Part shown: positions 1 through 64,000 of the stretch, one piece after another
Layout: each line of letters opens with the position of its first letter
Numbering within the stretch: position 1 is the first letter of the stretch
Assembly: GCF_900637555.1 (NCBI RefSeq)
Contig: NZ_LR134378.1
Coordinates: 1,002,001 to 1,066,000, forward strand
DNA length: 64,000 nucleotides
From: Lautropia mirabilis
GTDB taxonomy: Bacteria; Pseudomonadota; Gammaproteobacteria; Burkholderiales; Burkholderiaceae_E
Reading direction: 5' to 3'
Position numbers and translations under genes: made by a program
The notes under the pieces: generated by a model
Told to the model about the DNA's origin: nothing
Seen by the model: the letters and a program-made list of their open reading frames with translations, nothing else
The model's database searches: none

Positions 1-2004
1 CTGCTGGTGGGAGGTGCTGAACCCGATAGCCATGATCATCTGTTTGCCACCATCGACAGTGTCAGTTCCAAGAGGCTGGTCGATCGTTTTGGTGCCGATT
101 ACTGGAACGTGGTGGTCATTGATGAATGCCATCGCCTGGCAGCCAACCGCTTCGATGCGTTGGCGAACGCCATCCGGCCTGCCGTGCTGCTGGGGTTGAC
201 GGCCACGCCCGAGCGTAGTGATGGGAAGTCCATTCTGGGGTACTTCCAGAACCGTCGGGATGGTTCGCCGGCCGTCGAGCTTCGACTTTGGCAGGCACTG
301 GATCTGCAGTTGCTGTGTCCGTTCGAGTACTACGCCTGCGACGACGAGACGGATTTCTCTTCGGTGCCGTGGAACGCGCCGGGAGAAACGGCCGCCATCG
401 ACCGCCTCGTGACCGGAAACGACATGCGGGCACGCATGGTCATCCATGAATGGCAGCGTCTGGCAGGCAGCCTGTCCCAGAGCAGGGCATTGGTCTTCTG
501 TGTGTCCGTGGGCCATGCCCGGTTCATGACAGACAGGCTCAATGCTGCCGGAATTCCGGCCGAGTGTGTGGTGGGAGACAGTTCGGCAGAGGATCGGCGT
601 GCAGTACCCGAAAGACTGGCCCGGGGCGAGATCAATGCCATCGTCACCTGCGATCTCTATAACGAAGGGGTGGACCTTCCCTTCGTGAACACGCTGCTGT
701 TGTTGCGTCCCACGCAGAGTCCGGTGCTTTTCCAGCAGCAGATTGGCCGTGGCCTGCGTCTGCATTCCAGCAAGGAGAGCTGCCTGATTCTGGATTTCGT
801 GGGACGGTATCGGGAAGACTTCCGCTTCGACCGCCTGCTGTCATCCCTGACGGGCCTGCATCGTGCGCAATTGCCGAGTGAGGCCGAGAACGACTTCCCC
901 AGTCTTCCTTCCGGATGCTTCATCCATCTGCAACGCCAGGCACGTGAGCGGATCCTGGACAGCCTGCGACGGATGGTCCAGCAGAACTGGCGACGTCTTT
1001 GTACGGAACTGCAGACTTACGTGACGCTTCAGGGGCGTGAGTCGACACGGCTGGTCGATTTCCTGAAGGATCAGGGCGTGGAGCTGGAGAGTCTCTATCG
1101 CAGCAGCGGAAGGTCCGGTTGGACCTGTCTGAAGCGACAGGCAGGCCTGCTGCCTGGGGAGGCCTCGCAGGAAGAAGAGTACTTCGGCAGGCGCTTTGCA
1201 GACCTTCTGCATGTCGATGATGTCGAACGGCTGGCGTTTCTGGCGCAGGTTACGCAGTCACGCGCAGCGCATGAACTGAAGGAAGCGCATCCGAATCAAC
1301 ACGGACGTGAGGCTGTGGCGATGTCGGGAAGCGCTCTTCTGAAGGATGCCGGCTCAGCACGTGAGCGGCGTCTGCTGCAGATGCTGGCCTATCAGATCGA
1401 TGCGGGACATCAGCAGAAGGAAACCGGCGCAGCCTTTCTTGCGCGACTGATGGAAAGCCCGATGTCCTTCCAGGAGCTGGGGGAGCTTGCCGAGGTGCTG
1501 TCCAGCCGGAACGTGCTGCCGGCACGTTCCATCCCCGGGATGGAAGATCTTCCGCTATGCCTTCATGCCAGTTATGGCGTTCGCGAGATCCTGACGGCCG
1601 TCAGCTGGCTGACTGACACACGGCGCTCGCCTTTTCAGGCGGGGGTACTGGCCTTGCCGGAACGACGGACAGAGCTGCTGTTCGTGACGCTGGACAAGCG
1701 CGAAGGCTACCATCAGCGCATTGCCTACCATGATTACGCCATCAGCGCAGAGCGCTTTCACTGGCAGACCCAGAATTCGGCCGGCCCGGATACCAAGGTG
1801 GGGCGGCGTTATCTGGAAAGCCCGGATAACGGCTGGCGGTTCCAGCTGTTCGTGCGTCAGACCCGGAAGGACCCGTATCGTGCCTGTGGTCCCGTTGCCC
1901 TGCTGCAGGCTGAAGGCAATCGTCCCATGAGCATTCACTGGAAGCTGGATGTTCCTCTGCCAGCCAGGCTTTTCCAGGCGTTCAGTGTTCTTCGTGATGC
2001 CTGA
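1..2004 (+). CDS. DEAD/DEAH-type SF2 helicase with C-terminal DUF3427, 5' end outside window
   Basis: This is the C-terminal part of a superfamily 2 helicase. The frame is open from base 1, so the start and the Walker A motif lie upstream; the GTG at 7 is probably internal. Visible motifs are the motif II box VIDECH (codons about 38-43), motif III-like GLTATPERSDG, a helicase C-terminal domain with motif V (NEGVDLP) and motif VI (QQIGRGLRLH), and a tail of about 150 residues that resembles DUF3427 (VTLDKREGYHQRIAYHDY onward). Proteins of this architecture often begin with a PLD-type nuclease or type III restriction-like ATPase domain, which cannot be seen here. It is likely an ATP-dependent nucleic acid translocase of accessory type, possibly linked to defence. 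The substrate is unknown. It converges with the DUF808 gene. Confidence 0.85.
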   Translation: MLVGGAEPDSHDHLFATIDSVSSKRLVDRFGADYWNVVVIDECHRLAANRFDALANAIRPAVLLGLTATPERSDGKSILGYFQNRRDGSPAVELRLWQALDLQLLCPFEYYACDDETDFSSVPWNAPGETAAIDRLVTGNDMRARMVIHEWQRLAGSLSQSRALVFCVSVGHARFMTDRLNAAGIPAECVVGDSSAEDRRAVPERLARGEINAIVTCDLYNEGVDLPFVNTLLLLRPTQSPVLFQQQIGRGLRLHSSKESCLILDFVGRYREDFRFDRLLSSLTGLHRAQLPSEAENDFPSLPSGCFIHLQRQARERILDSLRRMVQQNWRRLCTELQTYVTLQGRESTRLVDFLKDQGVELESLYRSSGRSGWTCLKRQAGLLPGEASQEEEYFGRRFADLLHVDDVERLAFLAQVTQSRAAHELKEAHPNQHGREAVAMSGSALLKDAGSARERRLLQMLAYQIDAGHQQKETGAAFLARLMESPMSFQELGELAEVLSSRNVLPARSIPGMEDLPLCLHASYGVREILTAVSWLTDTRRSPFQAGVLALPERRTELLFVTLDKREGYHQRIAYHDYAISAERFHWQTQNSAGPDTKVGRRYLESPDNGWRFQLFVRQTRKDPYRACGPVALLQAEGNRPMSIHWKLDVPLPARLFQAFSVLRDA

Positions 2005-2021
2005 CGAATGACGCACGACGC

Positions 2022-2067
2022 GGGGAGCGCCGGATGCCTCCGCCTTCGGACATGCCCGCGCTGCCCC
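2022..2067. terminator. Inverted repeat between convergent helicase and DUF808 genes
   Basis: Arms GGGGAGCGC (2022-2030) and GCGCTGCCCC (2058-2067) pair over nine bases with one bulge. They sit in the 73-base space between two convergent stop codons. There is no U-run on either strand, so it is at best a weak or Rho-assisted bidirectional terminator. Confidence 0.3.
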
Positions 2068-2077
2068 TGGCGTGGGC

Positions 2078-3013
2078 TTACGCCTGGGCCGTTCCCCGAA
2101 TCTTCTGGATGCCCAGGAAGACGATGGCCAGCACCAGGCCAGCCAGCAGGCCGACCACGCCCTGGGCTACCGGCAGTGCCAGGCCGGACAGCCAGGCAGG
2201 CAGCGTGACCTGCGCCAGGCTGTGTTCCAGGGCATGATGCACGGCCGGAATGCCGTGAGTCGCGATGCCGCCGCCGACCAGGAACATGGCGATCGTGCCG
2301 GCGATGCTCAGACCCTTCATCAGCCAGGGGGCTGCACGCAGGATGCCGCGCCCGATGGCGCGCAGCAGCGGGCGCATGCCGTTGCCCTGCAGCTGGCTCA
2401 GGTACAGGCCCAGGTCGTCCAGCTTCACGATGGCGGCCACAATGCCATAGACGCCCACGGTCATGGTCAGGGCGATGATGGCCATGACCGTGATCTGCGT
2501 GGGCAGCGGCTCGTGGGCCACGATGCCCAGCGTGATGGCGATGATCTCGGCCGACAGGATGAAATCGGTCCGGATGGCGCCCTTGACGCGCTCCTTCTCG
2601 TTCAGCGGCGGCTGTTCGTCGGCAGGGGGAGGCGCTTCGGCCGAGGCATGATCGGCGGCGTGCTCGGCGTGCTTGCGATGCAGTGCGGAGTGCAGCAGCT
2701 TTTCGGCACCCTCGAAGCACAGGAACAATCCACCCAGGGTCAGCAGTGGCGTTACCAGCCAGGGGGCGAAAGCGCTGATGGCGAGCGCCAGCGGTACTAG
2801 GATGCTCTTGTTCAGCAGCGAGCCCTTGAATACGGCCCAGACCACGGGCAGTTCTCGGTCCACGCGCACGCCCGTGACCTGCTGGGCGTTCAGGGCCAGG
2901 TCGTCGCCCAGGACGCCTGCGGTCTTGGCGCCGGCGGTTTTCGTGAGTGCTGCAACATCATCCAGCAGGCTGGCGATGTCGTCGATTAAAGTGAGCAGGT
3001 TGGCAAGCGCCAT
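2078..3013 (-). CDS. DUF808 family inner-membrane protein (YedI-like)
   Basis: The protein has 311 residues when started at the ATG at 3013. This start gives the family's usual opening, MALANLLTLIDDIASLLDDV, followed by KTAGVLGDDLALNAQQVTG and RELPVVW, which are highly typical of DUF808. A longer frame runs upstream to 3190 but adds 59 residues without family character and would overlap the neighbouring M23 gene. Several hydrophobic segments follow (around LVPLALAISAFAPWL, ITVMAIIALTMTVGVYGIV, GLSIAGTIAMFLVGGG and VVGLLAGLVLAIVFLGI), so it is a polytopic membrane protein. A charged His/Ala/Glu-rich linker lies near residues 130-160. The molecular function of the family is not established. It is divergent from the M23 gene with only 27 bases between the chosen starts. 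Confidence 0.85.
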   Translation of the reverse strand: MALANLLTLIDDIASLLDDVAALTKTAGAKTAGVLGDDLALNAQQVTGVRVDRELPVVWAVFKGSLLNKSILVPLALAISAFAPWLVTPLLTLGGLFLCFEGAEKLLHSALHRKHAEHAADHASAEAPPPADEQPPLNEKERVKGAIRTDFILSAEIIAITLGIVAHEPLPTQITVMAIIALTMTVGVYGIVAAIVKLDDLGLYLSQLQGNGMRPLLRAIGRGILRAAPWLMKGLSIAGTIAMFLVGGGIATHGIPAVHHALEHSLAQVTLPAWLSGLALPVAQGVVGLLAGLVLAIVFLGIQKIRGTAQA

Positions 3014-3040
3014 GCGTATCCCATCCAGGCCGGGAGGGCC

Positions 3041-4216
3041 GTGAAACCGTTGAATGTACCTGATCGATCGATGTCCGACGCTGCGGAAGTATCCGTGAAA
3101 GGTGATACAGCATGTGAAGTGTTGCCACTGCCTGTCGGGAATGGAAACCGCCTGTGCGACGTTCAGGGACTGCAGGCCGGACGTCGACATTGGCTGGGCG
3201 GCATGGCCGCCGCCCTGCTGGGGGGCGGTGCGTTTGCGGTGTGCCCTGGTGTTGTGCGGGCCGCTGCGCTCCCGCCCCCGGAACGCAGGACGGTTTCGCG
3301 GTCGAAGGCGACATTGCCTTTTCCGGTGTCGAGAGCGGTACCCGGTGGTGTAGCCGTGGTGCCACTGGGGGCTGCCCGGCGGGCGCCCAAGGCCATCTGG
3401 AACGGAGTACCTGTTCTGGTGACAGGGTCATCATCCGGGTGGTTCGCGGTGTTGGGCATTCCGCTGCACACGTTGCAGGATCGGCTGGTGCTGGAGGTGC
3501 AGGATGCGGCGCCCGGTGCGCCGCGAGCCGCCAAGCAGGCCTCGGCGCACGACAAGGGCAAAGGTCACGACGCAGAGGTCATGGCGGAGGCCCGGGCTGG
3601 CAAGGCTCCGCCGGAGGCGTCGTCGACCGGGGTGCGACAGATCGATGTGCCCATCCGTCCCCATCAGTATGCCGAGCAGCATCTCAAGGTGGCACCAGGG
3701 CAGGTCACGCTCAGCAAGGAGGTCCTGTCCCGCCATCTGCGCGAGCGCAAGCAGAGCACGCGTGTCATGTCCACCTGGAGCGAACCGGTGCCGGCCTCGC
3801 TGCAGCTGCGCCAGCCGGTGCCGGGCGTGCGCTCCAGCTCGTTCGGGCTGCGTCGCTTCTTCAATGGCCAGTCGCGCAATCCGCATGGGGGCATGGACAT
3901 CGCGGCGCCCGTGGGAACGCCCGTGAAGGCGGCCGCCCCCGGCGTGGTCATCGATACCGGCGACTATTTCTTCAACGGAAACACCGTCTGGGTTGACCAC
4001 GGCGCCGGGTTGCTGACCATGTACTGTCATCTGGACCGCATTCGCGCCCGTGTCGGCCAGCGGGTTCGGACGGGCGATGTCATTGGAACCGTGGGCAAGA
4101 CCGGGCGAGTCACCGGCCCGCATCTGCACTGGTCGGTGTGCCTGAACCGCACCATGGTCGATCCGGCGCTTTTCCTGAAGGCCGAACAGCCCAAGAAGGC
4201 GACGCGGCGCAAATAG
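3041..4216 (+). CDS. Exported M23 family metallopeptidase (LytM domain)
   Basis: This is a predicted periplasmic zinc peptidase acting on peptidoglycan cross-bridges, 391 residues long. A hydrophobic segment at about residues 48-75, preceded by Arg-Arg-His-Trp-Leu, looks like a Sec or Tat-like signal with a long N-region. The C-terminal LytM domain carries the zinc ligands: H282 and D286 in NPHGGMD, and H361/H363 in GPHLHWS. The start is uncertain. GTG 3041 has GGGAGG just upstream (3032-3037). ATG 3071 has no ribosome site, and GTG 3119 would give a more normal signal length. It is convergent with the DUF3293 gene, nine bases away. It could be either an active endopeptidase or an amidase activator, but the intact H/D/H set favours activity. 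Confidence 0.85.
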   Translation: MKPLNVPDRSMSDAAEVSVKGDTACEVLPLPVGNGNRLCDVQGLQAGRRHWLGGMAAALLGGGAFAVCPGVVRAAALPPPERRTVSRSKATLPFPVSRAVPGGVAVVPLGAARRAPKAIWNGVPVLVTGSSSGWFAVLGIPLHTLQDRLVLEVQDAAPGAPRAAKQASAHDKGKGHDAEVMAEARAGKAPPEASSTGVRQIDVPIRPHQYAEQHLKVAPGQVTLSKEVLSRHLRERKQSTRVMSTWSEPVPASLQLRQPVPGVRSSSFGLRRFFNGQSRNPHGGMDIAAPVGTPVKAAAPGVVIDTGDYFFNGNTVWVDHGAGLLTMYCHLDRIRARVGQRVRTGDVIGTVGKTGRVTGPHLHWSVCLNRTMVDPALFLKAEQPKKATRRK

Positions 4217-4225
4217 GGAAGCGGG

Positions 4226-4693
4226 TCAGGATGGCTGGGTCAGCATCCGGGCGATCTCGGGATGCCAGACCAGTCGGCACCCCTCGTTGGCATCCAGCCG
4301 CACCGCCGCATTCTGACGAAACAGCTGAAGCCATTCATCCAGCAGGGCGGGGGGCATGTCGAAGACGCAGAAGCCCGGTTCTGGCTGCCAGCTGCCTTTG
4401 GGGTCTTCACCCCGGGCGGGCAGCCAGGCCAGATTGCTGTGCAGGATGGTGGTCTGCAACCGGGCCTGCAGGGCGTCGTTCTCGGCACGGGCCAGCTCCT
4501 GGCCGAAAGGATTCCAGGCCGTCAGGATGCTGGCCGACGTGGCACCATGACGGGCCAGCCACGCCCGGTGCTGCTGACCGCTGTCACCGATGCGCAGGCA
4601 GACCGGGGGGTGATCTTCGGCCAGGTAGTCGGTCTGTTCATAGGCCTGGATGGTTTCGGCCGAGGGTCGCAAGGGAGTAGGCAAGCCGTTCAT
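4226..4693 (-). CDS. DUF3293 domain-containing protein
   Basis: A small soluble protein of 155 residues. It matches the DUF3293 pattern: an early ILTAWNPFGQ segment in which the Asn-Pro is typical, then ARAENDALQARL, and a C-terminal region GSWQPEPGFCVFDMP. The function of the family is unknown. There is no signal peptide or membrane segment. Its ATG overlaps the TGA of the upstream SH3 gene by four bases (ATGA, 4690-4693), so the two are probably translationally coupled in one operon. Confidence 0.75.
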   Translation of the reverse strand: MNGLPTPLRPSAETIQAYEQTDYLAEDHPPVCLRIGDSGQQHRAWLARHGATSASILTAWNPFGQELARAENDALQARLQTTILHSNLAWLPARGEDPKGSWQPEPGFCVFDMPPALLDEWLQLFRQNAAVRLDANEGCRLVWHPEIARMLTQPS

Positions 4694-5529
4694 TTCAGTG
4701 CCCGACCTCCCGGAGTGATGATCTGCTGACCGGGCAGGGAGCGCTCGCCCGACCGCTCCATGGGCAGTGGTGCGGGGTCGGGGAAGTCGGGCGAGGGACG
4801 CAGCGGATTCACGCGCGGCGGGCGCTGCTCCGGCATGCGGGGAACTTCATAGTATTCAGGCACCTCGTAGACGGGCGCCGGGCGGTACACGGGGGCCGGC
4901 CGGTAGACGGGGGGCGCCTGGTAGACCGGGGCCTCGTACACGGGAGCGGGCGCATAGATGACCGGCGGGTCCACATACACGGAGGGGCCGGGTTCCACAT
5001 AGACCGGATACGGCTCGTATTGCGGCCGGGCGCGCCAGGTGCGCTCCACTTCAATGGTGGTGTTGCCGATCCGGCTCTGGACACGGTAAGCGTTCAGCTC
5101 CTGCGCGAAGCGCGGATCATCGAACCAGGGCTGGTTGCGATAGTGCGCCATCCAGTACGGTCCGAGCGCGAAGCGGCTGACGGGCACGCCCACCGTCGGC
5201 CCCACCACGGGGACCGGTCGGCCATAGCCGTCCACCATGATGCTCAGATTGCGGGCATTCATCCAGCCCCGAAAGCCGTTGGCCGCCACGTCACACCAGC
5301 CGAAGTCTGGCAGGCAGCTCAGGATGTTGACGCTGGTCTGCGGCGTCAACCGCTCCAGCTGTGGGTAGTCGGGGGCAGGGCCGGCGTACAGGCCGGAAAT
5401 CTGGACCGTGAAGGCCTTGGTCTGGCGGGCGTGTGCCGCCTGGGGCGCAGCCAGGCTGGCCAGGGCCAGAGAGGCTGCCGCGACGCAGCCCAACGTGCCA
5501 AACCGATGCGCAAAGACCGTCTGGAACAT
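4690..5529 (-). CDS. Exported SH3-domain protein with Pro/Tyr-rich repeat tail
   Basis: The protein has 279 residues when started at ATG 5529, which has AGGAG in the right place; the frame extends to 5658 but without a better start. A signal peptide ends near AAPQAAHA. A bacterial SH3 (SH3_3) domain follows, with GLYAGPAPDYPQLERL, an FGWCDV segment and GFRGWMNARNLSI. The middle holds HYRNQPWFDDPRFA. The C-terminal third is low in complexity, built from short Pro-Val-Tyr units (PAPVYRPAPVY and similar), and ends in a polar Pro/Arg tail. SH3b domains commonly bind peptidoglycan, so an envelope-anchored role is likely. The tail could bind a partner protein or simply be a spacer. Confidence 0.75.
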   Translation of the reverse strand: MFQTVFAHRFGTLGCVAAASLALASLAAPQAAHARQTKAFTVQISGLYAGPAPDYPQLERLTPQTSVNILSCLPDFGWCDVAANGFRGWMNARNLSIMVDGYGRPVPVVGPTVGVPVSRFALGPYWMAHYRNQPWFDDPRFAQELNAYRVQSRIGNTTIEVERTWRARPQYEPYPVYVEPGPSVYVDPPVIYAPAPVYEAPVYQAPPVYRPAPVYRPAPVYEVPEYYEVPRMPEQRPPRVNPLRPSPDFPDPAPLPMERSGERSLPGQQIITPGGRALK

Positions 5530-5598
5530 GGTTGCTCCTGAAAGGGGCCTGCCGAAGGCTGGCCAACACCGCAAAAAACGGGATGTCAGGGTACCGGG

Positions 5599-5627
5599 TT
5601 GACCCGGCTTTGTGGTGGAATTGTTAT
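5599..5627 (+). promoter_or_regulatory. Candidate sigma70 promoter for the DUF3025 gene
   Basis: A -35-like TTGACC (5599-5604), a 17-base spacer and a -10-like TGTTAT (5622-5627) lie 30 bases upstream of ATG 5657, in the 127-base space shared with the divergent SH3 gene. The match is five of six plus four of six. Confidence 0.45.
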
Positions 5628-5656
5628 GGTCGCGTAGGCAATGTGTGAAGCCCACC

Positions 5657-6730
5657 ATGAAGAGTTCACGAGTGTCGGTGCCCCTGCTTCGACGGCTGGC
5701 CAGTTCCGGCTGGCGTCACCCGGGCTTTGCGCCTTACTGGCCGCTGTTGCGTCGCCTGCGTGACATGGCGCTTGAGGCGGCGGGAGAACGCGCCGCAGCC
5801 TTGTTGCTGGTGCATGAGGAAGCAGGGCTGGATGCCGCTCCTGAAGAAGACGATCCCTCAACCTGGGACGCCGAGCACTGGTTGCCGTTCATGAACCGGT
5901 TGGCGGTCTGGCGCGGCCTGCGTTCGGTCCGGGGCATGTCCCTGCGGTTCGTCTCGGGCAGCGACGTGGGCGCCGTGGATTATGAACGCAGCATTCTGGA
6001 AACCGGCCGGGTTCCGTGCAAGCCTCTGGGGCTGGGTGCGCGGCACGACTTCCATAATGCCCTGGTCTGGCTGCGCTTTCCGCGTCTGAAGGCTGCCATC
6101 AACTGGCTGCATTGTCAGCAGGCGGAAAGTGAGGCGCTGCAAACCGGTAATGAACCTGAGCGGGAGACCGTGTCTTCTGCTCATGTGGCGTCAGGTGCGT
6201 CCACCGGCCAGAAGGGGCGCCGAGGCCGGGGGCCTTTGCGCGATGCCCTGACCTTGCTGGATGAGAATGGTGCATTATGGCCAGCGCCCGCGCCAGAATG
6301 GGTGCGGATGCTGGAGGCGCGGGAATGGTGCAGCCTCTTCGTCGAGCGTCGGCAGGCGTTGATGGGCGGCACGTCTGAATTACCGACAATGCGCGACGAT
6401 GCTCATGCCGGTGAGGTGCTGAGCCTGGTCTCAGGGCCAGCGCGGAATGCGCCCGTCATCGTCGGGCATGGCTTGCTGGAGAAGCTTCACCGTCCCTACA
6501 AGTCCATGACGGCCAAGCTGCTGCCGTGTCCGGACCCCCGGTACGGCCTGGACCGGGGCACGGCTGCCCGGCTGTGCGAACTGGCCGGGCAGCAGGCGCT
6601 GCGCCCGGCCTTGTTGCTGCCATTGCCACTCCAGGGTTGGCCAGGCTGGGATCCGGCCAATGCGGATCCTGCCTTCTATGCGGACGAGAGGATCTTCAGG
6701 CCACTGCGCCCGGCTGCCCTGGATGGTTGA
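5657..6730 (+). CDS. DUF3025 family protein
   Basis: The protein has 357 residues from ATG 5657. The in-frame GTG at 5612 lies inside the likely promoter and is rejected. The family hallmark is plain: LETGRVPCKPLG, then RHDFHNALVWLRFPRLKAAINWLH, followed later by RDALTLLDENG. There is no signal peptide or transmembrane segment. The C-terminal half contains VSGPARNAPVIVGHGLLEKL and LPLPLQGWPGWDPANADPAFY. The biochemical role of DUF3025 is unknown. Conserved His/Asp/Asn residues in the core suggest a metal or nucleotide site, but that is inference. Its TGA abuts the stop of the convergent downstream gene exactly, with no base between. Confidence 0.8.
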   Translation: MKSSRVSVPLLRRLASSGWRHPGFAPYWPLLRRLRDMALEAAGERAAALLLVHEEAGLDAAPEEDDPSTWDAEHWLPFMNRLAVWRGLRSVRGMSLRFVSGSDVGAVDYERSILETGRVPCKPLGLGARHDFHNALVWLRFPRLKAAINWLHCQQAESEALQTGNEPERETVSSAHVASGASTGQKGRRGRGPLRDALTLLDENGALWPAPAPEWVRMLEAREWCSLFVERRQALMGGTSELPTMRDDAHAGEVLSLVSGPARNAPVIVGHGLLEKLHRPYKSMTAKLLPCPDPRYGLDRGTAARLCELAGQQALRPALLLPLPLQGWPGWDPANADPAFYADERIFRPLRPAALDG

Positions 6731-7282
6731 TCACTTCGGGGGCAGATCGGTGCGCGCCATCGGGGCAGGCACCTTGCGGAACGAGTTGGCTCCACGGCCG
6801 CCCCGACGGGCGCCCTGGCGTCCGTTGTCGCCGCCCATGGCCATCATCGTCCGGTCGCTTCCGCTCTCGGGAATGCTCAGGCGCATCTGATAGGGGCTGT
6901 TCGGGTCGCCCATCACGTTCACCGTCAGCAGGATCTGCGGTGCCGTCACATCTTCTTCCGAATGGAAGATCACGTACGGCGACGCATCCGGCCGCATGAT
7001 GACGAAGTTGCGGGCGACAGGGGCACGGAAGCCCTCGGGCACTTCGGCATTCTCCACCAGGAAGGCAACGGCAGAGGCCCGGTCGTTGGGCGTGCCCTCG
7101 AAGGGCAGCAGTACCTTCAGCGGCTGTCCACGTTCGGACAGCACGACCGGCTCACCGAAGTTGACCGGGTACTCGACGGCCTGGGCCGGCAGGCTGGCGG
7201 CAGCCAGGCCCGCGCCCGCCACGGCGGCCAGCATCGTGCGCGACAGGCTGCCAGCCAGTGCGCGCTTCAGAAGACGTTTCAT
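6731..7282 (-). CDS. Short exported protein resembling the FimV N-terminal domain
   Basis: The protein has 183 residues from ATG 7282, which is preceded by GAGGATC. The frame extends to 7474 without a plausible start. It opens with a basic N-region and a hydrophobic stretch ending SLPAQA, a clear signal peptide. The mature part begins VEYPVNFGEPVVLSERGQPL and continues to a segment YQMRLSIPES, which resembles the secreted N-terminal domain of FimV/TspA-type proteins (GEPxVxSxLGQPL). The LysM, membrane and TPR parts of a full FimV are absent. The last 40 residues are Gly/Arg-rich and look disordered. It may be a stand-alone periplasmic module that helps pilus or envelope assembly; the family call is tentative. 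Confidence 0.5.
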   Translation of the reverse strand: MKRLLKRALAGSLSRTMLAAVAGAGLAAASLPAQAVEYPVNFGEPVVLSERGQPLKVLLPFEGTPNDRASAVAFLVENAEVPEGFRAPVARNFVIMRPDASPYVIFHSEEDVTAPQILLTVNVMGDPNSPYQMRLSIPESGSDRTMMAMGGDNGRQGARRGGRGANSFRKVPAPMARTDLPPK

Positions 7283-7478
7283 CAGCAAGATCCTCGTTGG
7301 GAGATCCGCGCCAGCATCCGGTTTCAGCCCTTGCCTGTCGAGGCAGAGTGGATGAATGGTTGGCCACGCACGGCGGGTTGCCGTCGGCGGCCGGATGCCG
7401 ACGGCCGGCCGTGACGGAATGCCGGTGTGTCGTGTCGCTGGTGGAAAGTCCCCGAAGCCACCGGGTTCGGGCATCTGG

Positions 7479-7487
7479 TGTTACATT
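7479..7487 (+). promoter_or_regulatory. Possible extended -10 element of rnpB
   Basis: TGT followed by TACATT ends seven bases before the first base of the RNase P P1 helix, which is a suitable distance. No good -35 hexamer is visible, so this is a weak call. Confidence 0.3.
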
Positions 7488-7494
7488 CCCGGCC

Positions 7495-7897
7495 GGAGCG
7501 GGTCGGACGGTCGCCGGGGCAACCCGGAGGAAGGTCCGGACTCCTGCGGGCAGGATGCTGGCTAACGGCCAGGCGCCATAAGGACAAAGTGGGGCGGCGT
7601 CCCACTTTGTCCCCAAAGCGACGGACAGTGGCACAGAAAACAGACCGCCCGGCAGCTCAGCCTGCCGGGTAAGGGTGAAAAGGTGGGGTAAGAGCCCACC
7701 GCGCGGCTGGTGACAGGCGTGGCACGCCAAACCCCATCCGGAGCAACATCATGTAGGCACGCGACGCAGCCTCGGCTGCACAGGGCGCCCGCCCGAGCGT
7801 GCGGGTGGATGGCTAGAGCCGGCCGGCAACGGTTGGCCCAGATGAATGACCGTCACACCTTCCCAGGTGGACAGAATCCGGCCTACAGACCCGCTCC
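7495..7897 (+). ncRNA. rnpB: RNase P RNA, bacterial class A
   Basis: This is the catalytic RNA of RNase P, which trims the 5' leader from tRNA precursors. The ends are set by a perfect ten-pair P1 helix, GGAGCGGGTC (7495-7504) with its complement at 7888-7897. In order it shows the first conserved region (GAGGAAGGTCCGGACTCC, 7526 onward), GCTAACGGCC, a long P12-type hairpin with 12-base arms (GGACAAAGTGGG and complement), GGCACAGAAAACAGACCGCC, AAGGGTGAAAAGG, GGTAAGAGCCCACCG, GGAGCAACATCATGTAGGCA, ATGAATGACCGTCAC and the final ACAGAATCCGGCCTAC. The length of about 403 nt is normal. It lies upstream of mraZ, as in other Burkholderiales. One P4 base pair departs from consensus with compensation (see findings). 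Confidence 0.95.
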
Positions 7898-8327
7898 ATC
7901 CCTTCTTTTCCGGGCCTTGGGCCACGCCCCCTCGTGGCATTGTCCGGCTTGGTGCAAGCCCCTTCGTCTGTCAACCCTTGCTGCTTTCCCGGGCAAAAAG
8001 GTTGTCATGACGCATGGCAAAAAGGCTGCGTCGCCTGTCGTCTTCGTGCCGAGATCGGTCGCGGCGCCACCACAGGCCGCATGAACGGCTCATTCTTTAG
8101 CCAGGAAGGCAACGCTTCAACGACCGTTCGTCGGCTGGAAATACCGCCGATCGCCCCCGGTTTTTTCACAATCGTTGTAGAAGTGTTGCAAATAACTGCC
8201 AATTAGTTGATGGCTTACTTTCAGTGACGCCGCTAAGTGCGTGAAAAGTGGTCGGACGGTTGCTTTTCCAGGATGAGCGATCTTCTGTAAGTCATTGTCA
8301 TAGCAGGAAAAAACACTTTCTCCTGAT
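7898..8327. other. Non-coding stretch between rnpB and the mra promoter
   Basis: No supported gene is seen here. A small hairpin, GCCACG (7921-7926) and CGTGGC (7933-7938), could help end rnpB transcription but lacks a U-run. From about 8155 to 8340 the sequence is visibly richer in A and T than its surroundings, including TTTTTTC near 8161, as expected for a promoter-proximal region. Open frames crossing it (for example 7710-8084 and 7934-8206) have no ribosome site, no known motif and overlap rnpB. Confidence 0.6.
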
Positions 8328-8356
8328 TTGACGCTGCCCGGAACCCCTCGTATTCT
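8328..8356 (+). promoter_or_regulatory. Main promoter of the dcw cluster (Pmra)
   Basis: TTGACG (8328-8333), exactly 17 bases, then TATTCT (8351-8356): a near-consensus sigma70 promoter. The predicted start point is near 8363, at the edge of the MraZ repeats, so MraZ bound there would block initiation or early elongation. The leader to mraZ would be about 155 nt. Confidence 0.7.
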
Positions 8357-8364
8357 TCGATCTG

Positions 8365-8399
8365 GTGGGGATTTGTGGGAAAAGGTGGGCCACGGTGGG
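8365..8399 (+). promoter_or_regulatory. MraZ operator: four GTGGG repeats in 10-base register
   Basis: GTGGG occurs at 8365, 8375, 8385 and 8395, exactly one helical turn apart, directly downstream of the promoter. MraZ proteins are known to bind tandem TGGG(N)-type direct repeats with this period upstream of their own gene. The position predicts autorepression of mraZ and of the cluster behind it. Confidence 0.8.
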
Positions 8400-8518
8400 A
8401 AAATTCACCGAAGGCGTACCTCTCGCAGGCCCGCCACCACCGTCGAGGTGGCAGCGCAGCCTGGTCCGGATCGGGCCGGCATCGCCGCCGCCCATTCATC
8501 AACCGGGTTGGTAAGCCA

Positions 8519-8953
8519 ATGTTCGAAGGGAGCTTCCCGCTGTCGCTGGATGCGAAGGGTCGTCTGACGATCCCGTCGCAGTGGCGCGGTGTGCTCGAAG
8601 AACAGGGCGTGCGCAAGCTCGTGCTGACCCGGCACTTTGGTGATCTTCTGCGGATCTACCCGCTGCCGGAATGGGAGAAGGTACGTGAGCACATCGCCTC
8701 CGTGCTGACCTCCAAGGACGACCGTATCCGTCGTCTGCTGATCGGCTCGGCAGAAACCGTGGAGATGGATGGTGCAGGACGCATCCTGGTCAGCCCGATC
8801 CTGCGTCGGGCCGGCAAGCTCGATCGCAAGGTGGTCATGGTCGGAGACCTGACCCGCTTCGAGCTGTGGGATGAGCAGATTTGGGAAGCCTATCTGGACA
8901 AGCAGGCTGCGGCCGGCTTGCCGGAAGACTTGGGCGACATTCCGGGCCTCTGA
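8519..8953 (+). CDS. mraZ: Transcriptional regulator MraZ
   Basis: A 144-residue DNA-binding protein of the AbrB/SpoVT double-psi barrel type, which autoregulates the dcw operon. Two related halves are seen: the opening MFEGSFPLSLDAKGRLTIPS, and the second copy around residues 75-100 with [16 protein letters not shown]. The signature LDAKGRLTIP is intact. ATG 8519 is chosen because it gives the standard N-terminus; the frame is open from 8375, inside the operator, and no strong Shine-Dalgarno is visible before 8519. It is first gene of the operon, 21 bases before rsmH. Confidence 0.95.
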   Translation: MFEGSFPLSLDAKGRLTIPSQWRGVLEEQGVRKLVLTRHFGDLLRIYPLPEWEKVREHIASVLTSKDDRIRRLLIGSAETVEMDGAGRILVSPILRRAGKLDRKVVMVGDLTRFELWDEQIWEAYLDKQAAAGLPEDLGDIPGL

Positions 8954-8974
8954 ACGATGGAAGGAGGTGCGGAC

Positions 8975-9946
8975 ATGGACCGGGAGGGTTTGTCGTCGGG
9001 GGCGCATCTGCCCGTGCTGCTGCACGAGGCGGTCGCGGCCCTGGCCATCCGCCCGGATGGGGTGTACGTGGACGGCACGTTCGGACGCGGGGGGCACAGC
9101 CGGCACATTCTGCAGGCCCTCGGACCGAAAGGCCGTCTGTTGGCGTTGGACAGGGATCCGGAAGCAGTGGCAGCAGCTCGGGCATGGAAACAGGAAAGCG
9201 GTGACGCACGGTTCGAGATCGTGCACGCCCGCTTCTCGTCGCTGGACGAGGTGCTCGATGCGCACGGACTGACGCACATCGACGGGCTGCTGCTGGACCT
9301 GGGCATCTCGTCGCCGCAGGTCGACGATCCCCGCCGGGGCTTCAGTTTCACCGGCGATGGTCCGCTGGACATGCGCATGGATCCGACCGTGGGCCTGTCG
9401 GCGCATGAATGGCTGATGCAGGCCACGGTCGAACAGATTACCGAGGTATTGAAAAGAGATGGTGACGAACGGTTTGCTTTTCCGATTGCAAAGGAGATTG
9501 CTGCTCGCCGCGACCAGACCGACGGCCAGGGCATTCAGACAACACGACAGCTTGCCGATCTCGTGGCGGGGGTCATCCGTCGGCGGCAAAAGAATTCGGC
9601 GAAAAATCCGGCCACACGCACCTTTCAGGCTCTACGGATTCACACCAATGACGAAGGCGGCGAGCTCGCGCGGGTCCTGAATGTCGCCCTGCGGCGCCTG
9701 GCCACTGGCGGGCGCCTGTCCGTGATCAGCTTCCATTCCAACGAGGACCGCGTGGTCAAGCAGTTCATCGCACGTCACGCTGGCCGTGATGCCGAGCGTC
9801 ACCCCGTGACCGGCGCATGGCTGGCCGAGCCGCTGCTCAAGTCCCTGGGACGCGTCCTGCCCGGCGAAGCCGAGGTGGCGACCAACCCGCGGGCGCGCTC
9901 GGCCATCCTGCGTGTGGCCGAACGGCTGCCGTCGGTGCTGCATTGA
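8975..9946 (+). CDS. rsmH: 16S rRNA (cytosine1402-N4)-methyltransferase RsmH
   Basis: This enzyme methylates N4 of C1402 in the 16S rRNA decoding centre using S-adenosylmethionine. It has 323 residues. The SAM-binding motif YVDGTFGRGGHSRHIL lies near residues 28-43. Further family blocks are DGLLLDLGISSPQVDDPRRGFSF, SFHSNEDRVVKQF and the C-terminal NPRARSAILRVAER. ATG 8975 is chosen over the in-frame ATG at 8957 because AAGGAGGT (8961-8968) is ideally spaced for it; that sequence lies between the two candidate starts. It ends 13 bases before ftsL. Confidence 0.95.
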   Translation: MDREGLSSGAHLPVLLHEAVAALAIRPDGVYVDGTFGRGGHSRHILQALGPKGRLLALDRDPEAVAAARAWKQESGDARFEIVHARFSSLDEVLDAHGLTHIDGLLLDLGISSPQVDDPRRGFSFTGDGPLDMRMDPTVGLSAHEWLMQATVEQITEVLKRDGDERFAFPIAKEIAARRDQTDGQGIQTTRQLADLVAGVIRRRQKNSAKNPATRTFQALRIHTNDEGGELARVLNVALRRLATGGRLSVISFHSNEDRVVKQFIARHAGRDAERHPVTGAWLAEPLLKSLGRVLPGEAEVATNPRARSAILRVAERLPSVLH

Positions 9947-9959
9947 GGAGCGCACGGAC

Positions 9960-10232
9960 ATGATGCTCAACCGGATCAATATCGTGCTGGCCGTCCTGCT
10001 GATGATTGCAGCCCTGCTGCTGGTCACGGCCCAGAACCGTGCACGGCGCCTGAACACGGAGATGGAGCAGGCCCAGGGTCAGACCCGCGAGCTGGAAGTT
10101 CGCTTCTCCCAGCTGCAGATCGAGATCACCCGACTGGCCAAGCCCTCGCTGCTGGACGCCCGTGCCCGACAGGACCTGGGGATGATTGCGCTGACCCCCG
10201 AGCGCACGATTTACCTGAGAGGAAGTCGCTGA
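9960..10232 (+). CDS. ftsL: Cell division protein FtsL
   Basis: A 90-residue bitopic inner-membrane divisome protein that forms a complex with FtsQ and FtsB and helps activate FtsWI. A single membrane helix lies at about residues 6-22 (NIVLAVLLMIAALLLVT), followed by a periplasmic coiled coil with heptad-like spacing (EMEQAQGQTRELEVRFSQLQ) and a short tail. The start at 9960 has GAGGAG upstream; a second ATG directly follows. The TGA overlaps the ATG of ftsI by one base (TGATG). The assignment rests on size, topology and position, since FtsL sequence is poorly conserved. Confidence 0.9.
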   Translation: MMLNRINIVLAVLLMIAALLLVTAQNRARRLNTEMEQAQGQTRELEVRFSQLQIEITRLAKPSLLDARARQDLGMIALTPERTIYLRGSR

Positions 10233-12217
10233 TGCCCAAATCAGTCAAATTCGCCGCCCCGCACCTGCTGCAGGCGCGTTTGCAGCTGTGGCGCTCGCGT
10301 TTCATGTTCGCCCTGCTGTTCGTGGCGTTCTCGGCGCTCTGCATCAAGGCGTTCTACCTGCAGACGGCTTCCAAACCCTTCCTGCAGGCACAGGGTGCCC
10401 AGCGCTACGAGAAGACCATCGAACTGCAGGCCAACCGCGGCCGCATTCTCGACCGTCACGGCGTCGTGCTGGCCTCCAGCCTGCCGGCACGTTCCATCTG
10501 GGCCTACGCCGACCGCGTGGACCTGTCTGACCCGCGCCTGATGGACCTCGCGCGCCTGCTGGGCATGAAGCCGCAGGATCTGCAGGCCAAGCTTACCCAT
10601 GGTGACCGCAGCTTCGTCTTCCTCAAGCGCCAGGTCGATCTGGACACCGCCGAGCGGATCGCCGCGCTGCGCATCCACGGCATCGGTCAGGACAGCGAAT
10701 ACAAGCGCAACTACCCCGAGGGCGAAATCGCCGCACACCTGGTGGGCTTCACCGACCTGGCTCATGTGGGTCAGGAGGGTCTGGAGCTTGCCTTCCAGTC
10801 CACGCTGGCCGGCAAGCCGGGCAGCCGTCGTGTCGTGCGTGACGGCAGCGGCCGCATCATCAGCGACATCGACCAGATCAAGGAGCCGCAGGACGGCCGC
10901 GACCTGAAGCTGACCATCGACTCGCGCATCCAGTACCAGGCCTTCCAGGCCGTCAAGGAAGCCGTCGCTGCCCAGCAGGCCAAGGCCGGTGCTGCCGTGG
11001 TGCTGGACGCCCGCAACGGCCAGATCCTGGCGCTGGCCAACTGGCCGTCGTACAACCCGGCCGACCGCCGCACCCTCAACGGCAACGGGCTGCGCAACCG
11101 CGCCATCACCGACCTGTACGAGCCGGGTTCCACCCTGAAGGTGTTCACCGCCGCGCTGGCGCTGGACAGCGGTCGCTATTCGCCGTCGTCGCTCTTCGAC
11201 GCCCGCGAAGGCTTCATGAAGATCGGTCCGGACATCATTCGTGACGCACACCGCAACAAGGAACTGCTGACGCTGCAGCAGGTCATCCAGAAGAGCTCCA
11301 ACATCGGCACCGCCAAGATGGCGCTCAGCATGCCGCCCGAGGACCACTGGAAGATGCTGGATGCCGTCGGCATCGGTCAGGCGCCCCGCATCGGTTTCCC
11401 CGGTGCTGCCGCAGGTCGTCTGCGTCCCTATACCAAGTGGAAGCCCATCGAGCACGCCACCATTTCCTACGGGCATGGCCTGTCGGTGTCGCTCCTGCAG
11501 ATGGCACGCGCCTACACCATCTTCGCGGGTGGTGGTGAGGTGTTGCCTGCCCAGCTGATCATTCCCGAAGAAGAGCGTCGCGTTCGTGCCATCCAGGTGT
11601 CCGCACGTGGCGGTGCCGCCCTGGGCGCCGGCTTCAACGCTCCCGTGCGTGGCACGCCGGTCATCCGTCCGCAGACGGCCGCCACCATGCGCCACATCCT
11701 GGAGATGTCAGCGGGCAACAAGGATGCCGTCAGCCGGGCAGCCGTGCCGGGCTATCGCATCGGCGGCAAGACCGGCACCACCAAGAAGCTGGAAGGTGGC
11801 CGCTACGTCAAGAAATACGTCAGCTCCTTCATCGGCATGGCGCCCATGTCCAACCCGCGTGTCATCGTCGCCGTCATGATCGATGAGCCGGGTGCCGGCA
11901 AGTACTACGGTTCGGACATCGCTGCGCCGGTGTTCGCACGTATCACGGGCGAGGCGCTGCACACGCTGGCCGTCGAGCCCGATGCCCCGTTCGAGACAAT
12001 GATCTCCCCGATCAGCCCCGAGCTGGTGGTGGGGCCTGGCAGCGTGCCGCGCGCGCCGGGTGATGTCGGCCGCGTCCAGAATGTCAGCGTGCCGCGTCAT
12101 ACGCTCATCCCGCCGGCCAAGGGCAGACCCAAGACCTCATCGGCCGATGAGGGCAAGCCTCGCCTGGCCGTCCGGCAGGAGAACGAACGCCCGGGCAGTG
12201 GAAGGGGAGGGGCCTGA
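10232..12217 (+). CDS. ftsI: Septal peptidoglycan transpeptidase FtsI (PBP3)
   Basis: A class B penicillin-binding protein that cross-links septal peptidoglycan together with FtsW, 661 residues long. The N-terminal membrane anchor is at about residues 26-48 (FMFALLFVAFSALCIKAFYL). The non-catalytic domain begins with NRGRILDRHGVVLA, followed by the transpeptidase motifs S300-T-L-K303 (nucleophile Ser), S355-S-N357 and K513-T-G-T. The last 70 residues are Pro/Arg/Ser-rich and longer than in the E. coli protein. It overlaps ftsL and murE by one base each (TGATG), so translation is coupled. Confidence 0.96.
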   Translation: MPKSVKFAAPHLLQARLQLWRSRFMFALLFVAFSALCIKAFYLQTASKPFLQAQGAQRYEKTIELQANRGRILDRHGVVLASSLPARSIWAYADRVDLSDPRLMDLARLLGMKPQDLQAKLTHGDRSFVFLKRQVDLDTAERIAALRIHGIGQDSEYKRNYPEGEIAAHLVGFTDLAHVGQEGLELAFQSTLAGKPGSRRVVRDGSGRIISDIDQIKEPQDGRDLKLTIDSRIQYQAFQAVKEAVAAQQAKAGAAVVLDARNGQILALANWPSYNPADRRTLNGNGLRNRAITDLYEPGSTLKVFTAALALDSGRYSPSSLFDAREGFMKIGPDIIRDAHRNKELLTLQQVIQKSSNIGTAKMALSMPPEDHWKMLDAVGIGQAPRIGFPGAAAGRLRPYTKWKPIEHATISYGHGLSVSLLQMARAYTIFAGGGEVLPAQLIIPEEERRVRAIQVSARGGAALGAGFNAPVRGTPVIRPQTAATMRHILEMSAGNKDAVSRAAVPGYRIGGKTGTTKKLEGGRYVKKYVSSFIGMAPMSNPRVIVAVMIDEPGAGKYYGSDIAAPVFARITGEALHTLAVEPDAPFETMISPISPELVVGPGSVPRAPGDVGRVQNVSVPRHTLIPPAKGRPKTSSADEGKPRLAVRQENERPGSGRGGA

Positions 12218-14256
12218 TGGCGGAGTCCCCGAACGGCCTCAAGGGCCTGGTCGAGCCGACGGAACTGGTCGCCTGGTTGCGGGAGCATCTTCCTGCCACC
12301 GGGCGTCTCGTTTCCGACAGCCGCCGCGTTGGCAAGGGTGATGCCTTCTTTGCGCTGCATGGTCGGCGCCAGGATGGCAGCACCTTCATCGCGCAGGCGG
12401 TGCAGCAGGGTGCGGCCGCCGTCGTCGTGGCCATCCCGGCGCAGGCCTGCCAGGCAGAAGACGCTGCCGAAGGGGACGTGGTGCAGGCCGAGCACGCCGC
12501 TTGCGGGAATTTCGATTACTTCAAGAATCTGCCGACGCTGCCGGCCGGCATCCAGGTGCCCGTCTGCTACGTGCCGTGCCTGGGTAGCCAGCTGGGTGCA
12601 CTGGCCGACGAGTATTACGACCACCCCAGCCAGGTGCTGGATGTGGTGGCTGTCACCGGCACCAACGGCAAGACCAGTACTACCCACTGGATCGCCCAGG
12701 GGGTGAACGATCGTCTGGCACGTACCGGCGACGCCCAGGCTGTTGATGCGAATACGCCGAGCCGTCCTGCCGCCAGTGCCTCAACGCAGCGTCCTGCCGA
12801 ATTTGCCGGTCTGGTCATCGCCCTGGATGGTGATGCCGATGCCGCCATGCAACCCGGCCGAGGCCGGGGTGTCGTCATCGGTACCAACGGAGTCGGCACA
12901 CCCGGGGCATTGGAATACATCGGCCTCACCACACCTGATCCGCTCACGCTGCAGACGCTGTTCCAGCGCTTCCGCGCAGACACCGAAGCGCCAGTCGGTG
13001 TGGTGGCCATGGAAGCCTCGTCGATCGGGCTGGTGCAGGGGCGCATGCAGGGTACCTGCATCCATACGGCCGTCTTCACCAATCTCACCCGCGACCATCT
13101 CGACTACCACGGTTCGATGCAGGCCTACGGCGCCGCCAAGGTCGGGCTGTTCTCGTGGCCCACGCTGCAGGCAGCCGTCGTCAACCTGGGTGATCCGCTG
13201 GCAACCGAGATCATCGAGGTGCTGCATCGCCATACGGCGGCACCGCGCATCATCGGCTACTGGGTGAACAATGCCCATGGCGCACCGCAGGCCGGCCAGG
13301 CTGACGCAGCCTTCCAGGCCATGGACGATGACGCCCGTGCACGCCTGCGTCGCTTCTACGAACTGGCCATGCGCTGCGACGAAGTGCTGGAACTGGCCCT
13401 GGACCGGGACAGCAGCCAGCACGTGCTGATGATGTTCCCCGGCAGCGTGGTGAAGACGCTGCTCCAGCTGCCTGAAGTGGGGGCCGACCCGGTGGCCTCC
13501 AGCGGCGGCGCAGGTTCCGTCCATGGACGCCAGCAGCGCCTGCAGGCGATGTTCCGCAACGTCGCCACGCTGCGCTTGAATGTGCTGGGCCGCTTCAACA
13601 TGGAAAACGCGCTGGCTGCGGCCGGTGCGTGGCGTTCGCTGGGCTGGAACTTCCCGGCCATCGTCGAGGGTCTGCATCAGCTGCACCCGGTACCCGGCCG
13701 GATGGAAATTGTTGGTCTGCCGGCCGCGCAGGTGTCTGATGCAGGCGAGGCCGCTCCCGCCGCAGCCATCTCCTCGACGGCATGTCCGCTGGTGGTGGTG
13801 GACTACGCCCATACGCCTGACGCGCTCACCAACGTGCTGGCTGCCCTGCGCGACATCGCCGGGCAGCGCGGTGGGCAGCTCTGCTGTGTCTTCGGTGCCG
13901 GCGGTAACCGTGACCGGGGCAAGCGCCCCGAGATGGCGCGTGCCGTCGAAGCGGTGGCCGATCGTGTCGTCGTCACCAGCGACAACCCGCGTGACGAGGA
14001 TCCTGCACAGATCATCGCTGATGTCTGCCAGGGGCTGTCGAAGCCGGCCTGGCGCACCGAGGCTGATCGGCGCGTTGCCATCGACGCTGCCATTGCGCAG
14101 GCTGCACCGGCCGACGTGGTGCTGATCGCCGGCAAGGGCCGCGAGACCACGCAGGAAATTGCTGGCGTCTTCCATCCGTTCTCTGATCCTGAGTTCGCCG
14201 CGCAGGCCCTGGCCTCGCACTGGGCGCTCAAGACCCGGGAGGTGCCCCATGCTTGA
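12217..14256 (+). CDS. murE: UDP-MurNAc-L-Ala-D-Glu:meso-DAP ligase MurE, unusually long
   Basis: This enzyme adds the third amino acid of the peptidoglycan stem peptide in the cytoplasm, with ATP. The ATP loop G148-TNGKTS, the central NLTRDHLDYHG, VVDYAHTPDAL and GAGGNRDRGKRP are all present. The motif D589-NPRDED matches the DNPRxE sequence that marks meso-diaminopimelate as substrate. At 679 residues it is far longer than the usual roughly 500. Extra sequence lies at about residues 80-112, 170-218 (Ala/Asp-rich), 350-447 (largest, helical-looking) and 508-525. The frame is uninterrupted and the codon use matches neighbours, so these are insertions rather than errors. It overlaps ftsI by one base and murF by eight. 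Confidence 0.93.
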   Translation: MAESPNGLKGLVEPTELVAWLREHLPATGRLVSDSRRVGKGDAFFALHGRRQDGSTFIAQAVQQGAAAVVVAIPAQACQAEDAAEGDVVQAEHAACGNFDYFKNLPTLPAGIQVPVCYVPCLGSQLGALADEYYDHPSQVLDVVAVTGTNGKTSTTHWIAQGVNDRLARTGDAQAVDANTPSRPAASASTQRPAEFAGLVIALDGDADAAMQPGRGRGVVIGTNGVGTPGALEYIGLTTPDPLTLQTLFQRFRADTEAPVGVVAMEASSIGLVQGRMQGTCIHTAVFTNLTRDHLDYHGSMQAYGAAKVGLFSWPTLQAAVVNLGDPLATEIIEVLHRHTAAPRIIGYWVNNAHGAPQAGQADAAFQAMDDDARARLRRFYELAMRCDEVLELALDRDSSQHVLMMFPGSVVKTLLQLPEVGADPVASSGGAGSVHGRQQRLQAMFRNVATLRLNVLGRFNMENALAAAGAWRSLGWNFPAIVEGLHQLHPVPGRMEIVGLPAAQVSDAGEAAPAAAISSTACPLVVVDYAHTPDALTNVLAALRDIAGQRGGQLCCVFGAGGNRDRGKRPEMARAVEAVADRVVVTSDNPRDEDPAQIIADVCQGLSKPAWRTEADRRVAIDAAIAQAAPADVVLIAGKGRETTQEIAGVFHPFSDPEFAAQALASHWALKTREVPHA

Positions 14257-15664
14257 TCTGCGCACCGTCTACCAGTGGCTGCCCAACGTCACGATGTTCG
14301 GCAGCGGTGCCGAGCGCTTCACCGGCATTTCCACCGATTCGCGCACCGTGCGCCCCGGTGACCTGTACATCGCGCTGCGCGGCGACCGCTTCGATGGCCA
14401 TGCTTTCATTGACGCCGCCATCGACGCCGGTGCGGCCGCCGTGCTGACCGAAGTGTTCCCCGAGCGCGTTCGCGTGCCCACGCTGTGGGTGCCCGATACC
14501 CGCCGTGCGCTGGGTGCGCTGGCGGGCGGCTGGCGTCGTCGTTTCGAGTGCCCGCTGATTGCCGTCACCGGCAGCAACGGCAAGACCACGGCCAAGGAAA
14601 TGATCGCCGCCATTCTGGTGGCGCACCTGGGCGCAGAGGCGGCCTTTGCCACGCGCGGCAACTTCAACAACGACATCGGTGTTCCGCTCACGCTGCTGCG
14701 GCTGAGTGATGCCCACCGCATGGGCGTGGTCGAGATGGGCATGAACCATCCGGGCGAGATCGCCGGCCTCGCCGCCATGACACAGCCATCGGTGGCGCTG
14801 GTGCTCAATGCCCAGCGTGAACACCAGGAGTTCATGGATGGCCCCGAGGCCACCGCCCGTGAGAACGGTACCGTGTTCGGTGCACTGGCGGCCAGCGGGG
14901 TGGCCGTGTTCCCGGGCGATGACCCCTGCACGCCCATCTGGCAGGCGCTGGCACAAGGGCAGCGTGTGCTGAACTTCGGCCTGGTGGCCGATGAGGCAGC
15001 GCTGGAGGCTGATGTGCAATCGACGCCGGATGCCGGAACGCCCTATCTGTCCGTGGCTGCGGCCCGTGATGCGCGTCCCGAGCATTTCCGCGCGCGCCTG
15101 GGTGAGGCCCTCGTCGACATCCGGCTCAACATCGCCGGCCGTCACAACGTGCGCAATGCACTGGCTGCCGCAGCCTGCACGTTGGCGCTGGGGGTTCCTG
15201 TCGAGGCCATCGTGCGCGGTCTGGCTGCCTTCGAGCCGGTCAGCGGTCGCTTGCGGCGGACGCACACCGCGCAGGGCGTGCCCCTCATTGATGACACCTA
15301 CAACGCCAACCCCGATTCGATGCGTGCTGCCATCGACGTGCTGGCCGACCAGCCAGCCCCGCGCCTGATGGTGATGGGCGACATGGGCGAGACCGGGGCA
15401 CAGGCCGAGGCCTTCCACCGCGAAGTGGGTGAATACGCCGTCAGTCGGGCCATCGAGCAGGTCTGGGCGGTTGGCAAGGACATGAAAGCTGCAGCCCAGG
15501 CAGGTGGCGTGCAGTACTGGGAGACGGTCGAGGCGCTGCTGGCGGAACATCCGCAGGCGCCGGCCGGCATCGCCAGCATTCTGGTCAAGGGATCGCGCTT
15601 CATGAAGATGGAGCGCGTTGTCCGGGCGTGGGCCGAGACGGCCTCGCCGCAGGGAGAACATTGA
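14249..15664 (+). CDS. murF: UDP-MurNAc-tripeptide:D-Ala-D-Ala ligase MurF
   Basis: This enzyme adds D-Ala-D-Ala to UDP-MurNAc-tripeptide, the last cytoplasmic step of stem-peptide synthesis. It has 471 residues. The N-terminal substrate domain shows [18 protein letters not shown], then the ATP loop [34 protein letters not shown] and the C-terminal [16 protein letters not shown]. The start at 14249 lies inside the end of murE and has GGGAGGTG upstream; the frame is open from 14159 but earlier starts do not fit the family. Its TGA overlaps mraY (TGATG). Length is normal, in contrast with murE and murD. Confidence 0.96.
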
Positions 15665-16833
15665 TGCTGTTGCTGCTCACGCAATGGTTGGCCAACGAAT
15701 ACCGCGTTTTCTCGGTATTCAACTACATCACGCTGCGTGCCGTGCTGGCCACGCTCACGGCGCTCTTCATTGGCCTGCTGTGTGGTCCGGCCGTCATTCG
15801 TCGTCTCACAGCCATGAAGATCGGCCAGGCGGTCCGGCAGGACGGCCCGCAGACCCACCTGGTCAAGTCCGGCACGCCCACCATGGGCGGTGTGCTGGTG
15901 CTCATCGCCGTGGGCCTGTCCACGCTGCTGTGGGCGGACCTTTCCAACCGCTTTGTCTGGGTGGTGCTGCTGGTCACGCTGGGTTTCGGCCTGGTGGGCT
16001 GGGTCGATGACTACCGCAAGGTCGTTCACCACGATCCCAAGGGCATGTCGGCGCGCGAGAAATACTTCTGGCAGAGCGCACTGGGGCTGCTGGCGGCCTT
16101 CTATCTGGCCTTTGCCATTCCCACCCAGTCGGTGGCCGAGGCCTTCCAGCTCTTTCATCAGTGGATGAGCAGCGGCTTCTCGCTGCCGCTGCCCGAGACC
16201 ACCGACCTGCAGATCCCCTTCCTCAAGGAATGGAACATCCCGCTGGGCGTGGCCGGCTTCGTGGCGCTGACCTATTTCGTCATCGTCGGCACCAGCAACG
16301 CCGTCAACCTCACGGACGGGGCGGACGGCCTGGCCATCATGCCGGCGGTGCTGGTGGGCGGTGCGCTGGGCATCTTCGCCTACGTCACTGGCAACGCGGT
16401 GTTCGCGCGCTACCTGCTCATTTCCTATGTGCCGGGCGCTGGCGAGCTGATCGTGCTGTGCGGCGCCATCTTCGGGGCGGGGCTGGCCTTCCTGTGGTTC
16501 AACGCCTATCCGGCCCAGGTCTTCATGGGCGATGTGGGTGCGCTGGCGCTGGGCGCCGCGCTGGGCTGCATCGCCGTCATCGTCCGCCAGGAAATCATGC
16601 TGTTCATCATGGGAGGGGTCTTCGTGGCCGAAACCGTCTCCGTGATGCTGCAGGTGTCCTGGTTCAAGTACACCAAGCGCCGTTATGGCACTGGCCGGCG
16701 GATCTTTCGCATGGCGCCGCTGCACCATCACTTCGAGGTGGGCGGCGTGAAGGAGTCGCAGGTGGTGGTCCGCTTCTGGATCGTCACCATGGTCCTGGTG
16801 CTGTTTGGCCTGTCTTCCCTGAAGCTGCGTTGA
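15664..16833 (+). CDS. mraY: Phospho-MurNAc-pentapeptide translocase MraY
   Basis: This integral membrane enzyme transfers phospho-MurNAc-pentapeptide to undecaprenyl phosphate, making lipid I. It has 389 residues with about ten membrane helices. Family signatures are SGTPTMGG near residue 75, the Asp pair in [22 protein letters not shown], the catalytic-site [11 protein letters not shown], and MAPLHHHFE near the C-terminus. The start at 15664 overlaps the murF stop by one base. Confidence 0.97.
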
Positions 16834-16834
16834 C

Positions 16835-18493
16835 ATGGGCATGATCGAACTCAATCGGAAACGGGCGGCCGTCATCGGGCTGGGCCAGTCGGGCCTGGCC
16901 ATGGCGCGCTGGCTGGCGCGTTCCGGCAGCGATGTGCTGGTTTTCGATGATCGCGCCCAGCCGCCGGGCCTGGATGCCCTGCACGCACAGGTTCCGGGGG
17001 CAACCTTCCACAGCCGCACGCTGGATGCCGGTGTGCTTGATGCGGCCGGCCAGATCGATCTGCTGGCCTGGAGCCCGGGCGTCTCCTGCGAGACGGGTGC
17101 CGGTGCCGCGCTGCATGCGGCCGCCCGCGAACGGGGCATTCCTGTTCATGGCGAGCTGGATTTCTTCATGGATGCCATCGCCACGCTGCGCGCGCAGGGG
17201 GCCAGGACCGATGTGGTGGCCATTACCGGCACCAACGGCAAGACCACCGTCACGCGGCTCTGCGCCTTCCTGGCCAACGAAGCGGGCCTGGAGGCCGTGG
17301 CTGCCGGCAACATCAGTCCCTCCATGCTGGATGCGCTGATGGATCGCCTTGGCGACCTGCCCATCGAGCCCGTGCCGGCCCCGCTGCAGGAATCGGCGCC
17401 CGAGGATGAATCAGCGCCCGAGAGCCTGCCGCCCAGTGCTGCCGCCGCCGCCATGCCGCGGCTGTGGGCGCTTGAGCTGTCCAGCTTCCAGCTGGCCGTG
17501 TCGCGGCCACCCGCCTGCCAGGCGGCCGTGGTGCTCAACGTCACGCCAGACCATCTGGACTGGCATGGCTCGATGGAAAACTATCGGGCTGCCAAGCTGC
17601 GCATCTACCCGGCAGCAGAGCGCCGTGTCGTCAATCTCGACGACCCGCTGGCCGATCCGGACCTGCCCGCGCCGTGGGATGTGCCTGCCGAACCCGAGGT
17701 TCCTCAGCCAGCCAAGGGGCGTTCGCGCGCCAAGGCCAAGGTCGAGGTGCCCGTGCTGGCGCCGCGTACCGATTTCTCGCTGCACACCCCACATTCCGCA
17801 CCTGCCTTCGGTCTGGTGCGTGAGGGCGGTCTGGCCTGGCTGACCGAGGCCTTGCCGGAAGAGATTCCTGGTGGTCGTCGTCGCAAGGTCGAGCCCGTGG
17901 ATTTCGTGCTCAACCGCCTGATGCCGGCCGACGCGCTGCGTGTGCAGGGCGCCCACAACCATGCCAACGTGCTGGCGGCACTGGCGCTGCTGCGCGCCTG
18001 CGATGTGCCGATGCGCGCCATGCTGCATGCGCTGCGTGCCTTCGTGACCGATCACCACCGCTGCGAACCGGTCACGGTGGTCAACGGCATCGAGTACATC
18101 GATGACAGCAAGGGGACCAACATCGGGGCCACGGTGGCCGCCCTGCAGGGCCTGGGCCGCCGCGCCGTGCTGATTGCCGGTGGCGTTGGCAAGGATCAGG
18201 ATTTCTCGTTGCTGGCACCGGCGGTGGCCGCACATGCCCGCGCCGTGGTGCTGATCGGCCGTGATGCACCGATCCTGCGCGCTGCGCTGGCAGACACCGG
18301 CGTTGCGCTGGAAGACGCTGCCGACATGGATGCCGCCGTGCGTGCCTGTGCACGCCTTGCACAGGCCGGTGATGTGGTGCTGCTGTCGCCGGCCTGCGCC
18401 AGCTTCGACATGTTCCGGGGCTACGACCACCGGGGCGAGGTCTTTGCCGCAGCCGTGCGCGCCATGGCCGAGGAGGCAGGTCAACCATGCTGA
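16835..18493 (+). CDS. murD: UDP-MurNAc-L-alanine:D-glutamate ligase MurD, with insertions
   Basis: This enzyme adds D-Glu to UDP-MurNAc-L-Ala. The N-terminal Rossmann part (AAVIGLGQSGLAMARWL), the ATP loop G132-TNGKTT, LELSSFQL, LNVTPDHLDWHGSMENY, YIDDSKGTNIGAT and LLSPACASFDMFRGYDHRGE are all intact. At 552 residues it exceeds the usual 440-500. Low-complexity insertions lie at about residues 175-206 (Pro/Glu/Ala/Ser-rich) and 277-312 (Pro/Lys/Ala/Val-rich), with a further variable loop near 350-375. ATG 16835 is one base after the mraY stop; an in-frame ATG at 16841 is an alternative. The end overlaps the start of ftsW. Confidence 0.95.
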   Translation: MGMIELNRKRAAVIGLGQSGLAMARWLARSGSDVLVFDDRAQPPGLDALHAQVPGATFHSRTLDAGVLDAAGQIDLLAWSPGVSCETGAGAALHAAARERGIPVHGELDFFMDAIATLRAQGARTDVVAITGTNGKTTVTRLCAFLANEAGLEAVAAGNISPSMLDALMDRLGDLPIEPVPAPLQESAPEDESAPESLPPSAAAAAMPRLWALELSSFQLAVSRPPACQAAVVLNVTPDHLDWHGSMENYRAAKLRIYPAAERRVVNLDDPLADPDLPAPWDVPAEPEVPQPAKGRSRAKAKVEVPVLAPRTDFSLHTPHSAPAFGLVREGGLAWLTEALPEEIPGGRRRKVEPVDFVLNRLMPADALRVQGAHNHANVLAALALLRACDVPMRAMLHALRAFVTDHHRCEPVTVVNGIEYIDDSKGTNIGATVAALQGLGRRAVLIAGGVGKDQDFSLLAPAVAAHARAVVLIGRDAPILRAALADTGVALEDAADMDAAVRACARLAQAGDVVLLSPACASFDMFRGYDHRGEVFAAAVRAMAEEAGQPC

Positions 18494-19770
18494 ATCGCCT
18501 GGCTGCATTGCCGGGCTTTGCCTGGCTGGGAGGAGGGGCTGCCGATGCGCGCAAGCCCGCCACCGCTGCGCGCGGACGCCGTGCGCCGGCAGCCGCCAGC
18601 CGCGGGCTCACGCAGCGCACCCTGGCCAACAGCAACGTGCAGCGCTTTGACGAGGCGCTGCTGTGGATGACGGCGCTGCTGCTGGGGCTGGGCCTGGTGA
18701 TGGTGTATTCGGCCTCCATCGCGCTGATGGAAAAGCGCGACCCGTCCGGTGATGCCTCCACCTTCTATCTGATCCGCCAGAGCGTGGCCATCTGCGTGGC
18801 GCTGGTGGCAGGGCTGTTCGCGTACGCGGTGCCGCCGGCACGCTGGCAGCGGCTGGCCAGGCCGCTGTTCTTCGGTGGCGTGCTGCTGCTGATCCTGGTC
18901 TTCGTGCCCGGCATCGGCAAGCGGGCAGGAGGTGCCTACCGCTGGGTGTCGCTGGGTGTGGCCACCGTGCAGCCCACCGAGCTGATGAAGCTCTTCGTGG
19001 TGCTGTACGTGGCTGACTATGCCGTGCGCAAGCAGGCCCTGATGCCGCACCTGTGGCGGGCGTTCGTTCCGATGGCCATCGCCCTGTCGGTGGTCGGGAT
19101 GCTCATCATGCGCCAGCCCGACCTGGGCGCACTGATCGTCATCCTGCTGGTGGCGATGGGCGTGCTCTTTCTGGGCGGCATGAACCCCCGGCTTTTCTTC
19201 GGCATGGCGGCGTTCCTGGGCTTCGTGTTTGCTGCCTTCATCCTGCTGGTGCCCTTCCGGCGGGCGCGCTTCTTCTCCTATCTGGATCCGTTTGCGCGCG
19301 CCAATGCCGAGGGCAGCAGCTATCAGCTCACCCATTCGCTGATGGCCATCGGAAAGGGTGAATGGCTGGGCAGCGGACTCGGCGCCGGTGTGGCCAAGCT
19401 CAACTTCCTGCCCGAACCGCATACCGACTTCCTGTTCGCCACCATCGGCGAGGAGCTGGGCATGGTCGGGATGCTGGTGGTCATCCTGATGTTCTTCTGG
19501 GTGGTTCGCCGCTGCTTCGAGATCGGCCGCCAGGCCATCGCTTTCGAGGAGTTCTTCAACGGGCTGGTCGCGCAGGGCATCGGGCTCTGGATCGGCCTGC
19601 AGGTCTTCATCAACCTGGGCGTGAACCTCGGGCTTCTGCCCACCAAGGGTCTGACGCTGCCCTTCATGAGTTTCGGGGGCACCGCCATCCTGATGAATTG
19701 CGTGGCCATGGCCATCGTGCTGCGCATCGATGTCGAGAATCGCAGACTGATGCGGGGGAAAATGGCATGA
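18487..19770 (+). CDS. ftsW: Septal peptidoglycan glycosyltransferase FtsW
   Basis: A SEDS-family lipid II polymerase that works with FtsI at the septum, 427 residues long. A cytoplasmic N-terminal extension of about 60 residues, rich in Arg and Ala, precedes ten membrane helices. Recognisable family segments are YSASIALME, GGAYRWVSLG with QPTELMKL, the large periplasmic loop ending PEPHTDFLFATIGEELG (which holds the conserved acidic residue), and the C-terminal GLTLPFMSFGGTA. The ATG lies inside the last codons of murD (overlap 18487-18493), and the TGA shares four bases with murG. Confidence 0.96.
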   Translation: MLNRLAALPGFAWLGGGAADARKPATAARGRRAPAAASRGLTQRTLANSNVQRFDEALLWMTALLLGLGLVMVYSASIALMEKRDPSGDASTFYLIRQSVAICVALVAGLFAYAVPPARWQRLARPLFFGGVLLLILVFVPGIGKRAGGAYRWVSLGVATVQPTELMKLFVVLYVADYAVRKQALMPHLWRAFVPMAIALSVVGMLIMRQPDLGALIVILLVAMGVLFLGGMNPRLFFGMAAFLGFVFAAFILLVPFRRARFFSYLDPFARANAEGSSYQLTHSLMAIGKGEWLGSGLGAGVAKLNFLPEPHTDFLFATIGEELGMVGMLVVILMFFWVVRRCFEIGRQAIAFEEFFNGLVAQGIGLWIGLQVFINLGVNLGLLPTKGLTLPFMSFGGTAILMNCVAMAIVLRIDVENRRLMRGKMA

Positions 19771-20834
19771 GCGCCAAGCGCGTCCTGATCATGGCCGGCG
19801 GTACCGGCGGCCACATCTTCCCGGGGCTGGCCGTGGCTGAACAGCTGCGCGAGCGCGGCTGGGAGATCTTCTGGCTGGGCAACCCGGACGGCATGGAGGC
19901 ACTGCTGGTGCCCCAGCACGACATCGAGATGAAGCACGTGCATTTCCAGGGCTTCCGGGGCAAGGGTCTGATGGCCAAGCTGCGCATGCCGCTGCGTCTG
20001 CACCGTGCCTGTGGCGAGGCGAAGAAGGCCTTCAAGCAGGTGCGCCCGCATGTGGTGCTGGGCATGGGCGGCTATGTCACCGTGCCCGGGGGGCTGGTGG
20101 CGCGCAAGCTGGGCGTGCCGATGGTGCTGCATGAGCAGAATTCGGTCGCCGGCATGGCCAACCGCTTCCTGGCGCGCTTTGCGGCGCGTGTGCTGGTGGC
20201 CTTCCCGGGCGCGATGTCGCGGGCGGTCTGGGTGGGCAACCCGGTCAACCGCGCCATTTCCGCCATTCCGGCGCCCGAGCTGCGCTACCGTGAGCGCAGC
20301 GGTCCGCTGAAGGTGCTGGTGGTGGGCGGCAGCCTGGGGGCGCAGGCCTTCAATCGCATCATTCCCAACGCCTTCGGTCTGATCGAGCCCGAGCGGCGCC
20401 CTGAGATCCTGCATCAGAGTGGTCGTGCGCATCTCGAAGAGCTGCGGACCAACTACAAGAACGCAGCGGTCGACGCACAGGCCGTCGCATTCATCGACAA
20501 CATGGCCGAAGCCTATTCCGAGGCCGATCTGGTGATCGCCCGTGCCGGTGCCACCACGGTGTCCGAACTGGCGGCGGCCGGGGTCGCGTCGATCCTGATT
20601 CCCTATCCGCACGCGGTGGACGACCACCAGACCGGCAATGCCCGTTTCCTGTCCGAAACCGGTGCGGCCATCCTCATTCCCCAGACGGAGCTGACGCCCT
20701 CGGGGCTGTCGTCGCTGCTGGCGCATTTCAACCGTCCGGCCCTGGCGGCCATGGCGGCCAAGGCACGCGCCCTGGGCAAACCCGATGCCGCCTCCATCGT
20801 GGCAGATACCTGCGAGGCAGTGGCAAGAGCATGA
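19767..20834 (+). CDS. murG: UDP-GlcNAc:lipid I N-acetylglucosaminyltransferase MurG
   Basis: This peripheral inner-membrane GT28 enzyme converts lipid I to lipid II. It has 355 residues. The first G-loop [15 protein letters not shown] is near residue 11, the acceptor-side motif [13 protein letters not shown] follows near residue 100, then [12 protein letters not shown], the second-domain loop [12 protein letters not shown], and the donor-binding [18 protein letters not shown] with [10 protein letters not shown]. The ATGA overlap with ftsW fixes the start; the open frame upstream of 19767 lies within ftsW. The stop overlaps murC by four bases. Confidence 0.97.
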
Positions 20835-22300
20835 AACACAAGGTACGGAAGATTCATTTCGTGGGCATCGGCGGCGCCGGCATGAGCGGCATTGCCGAGG
20901 TGCTCCTCAACCTGGGCTATTCGGTCAGCGGTTCGGACATGAACCGCTCGACGGTGCTCGAGCGCCTGGAGAGCCTGGGTGCCAAGGTCCACGTTGGACA
21001 CCAGGCCGAGCATGTGGAAGACGCCGACTGCGTGGTGGTCTCCACGGCCGTGCGCGCCGACAATCCGGAAGTGCGCCGTGCCCGAGCCCGGCGCGTGCCG
21101 GTGGTGCCGCGCGCGCTGATGCTGGCCGAGCTGATGAAGCTCAAGCAGGGGGTGGCCATTGCCGGAACGCACGGCAAGACCACGACCACCAGCCTGGTCG
21201 CCTCCATCCTGGCCAAGGCGGGTCTGGATCCCACTTTCGTGATTGGTGGGCGCCTGAACAGCGCCGGTGTCAATGCCCGGCTGGGCAGTGGCGACTACAT
21301 CGTGGTCGAGGCGGATGAATCCGATGCCTCGTTCCTGAACCTGCTGCCCATGATTGCGGCCGTCACCAACATCGACGCCGACCACATGGACACCTACGGC
21401 CATGACATGGCCCGTCTGAAGCAGGCGTTCGTCGACTTCCTGAACCGGCTGCCGTTCTACGGTTCGGCCGTGCTGTGTCTGGATGATCCGCACGTGCGCG
21501 AGATCGTCCCCTTCGTGTCCAAGCCCACCATCACGTATGGACTGGGCGAGGATGCCCAGGTGCGGGCCGTGGACGTGCGTGCCGAGGGTGACCGGATGCA
21601 TTTCCAGGTGCTGCGCGAGAACGAGCCGCCCCTGGAGGTCTCACTGGCACTGAGCGGCGAGCACAACGTGCGCAATGCCCTGGCGGCCATTGCCATCGCC
21701 ACCGAACTGGGGGTGAAGGCTGAGGCCATTGTCGCGGCATTGGCGGAATTCCGCGGGGTTGGACGACGTTTTGAACGATACGGTGAGGTGCCGGTACCCG
21801 TGCGTGAAGGGCGCGAGGGCGCACAGGCTGGCCAAACGGCAGCCGCATCGGGTACCTTTACCCTCATCGATGACTACGGGCATCACCCGGTCGAGATCGA
21901 GGCGACGCTTCGGGCCGTTCGCGGCGCCTTTCCGACGCGGCGGCTGGTGCTGGCCTTCCAGCCGCACCGCTATTCCCGCACGCGCGATCTCTTCGAGGAT
22001 TTCGTCCGTGTGCTGGGCATGGCCGATCAGCTCATCCTGACCGAAGTATACGCAGCCGGTGAACCTCCGATCGTGGCTGCAGACGGTCGGGCACTGGTGC
22101 GCGCCGTGCGGCTTGCCAGCCAGCGGGATCCGTTGTTCGTCGCCGATGTCGCCGAATTGCCGACGACGGTACTGGGACTGGTGCAGCCAGGCGACGTCGT
22201 CATCACGATGGGCGCGGGCAGCATCGGTACCATCCCTGCGCAGATCGTGGCCCGGATGTCCGCCGCCACGCCTTCCCGACAAGGAGCCGAGCATGAGTGA
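20831..22300 (+). CDS. murC: UDP-N-acetylmuramate:L-alanine ligase MurC
   Basis: This enzyme adds the first stem amino acid, L-Ala, to UDP-MurNAc. It has 489 residues. The opening [19 protein letters not shown] is the UDP-binding Rossmann motif; the ATP loop is [55 protein letters not shown] and [12 protein letters not shown] follow in the expected order. A short Arg/Glu/Ala-rich insert sits before [10 protein letters not shown]. It starts with ATGA at the end of murG and overlaps the start of ddlB by eight bases. Confidence 0.97.
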
Positions 22301-23297
22301 ATCCTTGAATCCGCTGCCGTTCCCCGTGCAGATCGACCCCGACGCGCTGGGACGCGTCGTGGTGCTGATGGGCGGACATTCTTCCGAGCGCAATGTCTCG
22401 CTGGATTCCGGCCGCAATGTGCTGAAGGCCCTCCAGGCCAAGGGGGTCAATGCCGAAGCCTTCGATCCGGCGGAGCGATCGCTGGGCGACCTGGAAAAGG
22501 CCGGCTACGACCGCGCCTTCATTGCGCTGCATGGCCGCTACGGCGAGGACGGCACCATCCAGGGTGTTCTGGAGATGCTGGGCATTCCCTACACCGGCTC
22601 GGGGGTCATGGCATCGGCAGTGGCCATCGACAAGATCAGCACCAAGCAGATGTGGCAGGCAGGCCGCCTGCCCACGCCGCCGTGGGAAGTGCTGCTGGGG
22701 CCGCATCAGCTGGCCGGACTGGCCGAGCGCCTGGGCCTGCCGCTCATCATCAAGCCGCCGCACGAAGGTTCCACGCTGGGCCTTACCCGCGTCGATTCGC
22801 TGGACCGCCTGCCCGCCGCCTATGAGCGTGCGGCCGACATCGATTTTCCGGTGCTGGCCGAGCGTTTCGTGCAGGGGCGCGAGCTGACGGTGGCCGTCAT
22901 CGGCAGTGGTGCGGCCGCGCGTGCGCTACCCATCGTGGAGATCCGTGCACCCAACGGCAACTACGACTACCGCAACAAGTATTTCACCGACGACACGCGC
23001 TACCTGTGCCCCGCACCGCTCGTGCCGGCCATGGCGGCCGACATCGCGTCGCTGGCCGAGGCGGCCTACCGGGCCGTGGGCTGCGAGGGCTGGGGGCGTG
23101 TCGACATCATGCTGGACGACGGCACGCAGCGGCCCTGGCTGCTGGAAGTGAACACGTCGCCGGGCATGACCGGCCACTCGCTGGTGCCCATGGCGGCGCG
23201 TGCCGCAGGCATCTCGTATGAGGATCTGGTTCTGGGCCTGACGGCTCAGGCATCGCTGAAAATACAACGACGTGTTGCATCGGAGGCAATTGCGTGA
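22293..23297 (+). CDS. ddlB: D-alanine:D-alanine ligase DdlB
   Basis: This ATP-grasp enzyme makes the D-Ala-D-Ala used by MurF. It has 334 residues. Signatures are [64 protein letters not shown], the catalytic-domain [10 protein letters not shown] and the magnesium-binding [20 protein letters not shown] 22293 has AAGGAG (22281-22286) upstream; the frame extends to 22059 inside murC without reason. Its stop overlaps a GTG start of ftsQ. Confidence 0.97.
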
Positions 23298-24088
23298 ATT
23301 TGTGGCATGATCCGCGCGCGCTGAACGCCATTGCCAACGTTATGGTAATGGCTGCGTTCGGCTGCCTGCTGCTTGCCTGCATCTGGTGGGTAGGCCAGCG
23401 ATCGACGTTCGATCTGCTGGCCATCGAGGTGGGGCCGGTCAACGGGCGCATGCTGGATCATGTCGATCAACGGATGATGGATGCCCAGGGCGTCAATCGT
23501 CTGGAAGGAAATTTCTTTACCGTGGGGCTGGATCGTGTCCGTGAGCATTTCGAGCAGGTACCTTGGGTACGTCGTGCCGAAGTTCGCCGCATCTGGCCCA
23601 ACCGTCTTTTCGTTGCGCTCGAGGAGCACCAGGTGCTGGCGCGCTGGAAGGATGACAGCGGTCGTTTCGTCAACACCCATGGGGAACTGTTTTCGGTGAA
23701 TCCTGCCGAAGTTGCCAATCACCAGAACCTGCTGCTGCTGTCCGGCCCGGACGGCAGCCAGGCGCTGGTCGCCCGCCGTTACGACGAGCTGGCCCATCAA
23801 CTGCTGCCGCTGTCGATGCAGCCGGTGGAACTGGAACTGTCCGACCGCCAGTCGTGGACGGCGCGGCTCGACAGTGGCATCACCCTGAAGATGGGGCGTG
23901 ACGAAGGCTTGCCCGTGGCCGACCGCGTGGCCCGCTGGGTCACGGCGCATCCGCTGATCCAGGCGCGCCTGAACGGCCGTGCCGAGGTCATCGACCTGCG
24001 CTACCCGAACGGCTTTGCCGTGCGTGCTCCCGGAGCGTTGGAACCGCATGACGGCAACGGTCATCCTCATCGTGACAACCTTCATTGA
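23294..24088 (+). CDS. ftsQ: Cell division protein FtsQ
   Basis: A bitopic divisome protein that links early and late division proteins through FtsL and FtsB. It has 264 residues: a short cytoplasmic N-terminus, a membrane helix at about residues 16-34 (VMVMAAFGCLLLACIWWVG), a POTRA domain (LEGNFFTVGLDRVREHF, VPWVRRAEVRRIWPNRL) and a beta domain with VDLRYPNG-like sequence at the end. The start is GTG at 23294, forming a GTGA overlap with the ddlB stop; no ATG is nearby, and a weaker initiator may keep its level low. Confidence 0.95.
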   Translation: MNLWHDPRALNAIANVMVMAAFGCLLLACIWWVGQRSTFDLLAIEVGPVNGRMLDHVDQRMMDAQGVNRLEGNFFTVGLDRVREHFEQVPWVRRAEVRRIWPNRLFVALEEHQVLARWKDDSGRFVNTHGELFSVNPAEVANHQNLLLLSGPDGSQALVARRYDELAHQLLPLSMQPVELELSDRQSWTARLDSGITLKMGRDEGLPVADRVARWVTAHPLIQARLNGRAEVIDLRYPNGFAVRAPGALEPHDGNGHPHRDNLH

Positions 24089-24103
24089 GTGCCGGAACGG
24101 ATC

Positions 24104-25336
24104 ATGACACGTGACAACAAGGATCTGCTGGTAGGCCTGGACATCGGCACCTCGAAAGTGGTGGCGATCGTGGCCGAGCTGCATGCGGATGGCGAGATCG
24201 AGGTCATCGGCACCGGCCAGCATGAATCGAACGGCCTGAAGAAGGGTGTCGTCGTCGACATCGAGAAGACAGTTGCCTCCATCCAGGCTGCCCTGGAAGA
24301 GGCCGAGATCACTTCCGGCAACAAGATCCAGCAGGTGGTCACCGGCATCGCCGGCAGCCACATCCGCAGCTTCAACTCCATCGGCATGGTGGCCATCAAG
24401 GACAAGGAAGTCACCGAGGCCGACGTGGCGCGCGTCATCGAGACTGCCAAGGCGGTGGCCATCCCCACCGACCAGCAGATCCTGCACGTGCTGCCCCAGG
24501 AGTTCATCATCGACGGCCAGGAGGACATCCGCGAGCCGGTGGGCATGAGCGGCGTGCGGCTGGACGTGAAGGTGCACGTGGTGACGGGTGCCGTCTCGGC
24601 GGTGCAGAACATCATCAAGTGCGTGCGTCGTTGCGGGCTGGCCGTGCAGGATCTCATCCTGCAGCCGCTGGCCTCGGCCAACGCGGTGCTCACCCACGAC
24701 GAGAAGGAACTGGGCGTGGCACTGGTGGACATCGGTGGCGGCACGACCGACATCGCCGTGTTCGTCGGTGGCTCCATCCGCCACTCGGCCGTCATTCCGG
24801 TGGCGGGCGACCAGATCACCAACGACATTGCCATGGCGCTGCGCACGCCCACGGCCGACGCCGAGGAGATCAAGCTGCGCCACGGCCTGGCCAAGCCCAC
24901 GCTGGCCAACCCGGGCGAGAAGATCGAGGTGCCCGGCATCGGTGACCGCGGGCCGCGGTCGCTGTCCAAGCAGGGCCTGGCATCGGTCATTGAGCCGCGC
25001 GTGGAAGAGCTGTTCCAGATGGTCCAGCAGACCATCCGCGAATCGGGCTACGAAGAGTCGCTGTCGTCCGGCATCGTGCTCACCGGCGGCTCCAGCCTGC
25101 TGCCGGGCATGGCCGAGCTGGCCGAGGACATCTTCCTCAAGCCCGTGCGCGTGGGGGCCCCCGCCTACAGCGGCAGCCTCTCCGATGTCGTTCGCACACC
25201 CAGGTACGCCACGGCCATGGGCCTGCTGGAGGAAGCCCGCCAGCAGCGCCTGAAGGGTCGCAAGGTCGCGGAGCAGTCGGGGTCCTTCCGGGACACGATT
25301 CGCCGCATGAAAGAATGGTTTTTCGGGAGTTTCTGA
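24104..25336 (+). CDS. ftsA: Cell division protein FtsA
   Basis: An actin-like ATPase that tethers FtsZ to the membrane, 410 residues from ATG 24104. The in-frame GTG at 24089 would add five residues and is less likely. The actin-fold phosphate loops are LLVGLDIGTSKVV near the start and ALVDIGGGTTDIAVF near residue 205; GIVLTGGSSLLPG is the adenosine motif. The C-terminal RRMKEWFFGSF is the amphipathic membrane-targeting helix, intact to the last residue. It lies 15 bases after ftsQ. Confidence 0.97.
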   Translation: MTRDNKDLLVGLDIGTSKVVAIVAELHADGEIEVIGTGQHESNGLKKGVVVDIEKTVASIQAALEEAEITSGNKIQQVVTGIAGSHIRSFNSIGMVAIKDKEVTEADVARVIETAKAVAIPTDQQILHVLPQEFIIDGQEDIREPVGMSGVRLDVKVHVVTGAVSAVQNIIKCVRRCGLAVQDLILQPLASANAVLTHDEKELGVALVDIGGGTTDIAVFVGGSIRHSAVIPVAGDQITNDIAMALRTPTADAEEIKLRHGLAKPTLANPGEKIEVPGIGDRGPRSLSKQGLASVIEPRVEELFQMVQQTIRESGYEESLSSGIVLTGGSSLLPGMAELAEDIFLKPVRVGAPAYSGSLSDVVRTPRYATAMGLLEEARQQRLKGRKVAEQSGSFRDTIRRMKEWFFGSF

Positions 25337-25495
25337 GACAGAATCACGTTCGATCCCGAATGATCGCCGGGCCGCCCGGAAGGGCGGCCGACAGGGAACG
25401 GTATCCTTGCCCGGTACCGCACCCGCCAGTCCGGAGGCTCATGCCATAGCGGCGCGCCTGACGACTGTTCATTCAAAACAGGAGGTTTTTCAGCT
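25337..25495 (+). other. ftsA-ftsZ spacer with a perfect GGAA stem-loop
   Basis: This is the first sizeable gap within the cluster, 159 bases. It contains a perfect eight-pair stem, GGCCGCCC (25370-25377) and its complement (25382-25389), closed by GGAA. No U-run follows, so it is more likely an RNA-processing or stability element than a terminator. AGGAGGT (25480-25486) is a strong ribosome site for ftsZ, consistent with high FtsZ synthesis. Confidence 0.55.
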
Positions 25496-26656
25496 ATGAC
25501 GTTCAAGATGTTGGAAACAGATGTCGATGGCGCCGTCATCAAGGTGGTGGGCGTCGGTGGTGGCGGTGGCAATGCCGTCAACCACATGGTCAACCGTGGC
25601 GTGCAGGGCGTCGAGTTCATCGCAGTGAACACCGACCGCCAGGCGCTGGCCCGTTCGCTGGCCGGCCGCACCATCCAGCTGGGTGATGCCGGCCTGGGCG
25701 CCGGTGCCAATCCCGAGGCAGGCCGGGCCGCAGCCCAGGCCGAGCGTGGCAACATCCGCGCTGCCCTGGAAGGCGCCAACATGGTGTTCATCACCGCCGG
25801 CATGGGCAAGGGCACCGGTACCGGCGCTTCGCCCGTGGTCGCCGAGATCGCCAAGGAACTCGGCATCCTGACGGTGGGCGTGGTCACCAAGCCCTTCAAC
25901 TACGAAGGCAGCCGCAAGCAGCGCGTGGCCGACGAAGGCATCGAGAACCTGATCGGCCAGGTGGATTCGCTGATCGTGGTGCTCAACGAGAAGCTCTTCG
26001 AGGTGATGGACGAGGACGCCACCCTGGAAGACGCCTTCAAGCGCGCCGACGACGTGCTGCACAACGCGGTGGCCGGCATTGCCGAGATCATCAACGTGCC
26101 CGGCCTGGTGAACGTCGACTTCGCTGACGTGAAGACCATCATGGGTGAGCAGGGCAAGGCCATGATGGGTATCGGCGAGGCTTCGGGCCTGGACCGCGCT
26201 CGTCTGGCTGCCGAACAGGCCGTTTCCTCGCCGCTGCTCGACGGCGTCGACCTGCATGGTGCCCGCGGCGTGATCGTCAACATCACCGCCAGCCGCTCGC
26301 TGAAACTGCGTGAGACCAACGAGGTCATCAACACCATCAAGCAGTTCTGCGCCGAAGACGCCACCATCATCCACGGTACCGTCTACGACGAGGACATGGA
26401 AGACTCGCTGCGCGTCACCGTCGTGGCAACCGGCATCGGCAAGGTGGTCCGCAAGCCCCAGCTGGTCTCGCAGCCGGCCGTCAAGACCGGTACCGACGAC
26501 CTGGCCCTGGACACGGTGGATGCCATCGGTGGTCTGGATGAGCCGAACGTGTTCCGCAACCCGCGCAGCCAGGCGGCCGAGCGTGTCAACGCCATGTCCC
26601 AGAAGGGCGTCGAGCGTCTGGACATTCCTGCCTTCCTGCGTCGCCAGGCCGACTGA
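25496..26656 (+). CDS. ftsZ: Cell division GTPase FtsZ
   Basis: The tubulin-like protein that forms the cytokinetic ring, 386 residues long. The GTP-binding segment begins IKVVGVGGGGGNAVNHM, the tubulin signature is GMGKGTGTGASP near residue 102, and NVDFADVKTIM forms the T7-loop region that completes the GTPase site of the next subunit. The C-terminal peptide LDIPAFLRRQ, which binds FtsA and ZapD, is intact. A strong ribosome site lies nine bases upstream. Confidence 0.98.
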   Translation: MTFKMLETDVDGAVIKVVGVGGGGGNAVNHMVNRGVQGVEFIAVNTDRQALARSLAGRTIQLGDAGLGAGANPEAGRAAAQAERGNIRAALEGANMVFITAGMGKGTGTGASPVVAEIAKELGILTVGVVTKPFNYEGSRKQRVADEGIENLIGQVDSLIVVLNEKLFEVMDEDATLEDAFKRADDVLHNAVAGIAEIINVPGLVNVDFADVKTIMGEQGKAMMGIGEASGLDRARLAAEQAVSSPLLDGVDLHGARGVIVNITASRSLKLRETNEVINTIKQFCAEDATIIHGTVYDEDMEDSLRVTVVATGIGKVVRKPQLVSQPAVKTGTDDLALDTVDAIGGLDEPNVFRNPRSQAAERVNAMSQKGVERLDIPAFLRRQAD

Positions 26657-26930
26657 TCGTCCATCCTGGCCCTGATCGGCGGCCGGCGCAGTCCGAAAAG
26701 CGTCGCGTGGATCCGGGGCATCTGCCGTCATGGGCAGTGCCCGGTGTTCGCAGCGTTTCAGGAACCTGCCCGGCACGCCAGGGCCACGGGCCTCGCCCAG
26801 CCGCTGTCATGGCGGGGTGATCGTGTCCGTGTCGCCCATGGATGAACGGCCATGAGCCCATGGCCATGAATGCCTGACCCTGAATCCCTTCGGGCCATGA
26901 TGCCGGCCCCAACACTGACGGAGTTGGAAG
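26657..26930 (+). other. ftsZ-lpxC spacer with GGCCATG stem-loop
   Basis: 274 bases with no supported gene. A perfect seven-pair stem-loop, GGCCATG (26848-26854), loop AGCC, CATGGCC (26859-26865), lies about 65 bases before lpxC. Several CATGG/CCATG words around it could form alternative pairings. No clear terminator or promoter hexamers are seen. The region may hold an lpxC leader. Confidence 0.45.
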
Positions 26931-27851
26931 ATGCTGAGACAGCGAACCCTGCGTGGACCGGTGCAGGCCATCGGTATCGGCCTGCATTCGGGGCAACGGG
27001 TTTCCCTCAACATCAAGCCTGGTCCGATCGACTCCGGTATCGTCTTTCGTCGGGTGGATCTCGATCCGGTCGTCGAGTTGCCGGCGCTTGCCCATCGCAT
27101 CACCGATACGCGGCTCAACACCACGCTGTCGGCGGATGTCGAAGGCCCGGGGCTGCAGGTCAGCGTCCACACCATCGAACACCTGATGTCCGCCCTGGCA
27201 GGGCTGGGCATCGACAACGCACAGATCGACATCACCGCCAGCGAAGTGCCCATCCTGGATGGCTCGGCGGGCTCGTTCGTCTATCTGCTGCAATCGGCCG
27301 GCCTGGAAGAGCAGGCTGCGCCCAAGCGTTTCATCCGCATCCTCAAGCCCGTCGAGATTGTCGACGGCGACAAATGGGTGCGACTGGAGCCCCATGAAGG
27401 CATGAAGTTCAGCTTCGAGATCGCTTTCGGGCAGGCGGCCATTGATGCCACCGGCCAGCGCATCGAGATCGACTTCGCCACCACGTCCTACGTCCAGGAA
27501 ATCGCCCGCGCCCGCACCTTCGTGATGGCCAGCGAGGTTGAATTGCTGCGCAAGCATGGGCTGGCCTTGGGGGGCAGTCTGGACAACGCCATCGTCGTCG
27601 ACGACGATCGCGTGCTGAATTCCGACGGCCTGCGCTATCGCGACGAGTTCGCGAAGCACAAGGCGCTTGACGCCATTGGCGACCTCTATCTTATTGGGCA
27701 TCCCATCCTGGGGGCCTACCATGCCCGCAAGTCCGGCCACCACATGAACAACCTGCTGGTGCGTGCCGTGCTGGATGACCCCGAAAGCCACGAGATCGTT
27801 ACCTTCACCCAGCGCCGCAACCTGCCCACGTTCTCGCTGGATTGGGGTTGA
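26931..27851 (+). CDS. lpxC: UDP-3-O-acyl-N-acetylglucosamine deacetylase LpxC
   Basis: The zinc enzyme that commits UDP-acyl-GlcNAc to lipid A synthesis, 306 residues long. Zinc ligands correspond to H84 (in HTIEH), H243 and D247 ([10 protein letters not shown]), with catalytic acids E83 and D251 and H270 in GHHMNN. The opening [18 protein letters not shown] and [13 protein letters not shown] are typical. GGAAG precedes the ATG. It closes the dcw cluster in the usual position, linking outer-membrane synthesis with division, and converges with the DciA gene. Confidence 0.97.
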
Positions 27852-27873
27852 GAATATCCCTTGCTGATTTGCT

Positions 27874-27916
27874 GAACGGAAAGCGCGGACATGCGCCCGC
27901 GAGCTGCTTTTCGTTC
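27874..27916. terminator. Inverted repeat between lpxC and dciA (possible bidirectional terminator)
   Basis: GAACGGAAAG (27874-27883) pairs with CTTTTCGTTC (27907-27916) with one G-U pair, and an inner CGCGG/CCGCG stem extends it. It overlaps the dciA stop codon and begins 23 bases after lpxC. U-rich tails are short, so the strength is uncertain. Confidence 0.4.
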
Positions 27917-28499
27917 ATGGCTCCTGCAGGTATCCCCGCTGCCGCTGCACGAAGGCTTCCAGGGCGGCGCGCAGCTCGGGCGTGACCTGCCCGGAGGCTG
28001 CCAGGGCGGCCATTGATTCGACGGCCCGGGGCGGTACGGGCTGTTTGGCCCGCGGTGGAGGCGGCACCGGCATGAAGACGGTGTTGGGCCGAAACTTCAC
28101 ACGGTTGACCAGCCAGCCTCGGGCCTGCAGGCCGTCGACCAGGCGCGGCTCGTACTGACGCAGGCGTGCTGCCATGGCGCTGGAGGGGGCCGTGACCAGC
28201 AGCACCTGGCGATCCAGCTTGATGGGGATGAGGCGCACGGAGGGCAGGATGGTGTGCAGGTCCCTTCCCAAGCGATCCAGACGCTGCCAGGTCTGCCACA
28301 GTTCGGGCGTTCGGGCCTTCATGTGCTCCAGCATGGGGCGGCCCTCGCGGTCGCGCTCGCGCAGCGTGCGCCGCCGGCCGCTGCCTTGTTGCGCGCTGCC
28401 CACGGCCTTGCCGCCAGACCCCGCCCGGGAGGGCGTCGGTCGGCCTGAGGGGGGTCTCAATGGGGATTGGCCGTTGAATTCCGGGTCGCGTGATACCAT
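27915..28499 (-). CDS. dciA: DUF721 protein, DciA-type helicase loader candidate
   Basis: The protein has 194 residues. After a basic, disordered N-terminal 50 residues, the DUF721/DciA domain appears around LEHMKARTPELWQTWQRLDRLGRDL and LIPIKLDRQVLLVTAPSSAMAARLRQYEPRLVDGLQARGW, with the typical LxVxxxSSAxAxxLR pattern. DciA replaces DnaC in many bacteria and loads the replicative helicase DnaB. Position next to secA and lpxC on the opposite strand is usual in betaproteobacteria. The C-terminal 50 residues are Pro-rich then helical. The start is 81 bases from divergent secA. Confidence 0.75.
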   Translation of the reverse strand: MVSRDPEFNGQSPLRPPSGRPTPSRAGSGGKAVGSAQQGSGRRRTLRERDREGRPMLEHMKARTPELWQTWQRLDRLGRDLHTILPSVRLIPIKLDRQVLLVTAPSSAMAARLRQYEPRLVDGLQARGWLVNRVKFRPNTVFMPVPPPPRAKQPVPPRAVESMAALAASGQVTPELRAALEAFVQRQRGYLQEP

Positions 28500-28580
28500 T
28501 TTCAGCTTACTTTGCCAAGGTCATGATGGTCCCGGCATGTCGCCGTGGCTCCCATTATCGCCTGCAGAACCCTCCTGCCA

Positions 28581-31391
<2,811 letters not shown>

Positions 31392-31473
31392 TGCCGACGT
31401 GCAGGCCGTGTCCGCCCTGATGGACACGGTGCCTCAGTCATGTGTCATGTCCCCGTCCTGAGGGGACCCTCGA

Positions 31474-31510
31474 CGCCCACCGGGATCTCCCTGATCCGGT
31501 GGGCGTTTTA
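31474..31510 (+). terminator. Rho-independent terminator after secA
   Basis: A perfect ten-pair stem, CGCCCACCGG (31474-31483) and CCGGTGGGCG (31496-31505), is followed directly by TTTTA. It lies 83 bases after the secA stop and is the clearest intrinsic terminator in the window. Confidence 0.85.
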
Positions 31511-31656
31511 TCATTGGCCTTTCCCATGCGGCAATCCCGGACGACCCAAGGCAGCTCCACGCTGGAGGCCTGGAGTCAGGTGCGATGCCGTGAGCCTGGG
31601 CAGCGGAGACCCCGTTTCTGCTGTGCAGGTCTGGAACCAACAACGAGGAAGACCCC

Positions 31657-32886
31657 ATGCCCGTCAATCTGACCGCTCCCGATGCCGCCAGCCTGTTGCC
31701 TGTAGCCGGCGTGGAACTGGGTACCGCCCGTGCAGGCATCCGCAAACCGGGCCGGCGCGACCTGCTGGTGGTGCGTCTGGCCGAGGGTACCCAGGTGGCG
31801 GGGGTCTTTACCCGCAACCGTTTCTGTGCAGCCCCTGTGGTGGTGTCGCGCGAGCATCTGGCGGCTTCGCAGGGACAGATGCGGGCGCTGGTCGTGAACA
31901 CCGGCGTGGCCAATGCCGGCACCGGTGCCGAAGGGCAGCGCAACGCACAGCAGGTCTGTCAGGCCGTGGCTGCCGAACTGGGCGTGCCGGCCGATACCGT
32001 GCTGCCGATGTCCACCGGCGTGATCCTGGAGCACCTTCCTGTCGAGCGCATCGCGGCCGGTGTGCCGGATGCCGTGGCCGATCTGGCACCCACACACTGG
32101 GTGGAGGCGGCCGAGGCCATCATGACCACCGACACGCTGCCCAAGGCGGTGTCGCGCCGCGTGAAGCTGCCCGGCGGCGAGGTGGTGATGACCGGCATTT
32201 CCAAGGGCGCCGGCATGATCCGTCCCAACATGGCCACCATGCTGGGCATGATTGCCACCGACGCAAGAATTGCCCCCGACCTGCTGCAGACCTGGGTGCG
32301 TCGCATGGCCGACGCCAGCTTCAACCGCATCACGGTGGATGGCGACACGTCCACCAATGACACCTTCCTGCTGCTCAGTACCGGCCAGGGGGCGGTGAGC
32401 ATCGCCCGTGATGACGATCCGGGGGCAGCCGAACTGCTGCAGGCGCTGGTCGAGACCGCCGTGCAGCTGGCCCAGTCCATCGTGCGCGATGGCGAAGGCG
32501 CCACCAAGTTCGTCACCATCCAGGTGGAAGGTGCCGGCAATGACGGCGAGGCCGCGGCCGTGGCCTATGCCATCGCCCATTCTCCGCTGGTCAAGACGGC
32601 CTTCTTCGCGTCCGACCCCAACCTGGGGCGCATTCTGGCAGCCATCGGCTATGCCGGTATCGATGACCTGGACGCGGACAGGCTGGAAGTGTGGCTGGAC
32701 GACGTACGCGTGGCCAGCCAGGGTGGGCGCGATCCGGAGTACCGGGAAGAAGACGGCCAGCGCGTGCTGAAGCAGGCCGAGTTCACCGTGCGGGTGCGTC
32801 TGGACCGTGGGACGGTCAGTACCACCGTCTGGACCTGCGACCTGTCGCATGACTATGTGACGATCAATGCGGACTACCGGTCATGA
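31657..32886 (+). CDS. argJ: Bifunctional ornithine acetyltransferase / N-acetylglutamate synthase ArgJ
   Basis: This enzyme recycles the acetyl group in arginine synthesis (N-acetylornithine plus glutamate) and may also start the pathway with acetyl-CoA. It has 409 residues. The precursor self-cleaves before the nucleophile T194 in [31 protein letters not shown] and [14 protein letters not shown] are family segments. GAGGAA lies before the ATG. The stop shares ATGA with the DUF815 gene, indicating coupling. Confidence 0.96.
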
Positions 32887-33806
32887 GCGGGCTACCTGAT
32901 CAGGCGCAGCGCGCCACCGACCTGCAGCCTGTCCTGCAACGCCTCGGTCGGTTGCTCGATACTGTCGAACCCCTGTTGGGCCAGCTTGCCCAGGCAGCAC
33001 CTGTGGCACGCGAGCCCGACTGGTCGGCCAGCGCCTTCCGCTGGCAGCGTCGCCAGACGCCCTTTGGCAGTGTGGGCGAGCTGCGGTCCATTGCACGCCC
33101 CGCCACGCTGCGGCTGGAAGACCTGCAGAACGTCGATGAGCAGAAGCGTCTGGTAGAGGCCAATACCCGCCAGTTCGTGCGTGGGTTGCCGGCCAACAAT
33201 GTGCTGCTGACCGGTGCACGGGGTACCGGCAAGTCATCCCTGGTCAAGGCCTGTCTGCCCACGTTCCGCGATGAAGGTCTGCGGCTGGTGGAGGTGGACA
33301 AGGCGCAGCTGACCGATCTGCCCGAGATCGTCGAGCAGTTGCAGGAGCGGCCCGAACGTTTCATCGTCTATTGTGACGATCTGTCCTTCGAGCAGGGGGA
33401 GGGGGCCTACAAGGCGCTGAAGACGGTGCTGGACGGATCCTTGTCCGGCCAGGCCGACAACGTGCTGGTCTATGCCACTTCCAATCGTCGGCACCTTATG
33501 CCCGAGATGCTGTCCGAGAACCTGCAGGCCAGCCATCAGGCTGATGGCGAGATCCATCCGGGCGAGACCTCGGAAGAGAAGGTGTCGCTGTCCGAGCGCT
33601 TCGGACTGTGGATCGCGTTCTATCCGTTCCGGCAGGATGACTATCTGGCGGTGGTGGCACACTGGCTGCGTCATTTCGGGGCCGATGATGCGGCGGTGGA
33701 GGCCGCCCGGGCCGATGCGCTGCGCTGGGCGCTGGAGCGGGGCTCCCGTTCCGGTCGCGTGGCCTGGCAGTTTGCCCGTGACTGGGCGGGGCGTCACGGA
33801 CAGTGA
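32883..33806 (+). CDS. DUF815 family AAA+ ATPase
   Basis: The protein has 307 residues. Walker A G111-ARGTGKSS follows an N-terminal helical region and the marker [17 protein letters not shown]. The Walker B region reads [12 protein letters not shown], sensor-like [12 protein letters not shown] follows, and [22 protein letters not shown] is characteristic of DUF815. These are cytosolic P-loop ATPases of unknown role, often beside argJ and a Nudix gene in betaproteobacteria, as here. It overlaps argJ by four bases. Confidence 0.9.
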
Positions 33807-33952
33807 TTGAGTCCTGCGCCCTGGGGCCAGGCAGACAGCACATCAGGAGGTGGTGTCCCGTACCATAGGGGCTCTGCAGGCTGTTTTCCTTTTGTCGTTC
33901 TCAACCCAGCAAGGCTCTGGTCTGTCATGCATGACATGCGGCAGGCCAGGGC

Positions 33953-34981
33953 ATGCCGATTCCCATGTCCGCTCCCAAGATCGTCAATGTCGCCGTCGGT
34001 ATCCTGATGCGTCCGGATGGGCAGGTCCTGCTGGGCCAGCGTCCGGCCGGCAAGCCCTATGAAGGCTGGTGGGAGTTCCCGGGTGGCAAGTTCGAGCCCG
34101 GTGAAGATGCCGCACAGGCCGCTGTGCGCGAGCTGGAAGAGGAGCTGGACATCCACGTGCTGGCCTCGCAGCCGTGGGTGGTGCGGGAGCACGTTTACGA
34201 GCACGCTCACGTGCGGCTGCATTTCCGTCGGGTGACGGCCTGGGAAGGTGAGCCGCGTGGCCGGGAGGGACAGCAGCTGGCCTGGCGGGCGCTGGATGCC
34301 ATCGATGTCGAACCCTTGCTGCCGGCCTCGCTGGATCCCATCCGCTGGCTGTCGCTGCCAGCGGTCTATGCCATTTCGGATGCTTCGGCACGGGGCATCG
34401 ATGAATGGCTGCAGTGTCTGGAGCGCTGGCTGGAGGGGAAGGGGCTGGAAAGCGCAAGGGGCTCATGTGCGGCGCCTTCACGGCTGTTGCTGCTGCGCGA
34501 GCCCGACATGGGGCCGGCCAGTTTCGACCGGCTGTTCAACGGGGTGCTGGAACGCGTGCAGGGGCGCGACGTGCGGCTGATGGTCAGCAGTCGTCACCCT
34601 GAAACCTATGCGCAGCTGGCAGCCGAGAAGACCCGGGGTGGCATTCACCTGACCGGGGACGATCTGCACACCTCCGCCCGCGACTCGCGCACAGCCATCG
34701 AATATCTGCAGGTCAACTATCCGATGGTGGCAGCGTCGTGCCACAGTGCCGAAGACCTGCGGCTGGCCGGGTTGCTGAAGCTGGACCTGGCCGTGTGTGG
34801 GCCGGTGCTGCCCACGCAGAGTCACCCTGGCAGGGCAGGGCTGGGATGGGAGGGGCTGGCCCGGATGATCGAGCAGACCCCTGTTCCCGTGTATGCGCTG
34901 GGCGGCCTGAACCCCGCGCACCTGGACGATGCCCGTCAGGCAGGCGCCCAGGGCGTGGCCATGCAGCGCGGGGTGTGGTAG
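33953..34981 (+). CDS. Nudix hydrolase (MutT-like) fused to a ThiE-like domain
   Basis: A two-domain protein of 342 residues. The N-terminal Nudix domain opens VNVAVGILMRPDGQVLLGQRP. Its Nudix box runs from G45 through E51 to R59-E-L-E-E-E64, with Asp in place of the usual Gly near the end, and is probably active on oxidised nucleotides such as 8-oxo-dGTP. The C-terminal 170 residues resemble thiamine phosphate synthase (LMVSSRHPETYAQLA, GGIHLTGDDL, VAASCHSAEDL, PVYALGGLNPAHL) and may be catalytic or regulatory. This fusion is known in betaproteobacteria. ATG 33965 is an alternative start. It lies 146 bases after DUF815 and converges with the giant gene. Confidence 0.9.
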   Translation: MPIPMSAPKIVNVAVGILMRPDGQVLLGQRPAGKPYEGWWEFPGGKFEPGEDAAQAAVRELEEELDIHVLASQPWVVREHVYEHAHVRLHFRRVTAWEGEPRGREGQQLAWRALDAIDVEPLLPASLDPIRWLSLPAVYAISDASARGIDEWLQCLERWLEGKGLESARGSCAAPSRLLLLREPDMGPASFDRLFNGVLERVQGRDVRLMVSSRHPETYAQLAAEKTRGGIHLTGDDLHTSARDSRTAIEYLQVNYPMVAASCHSAEDLRLAGLLKLDLAVCGPVLPTQSHPGRAGLGWEGLARMIEQTPVPVYALGGLNPAHLDDARQAGAQGVAMQRGVW

Positions 34982-35001
34982 ACGCGGCTCAGTGCCGCGT
35001 C
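34981..35001. terminator. Stem-loop spanning two convergent stop codons
   Basis: GACGCGGC (34981-34988) and GCCGCGTC (34994-35001) form a perfect eight-pair stem with loop TCAGT. It begins at the last base of the Nudix stop, and its loop holds the stop of the giant gene. No U-run is seen; it may protect or end both transcripts. Confidence 0.45.
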
Positions 35002-36441
35002 CTGGCCATCGGCTGATCGGCACCATCGGTGCCTTGCTGGCGGGGCCTGGCCTGTGCCCCGTACTTGCTCTCGAACTTCAGCGCGGGCTGCTCCGGCTCG
35101 GTCTGCACGCTCACGTTGGCGCCCTGGGCCTGACGCGCCTTGACCTGCTCGATGACGGTGGCGCTGCACGAGCCCTCGATGAAGTCGGCGCGGTGCAGCA
35201 TGCCCTTCTTGGCATCGATGAAGAGGCTGTGTGCATCGCCCACGTTCTGGGCGCTGCTGGTCACGAGCCGGCTCTTGCGGGGCAGGGTGCGCGCATCGAC
35301 CTTGAGCACGTGGGTGCGCGGGCGCAGACCGCAGTGGCTGTACTTGCCCTGTTCGTCGGAGACGATCCAGGTGCCGTTCTCCAGATACAGGCGCACGCCC
35401 GGGATGCCCAGCTCCTCGCGGTCCTTCACACTGTTGCCGTTGCAGTCCACGTAGATCTGGCCAGCCAGGCAGGCTTCGTCGGAGAAGATGCCGCCGGTAA
35501 CGCGCACCTTCCAGCGGGACTCGTTCGAGCACTGGCTGCGGCTTGCGCCATCACGGCCCAGACACTGCACGTGGGCGCGGTTGATGCCGTCACCCTGGGA
35601 CGAGCCCACCCCGGCACGCAGCCGATAGGTGATCGTCACATCACTGTTGCTGCCCCCCTGGCCGGCGGCCTGGGCGGTGCCGGCAGCGGCCACGCGATCC
35701 AGCGTGATGTGCAGCTCCCGATCGCCCTGCATCTGCACCTGGGTGGCGCGGGCGTTGGTGATGCGCACCGAGCCGGGCTCGAAGCGGAAACCGCGCGGCA
35801 GACGATCGATCACTTTCGGCGACAGGGCAGGGGACTTGCCGTTGTTGCGGATGCGCAGCTGATAGGTGATGAGATCGCCCATCTCGACCGAGCGGCTGGT
35901 GCTGGTCTTGTCGATGGAGAGCGTGGCAGCGAGCACCGGCTCGGGCGTGTCGAGGCAGGCCTGGGCCGAGAGCGGCTCGCCGCTGGCCTGTCCGCCCTGC
36001 TGGCGGGTGAGGGTGGCGGCGTTGAAGAGGCCGTGGCCCGCGCCGTCACCGGCCGCCTGGCAGCGGTCGTTGGCGGTGCTGCCCTCGAAGGGCACGCGCA
36101 CACGGAAGGTCATGCGGTACACATCGGAGGCGCCGATGGCCAGCGACTGCTGGCTGGCCAGCGGCCATTGCCGGCGAGCCTGTGCAGCACCCGCACCCGT
36201 GACAGCCGAAGGCGTCACGTTCAGGGGCTGGTCGTTGCGCAGGATGGTGGCGCTGACGATCTCCACGTCGCTGTCGAAGGCCGGGGCGTCGACGAGGTCG
36301 TAGACGCCGGCGATGCCGCCCTCGTGGCTGACGGTGAGGGTGTAGGCCACGTCATACTCGTTGGCGGTGCCGGCCACAAGGCGTGCACTGCCGTCGACGG
36401 CCTTGGCCAGTTTCAACGAGGCGGGGATGTCCTTCAGTTCC
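34989..36441 (-). repeat. Near-identical 3' block, copy in giant gene A
   Basis: The last 1.45 kb of gene A matches the last 1.45 kb of gene B (42132-43578) at a constant offset of 7143 bases, shifting to 7137 after a six-base indel near 36190/43330. Long runs are identical (for example around 35521 and 42664). Similarity drops sharply at the upstream end, just beyond the codons for DIPASLKL. Confidence 0.9.
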
Positions 36442-39400
36442 ACGCGGCACTTGGCGAATTCACGGTTGGCCAGCGTCAGGATGTTGTCCTGCAGCGTGCC
36501 GCCGGTACATACCCATTTGCTGACGCGATAGCCGCGGGGCAGGTTGGGGACCTGCAGCTCGAACACGCCGGGTTTCACCTGGCGCGCGGTCACGGCCGCC
36601 GTCTTCGAGATGCCGGAGATGGAGTCATCGGGGTTGGCGACGTTGGTGGCCGACAGGGCGATGTCTTCCTTCGAGGCCGTGCCACCGTGTTCGTTCACCA
36701 CGTCCACGTCCAGCGTTAGGCTCACCGGCTGATCGATGTGCTCGATGGTGCAGGTGACGTGCTCGCCGCTGCGGATGGTGAGCACGCTGTCGGCCAGCTG
36801 TCCGCCGTTGCACGACCATGGCGTGGAACCATACTCGGGCAGGGCATCGGCGCGCAGGGTGTAGGCACCTGGCAGCACGCCGGCCCCGGTGACGCTGGCG
36901 GAACCGCTCTGTCCGTTCAGCGGTGTCGGACCTTGCGCTGACAGCGGGAAGTCCTCGGCCTTGGCTGTGTGGCCATTCTGGTTGGTGACGATGTTGACCA
37001 GGGTGAGCTGGGCCGGCATGTCCTCGTAGCGGATCGTGCAGACGGCCTGCTGGCCATGTGTCAGGGCCACGCTGTTGCCGGTCCTGGCGCTTCCGCCATC
37101 AATGGCACATTGCCAGTCGCCGTGGCGATAGCCGTTCAGGGCGCTGCTGGAGAGCGTCCAGTCACCATGGGCCACTTCCACCTGCGTCACGGCCTTGCTG
37201 CCGCTGATGCCGCTCACGGTCGTGGATGTGCCGTCAGCATGGTCCTGGCTGGCCTGCAGCGTCACGTCGCTGGCTGAGGCCTTGCCGCCATGGCGGTTGC
37301 TCACCTCACCAACCAGCGTCAGGCGGGGAGCCACGTCCTCGTAGCGCACCGTGCAGACGGCCTCATCGCCTTCGGCCAGGCTCAGCGCGTTACCGCTGCT
37401 CTGTTTCACGGCCTTGTCGGTGCTGTCTGCGTGCGGCGTGATGGTGCACGACCATTCTCCACGCTGGTAGCCACCCAGTTCGGCACTGGACAGCGTCCAG
37501 GCACCGGTCGGCACTTCCACGCGCGTGATGGACGGCTTGCCGCTGGCGCCTTCCAGCGCAGTGGTGGTGCCGGTGTCATCGGTATGGCTGGCGCCCAGCG
37601 TCAGGTCGGCTGTCGTCTTGGTGCCGCCGTGACGGTTGCCGATCTCACTGACCAGCGTCAGATAGGTCGGTTTCTTCTGCGGCGGGGGAGGGGGCTGGTC
37701 CTCATAGTTGATCGTGCAGACGGCATCCTGGCCGCGCTGCAGTGTCAGCGTGTTGCCGCTGGCAGGGGCGCCACCATCGATGGCGCATTGCCATTCGCCA
37801 TGGGTATAACCGGCCAGGGCCGTGCTGGCCAGTGTCCAGGTCCCGTTGGCGGCCTCAATGCGGGTGATGGTGCTGGCACCGCTGGTGCCGCTCACCGTCG
37901 TGGTGTTGCCGTTGTCGGTGTGGCTGGCCGAGAGCGTCATGTCGGTCGCCGAGGCCTTGCCACCATGATTGTTGGTCACCTGGCTCACCAGGGTCAGGTG
38001 GGCCGGTTTCGGCTGGTCTTCGTAGCTCGCGGTACAGGTGGCCTGATCACCCCAGGCCAGTGTCAGGTTGGTGCCTGCCACGGGGGCCTGACCGTTGATC
38101 ACGCACTGCCAGCTGGCCGGGTTGTAGTCGGAAAGCTCCTGGGCAGAGAGGGTGTAGTTGCCCGCAGGCACGGTGGTCTGGGTGACAGGGCTGCTGCCGC
38201 TGTTGCCCTGCACGATGGTGCCGGCTGCGGTGTCGGCCCCGGTGGCCGACAGTTGCACGCTGTCGGCAGTCGCCGTGGCGCCATGGTTGTTCGTGACCGA
38301 GGCCACCAGGGTCAGGCGAGGCCGTACGGGAACCTCGGTGAAGTCATAGTCCTGAAGGGCCGCGCCGCGAGCCACGGTGATCTGGGCAATCCGGTTTTCC
38401 TGCACGGTCCCGTTGGGTGTGGTGCTGCCTGCCTGGGTGCCCAGGAAGGCCAGGCCGTTGCTGAGCGCACCACTGGCTGCCGGCTTGGAAACGGTGTATG
38501 TGCCTGCCAGCAGACCACCAAAGTAGGGCAGCGGCGTGCCGCTGCAGTCGGCGTTGTAGTGGATCTTGTTGCGCGCGCCCTCGGCAAATTCATAGCGGCC
38601 GTCGGCGTCGGTGCGCATCGAGAACGTCATGGCCTCGCCGCGGCTGGTCGTGCCCTGCAGCGTGATGCAACGGTTGGCCAGCGCCCAGTCGGCGGTGTCC
38701 AGTACGTGGTTCTGGTCCAGATCGGCGAACACGCGACCTGCCAGGCGGCTCATGTGATCGCGGACGCGGACCTGCATGTTCGATTGCGAGGCCACGAACA
38801 GCAGCGAGCTGGCGGGATCCACGGGCCGGGAGCCGGCCCGGTTGGCAAAGACGTTGCCGGGGTAGGCCAGTACCGGGTGGGAGCCGAGAATCAGCTGGAT
38901 GGTGTAGGGCGTGTTGCGCGGCAGGTTGGCCAGTGTCGGGCTGACACGGATGGCCGTGCTTTCGCCGATGGTCTGCGGGCAGCCTGTGGTGCCCAGCTCG
39001 GTGGCCAGGCACCAGCGGGTGGTGCCTCCGACAAGGCGGTTGCTGTCGTCACGCGGGTCGTTGTGGATCTCGTGCGGCGGGCGCTTGGTGTAGTAGATGC
39101 GTGCGTTGGGGTCCAGACTGGACGGCACGACGGATTTCAGCGTGTAGGCTCCGGGCTCGAAGCTGGATGCCGGGGTGCGTCCGCTGAAACTCAATGCGTG
39201 GTTGTCCTCACCGTCGCCCACGAAGGGCAGAATGTCGATGATGTCCGGCAGGTTGGGGGCAAGGGTGTCCTGGCCGATGGAGGCGAAGCTGATGCTGTAG
39301 TCGAAATCGTCGCCCGGCGTGATGCTGGTCTGGGAAGAGGTCTTCTCCAGCACAAAACCAGGTGGGGTCTGTACCGTCACTTCGGCAAAGGCGGATTTGA

Positions 39401-41885
39401 CGCACTTTCCAAAGCCCTTGCCCACTTCGTAGGTACAGTCGGATGCTGCATCGTACTCACCACCGCTGGTGGCCACGTCGTTGCGAAGTTTTGTGCCATC
39501 CAGCAGTGTCTGGCTCGTGCGTGCCTTGTAGGTGAGAGGAGGCTGTGCAGCGGCGTCAGAGTGTACGCCCAGGAATGGCGTGCGGTTCTCCAGCTTCCAG
39601 GTGAGCGTGGTGAGCCCCTTGGCCGGCTTGTCGTTCTGAATGGTGGGCTCGAGTTGCTGGCCGTCGAAACGGGCACTGTCGGCCACGTACTTCAGCCCGG
39701 TTGGCAGTATGTCCGTCACTGTGATGGTACCAGGTACGGGCTTGTTGACCGTGGCGTAATACGGGGTGATCTGATAGGTGATGACGGTGCCTGCGGGCAC
39801 TGGTGCAGTGGTGGCATTGGCCGGGGCAATCACCTTTTTGGTGGGACGTGTTGTGGTCTGCCGGTTTACCACGCGCAGGTGGTCCCAATTGGTGATGCTC
39901 TTTGCCAGGTTGGGCAGCGTGTCGGAGCGCAGCTCTGCACGGTTACGGATGATGCTGCCGGCGGCGATGGGCGCACCGGCCTGACGGATGCTGCGCGTGG
40001 GCGTCTGCACTTCAATGGTGGATGCCCAGGTTTCGCGCAGGATCAGTCCCCCGATACGCATGGAGGAGTCGTTGGCTGCGGGAAGGTTCCTGATGTTGCC
40101 GCGTACATAGACCAGGCCGCCGGCCGCTTCAGCTTCCTGCGGGGTGGCGTACCAGCGGATGCCTGGATCCAGGCAGCTGGCACGGGAATACTCGGATGTG
40201 CCGGGTACCGAGCGCGGGACGCCGGCTAGGCCTTCGTACTCGGAATGGGCACTATCGGTGGATGCGAAATAGGGCGAGCCGCTGGCCGGTACGCCATACT
40301 GATAGCTTATGTCGGGCGCCGGGACATTTGCCGTAATCAGAGCTGTGAAATTCTGGCCAATATCGAAGGCGGTGCGGTCGATGATGTCGCACAGCGAGAC
40401 ATTTTCGTGTGCTATTGCTCCGAAAGCGGAATATCCCAGCCGACTCGCTACAGTCTGTCCGTGAGACATCTGGTTGACGATACTGCCCGACGTCATGGTT
40501 GGGTCGCGTACCGTTCTGTAGGGCATGGGCAGGCTTTCATCTGGCTGGAACTGCTTGGCCGTGTTTCCTGAAGCCTCATTCCTCAGCTTATACGTGTCCT
40601 TATTATTGCTGGCCTGGTCACCGCTGATGGACTGACCCGTGATCGACTGACCACTGACGCTACGCAGCGTCATGGTGTGGTAGATGTCCTGATTTAGCGG
40701 GTAATCCTCAATTGAGGTCCACAGCAGCAGCGCCTTGTTGGCCACCCAGGCTTCCTGGTTGGTGGGCAGCTTGCGACCGTCGGGGAGAAGGATGGTAGGG
40801 ATATGCCGCAGCGCGGTGTCCACGCCGTCGAGGGCCAGCTGGACGTGGTTGCGATCGCTGGTGACCGTGCGGCAGTCACCGCCATTGGCTACGTAGTTAT
40901 TGGCAGTGCTGGGTGTGGGGCCCTGATCCATCACGCGGTAATACATACCGAAACCGTTGCTGATCAGCGGGCTGGGGCGGCCGTTGCTGGGGCTGCCGCA
41001 GCCATCGGCAAAGCTGCCGGTGGGGCGGTTGCCGGTGTTGGCGGGCAGATTGGCATGCCAGTTGGCCACGGCAACCGAGGGTGGGTAGCCTCCTACATCA
41101 AGGTCGACTTCGATGGGGGAAGTGGGGGCCAGCTGTTCAACGCCTTTCAGACCATGTCCGTGGGGGTTGCGTGCCGTCAGGCCAATCAGCATCTGGTGGT
41201 AGAAGCCATCCTTGCCGCCGGGGCCACTGCCGCGCCGGTAGCCTTGTGGTCCGCCCACGGACTGCTGGACGACCACGTCATAGAAGGGGGCGGCACTGAC
41301 GGTCAGGGTATTGGGCAGGGAAGCAGGCCCGGGTTGGACCTGGCCATTGGCACTGACTTCCAGGGAGGGAGGGGTGATCTTGTCACCATTGCCGGAACTG
41401 CCCAGCACGACCCCCTGAAAATAGACGGCCAACGTTCCGGCGCTGGCAACGTCGCCCAGACGGCAATCGATGGTCCGTTTGTCGGTCGACAGTGTGGACC
41501 CTCGCTTGCAGGCTGTTGGTAGGTAGCTCCAGACAGCTACCTGCTTGCCGGCATGCTGTGGCATCACGAGCTGGATGCGCAGGTCCTTTTCCGCATCATC
41601 GGTGGCCAGCTGCACCAGGTACTGGAACTCATCATGCGTTCGCACGATGTCGTTTCTGGGGCCGCTGTCCAGGCCGGGGCCGTCTGCACTGTCGAAATTG
41701 GGGGTGCCATCGAAGTGCGTGCTGTACTTCACCTCCGCGATACCGGCACTCACCGGCAGAGCGAACGATGCCAGGGTCATTCCTGCCAGCAGGCGGGCCA
41801 GGGGGCGAAGCGAAAGTGGAATAGACGGTCTGCGCATGATGCGTCGCATGTCCTTTGCCGGAGATCCGGCAGGGTGGTCGGTCAT
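34989..41885 (-). CDS. Giant exported surface protein A with DUF11, SdrD-B-like and prealbumin-like modules
   Basis: The protein has 2,298 residues. A signal peptide ends near FALPVSA (about residue 47); in-frame ATGs at 41849 and 41837 are alternative starts, and none has an ideal ribosome site. A unique N-terminal region (48-680) is followed by a DUF11-like part (from TTRPTKKVIAPANAT, about 680), a Cna-B/SdrD-like segment (GRVFADLDQNHVLDTADW, about 1045) and six prealbumin-like modules (1190-1818), each with the pattern LTLV..V.N.HGG ... W.C ... C.. and two Cys. The C-terminal 480 residues hold DUF11 (SIDKTSTSRSVEMGD, about 1985) and an SdrD-B-like domain (GQIYVDCNGNSVKDREELG, about 2135). 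No LPxTG, autotransporter barrel or OmpA domain is visible. It is likely a cell-surface or secreted adhesin or filament, but the role is inferred. It is a paralogue of the gene at 42132. Confidence 0.8.
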   Translation of the reverse strand: MTDHPAGSPAKDMRRIMRRPSIPLSLRPLARLLAGMTLASFALPVSAGIAEVKYSTHFDGTPNFDSADGPGLDSGPRNDIVRTHDEFQYLVQLATDDAEKDLRIQLVMPQHAGKQVAVWSYLPTACKRGSTLSTDKRTIDCRLGDVASAGTLAVYFQGVVLGSSGNGDKITPPSLEVSANGQVQPGPASLPNTLTVSAAPFYDVVVQQSVGGPQGYRRGSGPGGKDGFYHQMLIGLTARNPHGHGLKGVEQLAPTSPIEVDLDVGGYPPSVAVANWHANLPANTGNRPTGSFADGCGSPSNGRPSPLISNGFGMYYRVMDQGPTPSTANNYVANGGDCRTVTSDRNHVQLALDGVDTALRHIPTILLPDGRKLPTNQEAWVANKALLLWTSIEDYPLNQDIYHTMTLRSVSGQSITGQSISGDQASNNKDTYKLRNEASGNTAKQFQPDESLPMPYRTVRDPTMTSGSIVNQMSHGQTVASRLGYSAFGAIAHENVSLCDIIDRTAFDIGQNFTALITANVPAPDISYQYGVPASGSPYFASTDSAHSEYEGLAGVPRSVPGTSEYSRASCLDPGIRWYATPQEAEAAGGLVYVRGNIRNLPAANDSSMRIGGLILRETWASTIEVQTPTRSIRQAGAPIAAGSIIRNRAELRSDTLPNLAKSITNWDHLRVVNRQTTTRPTKKVIAPANATTAPVPAGTVITYQITPYYATVNKPVPGTITVTDILPTGLKYVADSARFDGQQLEPTIQNDKPAKGLTTLTWKLENRTPFLGVHSDAAAQPPLTYKARTSQTLLDGTKLRNDVATSGGEYDAASDCTYEVGKGFGKCVKSAFAEVTVQTPPGFVLEKTSSQTSITPGDDFDYSISFASIGQDTLAPNLPDIIDILPFVGDGEDNHALSFSGRTPASSFEPGAYTLKSVVPSSLDPNARIYYTKRPPHEIHNDPRDDSNRLVGGTTRWCLATELGTTGCPQTIGESTAIRVSPTLANLPRNTPYTIQLILGSHPVLAYPGNVFANRAGSRPVDPASSLLFVASQSNMQVRVRDHMSRLAGRVFADLDQNHVLDTADWALANRCITLQGTTSRGEAMTFSMRTDADGRYEFAEGARNKIHYNADCSGTPLPYFGGLLAGTYTVSKPAASGALSNGLAFLGTQAGSTTPNGTVQENRIAQITVARGAALQDYDFTEVPVRPRLTLVASVTNNHGATATADSVQLSATGADTAAGTIVQGNSGSSPVTQTTVPAGNYTLSAQELSDYNPASWQCVINGQAPVAGTNLTLAWGDQATCTASYEDQPKPAHLTLVSQVTNNHGGKASATDMTLSASHTDNGNTTTVSGTSGASTITRIEAANGTWTLASTALAGYTHGEWQCAIDGGAPASGNTLTLQRGQDAVCTINYEDQPPPPPQKKPTYLTLVSEIGNRHGGTKTTADLTLGASHTDDTGTTTALEGASGKPSITRVEVPTGAWTLSSAELGGYQRGEWSCTITPHADSTDKAVKQSSGNALSLAEGDEAVCTVRYEDVAPRLTLVGEVSNRHGGKASASDVTLQASQDHADGTSTTVSGISGSKAVTQVEVAHGDWTLSSSALNGYRHGDWQCAIDGGSARTGNSVALTHGQQAVCTIRYEDMPAQLTLVNIVTNQNGHTAKAEDFPLSAQGPTPLNGQSGSASVTGAGVLPGAYTLRADALPEYGSTPWSCNGGQLADSVLTIRSGEHVTCTIEHIDQPVSLTLDVDVVNEHGGTASKEDIALSATNVANPDDSISGISKTAAVTARQVKPGVFELQVPNLPRGYRVSKWVCTGGTLQDNILTLANREFAKCRVELKDIPASLKLAKAVDGSARLVAGTANEYDVAYTLTVSHEGGIAGVYDLVDAPAFDSDVEIVSATILRNDQPLNVTPSAVTGAGAAQARRQWPLASQQSLAIGASDVYRMTFRVRVPFEGSTANDRCQAAGDGAGHGLFNAATLTRQQGGQASGEPLSAQACLDTPEPVLAATLSIDKTSTSRSVEMGDLITYQLRIRNNGKSPALSPKVIDRLPRGFRFEPGSVRITNARATQVQMQGDRELHITLDRVAAAGTAQAAGQGGSNSDVTITYRLRAGVGSSQGDGINRAHVQCLGRDGASRSQCSNESRWKVRVTGGIFSDEACLAGQIYVDCNGNSVKDREELGIPGVRLYLENGTWIVSDEQGKYSHCGLRPRTHVLKVDARTLPRKSRLVTSSAQNVGDAHSLFIDAKKGMLHRADFIEGSCSATVIEQVKARQAQGANVSVQTEPEQPALKFESKYGAQARPRQQGTDGADQPMARTRH
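36426..38319 (-). repeat. Array of six prealbumin-like modules in giant gene A
   Basis: Module boundaries, read from the LTLV motif, fall near 38319, 37999, 37666, 37326, 37013 and 36727, giving units of about 95-113 codons. Each module carries a Cys after W(Q/S/V) and another before the Y/I/L-E-D end, a likely disulfide. A Pro-rich linker (six Pro with Gln/Lys) separates modules 2 and 3. Confidence 0.8.
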
Positions 41886-42131
41886 GGAAACAGGCGTCCG
41901 TCTTTCGTGCTGGGCAGGAAGGCGGACCGGTTCATGAATGAAGGATATTCGCCGCTGAGCTGGCTGCCGATGGAAAACGGGCAGCAGTCGATCAGTGGGG
42001 ATGGGCAGGGGATGGGTGGGATGGAACTATTGTGCCGTTGAGACATCCCCTGGGGATCCGGGAAATCTCCCGGATCCCGGTACCCGATAGACTACGGGTC
42101 GAGCCGGCGCGTCATGGCTCAGTGTCGCGTC
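41886..42131 (-). other. Spacer between the two giant genes
   Basis: 246 bases with no gene. It holds a perfect ten-pair stem-loop, GGGATCCGGG (42053-42062), loop AAATCT, CCCGGATCCC (42069-42078), about 55 bases after the gene B stop on the minus strand. No U-run follows on that strand, so it is not a standard intrinsic terminator and could allow read-through into gene A. No confident promoter for gene A is seen. Confidence 0.5.
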
Positions 42132-42144
42132 TCAGTGCCGCGTC
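42119..42144. repeat. Tandem 13-base duplication at the stop of giant gene B
   Basis: TCAGTGTCGCGTC (42119-42131) and TCAGTGCCGCGTC (42132-42144) are adjacent copies differing by one base. The second contains the stop codon of gene B; the same word ends gene A in a single copy. It looks like a small slippage or a trace of the duplication that produced the pair. Confidence 0.7.
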
Positions 42145-43578
42145 TTCGCCATCGGCTGATCGGCACCGTCGGTGCCTTGCTGGCGCGGCCGTGCCGGAAT
42201 GCCGCGCTTGCTGTCAAAGCTCAGCGCCGGCTGCCCCGGCTCGGTCTGCACGCTCACGTTGGCGCCCTGGGCCTGACGCGCCTTGACCTGCTCGATGACG
42301 GTGGCGCTGCACGAACCCTCGATGAAGTCGGCGCGGTGCAGCATGCCCTTCTTCGCATCGATGAAGAGACTGTGCGCATCACCCACGTTCTGGGCGCTGC
42401 TGGTCACGAGCCGGCTCTTGCGGGGCAAGGTGCGCTCATCGACCTTGAGCACGTGGGTGCGCGGACGCAGACCGCAGTGGCTGTACTTGCCCTGTTCGTC
42501 GGAGACGATCCAGGTGCCGTTCTCCAGGTACAGGCGCACGCCTGGAATGCCCAGCTCCTCGCGGTCCTTCACACTGTTGCCGTTGCAGTCCACGTAGATC
42601 TGGCCGGCCAGGCAGGCCTCGTCGGAGAAGATGCCGCCGGTAACACGCACCTTCCAGCGGGACTCGTTCGAGCACTGGCTGCGGCTTGCGCCATCACGGC
42701 CCAGACACTGCACGTGGGCGCGGTTGATGCCGTCACCCTGGGACGAGCCCACCCCGGCACGCAGCCGATAGGTGATCGTCACATCACTGTTGCTGCCCCC
42801 CTGGCCGGCGGCCTGGGCGGTGCCGGCAGCGGCCACGCGATCCAGCGTGATGTGCAGCTCCCGATCGCCATGCATCTGCACCTGGGTGGCACGGGCATTG
42901 GCGATGCGCACCGAGCCGGGCTCGAAGCGAAAGCCCCGCGGCAGCCGGTCGACCACCATCGGCGACAGGGCAGGGGCCTTGCCGTTGTTGCGGATGCGCA
43001 GCTGATAGGTGATGAGATCGCCCATCTCGACCGAGCGGCTGGTGCTGGTCTTGTCGATGGAGAGCGTGGCAGCCAGCACCGGCTCGGGCGTGTCGAGGCA
43101 GGCCTGGGCCGAGAGCGGCTCGCCGCTGGCCTGTCCGCCCTGCTGACGGGTGAGGGTGGCGGCGTTGAAGAGGCCATGGCCCGAGCCGTCACCGGCTGCC
43201 TGGCAGCGGTCGTTGGCGGTGCTGCCGTCGAAGGGCACGCGCACGCGGAACGTCATGCGGTACACATCGGAGGCACCGATGGCCAGCGACTGCTGGGTGG
43301 CCAGCGGCCATTGCTGGCGAGCCTGTGCAGCACCCGTGACAGCCGAAGGCGTCACGTTCAGGGCCTGGTCGTTGCGCAGGACGGTGGCGCTGACGATCTC
43401 CACATCGCTGTCGAAGGCCGGGGCATCAACCAGGTCGTAGACGCCGGCGATGCCGCCCTCGTGGCTGACGGTGAGGGTGTAGGCCACGTCATACTCGTTG
43501 GCGGTGCCGGCCACAAGGCGTGCACTGCCGTCGACGGCCTTGGCCAGCTTCAGCGAGGCCGGGATGTCCTTCAGTTCC
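42132..43578 (-). repeat. Near-identical 3' block, copy in giant gene B
   Basis: This is the partner of 34989-36441. By eye the two encoded tails differ at about 20 of 480 residues plus a two-residue indel (GAGAAQARR in A, GAAQARQ in B), with most changes in the last 25 residues and in scattered single codons. Confidence 0.9.
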
Positions 43579-46500
43579 AGCCGGCAGGTGACGTTCTGCT
43601 GATTGGCCAGCGTCAGGGTGTTGCCGCTGAGCGTGCCGCCGTTGCAGACCCACTTGCCCGTCTGGTAGCCGGGCAGTGCCAGCGCCTGCAGCTCGTAGAC
43701 GCCCGGGCGCACCCCGGCCAGCGTCACGGGCCGGCTGCCGGTGACGCCCTGGATATTGTCCGGGCCGCTGGCCGAGACCGCATGCTGGGCCGGCGTGGCC
43801 GTGCCACCATGGCTGTTGCTGATGTCCAGCGCCAGCGTCAGGCTCACCGGCTGGTCCACATGATGCACGCGGCAGGTGACATCGTCATGGCTTTGCAGCG
43901 AGAGCTTGCTGTTGGCCAGGTTCACCGCCTGGCCGCTGGCGTTCGCGCAGCTCCAGGTGCTGGCCGAGTAGCCGGGCAGGGTGCTGGCCGCCAGCGTGTA
44001 GGCGCCAGCCGGCACTTCCACCTGGGTCACGGTGGGCTGGCCGCTGCGTCCATCCACGAGGATGCGGCCATCGGCCGAGAGCGGGAAGTCCTCGGCCTGG
44101 GCGGTGCCGCTCAGGACGTTGGTGACGGTGTTGACGAGCGTGAGCCGCGCCGGTGCGCTGTCCTCGTAGACGATGGTGCAGACGGCGGCCTGGCCCTTTT
44201 GCAGGTTCAGGCTGCTGGCCACACCGGTCTTGGCGTCCCCGTTGGCGATGCGGATGGCACGTGCTCCGTCGATGCTGCACTGCCAGTCACTGTGCCAGTA
44301 GCGAAGCAGGGCAGGGGCCGAGAGTGTCCAGTCCCCGGTCACGACATCAGCCTGGGTGACGGCGCTGCTGCCGCTGTTGCCCGTGACGGTGACCGTGCGG
44401 GAGGTAGCCTCTTCAAAGTGGCTGGCCGACAGCGGAACGCTCTCTGCCGTGGCCGTGCCGCCATGGCGGTTGTTGACCACGCTCACCAGTGTGAGGCGCG
44501 ATTCCTTGGCCCGCGGCAGATCCTCGTAGGCCAGGGTGCAGGTGGCCTTCTGGTCGTAGTCCAGCGCCAGGGTGGCACCCGTGGCGGTCGTGGTCTGAGC
44601 CGACGCACCGTGCCCGGTGGTGATGACACAGCGCCAGTCGCCATGGCGGTAGTTGGGCAGCTCCGGCGCCGCCAGCGTCCAGGTGCCGGGTGCGACGTTG
44701 GCCTGGGAGACGGCAGCCTCGCCCGTGACACCGTGAATGCTGGGGTCGGTGTCCTTGTCGTGCTGGGCCGACAGGTGCACGTCATGCACGCCCAGCTTGC
44801 CCCCGTGGTTGTTGGTCACCTGACCCACCAGCGTGAGCTGCGGCTCGGCCCGACCGGCATAGCGCACGGAACAGGTGGCCTCATCGCCCCAGGTGAGCGC
44901 GACGCTGGCGCCATCGACCGGGGCCTGGCCATTGACCACGCACTGCCAGGCGCTGATGGCGTAGCCCGTCAGGGCTGGGGAGGACAGGGCATAGGTGCCG
45001 GGCACGACGTCCGTGCGGGTGACCGGGGCGCTGCCGCTGGTGCCCTGGAGCGTGAGCGCCGGATCGCCCGGACCCTTGGCCGTCAGCGCGATCTCGCCCA
45101 GCTGGGCCTTGCCGCCATGGGTGTTGTCGATGCTGGCCTGCAGCGAGAGCCGGGGTTTCTGGCGTGCTTCGGTGAAGTCGTAGCCGGTGGCGTTCTGGTC
45201 GCCCGTCAGCGTGATGCTGGCGATGCTGCGGCCGTCGGTGGCGGGCTGACCGCCCTGCGCACCGGCACGGGCTGCCCCCGGCAGGCTGTCTGCACTGTTG
45301 GCCGTGACACGCGATAGTGCATAGGTGCCGCCGGGCACCCCGGCAAAGCGCACGAGCGCCGTGCCGCTGCAGTCGGCGTTGGCAAAGACCGTGTTGGCCG
45401 CGCCCATGGCAAAGCCGTACTCGCCCTGGGCATTGGTTCGGGTCGAGAGCGTGACGGCCCGGCCCTGGGCGTCCTGCCCCTGCAGGAGCACGCACTGGTT
45501 GGGCAGGGCGGCATCGTCATGGTTGAAGGTGCCGTCCTGGTGGCCGTCGATGTAGAGCCGGCCGGCCAGGCTGTTGAGGGGCACCGTGCGGATGCGCACG
45601 TTCAGGTCGGTGCCGGAGTAGGTGTAGAGCAGGTGGCTGCTCGGATTGACGGGACGGGCACCGGCGTGGTTGGCAAAGACGTCGCCGGGCTGGGCGATGA
45701 GCGGATCGCTCGTCATCTTGACGCGGATCTCGTAGGGCTCGCCCGAGCCTAGACGCGTGAGCGTGGACTGGGTGCGGATGGCCGTGCTCTGGCCGATGTC
45801 GGCCGGGCAGCCGGCCTGGCCGAACTCGGCGGCCTGGCACCAGCGGGTGCTGCCGCCGGGCATGACGTTGCTGGCGTCACGCGCGTCGTTGTGGATCTCG
45901 GCAGGCGCACGGTTGGTGTAGTAGATGCGCATGCCCGGGTCGATGGTCGGGGGCTCGACGGCCTGCAGGTGGTAGGCGCCGGCATCGAAGCGCGAGGCCG
46001 GGTTGCGGCCGTTGAACGAGCGCGCGGTATCGGCCGTGCCATCGCCCACGAAGGGCAGGATGTCGATCACGTCGGGGATGTCGATCTGCCGCAGGGTCTG
46101 GCCCATCGCATAGAAGGCGATATCGTAATGGAAGGCCTCGCCCGGCTCGATCTCCTCTTTGGAGACGGTCTTTTGCAGCACGAAGCCCGGGGGCGTGTCG
46201 ATGGTGACGGAGGCGTCGGCCGACTTGGCGCAGGCCTTGAAGCCGCCCGAGGCGGTGTCGAACTCGCAGTCCGGATCAGCATCAATGGCGCCGCCGCTGA
46301 CCACGGCCTGGTTGCGCAGGGATGCGCCGTTGGGCAGTGTCAGCGCCAGCTTCGCACGGAAGGTGATGTCGGGCAGGTAGGCGCCGCCTTCCAGGTCGGT
46401 ACCCACGTGCGGGGTGACGTTCGTGTAGGTCCAGGTCAGGCGGGTGAGACCCTGCGAGGGGGTGTCCTCTTCCACCTGGGGCTCGACGGGTCGGCCGCCC

Positions 46501-48746
46501 TGGCGACTGCTGGTGGGCACATAGCGCATGCCGCGCGGCAGCACGTCGGTGACGGTGACGGTACCGGGGTAGGGCGGCAGCACGGTGGCGTAGCGCGGCA
46601 GAAGCTGGAAGGTGAGTGTGGTGCCGGCCGCCACGGGCTGGGTGGCGTTGGCCGGCTCGATGATCCTCTTGGCGATGCGGGTGGTGGTGCGCGCCTTGGT
46701 GACCTGCAGGTGGTCACGCAGCGAAGGCTGAAACCTCTGCACCAAGGCTTCGGGTATGTTGTCAGCCGCCAGTGTTCCACGGTTACGGATGATGGTGCCT
46801 TCCGCAATCTCGGTGCCTTTCTGGCGTACCGAAGGTGTCGGCGTCTCGACCGCAATGGTCTCGGCCCAAGTCTCGCGCAGTTTCAGTCCCGAGATGTACA
46901 GGTAGGCACTCTTGCCTCCCGGCAGGTTGCCGGTGCCCTTCACATAGGTGACGCCGCCGGCCGCTTCTGCATCCTGCCACTTGCGATACCAGGTGATGGA
47001 GGGGTCTGTGCAGTTGGCCCTGGCGTACTCCGACGCTCCGGTGACGGATGCTGCGGACAGGCGGGGGGAGAGGGCGCTGTCGGTGCTGGCAAAGTAACGG
47101 CCACCTGAACGGACGCCATACTGCACGGCACCCTCACCGCTCTGGGGCGTGAAGGTGGCGCCGAAATGGTCCGCCAGGTCGAATGCGGTCCTGTCGATGA
47201 TTTCGCACATCGACAGGTTCCGGAAGGCGACGCTACCTTTGTTGGTGAACACGACACGTGCCTTGACGATCTGGCCATGGGCCATGTAGTCGACGAAGTC
47301 ATCCCCGGTATAGGCCGGATCGCGTACGGTACCGATCGGGGGGCGCTGGGCGGCGTCGGGTGTATAGATCTTGCTGGAGTAACCGTCAGGCCGGTTGATC
47401 AGTTCGTGCGTGAACGAATCATTGCTGGTTCGGGTGTTCTGGGCGGCCTGATTGCTGATGGAGGTCGCCTTGAAATCAGCCAGTCTCAGCGTGTGCTGAA
47501 TGGTCTGCTCGGGTGGGTAGTCGTTGAGGTCCGTCCAGAACACCAGGGCCTTGCTGGCGACCCAGTGTTCGTCGGGCGGAATGGAGCTTCCGCCCCGCAT
47601 CTGGGTTGGCGTATGGGCAAGGCTGGTGTCGACGCCGGTCAGGCGGATCCTGACGATGTTGTTGTCCGGCAGACCGTTGGCGGTAGGCAAGGCTTCACAG
47701 TCGCCGCCGTTGGCAACCATCCAGTTTTCCTTGCTTGGCCCCCCGATATCACCGACCCTCTGATAGGCGTTGATGCCGCGGCCGGCCAGCTGGCTGGGAG
47801 CACCCTGCCAGATGCTGCCGCAGCCGTCGGCAAAGCTGCCGCTGGGCAGGTCGGCGGCTTCAGTGTTGGCGCGAGTGCGCCAGTTGTCCAGACGTACCGA
47901 TTGCGGGTAGCCGGCAACATTGAGACTGATCTCGATGGGTTTGGTGGGATCAAGCTGTTCGACCCCTTTCTTGCCGTTGCCGCTGGGATTGCGGGCCATG
48001 AGGCCCACCATCATGCGATGGTAGAAGCCGTCTTCCTTGTTGGGGCCGCCCCCAGCCTGGAATCCGTAGGCCATGGGGTTGCCGGGATAGGTGTCCATGA
48101 CCACCACGTCGTAGAACGGGGCAGCCGTGATGGTCAGTGCCGGCGGCAGCGTGGCCGGGGCAATGGTGGGAGTATTGAGCGAGCTGACCTTCAGGGTGGG
48201 GGGCGGCATCGGGGTGCCGTTGGCGTTGGAGCCCAGGACGTGGGCCCTGAACCTGCCTGAGTTCGTGCCGGAGCCGGTGTAGTCCGGCAGGGCGCAGACA
48301 AGCGTCTGCCGATCGCTCGAAACACGTGAGCCTTTTGCCACGCAATCGGCGGGGGGGGTCGTGGGCCACTCGGCAAGCGGCTTTCCATCGCCTCTTCTGG
48401 GAAGCGTCAGTTCGACCTTTGCATCCTTGGTGCCGCCGGAATACGAGATGGCCACCTGGTAGGTGACTTCGTCATGGGTGCGTACCCGCTGGTTGTTCGG
48501 ACCCGTGTCGAGACCGGGGCCATCCGTGGCGTCCCATCCCGGCGTACCGTCGGAGTCCACCGTGTAGTTGACAGCGTTGAGGGCGGCGTGGGTTGGTGCG
48601 CTCCACAGGGCTGCCAGCAGGGCTGCGGCCAGAAGCGTGGGGCGGAAACGGGTGAATGCTGCACCGTGGTGGCACGGCGGCGTGGCCATGCTTTCCGGGC
48701 GCAATGCCAGGGCCTGAGAGAACGATCGGGAAACCTGCTTGTGCAT
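42132..48746 (-). CDS. Giant exported surface protein B, paralogue of protein A
   Basis: The protein has 2,204 residues. The N-terminus has a long basic leader, then a hydrophobic core LLAAALLAALWSAPTHA, giving cleavage near residue 54. The mature opening (YTVDSDGTPGWDATDGPGLDTGP) parallels that of protein A, as does the whole layout: N-terminal region, DUF11-like part (RIAKRIIEPANAT), Cna-B/SdrD-like segment near residue 1054 (GRLYIDGHQDGTF), five prealbumin-like modules (about 1195-1725) and the nearly identical 480-residue C-terminus. The 94-residue length difference from A is close to one module. AAGGA lies 11 bases before the ATG. There is no visible membrane anchor or autotransporter domain. 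It is transcribed toward A and is probably first of a two-gene unit. Role in adhesion or surface structure is inferred. Confidence 0.8.
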   Translation of the reverse strand: MHKQVSRSFSQALALRPESMATPPCHHGAAFTRFRPTLLAAALLAALWSAPTHAALNAVNYTVDSDGTPGWDATDGPGLDTGPNNQRVRTHDEVTYQVAISYSGGTKDAKVELTLPRRGDGKPLAEWPTTPPADCVAKGSRVSSDRQTLVCALPDYTGSGTNSGRFRAHVLGSNANGTPMPPPTLKVSSLNTPTIAPATLPPALTITAAPFYDVVVMDTYPGNPMAYGFQAGGGPNKEDGFYHRMMVGLMARNPSGNGKKGVEQLDPTKPIEISLNVAGYPQSVRLDNWRTRANTEAADLPSGSFADGCGSIWQGAPSQLAGRGINAYQRVGDIGGPSKENWMVANGGDCEALPTANGLPDNNIVRIRLTGVDTSLAHTPTQMRGGSSIPPDEHWVASKALVFWTDLNDYPPEQTIQHTLRLADFKATSISNQAAQNTRTSNDSFTHELINRPDGYSSKIYTPDAAQRPPIGTVRDPAYTGDDFVDYMAHGQIVKARVVFTNKGSVAFRNLSMCEIIDRTAFDLADHFGATFTPQSGEGAVQYGVRSGGRYFASTDSALSPRLSAASVTGASEYARANCTDPSITWYRKWQDAEAAGGVTYVKGTGNLPGGKSAYLYISGLKLRETWAETIAVETPTPSVRQKGTEIAEGTIIRNRGTLAADNIPEALVQRFQPSLRDHLQVTKARTTTRIAKRIIEPANATQPVAAGTTLTFQLLPRYATVLPPYPGTVTVTDVLPRGMRYVPTSSRQGGRPVEPQVEEDTPSQGLTRLTWTYTNVTPHVGTDLEGGAYLPDITFRAKLALTLPNGASLRNQAVVSGGAIDADPDCEFDTASGGFKACAKSADASVTIDTPPGFVLQKTVSKEEIEPGEAFHYDIAFYAMGQTLRQIDIPDVIDILPFVGDGTADTARSFNGRNPASRFDAGAYHLQAVEPPTIDPGMRIYYTNRAPAEIHNDARDASNVMPGGSTRWCQAAEFGQAGCPADIGQSTAIRTQSTLTRLGSGEPYEIRVKMTSDPLIAQPGDVFANHAGARPVNPSSHLLYTYSGTDLNVRIRTVPLNSLAGRLYIDGHQDGTFNHDDAALPNQCVLLQGQDAQGRAVTLSTRTNAQGEYGFAMGAANTVFANADCSGTALVRFAGVPGGTYALSRVTANSADSLPGAARAGAQGGQPATDGRSIASITLTGDQNATGYDFTEARQKPRLSLQASIDNTHGGKAQLGEIALTAKGPGDPALTLQGTSGSAPVTRTDVVPGTYALSSPALTGYAISAWQCVVNGQAPVDGASVALTWGDEATCSVRYAGRAEPQLTLVGQVTNNHGGKLGVHDVHLSAQHDKDTDPSIHGVTGEAAVSQANVAPGTWTLAAPELPNYRHGDWRCVITTGHGASAQTTTATGATLALDYDQKATCTLAYEDLPRAKESRLTLVSVVNNRHGGTATAESVPLSASHFEEATSRTVTVTGNSGSSAVTQADVVTGDWTLSAPALLRYWHSDWQCSIDGARAIRIANGDAKTGVASSLNLQKGQAAVCTIVYEDSAPARLTLVNTVTNVLSGTAQAEDFPLSADGRILVDGRSGQPTVTQVEVPAGAYTLAASTLPGYSASTWSCANASGQAVNLANSKLSLQSHDDVTCRVHHVDQPVSLTLALDISNSHGGTATPAQHAVSASGPDNIQGVTGSRPVTLAGVRPGVYELQALALPGYQTGKWVCNGGTLSGNTLTLANQQNVTCRLELKDIPASLKLAKAVDGSARLVAGTANEYDVAYTLTVSHEGGIAGVYDLVDAPAFDSDVEIVSATVLRNDQALNVTPSAVTGAAQARQQWPLATQQSLAIGASDVYRMTFRVRVPFDGSTANDRCQAAGDGSGHGLFNAATLTRQQGGQASGEPLSAQACLDTPEPVLAATLSIDKTSTSRSVEMGDLITYQLRIRNNGKAPALSPMVVDRLPRGFRFEPGSVRIANARATQVQMHGDRELHITLDRVAAAGTAQAAGQGGSNSDVTITYRLRAGVGSSQGDGINRAHVQCLGRDGASRSQCSNESRWKVRVTGGIFSDEACLAGQIYVDCNGNSVKDREELGIPGVRLYLENGTWIVSDEQGKYSHCGLRPRTHVLKVDERTLPRKSRLVTSSAQNVGDAHSLFIDAKKGMLHRADFIEGSCSATVIEQVKARQAQGANVSVQTEPGQPALSFDSKRGIPARPRQQGTDGADQPMAKTRH
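43556..45153 (-). repeat. Array of five prealbumin-like modules in giant gene B
   Basis: Modules begin near 45153, 44848, 44499, 44148 and 43850. They share the HGG, GYxxxxWxC and C-terminal C-x-(V/L/I) marks with the array in gene A but differ in surface loops. Modules 4 and 5 here align with 5 and 6 of A (AEDFPLSA and VSLTL openings). Confidence 0.8.
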
Positions 48747-49039
48747 CGCGTCACATATCCTTGCCAGAGCGATCGGCCGGAGTGGCCGGTCATCGGAGGC
48801 GGCATGGGCCCTGTTCCACAGGGCGGCGTGGAAGAGGGCTCGTGGCCAATCTGAAGGATAGGGTCTGCGAAGGAGCGGAACGCAGTGTGCCGGGGCGGAA
48901 TCGATCGAAGGAAACGGACAGGGGATCGATGGCCCGGGGTTATGGCGCGAGAGATACGCTGCGTTGTCAGTGTGCAGCGTGTGGGCGGCTTCCGCACCGG
49001 GGCTGTCGTGCGCCCGGCGCGGATGCGCGGGGGTGTCCG
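48747..49039 (-). promoter_or_regulatory. Leader and promoter region of giant gene B
   Basis: 293 bases upstream of gene B and downstream of yacG, which points away on the same strand. Two consecutive stem-loops lie in the probable leader: GATCGGCC (48771-48778) with GGCCGGTC (48784-48791), and GCCCTG (48808-48813) with CAGGGC (48819-48824). No convincing -35/-10 pair was found. No gene is supported here. Confidence 0.4.
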
Positions 49040-49261
49040 TCAGTGCCGGGGGCCGGGAGGCGGGATGTCGTCGTCAGCTTCGACGGGCTGGCCGGGCACC
49101 ACATATTCATCGTTGGCCCAGGCGCCCAGGTCGATCATCCGGCAGCGCTCGGAGCAGAACGGCCGCCAGCGGTTTTCCGGGGCGAACAGGGACGGTCCCT
49201 GGCAGGTGGGGCAGTTGACGGTGATGCGGCGAGAGGGGGGCGGAGCGTCGGCGGGTTTCAT
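49040..49261 (-). CDS. yacG: DNA gyrase inhibitor YacG (zinc-binding)
   Basis: A 73-residue protein with a four-Cys zinc site: C17-x2-C20 (NCPTC) and C36-x3-C40 (FCSERC), then [13 protein letters not shown], which is the family signature. In E. coli it binds GyrB and inhibits gyrase. The start is set by a TGATG overlap with the zapD stop, so it is translated with zapD; the frame opens further upstream inside zapD and is not used. The acidic Pro tail is normal. Confidence 0.93.
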
Positions 49262-50016
49262 CAGAGGTTGCACAGGCTCAGTTCGAAATCGACGCTGCCT
49301 TCGTAGGGGCGGGTCTTGAACTCGCGGTCCAGACGGCCGAAGCGGATCCACAGCATGTACTTGTTGGCCGAGAACTCGGGAATGGCGCCCAGCGTTTCGT
49401 CCAGGTGGATCTCGGCCAGCTGATAGGTCTTGCCACCCAGTTGCTGCTGGTAGCTGCCGTTCTGCGAGGTCACGCGGCTTTTCTGGCCGGATTCGCGCAG
49501 CAGGCGCAGCACGATGGTCAGACATTCGCGCACGGCACCGAAGGGACGAGCCCATTCGATGATGGCTTCGCGCCGCTCTTCGGGCGGGCGGTGCTGCCAG
49601 GCATAGTAGAAGGGAAGGTCCACCTGGAAGCTGCAGCCGGCCATCACGCTGCGGCTGCGGATGTTCATCAGCCAGTCGTTCTCGCGCAGTGCCTGGCCGG
49701 CCTTGCCGGCGCTTTGCTGCAGGGCGGCCGCGGCATCCTCGATCTCGCCCAGGATCGACGACAGGGCGTCGATGGCCACATCGGGGTCATTCTTGAACGA
49801 GGCCAGCGTCTGGCGCTGACGCTCCAGCTCGTGGAGCAGGTCGGCGCGCACTTCGGCGCGTGACGACAGTTCCATGATCTCGAACAGCGTACCCAGCGCC
49901 GCATGGTGCGAGAGCGAGTCGTTGCGCGATACCAGGCGCTCGAAGCGGCGGTACAGCTCATCGAGCCGAAGCATGGTGCGGACACGCTCGTTGAAGGGAT
50001 GCAGGTAGATGATCAT
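49261..50016 (-). CDS. zapD: Cell division protein ZapD
   Basis: A cytoplasmic FtsZ-bundling factor, 251 residues long. It opens [24 protein letters not shown], with the conserved YE/HPxNERxRxxLRLE pattern. [12 protein letters not shown], a helical N-domain, and the beta domain with [19 protein letters not shown] and the C-terminal [14 protein letters not shown] and MLWIRFGR follow. It binds the FtsZ C-terminal peptide, which is intact in the FtsZ of this window. It lies upstream of yacG, downstream of coaE. Confidence 0.93.
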
Positions 50017-50211
50017 GAGTGCATGCAGGGGTGGGCCGGATGATGGGATCAGCCGGATGAAACCGTGAGGAGGCCGGAATGCCCGGCATCGGGCAGGGGC
50101 AGCGCGCGGCCTGCGCTGTCCCTGATGATAACCCTGTCGACACGGCCGGCACCCTGCCAGAGCCCGCAGGAGCGGGGCAACCGTGGTGTGCGGGCCGCTG
50201 AATGGTGGCTT

Positions 50212-50928
50212 TCAGGCCTGTGCCGCCTCGGCCAGGAAGCGTGCATGCAGCCGGGCCACCTGGGCAGCCGTGTCTGCCAGGCTGCCGCCGTTGTCGATGA
50301 CGGCATGGGCCACTGCCAGCCGCTGGGCCCGGCTGGCCTGCGCTGCCATGATGCTGCGCACCTGCGCCTCGGACAGACCCGAACGGGCCATCACGCGTGC
50401 CACCTGAACCTCCTCGGGGCAGTCCACCACCAGCACGCGATCCACACGGTGCAGCCAGTGGCCGGATTCAACCAGCAGCGGCACCGCGATCAGCACGTAG
50501 GGCGGTCGGGAGACCGAGTCGTCCTGGGCAAGCCGGGACAGCTCATCGCGCACGGTGGCCTGGATCAGCGGATGCAGGATGCCCTCCAGTTCCTTGCGTC
50601 GCGCCGGGGCGGCAAAGACCAGGGCGCGCATCGCGGCGCGGTCCATCCGACCGTCGGGAGCAATCACCTCGTCGCCGAAGGCCGTGCGGATGGCCGCAAT
50701 GGCGGCTCCCCCCGGGGCCGTCAGCCGATGGGCGATCTCGTCGGTATCGACCAGCGCCGCGCCGTGTTCGACAAACAGGTCCGCCACCTTGCTCTTTCCG
50801 CTGCCGATGCCGCCGGTCAGGCCGATGGTGAACAGGGAGGGGTGTTGTGCTGTAGGCGAGAGGGGCGAAGGCATGGGGCAGGGCGTGAGGAGCAGGGACA
50901 TTCGGGGGCGATGTTCTTCATCGTACAC
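50212..50928 (-). CDS. coaE: Dephospho-CoA kinase CoaE
   Basis: This enzyme phosphorylates dephospho-CoA, the last step of coenzyme A synthesis. From ATG 50928 it has 238 residues, with about 33 extra before the family start FTIGLTGGIGSGKSKVADLF. AGGA lies nine bases before this ATG, whereas ATGs at 50901 and 50874 have none, so the extension may be real. The P-loop GGIGSGKS, VDTDEIAHRLT, ILHPLIQA and PLLVESGHWLHRVDRVLVVDCP are intact. It is followed by zapD after 195 bases in which I see no gene. Confidence 0.93.
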   Translation of the reverse strand: MYDEEHRPRMSLLLTPCPMPSPLSPTAQHPSLFTIGLTGGIGSGKSKVADLFVEHGAALVDTDEIAHRLTAPGGAAIAAIRTAFGDEVIAPDGRMDRAAMRALVFAAPARRKELEGILHPLIQATVRDELSRLAQDDSVSRPPYVLIAVPLLVESGHWLHRVDRVLVVDCPEEVQVARVMARSGLSEAQVRSIMAAQASRAQRLAVAHAVIDNGGSLADTAAQVARLHARFLAEAAQA

Positions 50929-50988
50929 GTCCTGCAGTATTGATCGTGGAGCCTTGCCTGGTGTAGCCCGCTGAAACCATTGAAGGGC

Positions 50989-51012
50989 AGCTTCCGGGGA
51001 ACCCGGGAAGCT
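50989..51012. terminator. Stem-loop between pilD and coaE
   Basis: AGCTTCC (50989-50995) pairs with GGAAGCT (51006-51012), extended inward by GGG/CCC across a mismatch. It lies 41 bases after the pilD stop on the minus strand. The following minus-strand sequence is only mildly T-rich, so partial termination is the likeliest role. Confidence 0.4.
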
Positions 51013-51052
51013 TCGGGCAAATCATGCCCCTTCTGGTAGCAGCAGGTGCCGC

Positions 51053-51970
51053 TCAAGGCCCGATGATGACCGAAGGCTGCACACCCACTCCCATCCAGGT
51101 CATGACCTGGCCACCCAGGAACAGCATGGCCAGGCCTGCGCCGGCCAGGTAGGGGCCGAAGGGGATGGGCTGGCTGCGGCCGTGGCCCTTGAAGAAGATG
51201 AGGCTGATGCCCACGACGGCGCCGATGACCGAGGACATCAGGATGATGGCGGGCAGGGCCTGCCAGCCGAACCACGCGCCCAGGGCGGCCAGCAGCTTGA
51301 AGTCGCCGTAGCCCATGCCTTCCTTGCCGGTGAGCAGCTTGAAGAGCCAGTAGACGCTCCACAGCGACAGGTAGCCGGTCATGGCGCCGATGACGGCATC
51401 GGGCAGCGGCGCCATGCCGTGTGAGGTAAGGTTGAGCAGCAGCCCGCCCCACAGCAGCGGCAGCGTCAGGCTGTCGGGCAGCAGCTGGGTGTCGTAGTCG
51501 ATAAAGGTGAGGGCCACCAGCACGCAGCAGAAGATGGCGGCGGCAATGCCGGTGACGCCGAAGCCCAGATGCCAGACGCTGGCGGCGGCCAGCACGCCGG
51601 TCAGCAGTTCCACCAGCGGGTAGCGCACCGGAATGGGCTTGCGGCATTCGCGGCAGGCTCCGCGCAGGAAGAGCCACGACAGCACCGGGATGTTTTCCAG
51701 GGCGGTGATCTGGTGGCCGCAGTGCGGGCAGCGCGAGCGCGGTACCAGCAGGTTGAAGGGGGCCTTCTTCTCGACCGGGGGGGCAGCTTCTGCGGCAGCG
51801 GGGTTCTGTTGTGCCAGCGCTTCTTCCAGTTCGGCTTCCCACTGGGCCTGCATCATCAGCGGCAGCCGGTGGATGACCACGTTGAGGAAGCTGCCCACCA
51901 GCAGGCCCACCACGCCGGCGACGATCACGGAGAACTCCGGCGTGATCCAGTAGATGTCTTCGATGCCCAT
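51053..51970 (-). CDS. pilD: Type IV prepilin peptidase / N-methyltransferase PilD
   Basis: An inner-membrane aspartyl protease that cleaves and methylates type IV prepilins. It has 305 residues and about eight membrane helices. The N-terminal domain has the zinc Cys pairs CPHC and CRECRKPIPVRYPLVE. The catalytic Asp residues lie in FIDYDTQLLPD and the GxGD motif GYGDFKLLAALG. AGGGAA precedes the ATG. It follows pilC in the usual pilB-pilC-pilD order. Confidence 0.95.
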   Translation of the reverse strand: MGIEDIYWITPEFSVIVAGVVGLLVGSFLNVVIHRLPLMMQAQWEAELEEALAQQNPAAAEAAPPVEKKAPFNLLVPRSRCPHCGHQITALENIPVLSWLFLRGACRECRKPIPVRYPLVELLTGVLAAASVWHLGFGVTGIAAAIFCCVLVALTFIDYDTQLLPDSLTLPLLWGGLLLNLTSHGMAPLPDAVIGAMTGYLSLWSVYWLFKLLTGKEGMGYGDFKLLAALGAWFGWQALPAIILMSSVIGAVVGISLIFFKGHGRSQPIPFGPYLAGAGLAMLFLGGQVMTWMGVGVQPSVIIGP

Positions 51971-52092
51971 GCTTGTTTCCCTGGTTCCTGGCGGGGGCCG
52001 GGCAGACCCCTGCGGTCTATTCCTGCGGTCATGTGCTGCCGCGAGGGTGTGTCAGCGGGAGAGTCTGTCCGGACTCCCCTGAAATGTGAAAG

Positions 52093-52129
52093 GGCGACCA
52101 TGCGGGCATGGCCGCCCCGGTTTCCGGGG
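52093..52129. other. Tandem stem-loops in the pilC-pilD spacer
   Basis: GGCGACCATG (52093-52102) pairs with CATGGCCGCC (52107-52116) with one mismatch; CCCCGG (52115-52120) and CCGGGG (52124-52129) form a second stem that competes for two bases. This lies in the 211-base gap and may attenuate or protect transcripts so that pilD is made at a lower level than pilC. Confidence 0.4.
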
Positions 52130-52181
52130 AAGGGCGGTGCGTGCTGCCGTCCGCACCTTCCTAGGGTGGCGGGTGCAAGTA

Positions 52182-53429
52182 TTACACTACCTGACCCAGC
52201 TTGAAGATGGGCAGATACATGGCCACCACCAGACCACCGATCAGCGTGCCCAGCACCACCATGATCAGCGGTTCCATCAGGGAGGAGAGGCTTTCCACCG
52301 CATCGTCCACCTCGCGCTCATACACGTCGGCGGACTTGCCCAGCATGGAGTCCAGCGAACCGGATTCCTCGCCGATGGAGGCCATCTGCAGCACCATGTT
52401 GGGGAAGACGTTGGCGTTGTTCATGGCCACCGTCAGGCTGGTACCGGTGGAGACTTCCTGCTGGATCTTCTTGGTGGCCTGCAGGTAGACGATGTTGCCT
52501 GCGGCGCCGCCCACCGAGTCCAGGGCTTCGACCAGCGGCACGCCAGCAGCGAACATGGTGGACAGCGTGCGCAGCCAGCGCGCGATGGTGGCCTTGCGGA
52601 TGACCGGCCCGAAGATGGGCAGCTTCAGGAACAGCCGGTCCATGAACATCTGCATCTTGGGCGAGCGCTTCCAGGCCTGCAGGAAGAAGTAGATGCCCAG
52701 GCCGATGCCGCCGAAGATGATGTACCAGTTCTGGACGAAGTAGTCCGACAGCGCCATCACGAACAGCGTGGGAGCGGGCAGGTCGGCGCCGAAGCTCTCG
52801 AACACGCTCTTGAAGGCGGGAACCACGAACAGCATGATCACCGCCACCACGATGAAGGCCACCACCATCACGGCCGTGGGGTAGAAGAGGGCGGATTTGA
52901 TCTTGGCCTTGATGGCCTCCATCTTCTCCTTGTACATGGCCAGCCGGTCCAGCAGGTCGTCCAGAATACCGGCCTGTTCACCCGCGCCCACCAGGTTGCA
53001 GAAGAGGTTGTCGAAGTACAGGGGATACTTGCGGAAGGCTTGCGACAGCGCGGTACCGGTTTCCACATCGGCCTTGATGTCGGTGAAGAGCTTGGCCACG
53101 GCGCCGTTGTCGGTCCCCTTGGCCACGATGTCGAAGGCCTGCAGCAGCGGCACGCCGGCCTTCATCATGGTGGCCAGCTGGCGCGTGAACAGCGTGATGT
53201 CCTTGTCCTGGATCTTGCCGCGTGCCGCCTTGTAGCGCTGCTTCTTGATGCGCGTGACGACGATGCCCTGCCGGCGCAGGGTGTTGACGACGATGGTTTC
53301 GCCGCTGGCCCGGGTTTCACCGCGCAGCGTCTTACCGGCGCGGTCGCGCCCTTCCCAGACGAAGTTGAATTCCTTGGGCCGCGAGGTGGCGCTCTTTGCG
53401 CCCGATGCGGTCATTGCCTTGGCTGCCAT
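52182..53429 (-). CDS. pilC: Type IV pilus inner-membrane platform protein PilC
   Basis: This protein connects the PilB motor to the pilin-assembly platform. It has 415 residues. It begins with a soluble segment (FNFVWEGRDRAGKTLRGETRA), followed by two GspF domains: the first with LFTRQLATMMKAGVPLLQAF, the second with RWLRTLSTMFAAGVPLVEALD. Membrane helices lie near residues 175-200, 225-245 and 385-405. ATG 53429 is used; an in-frame ATG 15 bases on is possible. It lies 80 bases after pilB. Confidence 0.95.
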   Translation of the reverse strand: MAAKAMTASGAKSATSRPKEFNFVWEGRDRAGKTLRGETRASGETIVVNTLRRQGIVVTRIKKQRYKAARGKIQDKDITLFTRQLATMMKAGVPLLQAFDIVAKGTDNGAVAKLFTDIKADVETGTALSQAFRKYPLYFDNLFCNLVGAGEQAGILDDLLDRLAMYKEKMEAIKAKIKSALFYPTAVMVVAFIVVAVIMLFVVPAFKSVFESFGADLPAPTLFVMALSDYFVQNWYIIFGGIGLGIYFFLQAWKRSPKMQMFMDRLFLKLPIFGPVIRKATIARWLRTLSTMFAAGVPLVEALDSVGGAAGNIVYLQATKKIQQEVSTGTSLTVAMNNANVFPNMVLQMASIGEESGSLDSMLGKSADVYEREVDDAVESLSSLMEPLIMVVLGTLIGGLVVAMYLPIFKLGQVV

Positions 53430-53509
53430 GTTGTTGCGTCACTCCGGAGTTTTCGGTTCTTTCGGAAAGCGGTGGGGGAGGGCCGGGGTGAACCAGCCGG
53501 ACAGGGGGG

Positions 53510-55309
53510 TCATTCGTTGGTGACGCCCAGCACTTCCTCGATGGTGGTCAGGCCTTGCTTGACCTTGATCAGCCCCGAGGTGCGCAGGTCGTTGACGCCC
53601 TCGCGCTTGGCCTGGGCGGCAATTTCCATGGCGTTGCCGGAATTGAGGATGATGCGCTGGATCTCTTCGGAGATCGGCATGACCTGGTAGATGCCCACCC
53701 GGCCCTTGTAGCCCGAGCCGTTGCAGCGCTCGCAGCCCACGGCCTTGTAGGGGCGCCAGCTGCCGTCCAGGTCGTCTTCGGTGAAGCCGGCGGCCAGCAG
53801 GGCGTCATCGTCCAGGTCCACGGGCTGCTTGCACTGGGTGCACAGCCGACGGGCCAGACGCTGCGCGGTGATCAGGATCACCGACGAGGCGATGTTGAAG
53901 GGTGCCACGCCCATGTTCATCAGACGGGTGAGCGTGGTGGGGGCGTCGTTGGTGTGCAGCGTGGACATCACCATGTGGCCGGTCTGGGCGGCCTTGATGG
54001 CGATGTCGGCAGTTTCCAGGTCGCGGATCTCACCCACCATGATGATGTCCGGATCCTGACGCAGGAAGGATTTCAGGGCTGCAGCGAAGGTCAGGCCTGC
54101 CTTGTCGTTGACGTTGACCTGGTTGATGCCGGGCAGGTTGATCTCGGCCGGGTCCTCGGCGGTGGCGATGTTGACGCCCGGCTGGTTCAGGATGTTCAGG
54201 CAGGTGTAGAGCGACACGGTCTTGCCCGAACCGGTGGGGCCGGTGACCAGCACCATGCCGTAGGGACGGGCGATGGCCTCGGTCAGCGCCTTCTTCTGCT
54301 CGGGGTCATAGCCCAGCGCATCGATCCCCAGCTTCGCGGAAGAGGGGTCCAGAATACGCATCACGATCTTCTCGCCGAACAGCGTGGGCAGCGTGGAGAC
54401 CCGGAAGTCGATGGCGCGGTTGTTGGAGATGACCAGCTTCATCCGGCCGTCCTGCGGCACCCGCTTCTCCGAGATGTCCAGCCGGGAGATGACCTTGATG
54501 CGCGAGGCGAGCTTGTCCTTGATGACCAGGGGCGGCTGCGTGATCTCACGCAGCTCGCCGTCCACCCGGAAGCGGATCCGGTAGAACTTCTCGTAGGGCT
54601 CGAAGTGGATGTCCGAGGCACCGCCCTGGATCGCATCCATCAGCACCTTCTGCAGGAAGCGCACGATCGGCGCGTCGTCCACGTCGGCGTTGTCTTCCAG
54701 CGCCACGGCGCCATCGGCGACAGCGGACTCTTCTTCTTCCACGTCACCGATCAGGTCGGCCAGCTTGTCGGCGGTGCTCTGGTCCAGGTTCTGGATCAGC
54801 TTGACCAGCTTGGAGTGCTCGACGACGATGGGGTCGATGATGGCCTGCTGCTGGAACTTGACGCGCTCGATGGCCTGGTTGTCAGTCGGGTCGGACAGCA
54901 GCACGGCCAGGCGGTTGCCGCGCTTGATCAGCGGGATGACGCGGGTCTCGGCCAGCAGCTTGCGGTCGATCTGGTCCAGGGGCAGGGTGCTGAAGTCCAG
55001 GCTGGCCAGATCCATCAGCGGCATGCCGAAGGTCTCGGCCAGGAAGGTGGCCAGCCGCAGCGGGTTCAGCACCTTGCTGTTGATGACCAGCTCGTCGAGG
55101 AAGTTGCCGTTCTCGGCTGCCTGAGCCTTGGCATGGGCTTCCCGCGCCTGCTCGGGCGACAGCAGCTGGTGCTGGATCAGCACGCGGGCAATGCCGGGCA
55201 GCTGCACGGCATCGGCCTTGTCGGCACGTTCGTTCTTTGCTTGCGGTGGAAGATTTGCGGACACGGGCAACCTACCCTCATGGATCAGGAAAAGCCGGGA
55301 AGGATCCAT
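53510..55309 (-). CDS. pilB: Type IV pilus extension ATPase PilB
   Basis: The hexameric ATPase that powers pilus extension, 599 residues from ATG 55309. A GTG at 55264, preceded by GAGGGTAGG, gives a product starting SANLPPQAK and may be the true start. The N-terminal MshEN-type domain (LIQHQLLSPEQAREAHAKAQ) precedes the GspE core: Walker A GPTGSGKTVSLY, the Asp box, Walker B FLRQDPDIIMVGEIRD and the His box TGHMVMSTLHTNDAPTT. The zinc-binding Cys residues CTQC and CERC are intact. Confidence 0.95.
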   Translation of the reverse strand: MDPSRLFLIHEGRLPVSANLPPQAKNERADKADAVQLPGIARVLIQHQLLSPEQAREAHAKAQAAENGNFLDELVINSKVLNPLRLATFLAETFGMPLMDLASLDFSTLPLDQIDRKLLAETRVIPLIKRGNRLAVLLSDPTDNQAIERVKFQQQAIIDPIVVEHSKLVKLIQNLDQSTADKLADLIGDVEEEESAVADGAVALEDNADVDDAPIVRFLQKVLMDAIQGGASDIHFEPYEKFYRIRFRVDGELREITQPPLVIKDKLASRIKVISRLDISEKRVPQDGRMKLVISNNRAIDFRVSTLPTLFGEKIVMRILDPSSAKLGIDALGYDPEQKKALTEAIARPYGMVLVTGPTGSGKTVSLYTCLNILNQPGVNIATAEDPAEINLPGINQVNVNDKAGLTFAAALKSFLRQDPDIIMVGEIRDLETADIAIKAAQTGHMVMSTLHTNDAPTTLTRLMNMGVAPFNIASSVILITAQRLARRLCTQCKQPVDLDDDALLAAGFTEDDLDGSWRPYKAVGCERCNGSGYKGRVGIYQVMPISEEIQRIILNSGNAMEIAAQAKREGVNDLRTSGLIKVKQGLTTIEEVLGVTNE

Positions 55310-55404
55310 TCCCGGACCCTGCCTGGCCCATGAGTGTGCCGCGCCCCGCGGCCGCTTGCATCAGTTGGCGGGGGGCCATGCGCCCAACGGACGGCCTCCT
55401 GCTA

Positions 55405-55482
55405 CGAACGGCACCGACCTGATGCTTCGGGAAGATCCGACCCGGGCGTCGCCTGACCCGGGCGGTGCGTCGGTGCCGTTCG
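55405..55482. repeat. Perfect 14-base inverted repeat with internal direct repeat, after the peroxidase gene
   Basis: CGAACGGCACCGAC (55405-55418) is exactly complementary to 55469-55482. The loop contains GACCCGGGCG twice (55439-55448 and 55455-55464). The outer arm begins three bases after the peroxidase stop on the minus strand. There is no U-run; a transcript 3' end or stability structure is likely. Confidence 0.6.
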
Positions 55483-55485
55483 GGT

Positions 55486-56454
55486 TCAGTCGCCGCCCAG
55501 CGCTTCTTCCAGGAAGGAAGCGGACGGCACGAAGAAGGCGGTACCGGTCACGGCGCGGCTGTAGTCCAGCAGGCGGTCGTAATTGCCTTCCGGACGGCCG
55601 ATGAACATGTTGGTGAGCATCTGCTCGATGATCTCCAGGGACCGGGCATAGCCGATGAAGAAGGTGCCGTACTCGTTGCGCGACGGGTTGCCGAAGGGCA
55701 GGTTGGCGCGCAGGATGGCCTGCTCGTTGCCGTCCTCGTCCTCGATCACGTTCAGCGCGATGTGCGAGTTGGTGGGCTTCACCTCGTCGTCCATCTCGAT
55801 GTCGTCATACTTGGTCCGGCCGATGACCTTTTCCTGCTCGGCCACCGGCAGCGCGTTCCAGGCCGTCATGTCGTGGATGTACTTCTGCACGATGACGTAG
55901 CTGCCGCCGGCGTGGGCAGGATCCTCGTCGCCGATCAGCGTCGCCTCGACGGCCTCCTGACCCTGCGGGTTCTCGGTGCCGTCGACGAAGCCCACCATGC
56001 TGCGGGCATCCAGATAGCGGAAGCCATGGACCTCGTCCACCGGCACGACGGCGTCGCCCAGCTGTTCGCGGATGCGCATGGCCAGCTCGAAGCAGGCGTC
56101 GGTACGCGTGGCACGGATGTGCAGCAGCAGGTCGCCAGGTGTGGCGGGGGCGGTGTGCTTGGCGCCCTTGAAGGCCTTCATGGGGTGCAGCCCCTTGGGC
56201 CGGGGATGATCGGGGAAGAGGCGGGGCCAGGCGTCGTGGCCGATGCCGATCACGCAGCTGAGGGCGGCGCCGGGCAGGCGCAGGTTCAGGGTGCGCAGCA
56301 TGGCCGGCACTTCACCCAGGGCGTCGCGCGCGGTGTCGGCGGCTTCGTCGCCGTCCGCCAGGGACAGCACGATGAAGATGGCGGCCATGCCGGCCGATTG
56401 CACGACCGGCTGAGGGTCGGCGGCGGGACAGGATGTCTGGATGTCTTTGTCCAT
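55486..56454 (-). CDS. Dyp-type haem peroxidase (class B, YfeX-like)
   Basis: This enzyme is predicted to use peroxide to oxidise dyes, porphyrin-like or other substrates with a haem cofactor. It has 322 residues from ATG 56454; the frame opens at 56541 but the extra 29 residues have no signal character. The distal motif GFVDGTENP (catalytic Asp) is intact, as are GGSYVIVQKYIHDM, the later NSHIALN with the candidate haem ligand His, and RANLPFG with the conserved Arg. With no Tat signal it should be cytoplasmic. It is divergent from the nar operon, and Fur-like boxes lie about 230 bases upstream. Confidence 0.9.
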   Translation of the reverse strand: MDKDIQTSCPAADPQPVVQSAGMAAIFIVLSLADGDEAADTARDALGEVPAMLRTLNLRLPGAALSCVIGIGHDAWPRLFPDHPRPKGLHPMKAFKGAKHTAPATPGDLLLHIRATRTDACFELAMRIREQLGDAVVPVDEVHGFRYLDARSMVGFVDGTENPQGQEAVEATLIGDEDPAHAGGSYVIVQKYIHDMTAWNALPVAEQEKVIGRTKYDDIEMDDEVKPTNSHIALNVIEDEDGNEQAILRANLPFGNPSRNEYGTFFIGYARSLEIIEQMLTNMFIGRPEGNYDRLLDYSRAVTGTAFFVPSASFLEEALGGD

Positions 56455-56682
56455 GGGGATGCTGTTCAAGAGGGGATGGTGGGACAGGCCCGGCAACATG
56501 GCGGGGCGGCGCGGCGGACGGCTCATGGCAGAGAGCGGCATGCCCGACGCACCGGGGCGCGCTCATGGGTGATCGTGAGGGCGCGGGCCGGAAAGACTGC
56601 ATGGAGGAGATTCTATGACCGAGGTGGCCTTTGCATGGTGCAGACCCGAATTTGGGGTCGGACCATGAAGCGGATGCGGATG

Positions 56683-56714
56683 GATAATCGTTTTCAATAA
56701 CGATCAATATTATC
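56683..56714. promoter_or_regulatory. Overlapping Fur-like boxes
   Basis: Against the 19-base Fur consensus (GATAATGATAATCATTATC) the plus strand at 56683-56701 matches 13 positions and the minus strand at 56714-56696 matches 14. The two face each other and share six bases, an arrangement known at Fur-controlled promoters. The likeliest target is the peroxidase gene. The same bases include an ATCAA half-site. Confidence 0.45.
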
Positions 56715-56782
56715 CGACAGGGTCTTTATGGATTTGCGGGCTGGCCGTGTCTGTCGATCCGGCGGTTTTTCTGCGCCCTTTC

Positions 56783-56803
56783 CATTCATGAAGTTCATGA
56801 ATG
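56783..56803. promoter_or_regulatory. Perfect 21-base palindrome, operator candidate
   Basis: Ten-base arms (CATTCATGAA and its complement) flank a single G. The one-base centre and arm length resemble the general design of NsrR-type or other dimeric repressor sites, but the sequence does not clearly match a consensus I know. It is 276 bases upstream of narK1 and 329 upstream of the peroxidase start. Confidence 0.6.
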
Positions 56804-56909
56804 CCGTCGGGAATGGTTGTGCGACGCATGAAATATTGCGGGTCATCGCATGTTTTTCCCTTGAAATCAGTGGCTTGATGAATATAGTTCTTTGGAACTA
56901 GTCCCGGGG

Positions 56910-56931
56910 TAGGTGGGGGTATTCCCCCTAT
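56910..56931. promoter_or_regulatory. GC-rich inverted repeat upstream of narK1
   Basis: TAGGTGGGGG and CCCCCTAT flank TATT, forming an imperfect palindrome with one bulged T, about 150 bases before narK1. The TACCCC words on the minus strand recall NarL heptamers, but the arrangement is not the standard 7-2-7 one. Confidence 0.35.
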
Positions 56932-57078
56932 GAGGAATGGTGAACGATGTGAACAAGTTCTACATTCTGGCGCATGGGTCTCCCGGGATGATCCTGACGG
57001 TCGGTGCCGTTTTTTGACTGTCGGCGCGAAAGCCCCGGGGCAGGCCCCTTACAAGAATGAAAAGAGGCTATTTCTGTC

Positions 57079-58377
57079 ATGGTCGACAAGATCCAGCACA
57101 GTCCCGTTCCCCCCGGCGCCTATTCGGTGCTGGCCTCCAGTACCTTTGCATTCACCGTCTGTTTTGCCGCGTGGATGATGTTTGCCGTGCTGGGCATCCC
57201 CATCAAGGAGCAGCTGGGGCTGAACGAAACCCAGTTTGGCCTGCTGACGGCCATGCCGGTGCTGACCGGGTCGCTGGTGCGGGTGCCGCTGGGCATCTGG
57301 ACCGACCGCTTCGGTGGCCGCATCGTGCTGTTCGTGCTGATGCTTTGCACCGTGCCCGCCATCTGGCTGATGGCCTATGCCACCGAATACTGGCAGTTCC
57401 TGGTGCTGTCGCTGTTCGTCGGTCTGGCCGGTGGTTCCTTCTCGGTTGGCACGCCCTATGTGGCGCGCTGGTTCCCGAAGGATCGCCAAGGGCTGGCCAT
57501 GGGCATCTTCGGCGCCGGCAACTCCGGCTCGGCCATGACCAAGTTCATCGCCCCGCCGCTGATCGCCTACGCCGGTACCTGGACCTTCGTGCCGAAGGTC
57601 TATGCCGCCGGCATGGCCGTCACGGCCTGCATCTTCTGGATGTTCTCGCGCACAAATCCGGCGCACAACGTACCCAGTGCCACCTCGCTGAAGGCCCAGC
57701 TGCATGTGCTGCGCGACCCGCGCGTCTGGCGCTACTGCCAGTACTACTCGGTGGTCTTCGGCGGCTATGTGGCGCTGGCCCTGTGGCTGACCAAGTACTA
57801 CATCAACGAGTTCGGCTTCAGCATCCAGCTGGCCGCCTTCCTGGCCGCCTGCTTCTCGCTGCCGGGCGGTGTGCTGCGTGCCATCGGTGGCTGGATTTCC
57901 GACCGGGCCGGTGCGTACAAAACCACCTGGTATGTGCTCTGGATCATGTGGATCTGCTTCTTCTTCCTCAGCTATCCGCAGACCGACTTCACCATCAGCA
58001 CCGTCAATGGTCCGCTGAACTTCCACATCGGTCACAGCCCGTGGGTGTTCACCTTCCTGCTGTTCCTGATGGGCATTGCCACGGCCATCGGCAAGGCGTC
58101 GGTCTTCAAGTTCATTTCCGATGATTTCACCGACAACATCGGTGCCGTCTCGGGTGTGGTGGGGCTGGCCGGTGGCCTGGGGGGATTCCTGCTGCCGGTG
58201 CTCTTCGGCATTGCGCTGGACCTCACCGGCATCCGCTCCAGCTGCTTCATGCTGCTGTTCGGCACCGTGTCGGTCAGCCTGATCTGGATGCACTTCAGCC
58301 GCTACAGCGATGTGCAGCACCCGCGCGAGGAGGCCGCGGATGGCGCTCAGCTGGCGGGCAAGGCTGCCGCCCAATAA
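57079..58377 (+). CDS. narK1: Nitrate transporter NarK1-type (MFS)
   Basis: A 12-helix major facilitator predicted to bring nitrate into the cytoplasm, probably with protons. It has 432 residues. The first nitrate signature GNSGSAMTKFIAP is near residue 155, the conserved Arg in LVRVPLGIWTDRFGGR is near residue 75, and the second signature region GVVGLAGGLGGFLLP is near residue 355. AAAAGAGG precedes the ATG. As first gene of the nar operon it would supply NarG with substrate. It is of the short NarK1 group, unlike the following NarK2. Confidence 0.92.
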   Translation: MVDKIQHSPVPPGAYSVLASSTFAFTVCFAAWMMFAVLGIPIKEQLGLNETQFGLLTAMPVLTGSLVRVPLGIWTDRFGGRIVLFVLMLCTVPAIWLMAYATEYWQFLVLSLFVGLAGGSFSVGTPYVARWFPKDRQGLAMGIFGAGNSGSAMTKFIAPPLIAYAGTWTFVPKVYAAGMAVTACIFWMFSRTNPAHNVPSATSLKAQLHVLRDPRVWRYCQYYSVVFGGYVALALWLTKYYINEFGFSIQLAAFLAACFSLPGGVLRAIGGWISDRAGAYKTTWYVLWIMWICFFFLSYPQTDFTISTVNGPLNFHIGHSPWVFTFLLFLMGIATAIGKASVFKFISDDFTDNIGAVSGVVGLAGGLGGFLLPVLFGIALDLTGIRSSCFMLLFGTVSVSLIWMHFSRYSDVQHPREEAADGAQLAGKAAAQ

Positions 58378-58403
58378 CAAGTCAAGGAGACACGGAGATC
58401 ATC

Positions 58404-59813
58404 ATGGCAACATCCAACGACGCCCCCGTGAAGGGCCATGTCCTTCACCATTGGGATCCGGAGAATCCCGAGTTCTGGGAAAAGACCGGCGCACGCATCG
58501 CGAAGCGCAACCTCTGGATCTCGATCATCTCGCTGACGATCTCCTTCTCCATCTGGGTGCTGTGGAGCGTGGTGACGGTCAACCTCGACAAGGTGGGCTT
58601 CCGGTTCACCAGCAACCAGCTGTTCTGGCTGACTGCAGTGCCGGCACTTTCAGGGGCCACGCTGCGGGTGTTCTACAGCTTCATGGTGCCCATCTTCGGC
58701 GGGCGCCGCTGGACGGTGATCTCCACGCTGAGTCTGCTGCTGCCGGCCGTGGGCATGGGCATCGCGCTGCAGGACAGCAGCACCAGCTACAGCACGCTGC
58801 TGATCCTGGCCGCGCTGTGTGGTCTGGGGGGCGGCAACTTCAGCTCCAGCATGGCCAACATCAGCTTCTTCTACCCGAAGGCGAAGAAAGGTACGGCCAC
58901 GGGCCTCAATGCGGGCATTGGCAACCTGGGGGTGAGCCTGGCGCAGTTCGTGGTGCCGCTGGTGATCTCCAGCGCCATGGTGGGCAGCTTCACGGGTGAG
59001 GGCCTGCACTATGTGGAGAAGGGTGTCGAGAAAACGCTGTGGCTGCAGAACGCCGGCTTTGTCTGGGTACCGTTCATCGTGATCTCGGCCATCCTGGCCT
59101 GGTTCGGCATGAACGATATCGCCGATGCCAAGGCCTCGTTCAAGGATCAGGCCATCATCTTCCGGCGCAAGCACAACTGGCTGATGTGCTGGCTCTACGT
59201 CGGCACCTTCGGTTCCTTCATCGGCTTCTCGGCCGGACTGGCGCTGCTGACCAAGTCGCAGTTCCCGGACGTGAACCCCACGCAGTATGCGTTCCTGGGG
59301 CCGCTGGTGGGCGCGCTGACGCGACCGGTGGGCGGCTGGATCTCTGACCGGCTGAAGGCCGGTGCAACGGTGACGCTCTACACCTTCCTGCTGATGGTGC
59401 TGGGCGTGGTGGGCGTGCTGTTCACGCTGCCCTCGGAAGGCCATGCAGGCAACTTCCCGGCCTTCCTGGGCATGTTCATCCTGCTGTTCGCCCTTTCGGG
59501 TATCGGCAACGGTTCCACCTTCCGCATGATTCCCGTCATCTTCCTGACGGCACGCACGCAGGAAGCCGAGAAGACGCCCGAGGCCCAGCGCCAGGCGGTG
59601 GTGCAGGGCAACAAGGAAGCGTCCGCTGTGCTGGGCTTCTCCGGCGCGGTGGGTGCCTATGGCGGCTTCTTCATCCCGAAGAGCTTCGGCACTTCACTGG
59701 AGGCGACGGGCTCGGTGGACATGGCGTTGTACGCATTCATCGCCTTCTACCTCAGCTGCATGGTGGTGACCTGGTGGTTCTACGCCCGCAAGGGTGCCCG
59801 CACCCCCTGCTGA
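58404..59813 (+). CDS. narK2: Nitrate/nitrite antiporter NarK2-type (MFS)
   Basis: A second 12-helix transporter, 469 residues, of the NarK2 group, which exchanges nitrate for nitrite. The N-terminal HHWDPENPEFWEKTGARIAKRNLWISI is typical of that group. Signatures are ALCGLGGGNFSSSMANISFFYPKA, NAGIGNLGVSLAQ and GFSGAVGAYGGFFIP. AAGGAGA lies before the ATG, 26 bases after narK1. In many relatives the two transporters are fused; here they are separate. Confidence 0.92.
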   Translation: MATSNDAPVKGHVLHHWDPENPEFWEKTGARIAKRNLWISIISLTISFSIWVLWSVVTVNLDKVGFRFTSNQLFWLTAVPALSGATLRVFYSFMVPIFGGRRWTVISTLSLLLPAVGMGIALQDSSTSYSTLLILAALCGLGGGNFSSSMANISFFYPKAKKGTATGLNAGIGNLGVSLAQFVVPLVISSAMVGSFTGEGLHYVEKGVEKTLWLQNAGFVWVPFIVISAILAWFGMNDIADAKASFKDQAIIFRRKHNWLMCWLYVGTFGSFIGFSAGLALLTKSQFPDVNPTQYAFLGPLVGALTRPVGGWISDRLKAGATVTLYTFLLMVLGVVGVLFTLPSEGHAGNFPAFLGMFILLFALSGIGNGSTFRMIPVIFLTARTQEAEKTPEAQRQAVVQGNKEASAVLGFSGAVGAYGGFFIPKSFGTSLEATGSVDMALYAFIAFYLSCMVVTWWFYARKGARTPC

Positions 59814-59829
59814 GTGGTTTTTGAACATG

Positions 59830-59845
59830 GCCGGCGCAAGCCGGC
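59830..59845 (+). other. GNRA-type hairpin between narK2 and narG
   Basis: GCCGGC, loop GCAA, GCCGGC: a perfect six-pair stem with a GNRA tetraloop in the 56-base spacer. It may mark an RNA-processing point that separates transporter from enzyme messages. It is not a terminator, as no U-run follows. Confidence 0.5.
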
Positions 59846-59869
59846 TGCTCTGAACAAAAGGTATCGACG

Positions 59870-62800
59870 ATGAGTCATTTTCTGGATCGGCTGAAATTCC
59901 TTTCCCGGGTGCGTTCGTCCTTCTCAGAAGGCCATGGAGCCGTGGTGAAGGAAGACCGTGCCTGGGAGAACGCCTACCGTTCCCGCTGGCAGCACGACAA
60001 GATTGCGCGCTCCACTCACGGGGTCAACTGCACCGGCTCGTGCAGCTGGAAGATCTACGTGAAGGGCGGGCTGATCACCTGGGAAACCCAGCAGACCGAC
60101 TACCCGCGCACGCGCCCGGATCTGCCCAACCATGAGCCGCGTGGCTGTCCGCGGGGCGCCTCCTACAGCTGGTATGTGTACTCGGCGCAGCGCGTCAAGC
60201 ACCCGATGATTCGGGGCGAGCTGATGGAGATGTGGCGCGAGGCCCGCAAGACGATGGATCCGATCTCGGCCTGGGAGTCGATCAGCCAGGATCCGGTGAA
60301 GTCGCGCCGCTACAAGAGCGTGCGTGGCCTGGGTGGCTTCGTGCGTGCCGACTGGGACACGGCCACCGAGATCATTGTGGCGGCCAACGCGCTGACCATC
60401 AAGAAGTATGGCCCTGACCGGGTGGTCGGCTTCTCGCCCATTCCGGCGATGTCGATGATCAGCTATGCCTCGGGTGCCCGCTACCTGAGCCTGATCGGGG
60501 GTACCTGCCTGAGCTTCTACGACTGGTACTGCGACCTGCCGCCGTCCAGCCCGCAGGTGTGGGGCGAGCAGACCGACGTGCCCGAGTCGGCCGACTGGTA
60601 CAACTCCGGCTACCTGGTGGTGTGGGGCTCGAACGTGCCGATGACCCGCACGCCGGATGCCCACTTCTACACCGAGGTGCGCTACAAGGGCACCAAGACG
60701 GTGGCGGTCTCGTCCGACTACGGCGAGATGGTGAAGTTCAGCGATGTGTGGCTGGCCCCGCGTCAGGGGACGGACGCTGCGCTGGCACTGGCCATGGGTC
60801 ACGTGGTGCTGACCGAGTTCCACCGCGACAACCCGTCGCAGTACTTCGTGGATTACCTGAAGCAGTACACCGACATGCCGATGCTGGTGACGCTGAAGGA
60901 ACACGACGGCAAGCTGGTGCCGGACTACTTCCTGCGTGCCTCGCACCTGCCCGAGAACCTGGGCGAGACCAACAACCCCGAGTGGAAGACGGTGCTGGTG
61001 GATGCGCTGACCGGTGACATGGTGGCGCCCAATGGCTCTGTCGGTTTCCGCTGGGGCGAGGACAAGGCGGGCACCGGCAAGGTGGGTCGCTGGAACCTGG
61101 AGAAGCGCGATGGCGGCAGCGGCCGGGAAATTGATCCGGTGCTGAGCCTGAAGGGCATGCACGACGACGTGAAGGCCGTGTACTTCAGCTACTTTGGTGG
61201 CGAGAAGGACGACCTGCTGCCGCGCAACGTGCCGGTCAAGCGCGTGAAGCTGGCCGATGGCAGCGAGGGCCTGGTGGCTACTGTCTACGACCTGCAGATG
61301 GCCAACTATGGCGTGGACCAGGGGCTGGGCGGCGAGAACGTGGCCAAGTCCTATGAGGATGATGTTCCCTGCACGCCGGCATGGCAGCAGAAGCACACAG
61401 GCGTGCGTCCCGAGCTGGTGACGCAGGTGGCACGCGAGTTCGCGCAGAATGCGCACGACACGCGTGGCCGCAGCATGGTGATCGTCGGTGGGGGTCTGAA
61501 CCACTGGTTCCATACCGACATGTCCTATCGCGGCATCATCAACCTGCTGATGATGTGCGGCTGCGTGGGTCAGAGCGGTGGCGGCTGGTCGCACTATGTG
61601 GGCCAGGAGAAGCTGCGGCCTCAGTTCGGCTGGGCACCGCTGACCTTCGGTCTGGACTGGTCGCGTCCGCCGCGCCAGATGAACGGCACGAGCTTCTTCT
61701 ATGCGCACACGGGCCAGTATCGGCACGAGCAGCTGCGCGTGGGCGAGATCCTGGCACCGACGGCCGACAAGAAGGCGATGGAGCCGCTGGCGCTGATCGA
61801 CTTCAACGCCCGCGCCGAGCGCATGGGCTGGTTGCCGTCGGCACCGCAGCTGGAGAACAACCCGCTGGACATCGTCGACGCTGCGCAGCAGGCAGGCGAG
61901 GATCCGGTGAAGTATCTGGTACGTGGCCTGAAGGACGGCTCGCAGCGCATGAGCTGTGATGACCCCGAGAACCCGAAGAACTTCCCGCGCAACCTCTTCG
62001 TCTGGCGTTCGAACATCCTGGGCTCCAGCGGCAAGGGGCACGAGTACTTCCTGAAGTACCTGCTGGGCACGCAGAACTCGGTGTTCTGTGATGCCAGCGA
62101 CACCGTGCGTCCGACCGAGGTGCGTACGCCCGAGCAGATGCCCGAGGAGGGCAAGCTGGATCTGGTGACGATTCTGGACTTCCGGATGAGCACGACCTGT
62201 CTGTATGGCGACATCGTGCTGCCCACGGCCACCTGGTACGAGAAGGACGACCTGAACACGTCCGACATGCACCCGTTCATCCACCCGCTGTCCGAGGCGG
62301 TGACGCCGCTGTGGGAAAGCAAGACGGACTGGGAGATCTACAAGCTGATCGCCAAGCGGTTCAGCGAGATCGCCGGTCCGTATCTGGGCACGCGCAAGGA
62401 CATCGTGCTGGTTCCGCTCATGCACGACACCCCGGAAGAGCTGGGCCAGCCCTTCGAGCCGAAGGACTGGAAGCATGGCGAATGCGACCTGATCCCCGGC
62501 AAGACGGCGCCCAACATGGTAGTGGTCGAGCGCAACTACAACGACATCCATCGCAAGTACACGTCCATCGGTCCGCTGCTGGACAAGCTGGGCAACGGCG
62601 GCAAGGGCATCACCTGGAACACCGAGCACGAAATCCACGATCTGGTCGGCTTCAACAAGGCCGTGCAGGAAGAGGGCGTGAGCAAGGGCCGTCCGCGGCT
62701 GGATACGGCCATTGATGCGGCGGAGATGATCCTCACGCTGGCACCTGAGACCAACGGCCACGTGTCGGTGAAGGCCTGGGAGGCGCTGGGCAAGATCACC

Positions 62801-63607
62801 GGCCGCGACCATACGCACCTGGCGGTGGGTCGCGAGCACGACAAGATCCATTTCCGCGACATCCAGGCGCAGCCGAGGAAGATCATCTCGGCGCCCACCT
62901 GGTCGGGCCTGGAGTCGGAAGAGGTGAGCTACAACGCCGGCTACACCAACGTGCACGAGCTGATTCCCTGGCGTACCATCACCGGCCGCCAGCAGTTCTA
63001 CCAGGATCACCGCTGGATGCTGGACTTCGGTGAGGGCTTCTGCGTGTACAAGCCGGCCATCGACACCAAGTCCACGGCCAGCATGTTCGGCGCACGTCCC
63101 AACGGAAACCCGGAAATTGCGCTCAACTTCCTCACGCCGCACCAGAAGTGGGGCATCCACAGCACGTATTCGGACAACCTGCGGATGCTGTCGCTGAGCC
63201 GGGGTGGCCCGCACGTGTGGATTTCGGAAGAGGATGCCAAGCGCGCGAACGTGGAGGACAACGACTGGATCGAGGTCTTCAATACCAACGGCGTGATTGC
63301 CTGCCGGGTGATCGTCAGCCAGCGGATCCCGCGCGGCATGTGCCTGATGTATCACGCGCAGGAGAAGATCGTGAATACGCCGGGATCGGAGCTGAGCGGC
63401 AAGCGCGGCGGTATCCACAACTCGGTCACTCGCACGGTGCTCAAGCCCACGCACATGATCGGGGGTTACGCGCAGCTGGCCTATGGCTTCAACTACTACG
63501 GGACCATCGGCAGCAACCGCGACGAGTTCGTGCTGCTGCGCAAGATGTCGAAGGTCGATTGGATGGATGAGCCGGTGAAGGCGGAAACGGCACAAGGAGA
63601 AGTCTGA
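59870..63607 (+). CDS. narG: Respiratory nitrate reductase alpha subunit NarG
   Basis: The catalytic subunit of the membrane-bound cytoplasm-facing nitrate reductase, 1,245 residues long. The FS0 [4Fe-4S] cluster ligands H50, C54, C58 and C93 are present (STHGVNCTGSCSW, GCPRG). The molybdenum-ligand Asp lies in SFYDWYCDLPP near residue 218. GEQTDVPESADWYNSGYLVVWGSN and the C-terminal molybdopterin domain with RGMCLMYHAQEKIVNTPGSELSG are standard. There is no true Tat signal, only the vestigial N-terminus of NarG. AAAGG precedes the start; the stop overlaps narH (TGATG). Confidence 0.98.
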   Translation: MSHFLDRLKFLSRVRSSFSEGHGAVVKEDRAWENAYRSRWQHDKIARSTHGVNCTGSCSWKIYVKGGLITWETQQTDYPRTRPDLPNHEPRGCPRGASYSWYVYSAQRVKHPMIRGELMEMWREARKTMDPISAWESISQDPVKSRRYKSVRGLGGFVRADWDTATEIIVAANALTIKKYGPDRVVGFSPIPAMSMISYASGARYLSLIGGTCLSFYDWYCDLPPSSPQVWGEQTDVPESADWYNSGYLVVWGSNVPMTRTPDAHFYTEVRYKGTKTVAVSSDYGEMVKFSDVWLAPRQGTDAALALAMGHVVLTEFHRDNPSQYFVDYLKQYTDMPMLVTLKEHDGKLVPDYFLRASHLPENLGETNNPEWKTVLVDALTGDMVAPNGSVGFRWGEDKAGTGKVGRWNLEKRDGGSGREIDPVLSLKGMHDDVKAVYFSYFGGEKDDLLPRNVPVKRVKLADGSEGLVATVYDLQMANYGVDQGLGGENVAKSYEDDVPCTPAWQQKHTGVRPELVTQVAREFAQNAHDTRGRSMVIVGGGLNHWFHTDMSYRGIINLLMMCGCVGQSGGGWSHYVGQEKLRPQFGWAPLTFGLDWSRPPRQMNGTSFFYAHTGQYRHEQLRVGEILAPTADKKAMEPLALIDFNARAERMGWLPSAPQLENNPLDIVDAAQQAGEDPVKYLVRGLKDGSQRMSCDDPENPKNFPRNLFVWRSNILGSSGKGHEYFLKYLLGTQNSVFCDASDTVRPTEVRTPEQMPEEGKLDLVTILDFRMSTTCLYGDIVLPTATWYEKDDLNTSDMHPFIHPLSEAVTPLWESKTDWEIYKLIAKRFSEIAGPYLGTRKDIVLVPLMHDTPEELGQPFEPKDWKHGECDLIPGKTAPNMVVVERNYNDIHRKYTSIGPLLDKLGNGGKGITWNTEHEIHDLVGFNKAVQEEGVSKGRPRLDTAIDAAEMILTLAPETNGHVSVKAWEALGKITGRDHTHLAVGREHDKIHFRDIQAQPRKIISAPTWSGLESEEVSYNAGYTNVHELIPWRTITGRQQFYQDHRWMLDFGEGFCVYKPAIDTKSTASMFGARPNGNPEIALNFLTPHQKWGIHSTYSDNLRMLSLSRGGPHVWISEEDAKRANVEDNDWIEVFNTNGVIACRVIVSQRIPRGMCLMYHAQEKIVNTPGSELSGKRGGIHNSVTRTVLKPTHMIGGYAQLAYGFNYYGTIGSNRDEFVLLRKMSKVDWMDEPVKAETAQGEV

Positions 63608-64000
63608 TGAAAGTTCGTGCACAGATTGGAATGGTGCTGAATCTGGACAAGTGCATCGGTTGCCATACCTGCTCGGTAACCTGCAAGAACGTCTGGACCA
63701 GCCGTGACGGCGTGGAATACGCCTGGTTCAACAACGTCGAGACCAAGCCCGGTATCGGCTATCCCAAGCAGTGGGAGAACCAGAAGAAGTGGAACGGGGG
63801 CTGGGTGCGGACCTCGAGCGGCAAGCTCGAGCCGCGCCAGGGGGGCAAGCTGCGCATTCTGGCGAACCTGTTTGCCAACCCGAACCTGCCGTCGATCGAC
63901 GACTACTACGAGCCGTTCACCTACGACTACCAGCACCTGCAGTCGGCGCCGCGTATGAAGACGCCGCCGACGGCACGGCCGGTGTCGGTGCTGACCGGCG
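63607..64000 (+). CDS. narH: Respiratory nitrate reductase beta subunit NarH, 3' end outside window
   Basis: The iron-sulfur electron-transfer subunit between NarI and NarG. Only the first 131 codons are in the window. It opens MKVRAQIGMVLNLDKC with the first cluster ligands C16, C19, C22 and C26 (KCIGCHTCSVTCKNVW), in the same positions as in E. coli. WENQKKWNGGW and PNLPSIDDYYEPFTYDYQHL follow. The ATG overlaps the narG stop by one base. narJ and narI are expected downstream. Confidence 0.97.
   Translation, partial: MKVRAQIGMVLNLDKCIGCHTCSVTCKNVWTSRDGVEYAWFNNVETKPGIGYPKQWENQKKWNGGWVRTSSGKLEPRQGGKLRILANLFANPNLPSIDDYYEPFTYDYQHLQSAPRMKTPPTARPVSVLTG

Follow-up and report, generated by a model that had tools for sequence, protein, structure and literature searches.

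Genes A and B, two neighbouring genes in the analysed 64,000-nucleotide stretch of Lautropia DNA (the window), probably encode Gram-negative fibrillar adhesins with swapped tips, which one shared outer-membrane barrel would display in trans. This view is built on sequence comparison and predicted structures. As rods, the two proteins would fall under a known kind, the fibrillar adhesins of CLIPPER type; the features that appear to be undescribed, a barrel partner and its proposed use by several dispersed copies, lie outside the window. A preliminary description of the window had proposed the pair as an undescribed surface system. That proposal stands in so far as this is a modular, exported-looking pair, and a PDB sequence search with the gene B protein gave no row (E up to 0.1); it does not stand in that the pair is not self-contained and its stalk is of a known kind.

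Architecture of the proteins encoded by genes A and B

Open reading frames for two adjacent same-strand genes were found exactly where the preliminary description had placed them (gene A, 34989..41885, 2,298 aa; gene B, 42132..48746, 2,204 aa; both on the minus strand), and codon-position G+C favoured these minus-strand frames over long opposite-strand ORFs. We take the flanking genes to be a MutT/ThiE-like gene and yacG/zapD-like genes. Between B and A, a perfect 11-bp inverted repeat with a 4-base loop can be read from the sequence (42053..42078); no T run follows it on the minus strand, and it is absent from the terminator scan output. A simple scan covering one promoter type (sigma-70) revealed no site in the region.

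Pfam searches above curated cut-offs confirmed the prealbumin-like arrays and the DUF11-like and SdrD_B-like parts that had been recognised by eye in both proteins, and with them the layout of a Gram-positive surface protein in a Gram-negative host, Lautropia of the Burkholderiales. SpaA_2 (PF19403) matched gene A in six stretches (E 3.4e-111) and gene B in five (E 4.3e-73). Near the C-terminus, each protein has one match to DUF11 (PF01345; A 1.8e-7, B 2e-9) and one to SdrD_B (PF17210; A 2.5e-8, B 1.3e-8), and a DUF11-type repeat model scored above cut-off in the NCBIfam scan. Pfam listed no match for residues 1-1,000 of A or B; matches below cut-off were at residues 1071-1112 of A and 1026-1112 of B.

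The domain topology is the same in both proteins, and all parts lie on the minus strand. Gene A starts with a signal-peptide-like segment (aa 1-47; 41745..41885), in which a hydrophobic stretch at residues 32-43 is followed by PVSA|G; in gene B (aa 1-54; 48585..48746) the stretch covers residues 37-48 and is followed by PTHA|A. Next comes an N-terminal variable region, delimited in A by alignment and identity profile (aa 48-668; 39882..41744), which in B (aa 55-679; 46710..48584) opens with a CLIPPER/DUF11-like domain. It leads into an Ig-like stalk with an approximate end (A, aa 669-1185, 38331..39881, by alignment to B; B, aa 680-1194, 45165..46709). The SpaA_2 array, again with approximate ends, has six modules in A (36423..38318) and five in B (43572..45152), with a cysteine pair in each. 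DUF11, SdrD_B and a conserved tail form the C-terminal module (A, aa 1822-2298, 34992..36422; B, aa 1730-2204, 42135..43559), which we propose as the docking part. Both tails are of the QGTDGADQPM type.

The putative signal peptides claimed previously fit the hydropathy scan, which was used rather than a signal-peptide predictor: in both proteins an A-x-A-like, cleavage-type motif comes after the hydrophobic start. The mature parts contain 32 (A) and 30 (B) cysteines, compared with six in the 948 residues of SecA, and the pairs in the SpaA_2 arrays would form disulfides. Given the signal-peptide-like starts and the paired cysteines, a cytoplasmic location, which would have spoken against the proposed surface system, was judged unlikely.

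Intramolecular isopeptide bonds are predicted in the stalk and in the C-terminal DUF11 domain. The B stalk carries two K-D-N triads (K693/D734/N812 and K859/D895/N1026), of which the first is kept in just 15/21, 16/21 and 18/21 rows. The triad of the C-terminal domain (K1899/D1933/N2008 in B) is kept in all 14 rows of the module alignment; this domain thus joins a DUF11 match above cut-off to a K-D-N triad, as in a CLIPPER/DUF11 isopeptide domain. DUF11 has been described as the 'CLIPPER' isopeptide domain of fibrillar adhesins in the available part of PMC12617251, and the available part of PMC8286594 describes fibrillar adhesins as long multidomain surface proteins with adhesive and stalk domains. 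A and B are such long chains with tandem Ig-like stalk domains.

A third gene copy and its predicted outer-membrane neighbour

The genome contains a third paralogue (G000:C1:1273395-1279952) ~223 kb from gene B, with 86% identity over query residues 24-2204. Per 100 alignment columns, the B protein and this copy share 52-71% identity up to ~B679 and 88-100% from there to the end, so that the tips have diverged and the sequences are near-identical from the stalk on. At the joint, DNA identity rises from 47% to 98% inside one 20-codon step, and the two distant genes have an identical run of 583 bp in common. Protein identity between A and B is 38-65% for the most part and rises to 95-99% at B1730 and beyond, apart from the last 57 residues (88%); the DNA of this C-terminal module is 95-98% identical per 100 codons and 89% identical in the last 57. 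The three copies are thus alike in their C-termini (95-97%) and not in their N-termini. A pair from another species (G6a and G6d) showed the same pattern, with a C-terminal region 98% alike and a first tip part 45% alike. A comparison of 21 full-length clients, with some partial clients left out, gave a median C-terminal identity of 61 within and 59 between genomes. Since only 6/23 within-genome pairs exceeded the between-genome maximum (78%), C-terminal homogenisation is a trait of some copies and not a general one.

The neighbour of the third copy is a gene (C1:1280098-1283658; ~229 kb from gene B, outside the window) whose product of about 1,190 aa consists of an invasin-like Ig domain followed by a large predicted outer-membrane beta-barrel at the C-terminus. 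Its structural model has modest confidence (pLDDT 63.5, pTM 0.54), so the strand number and the closure of the barrel are unsure; the 39 predicted strands of >=8 residues need not all be part of the barrel. To our knowledge, 39 strands would approach the largest single-chain barrels. Foldseek matched the model to large outer-membrane barrels, including SprA and the Mtr complex barrel, at TM-scores of 0.10-0.28; SprA was one of many such barrels (TM 0.10-0.17). This is a class-of-fold match, and neither is among the three rows of a PDB sequence search with the barrel profile, which were invasin (E 0.035), an unrelated enzyme (0.042) and another protein (0.97). The partners scanned from Lautropia, Stenotrophomonas, Lysobacter and Oxalicibacterium gave no match above cut-off in Pfam or NCBIfam; among all partners scanned, an OmpA domain was found only in that of G029. 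PHROGs contained no match for the barrel partner or B. Two other candidate partners were set aside: a haem-type TonB receptor next to the client at locus L041, which is a standard receptor with no counterpart in the other ORF lists inspected, and, likewise, a protein at L039 with a similar C-terminal end.

Occurrence of module and barrel across genomes

A search with B among 41 related genomes revealed a genus-wide family: 8/9 genomes of the genus matched over N- and C-terminal parts. Of the other 32 genomes, 5 matched, in the C-terminal region; one further weak match (G039) covers query residues 1027-1113. B matches were found in 13 of the 41 genomes and the partner in 11, all within these 13. 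The Lautropia genomes hold, pieces included, 3 (G000), 2 (G001), 0 (G005, a genome 81% complete), 9 (G003), 1 (G002), 2 (G007), 3 (G008), 4 (G004) and 5 (G006) module matches, and exactly one partner match in seven of the nine. In G007 clients are present and the barrel was not found in the searched part of the expected locus.

Among 299 genomes of the phylum, the barrel was detected in 43, the module in 41 and both in 40; G243 has the module without the barrel, and G218, G247 and G310 the barrel without the module. The Fisher value for this co-occurrence (5.9e-45) ignores relatedness and overstates independence, because many of the matches come from one family (f47); counted by genus, 23/154 have the barrel and 23/154 the module. 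After further pieces of counted loci had been left out (29 of 76 barrel rows, one of them, G289, on another contig; second pieces of G304 and G082 among 53 module rows), 47 barrel places and 51 module rows were kept. At 42 of the 47 barrel places, the same strand carries a module no more than 6 kb away; at 41 it is upstream of the barrel, and at 31 module and barrel share one open frame, as judged by equal frame length.

A survey of the best 80 of 150 relatives gave 76 loci, of which 60 were kept once 16 Lautropia loci had been set aside. The partner lies directly downstream at 53/60 of these named loci, with a 4-nt overlap in 23 and, in three, a longest-frame start that overlaps by kilobases and is uncertain. 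It lies upstream at 2/60 (Lysobacter antibioticus and Lysobacteraceae NML95-0200); 3/60 end at a contig edge, and 2/60 have no partner within the locus: L115, where no barrel was found in the 10 kb next to the module, and L078, which meets a contig edge on its upstream side.

Module and partner are also joined in one frame in G021, G026 and G039:C4. The strongest fusion case is G515, of the same class, whose single frame of 3,728 aa is the whole order as one chain: a Lautropia-type N-terminal region (60-1097, E 2.2e-86), the module (2376-2663, 1e-96) and the Ig+barrel part (2725-3719, 1.2e-276). In most of the genomes examined, the passenger either forms one chain with the barrel or is its neighbour, and in Lautropia the two are separate; such a pattern is a classic sign of physical partnership. 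From the fusions, the rods would be attached at the surface. In a midpoint-rooted tree of 33 partners, four from Lautropia grouped with the two partner-first Lysobacteraceae (100/100), apart from other Lysobacteraceae. The client of NML95-0200 has a Lautropia-type N-terminal region (37%), and DUF11 but not SpaA_2 was listed for it. Transfer between lineages would be the simplest reading.

As the barrel gene is not beside A or B, its use in trans by these proteins is something we infer. Each client could instead get to the surface and be held there by its own means, for example through BAM, a different secretion system, or contact with peptidoglycan or other envelope parts; the barrel would then serve the third copy only, and A and B would be orphans that keep the module by descent and recombination. 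The position of the barrel gene next to the third copy only agrees with this, the C-terminal identity of the three copies may be mere gene conversion, and the within- and between-genome medians are close. We nevertheless consider such separate routes unlikely: among the 299 genomes, the barrel went undetected in just one of the 41 that bear the module, every invariant column of the 14-row module alignment, the K-D-N triad included, is preserved in A and B, and searches found one barrel gene of the family in this genome.

Proposed display and relation to known systems

In the shared-barrel reading, a signal peptide would export each rod protein to the periplasm. The variable N-terminal region of about 625 residues would form the tip, likely adhesive, and the body would consist of an isopeptide-bonded Ig-like stalk, a SpaA_2 array with disulfides and the conserved DUF11-SdrD_B module. 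This module would dock on the single Ig+barrel outer-membrane protein encoded beside the third copy. Docking would take place in cis where module and barrel are fused, and in trans in Lautropia; the barrel protein would hold the rods at the surface and perhaps pass them through the membrane. Lautropia would thus pair one barrel with several dispersed rods, where most relatives examined have one protein or neighbouring genes. In some copies, recombination would maintain similar stalk and docking parts even as the tips diverge. Surface display and adhesion of A and B are proposed from sequence.

The tips themselves were compared with known folds. Residues 7-163 of the B model matched PDB 9ifr in a fold search, which listed no known adhesive fold for residues about 165-405 (the tip was folded with neighbouring parts); the N-terminal profile gave no row in the PDB sequence search (E up to 1). 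The proteins may be structural rather than adhesive, as cohesive rods or a coat binding Lautropia aggregates through N-terminal self-association; an N-terminal region made up mostly of consecutive Ig-like domains, with no recognised adhesive or ligand-binding domain in the Pfam scan of A and B, suits this idea, as does the central place of Lautropia in cauliflower-like plaque consortia (PMC8306857, available part). A variable N-terminus on a conserved stalk, as in B and the third copy, is more in keeping with diversifying contact than with a uniform coat, however, and paralogue number differs between species, so that a purely structural role seems improbable. That A and B are silent or archival cassettes from which the copy next to the barrel, as the expressed one, receives N-terminal variants is very improbable, for although the sharp joint at B679, the identical 583-bp run and the distance to the barrel gene would suit a donor, both genes are full-length open frames with signal-peptide-like starts of their own, and the identical run is found past the tip, in a part for which a tip donor would have no use.

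In type V secretion systems (T5), the passenger forms one protein with its outer-membrane barrel or is encoded in a gene next to it. The shared-barrel arrangement resembles them (T5a, T5b) in being fused or split; it differs in a barrel predicted to be far larger and in that one barrel seems to serve several dispersed clients. Pfam scans of A, B and the partners (E up to 0.1, 0.01 and 0.05) listed no Autotransporter (PF03797), Haemagg_act, ShlB/POTRA or IAT_beta domain, and the rods are therefore placed with the known kind and not with type V. Two-partner secretion (T5b) was rejected, with no TPS domain in the passenger and no POTRA/ShlB-type partner listed, and so was a classical or inverse autotransporter, with no Autotransporter or IAT_beta barrel listed in the same chain. 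Invasin and intimin hold an Ig-like rod by an outer-membrane barrel that is N-terminal in the same chain. An Ig-like rod on an outer-membrane barrel and an invasin-like first domain of the partner recall them, whereas in the partner protein the barrel is C-terminal, after the Ig domain, and IAT_beta is unmatched. Gram-positive Sdr/SpaA-type surface proteins and pilins differ in their envelope and in their tails; sortase anchoring was dismissed, as the last 45 residues of A and B contain no LPXTG motif. An OmpA-anchored adhesin would carry PF00691, which the scans of A, B and the Lautropia partner did not list. Type 11 secretion was also set aside: the partners scanned had no DUF560 match, and the 'DUF11' word-starts in the available part of PMC12282271 are nearly all DUF1194.

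The closest known protein is B9T28_05395 of Acinetobacter silvestris (2,129 aa; PDB 9ifr), a Gram-negative CLIPPER (DUF11) fibrillar adhesin with a CnaA-type stalk containing a K-D-N isopeptide bond and disulfides, an N-terminal tip and a C-terminal membrane end (PMC12617251, available part). Its anchor, according to the same part, is an OmpA-like domain in the same chain, whereas the module here pairs with a separate Ig+barrel protein; unlike B9T28_05395 as described there, the Lautropia stalk has a SpaA_2 array and there are several clients per genome. Titles and abstract openings, mostly from outside subscription journals, gave no account of the barrel partner, of a one-to-many arrangement or of these Lautropia proteins. 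A bolder reading, which we offer tentatively, sees in the Ig+barrel protein the founder of an undescribed family of outer-membrane display machines parallel to type V. Machine and client would be one protein in many Proteobacteria and two in Xanthomonadales and Burkholderiales; in Lautropia the system would have become a one-to-many platform with recombining tips on a common docking module. The barrel family is a concrete candidate for Proteobacteria. A repertoire of swapped tips on one anchor, if true, would give the cauliflower-like plaque architecture a testable molecular basis.

Module and barrel in a single chain

The C-terminal module of the giant rod proteins (clients) and the invasin-like Ig domain with predicted outer-membrane beta-barrel (partner) can occur in one protein. 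A single frame of 3,728 aa in a genome of the same class as Lautropia (G515, contig C21; L148:2778-13964) combines a Lautropia-like N-terminal region, a DUF11/SdrD_B stalk, the C-terminal module and the Ig+barrel. At L048:5766-10738 of genome G021, several smaller exported-looking proteins, arranged in repeated pairs, immediately precede a fused module-barrel protein.

Client sites and the spacer between genes B and A

At locus L115, the 10 kb downstream of a client-type module contain no partner. Two Lautropia genomes have clients at a further chromosomal site, represented by loci L041 and L039. Near the L041 client, NCBIfam identifies a haem-type TonB receptor (L041:12972-15521); near the L039 client lies a protein (L039:1109-3544) whose C-terminal end is similar. 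In the window, an inverted repeat (42053-42078) lies between genes B and A; its 11-bp arms match perfectly and enclose a loop of 4 bases, and no T run follows.

Partner relatives and anchor variants

The Lysobacteraceae loci L076 and L079 are partner-first and encode Lautropia-like partners (55-56% identity), which cluster with those of Lautropia in the partner tree. Horizontal transfer perhaps explains these partners. Distant relatives of the partner (plasmid matches H1-H15) showed 23-33% identity among the matches listed; the plasmid hosts are Acinetobacter, alphaproteobacteria and cyanobacteria (21 records), and annotations include DUF11 protein, TonB-dependent receptor and hypothetical. 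A partner-like protein of genome G029 (L027:11164-15690) carries an OmpA domain in its N-terminal part, and therefore peptidoglycan binding may reinforce the anchor in some lineages.
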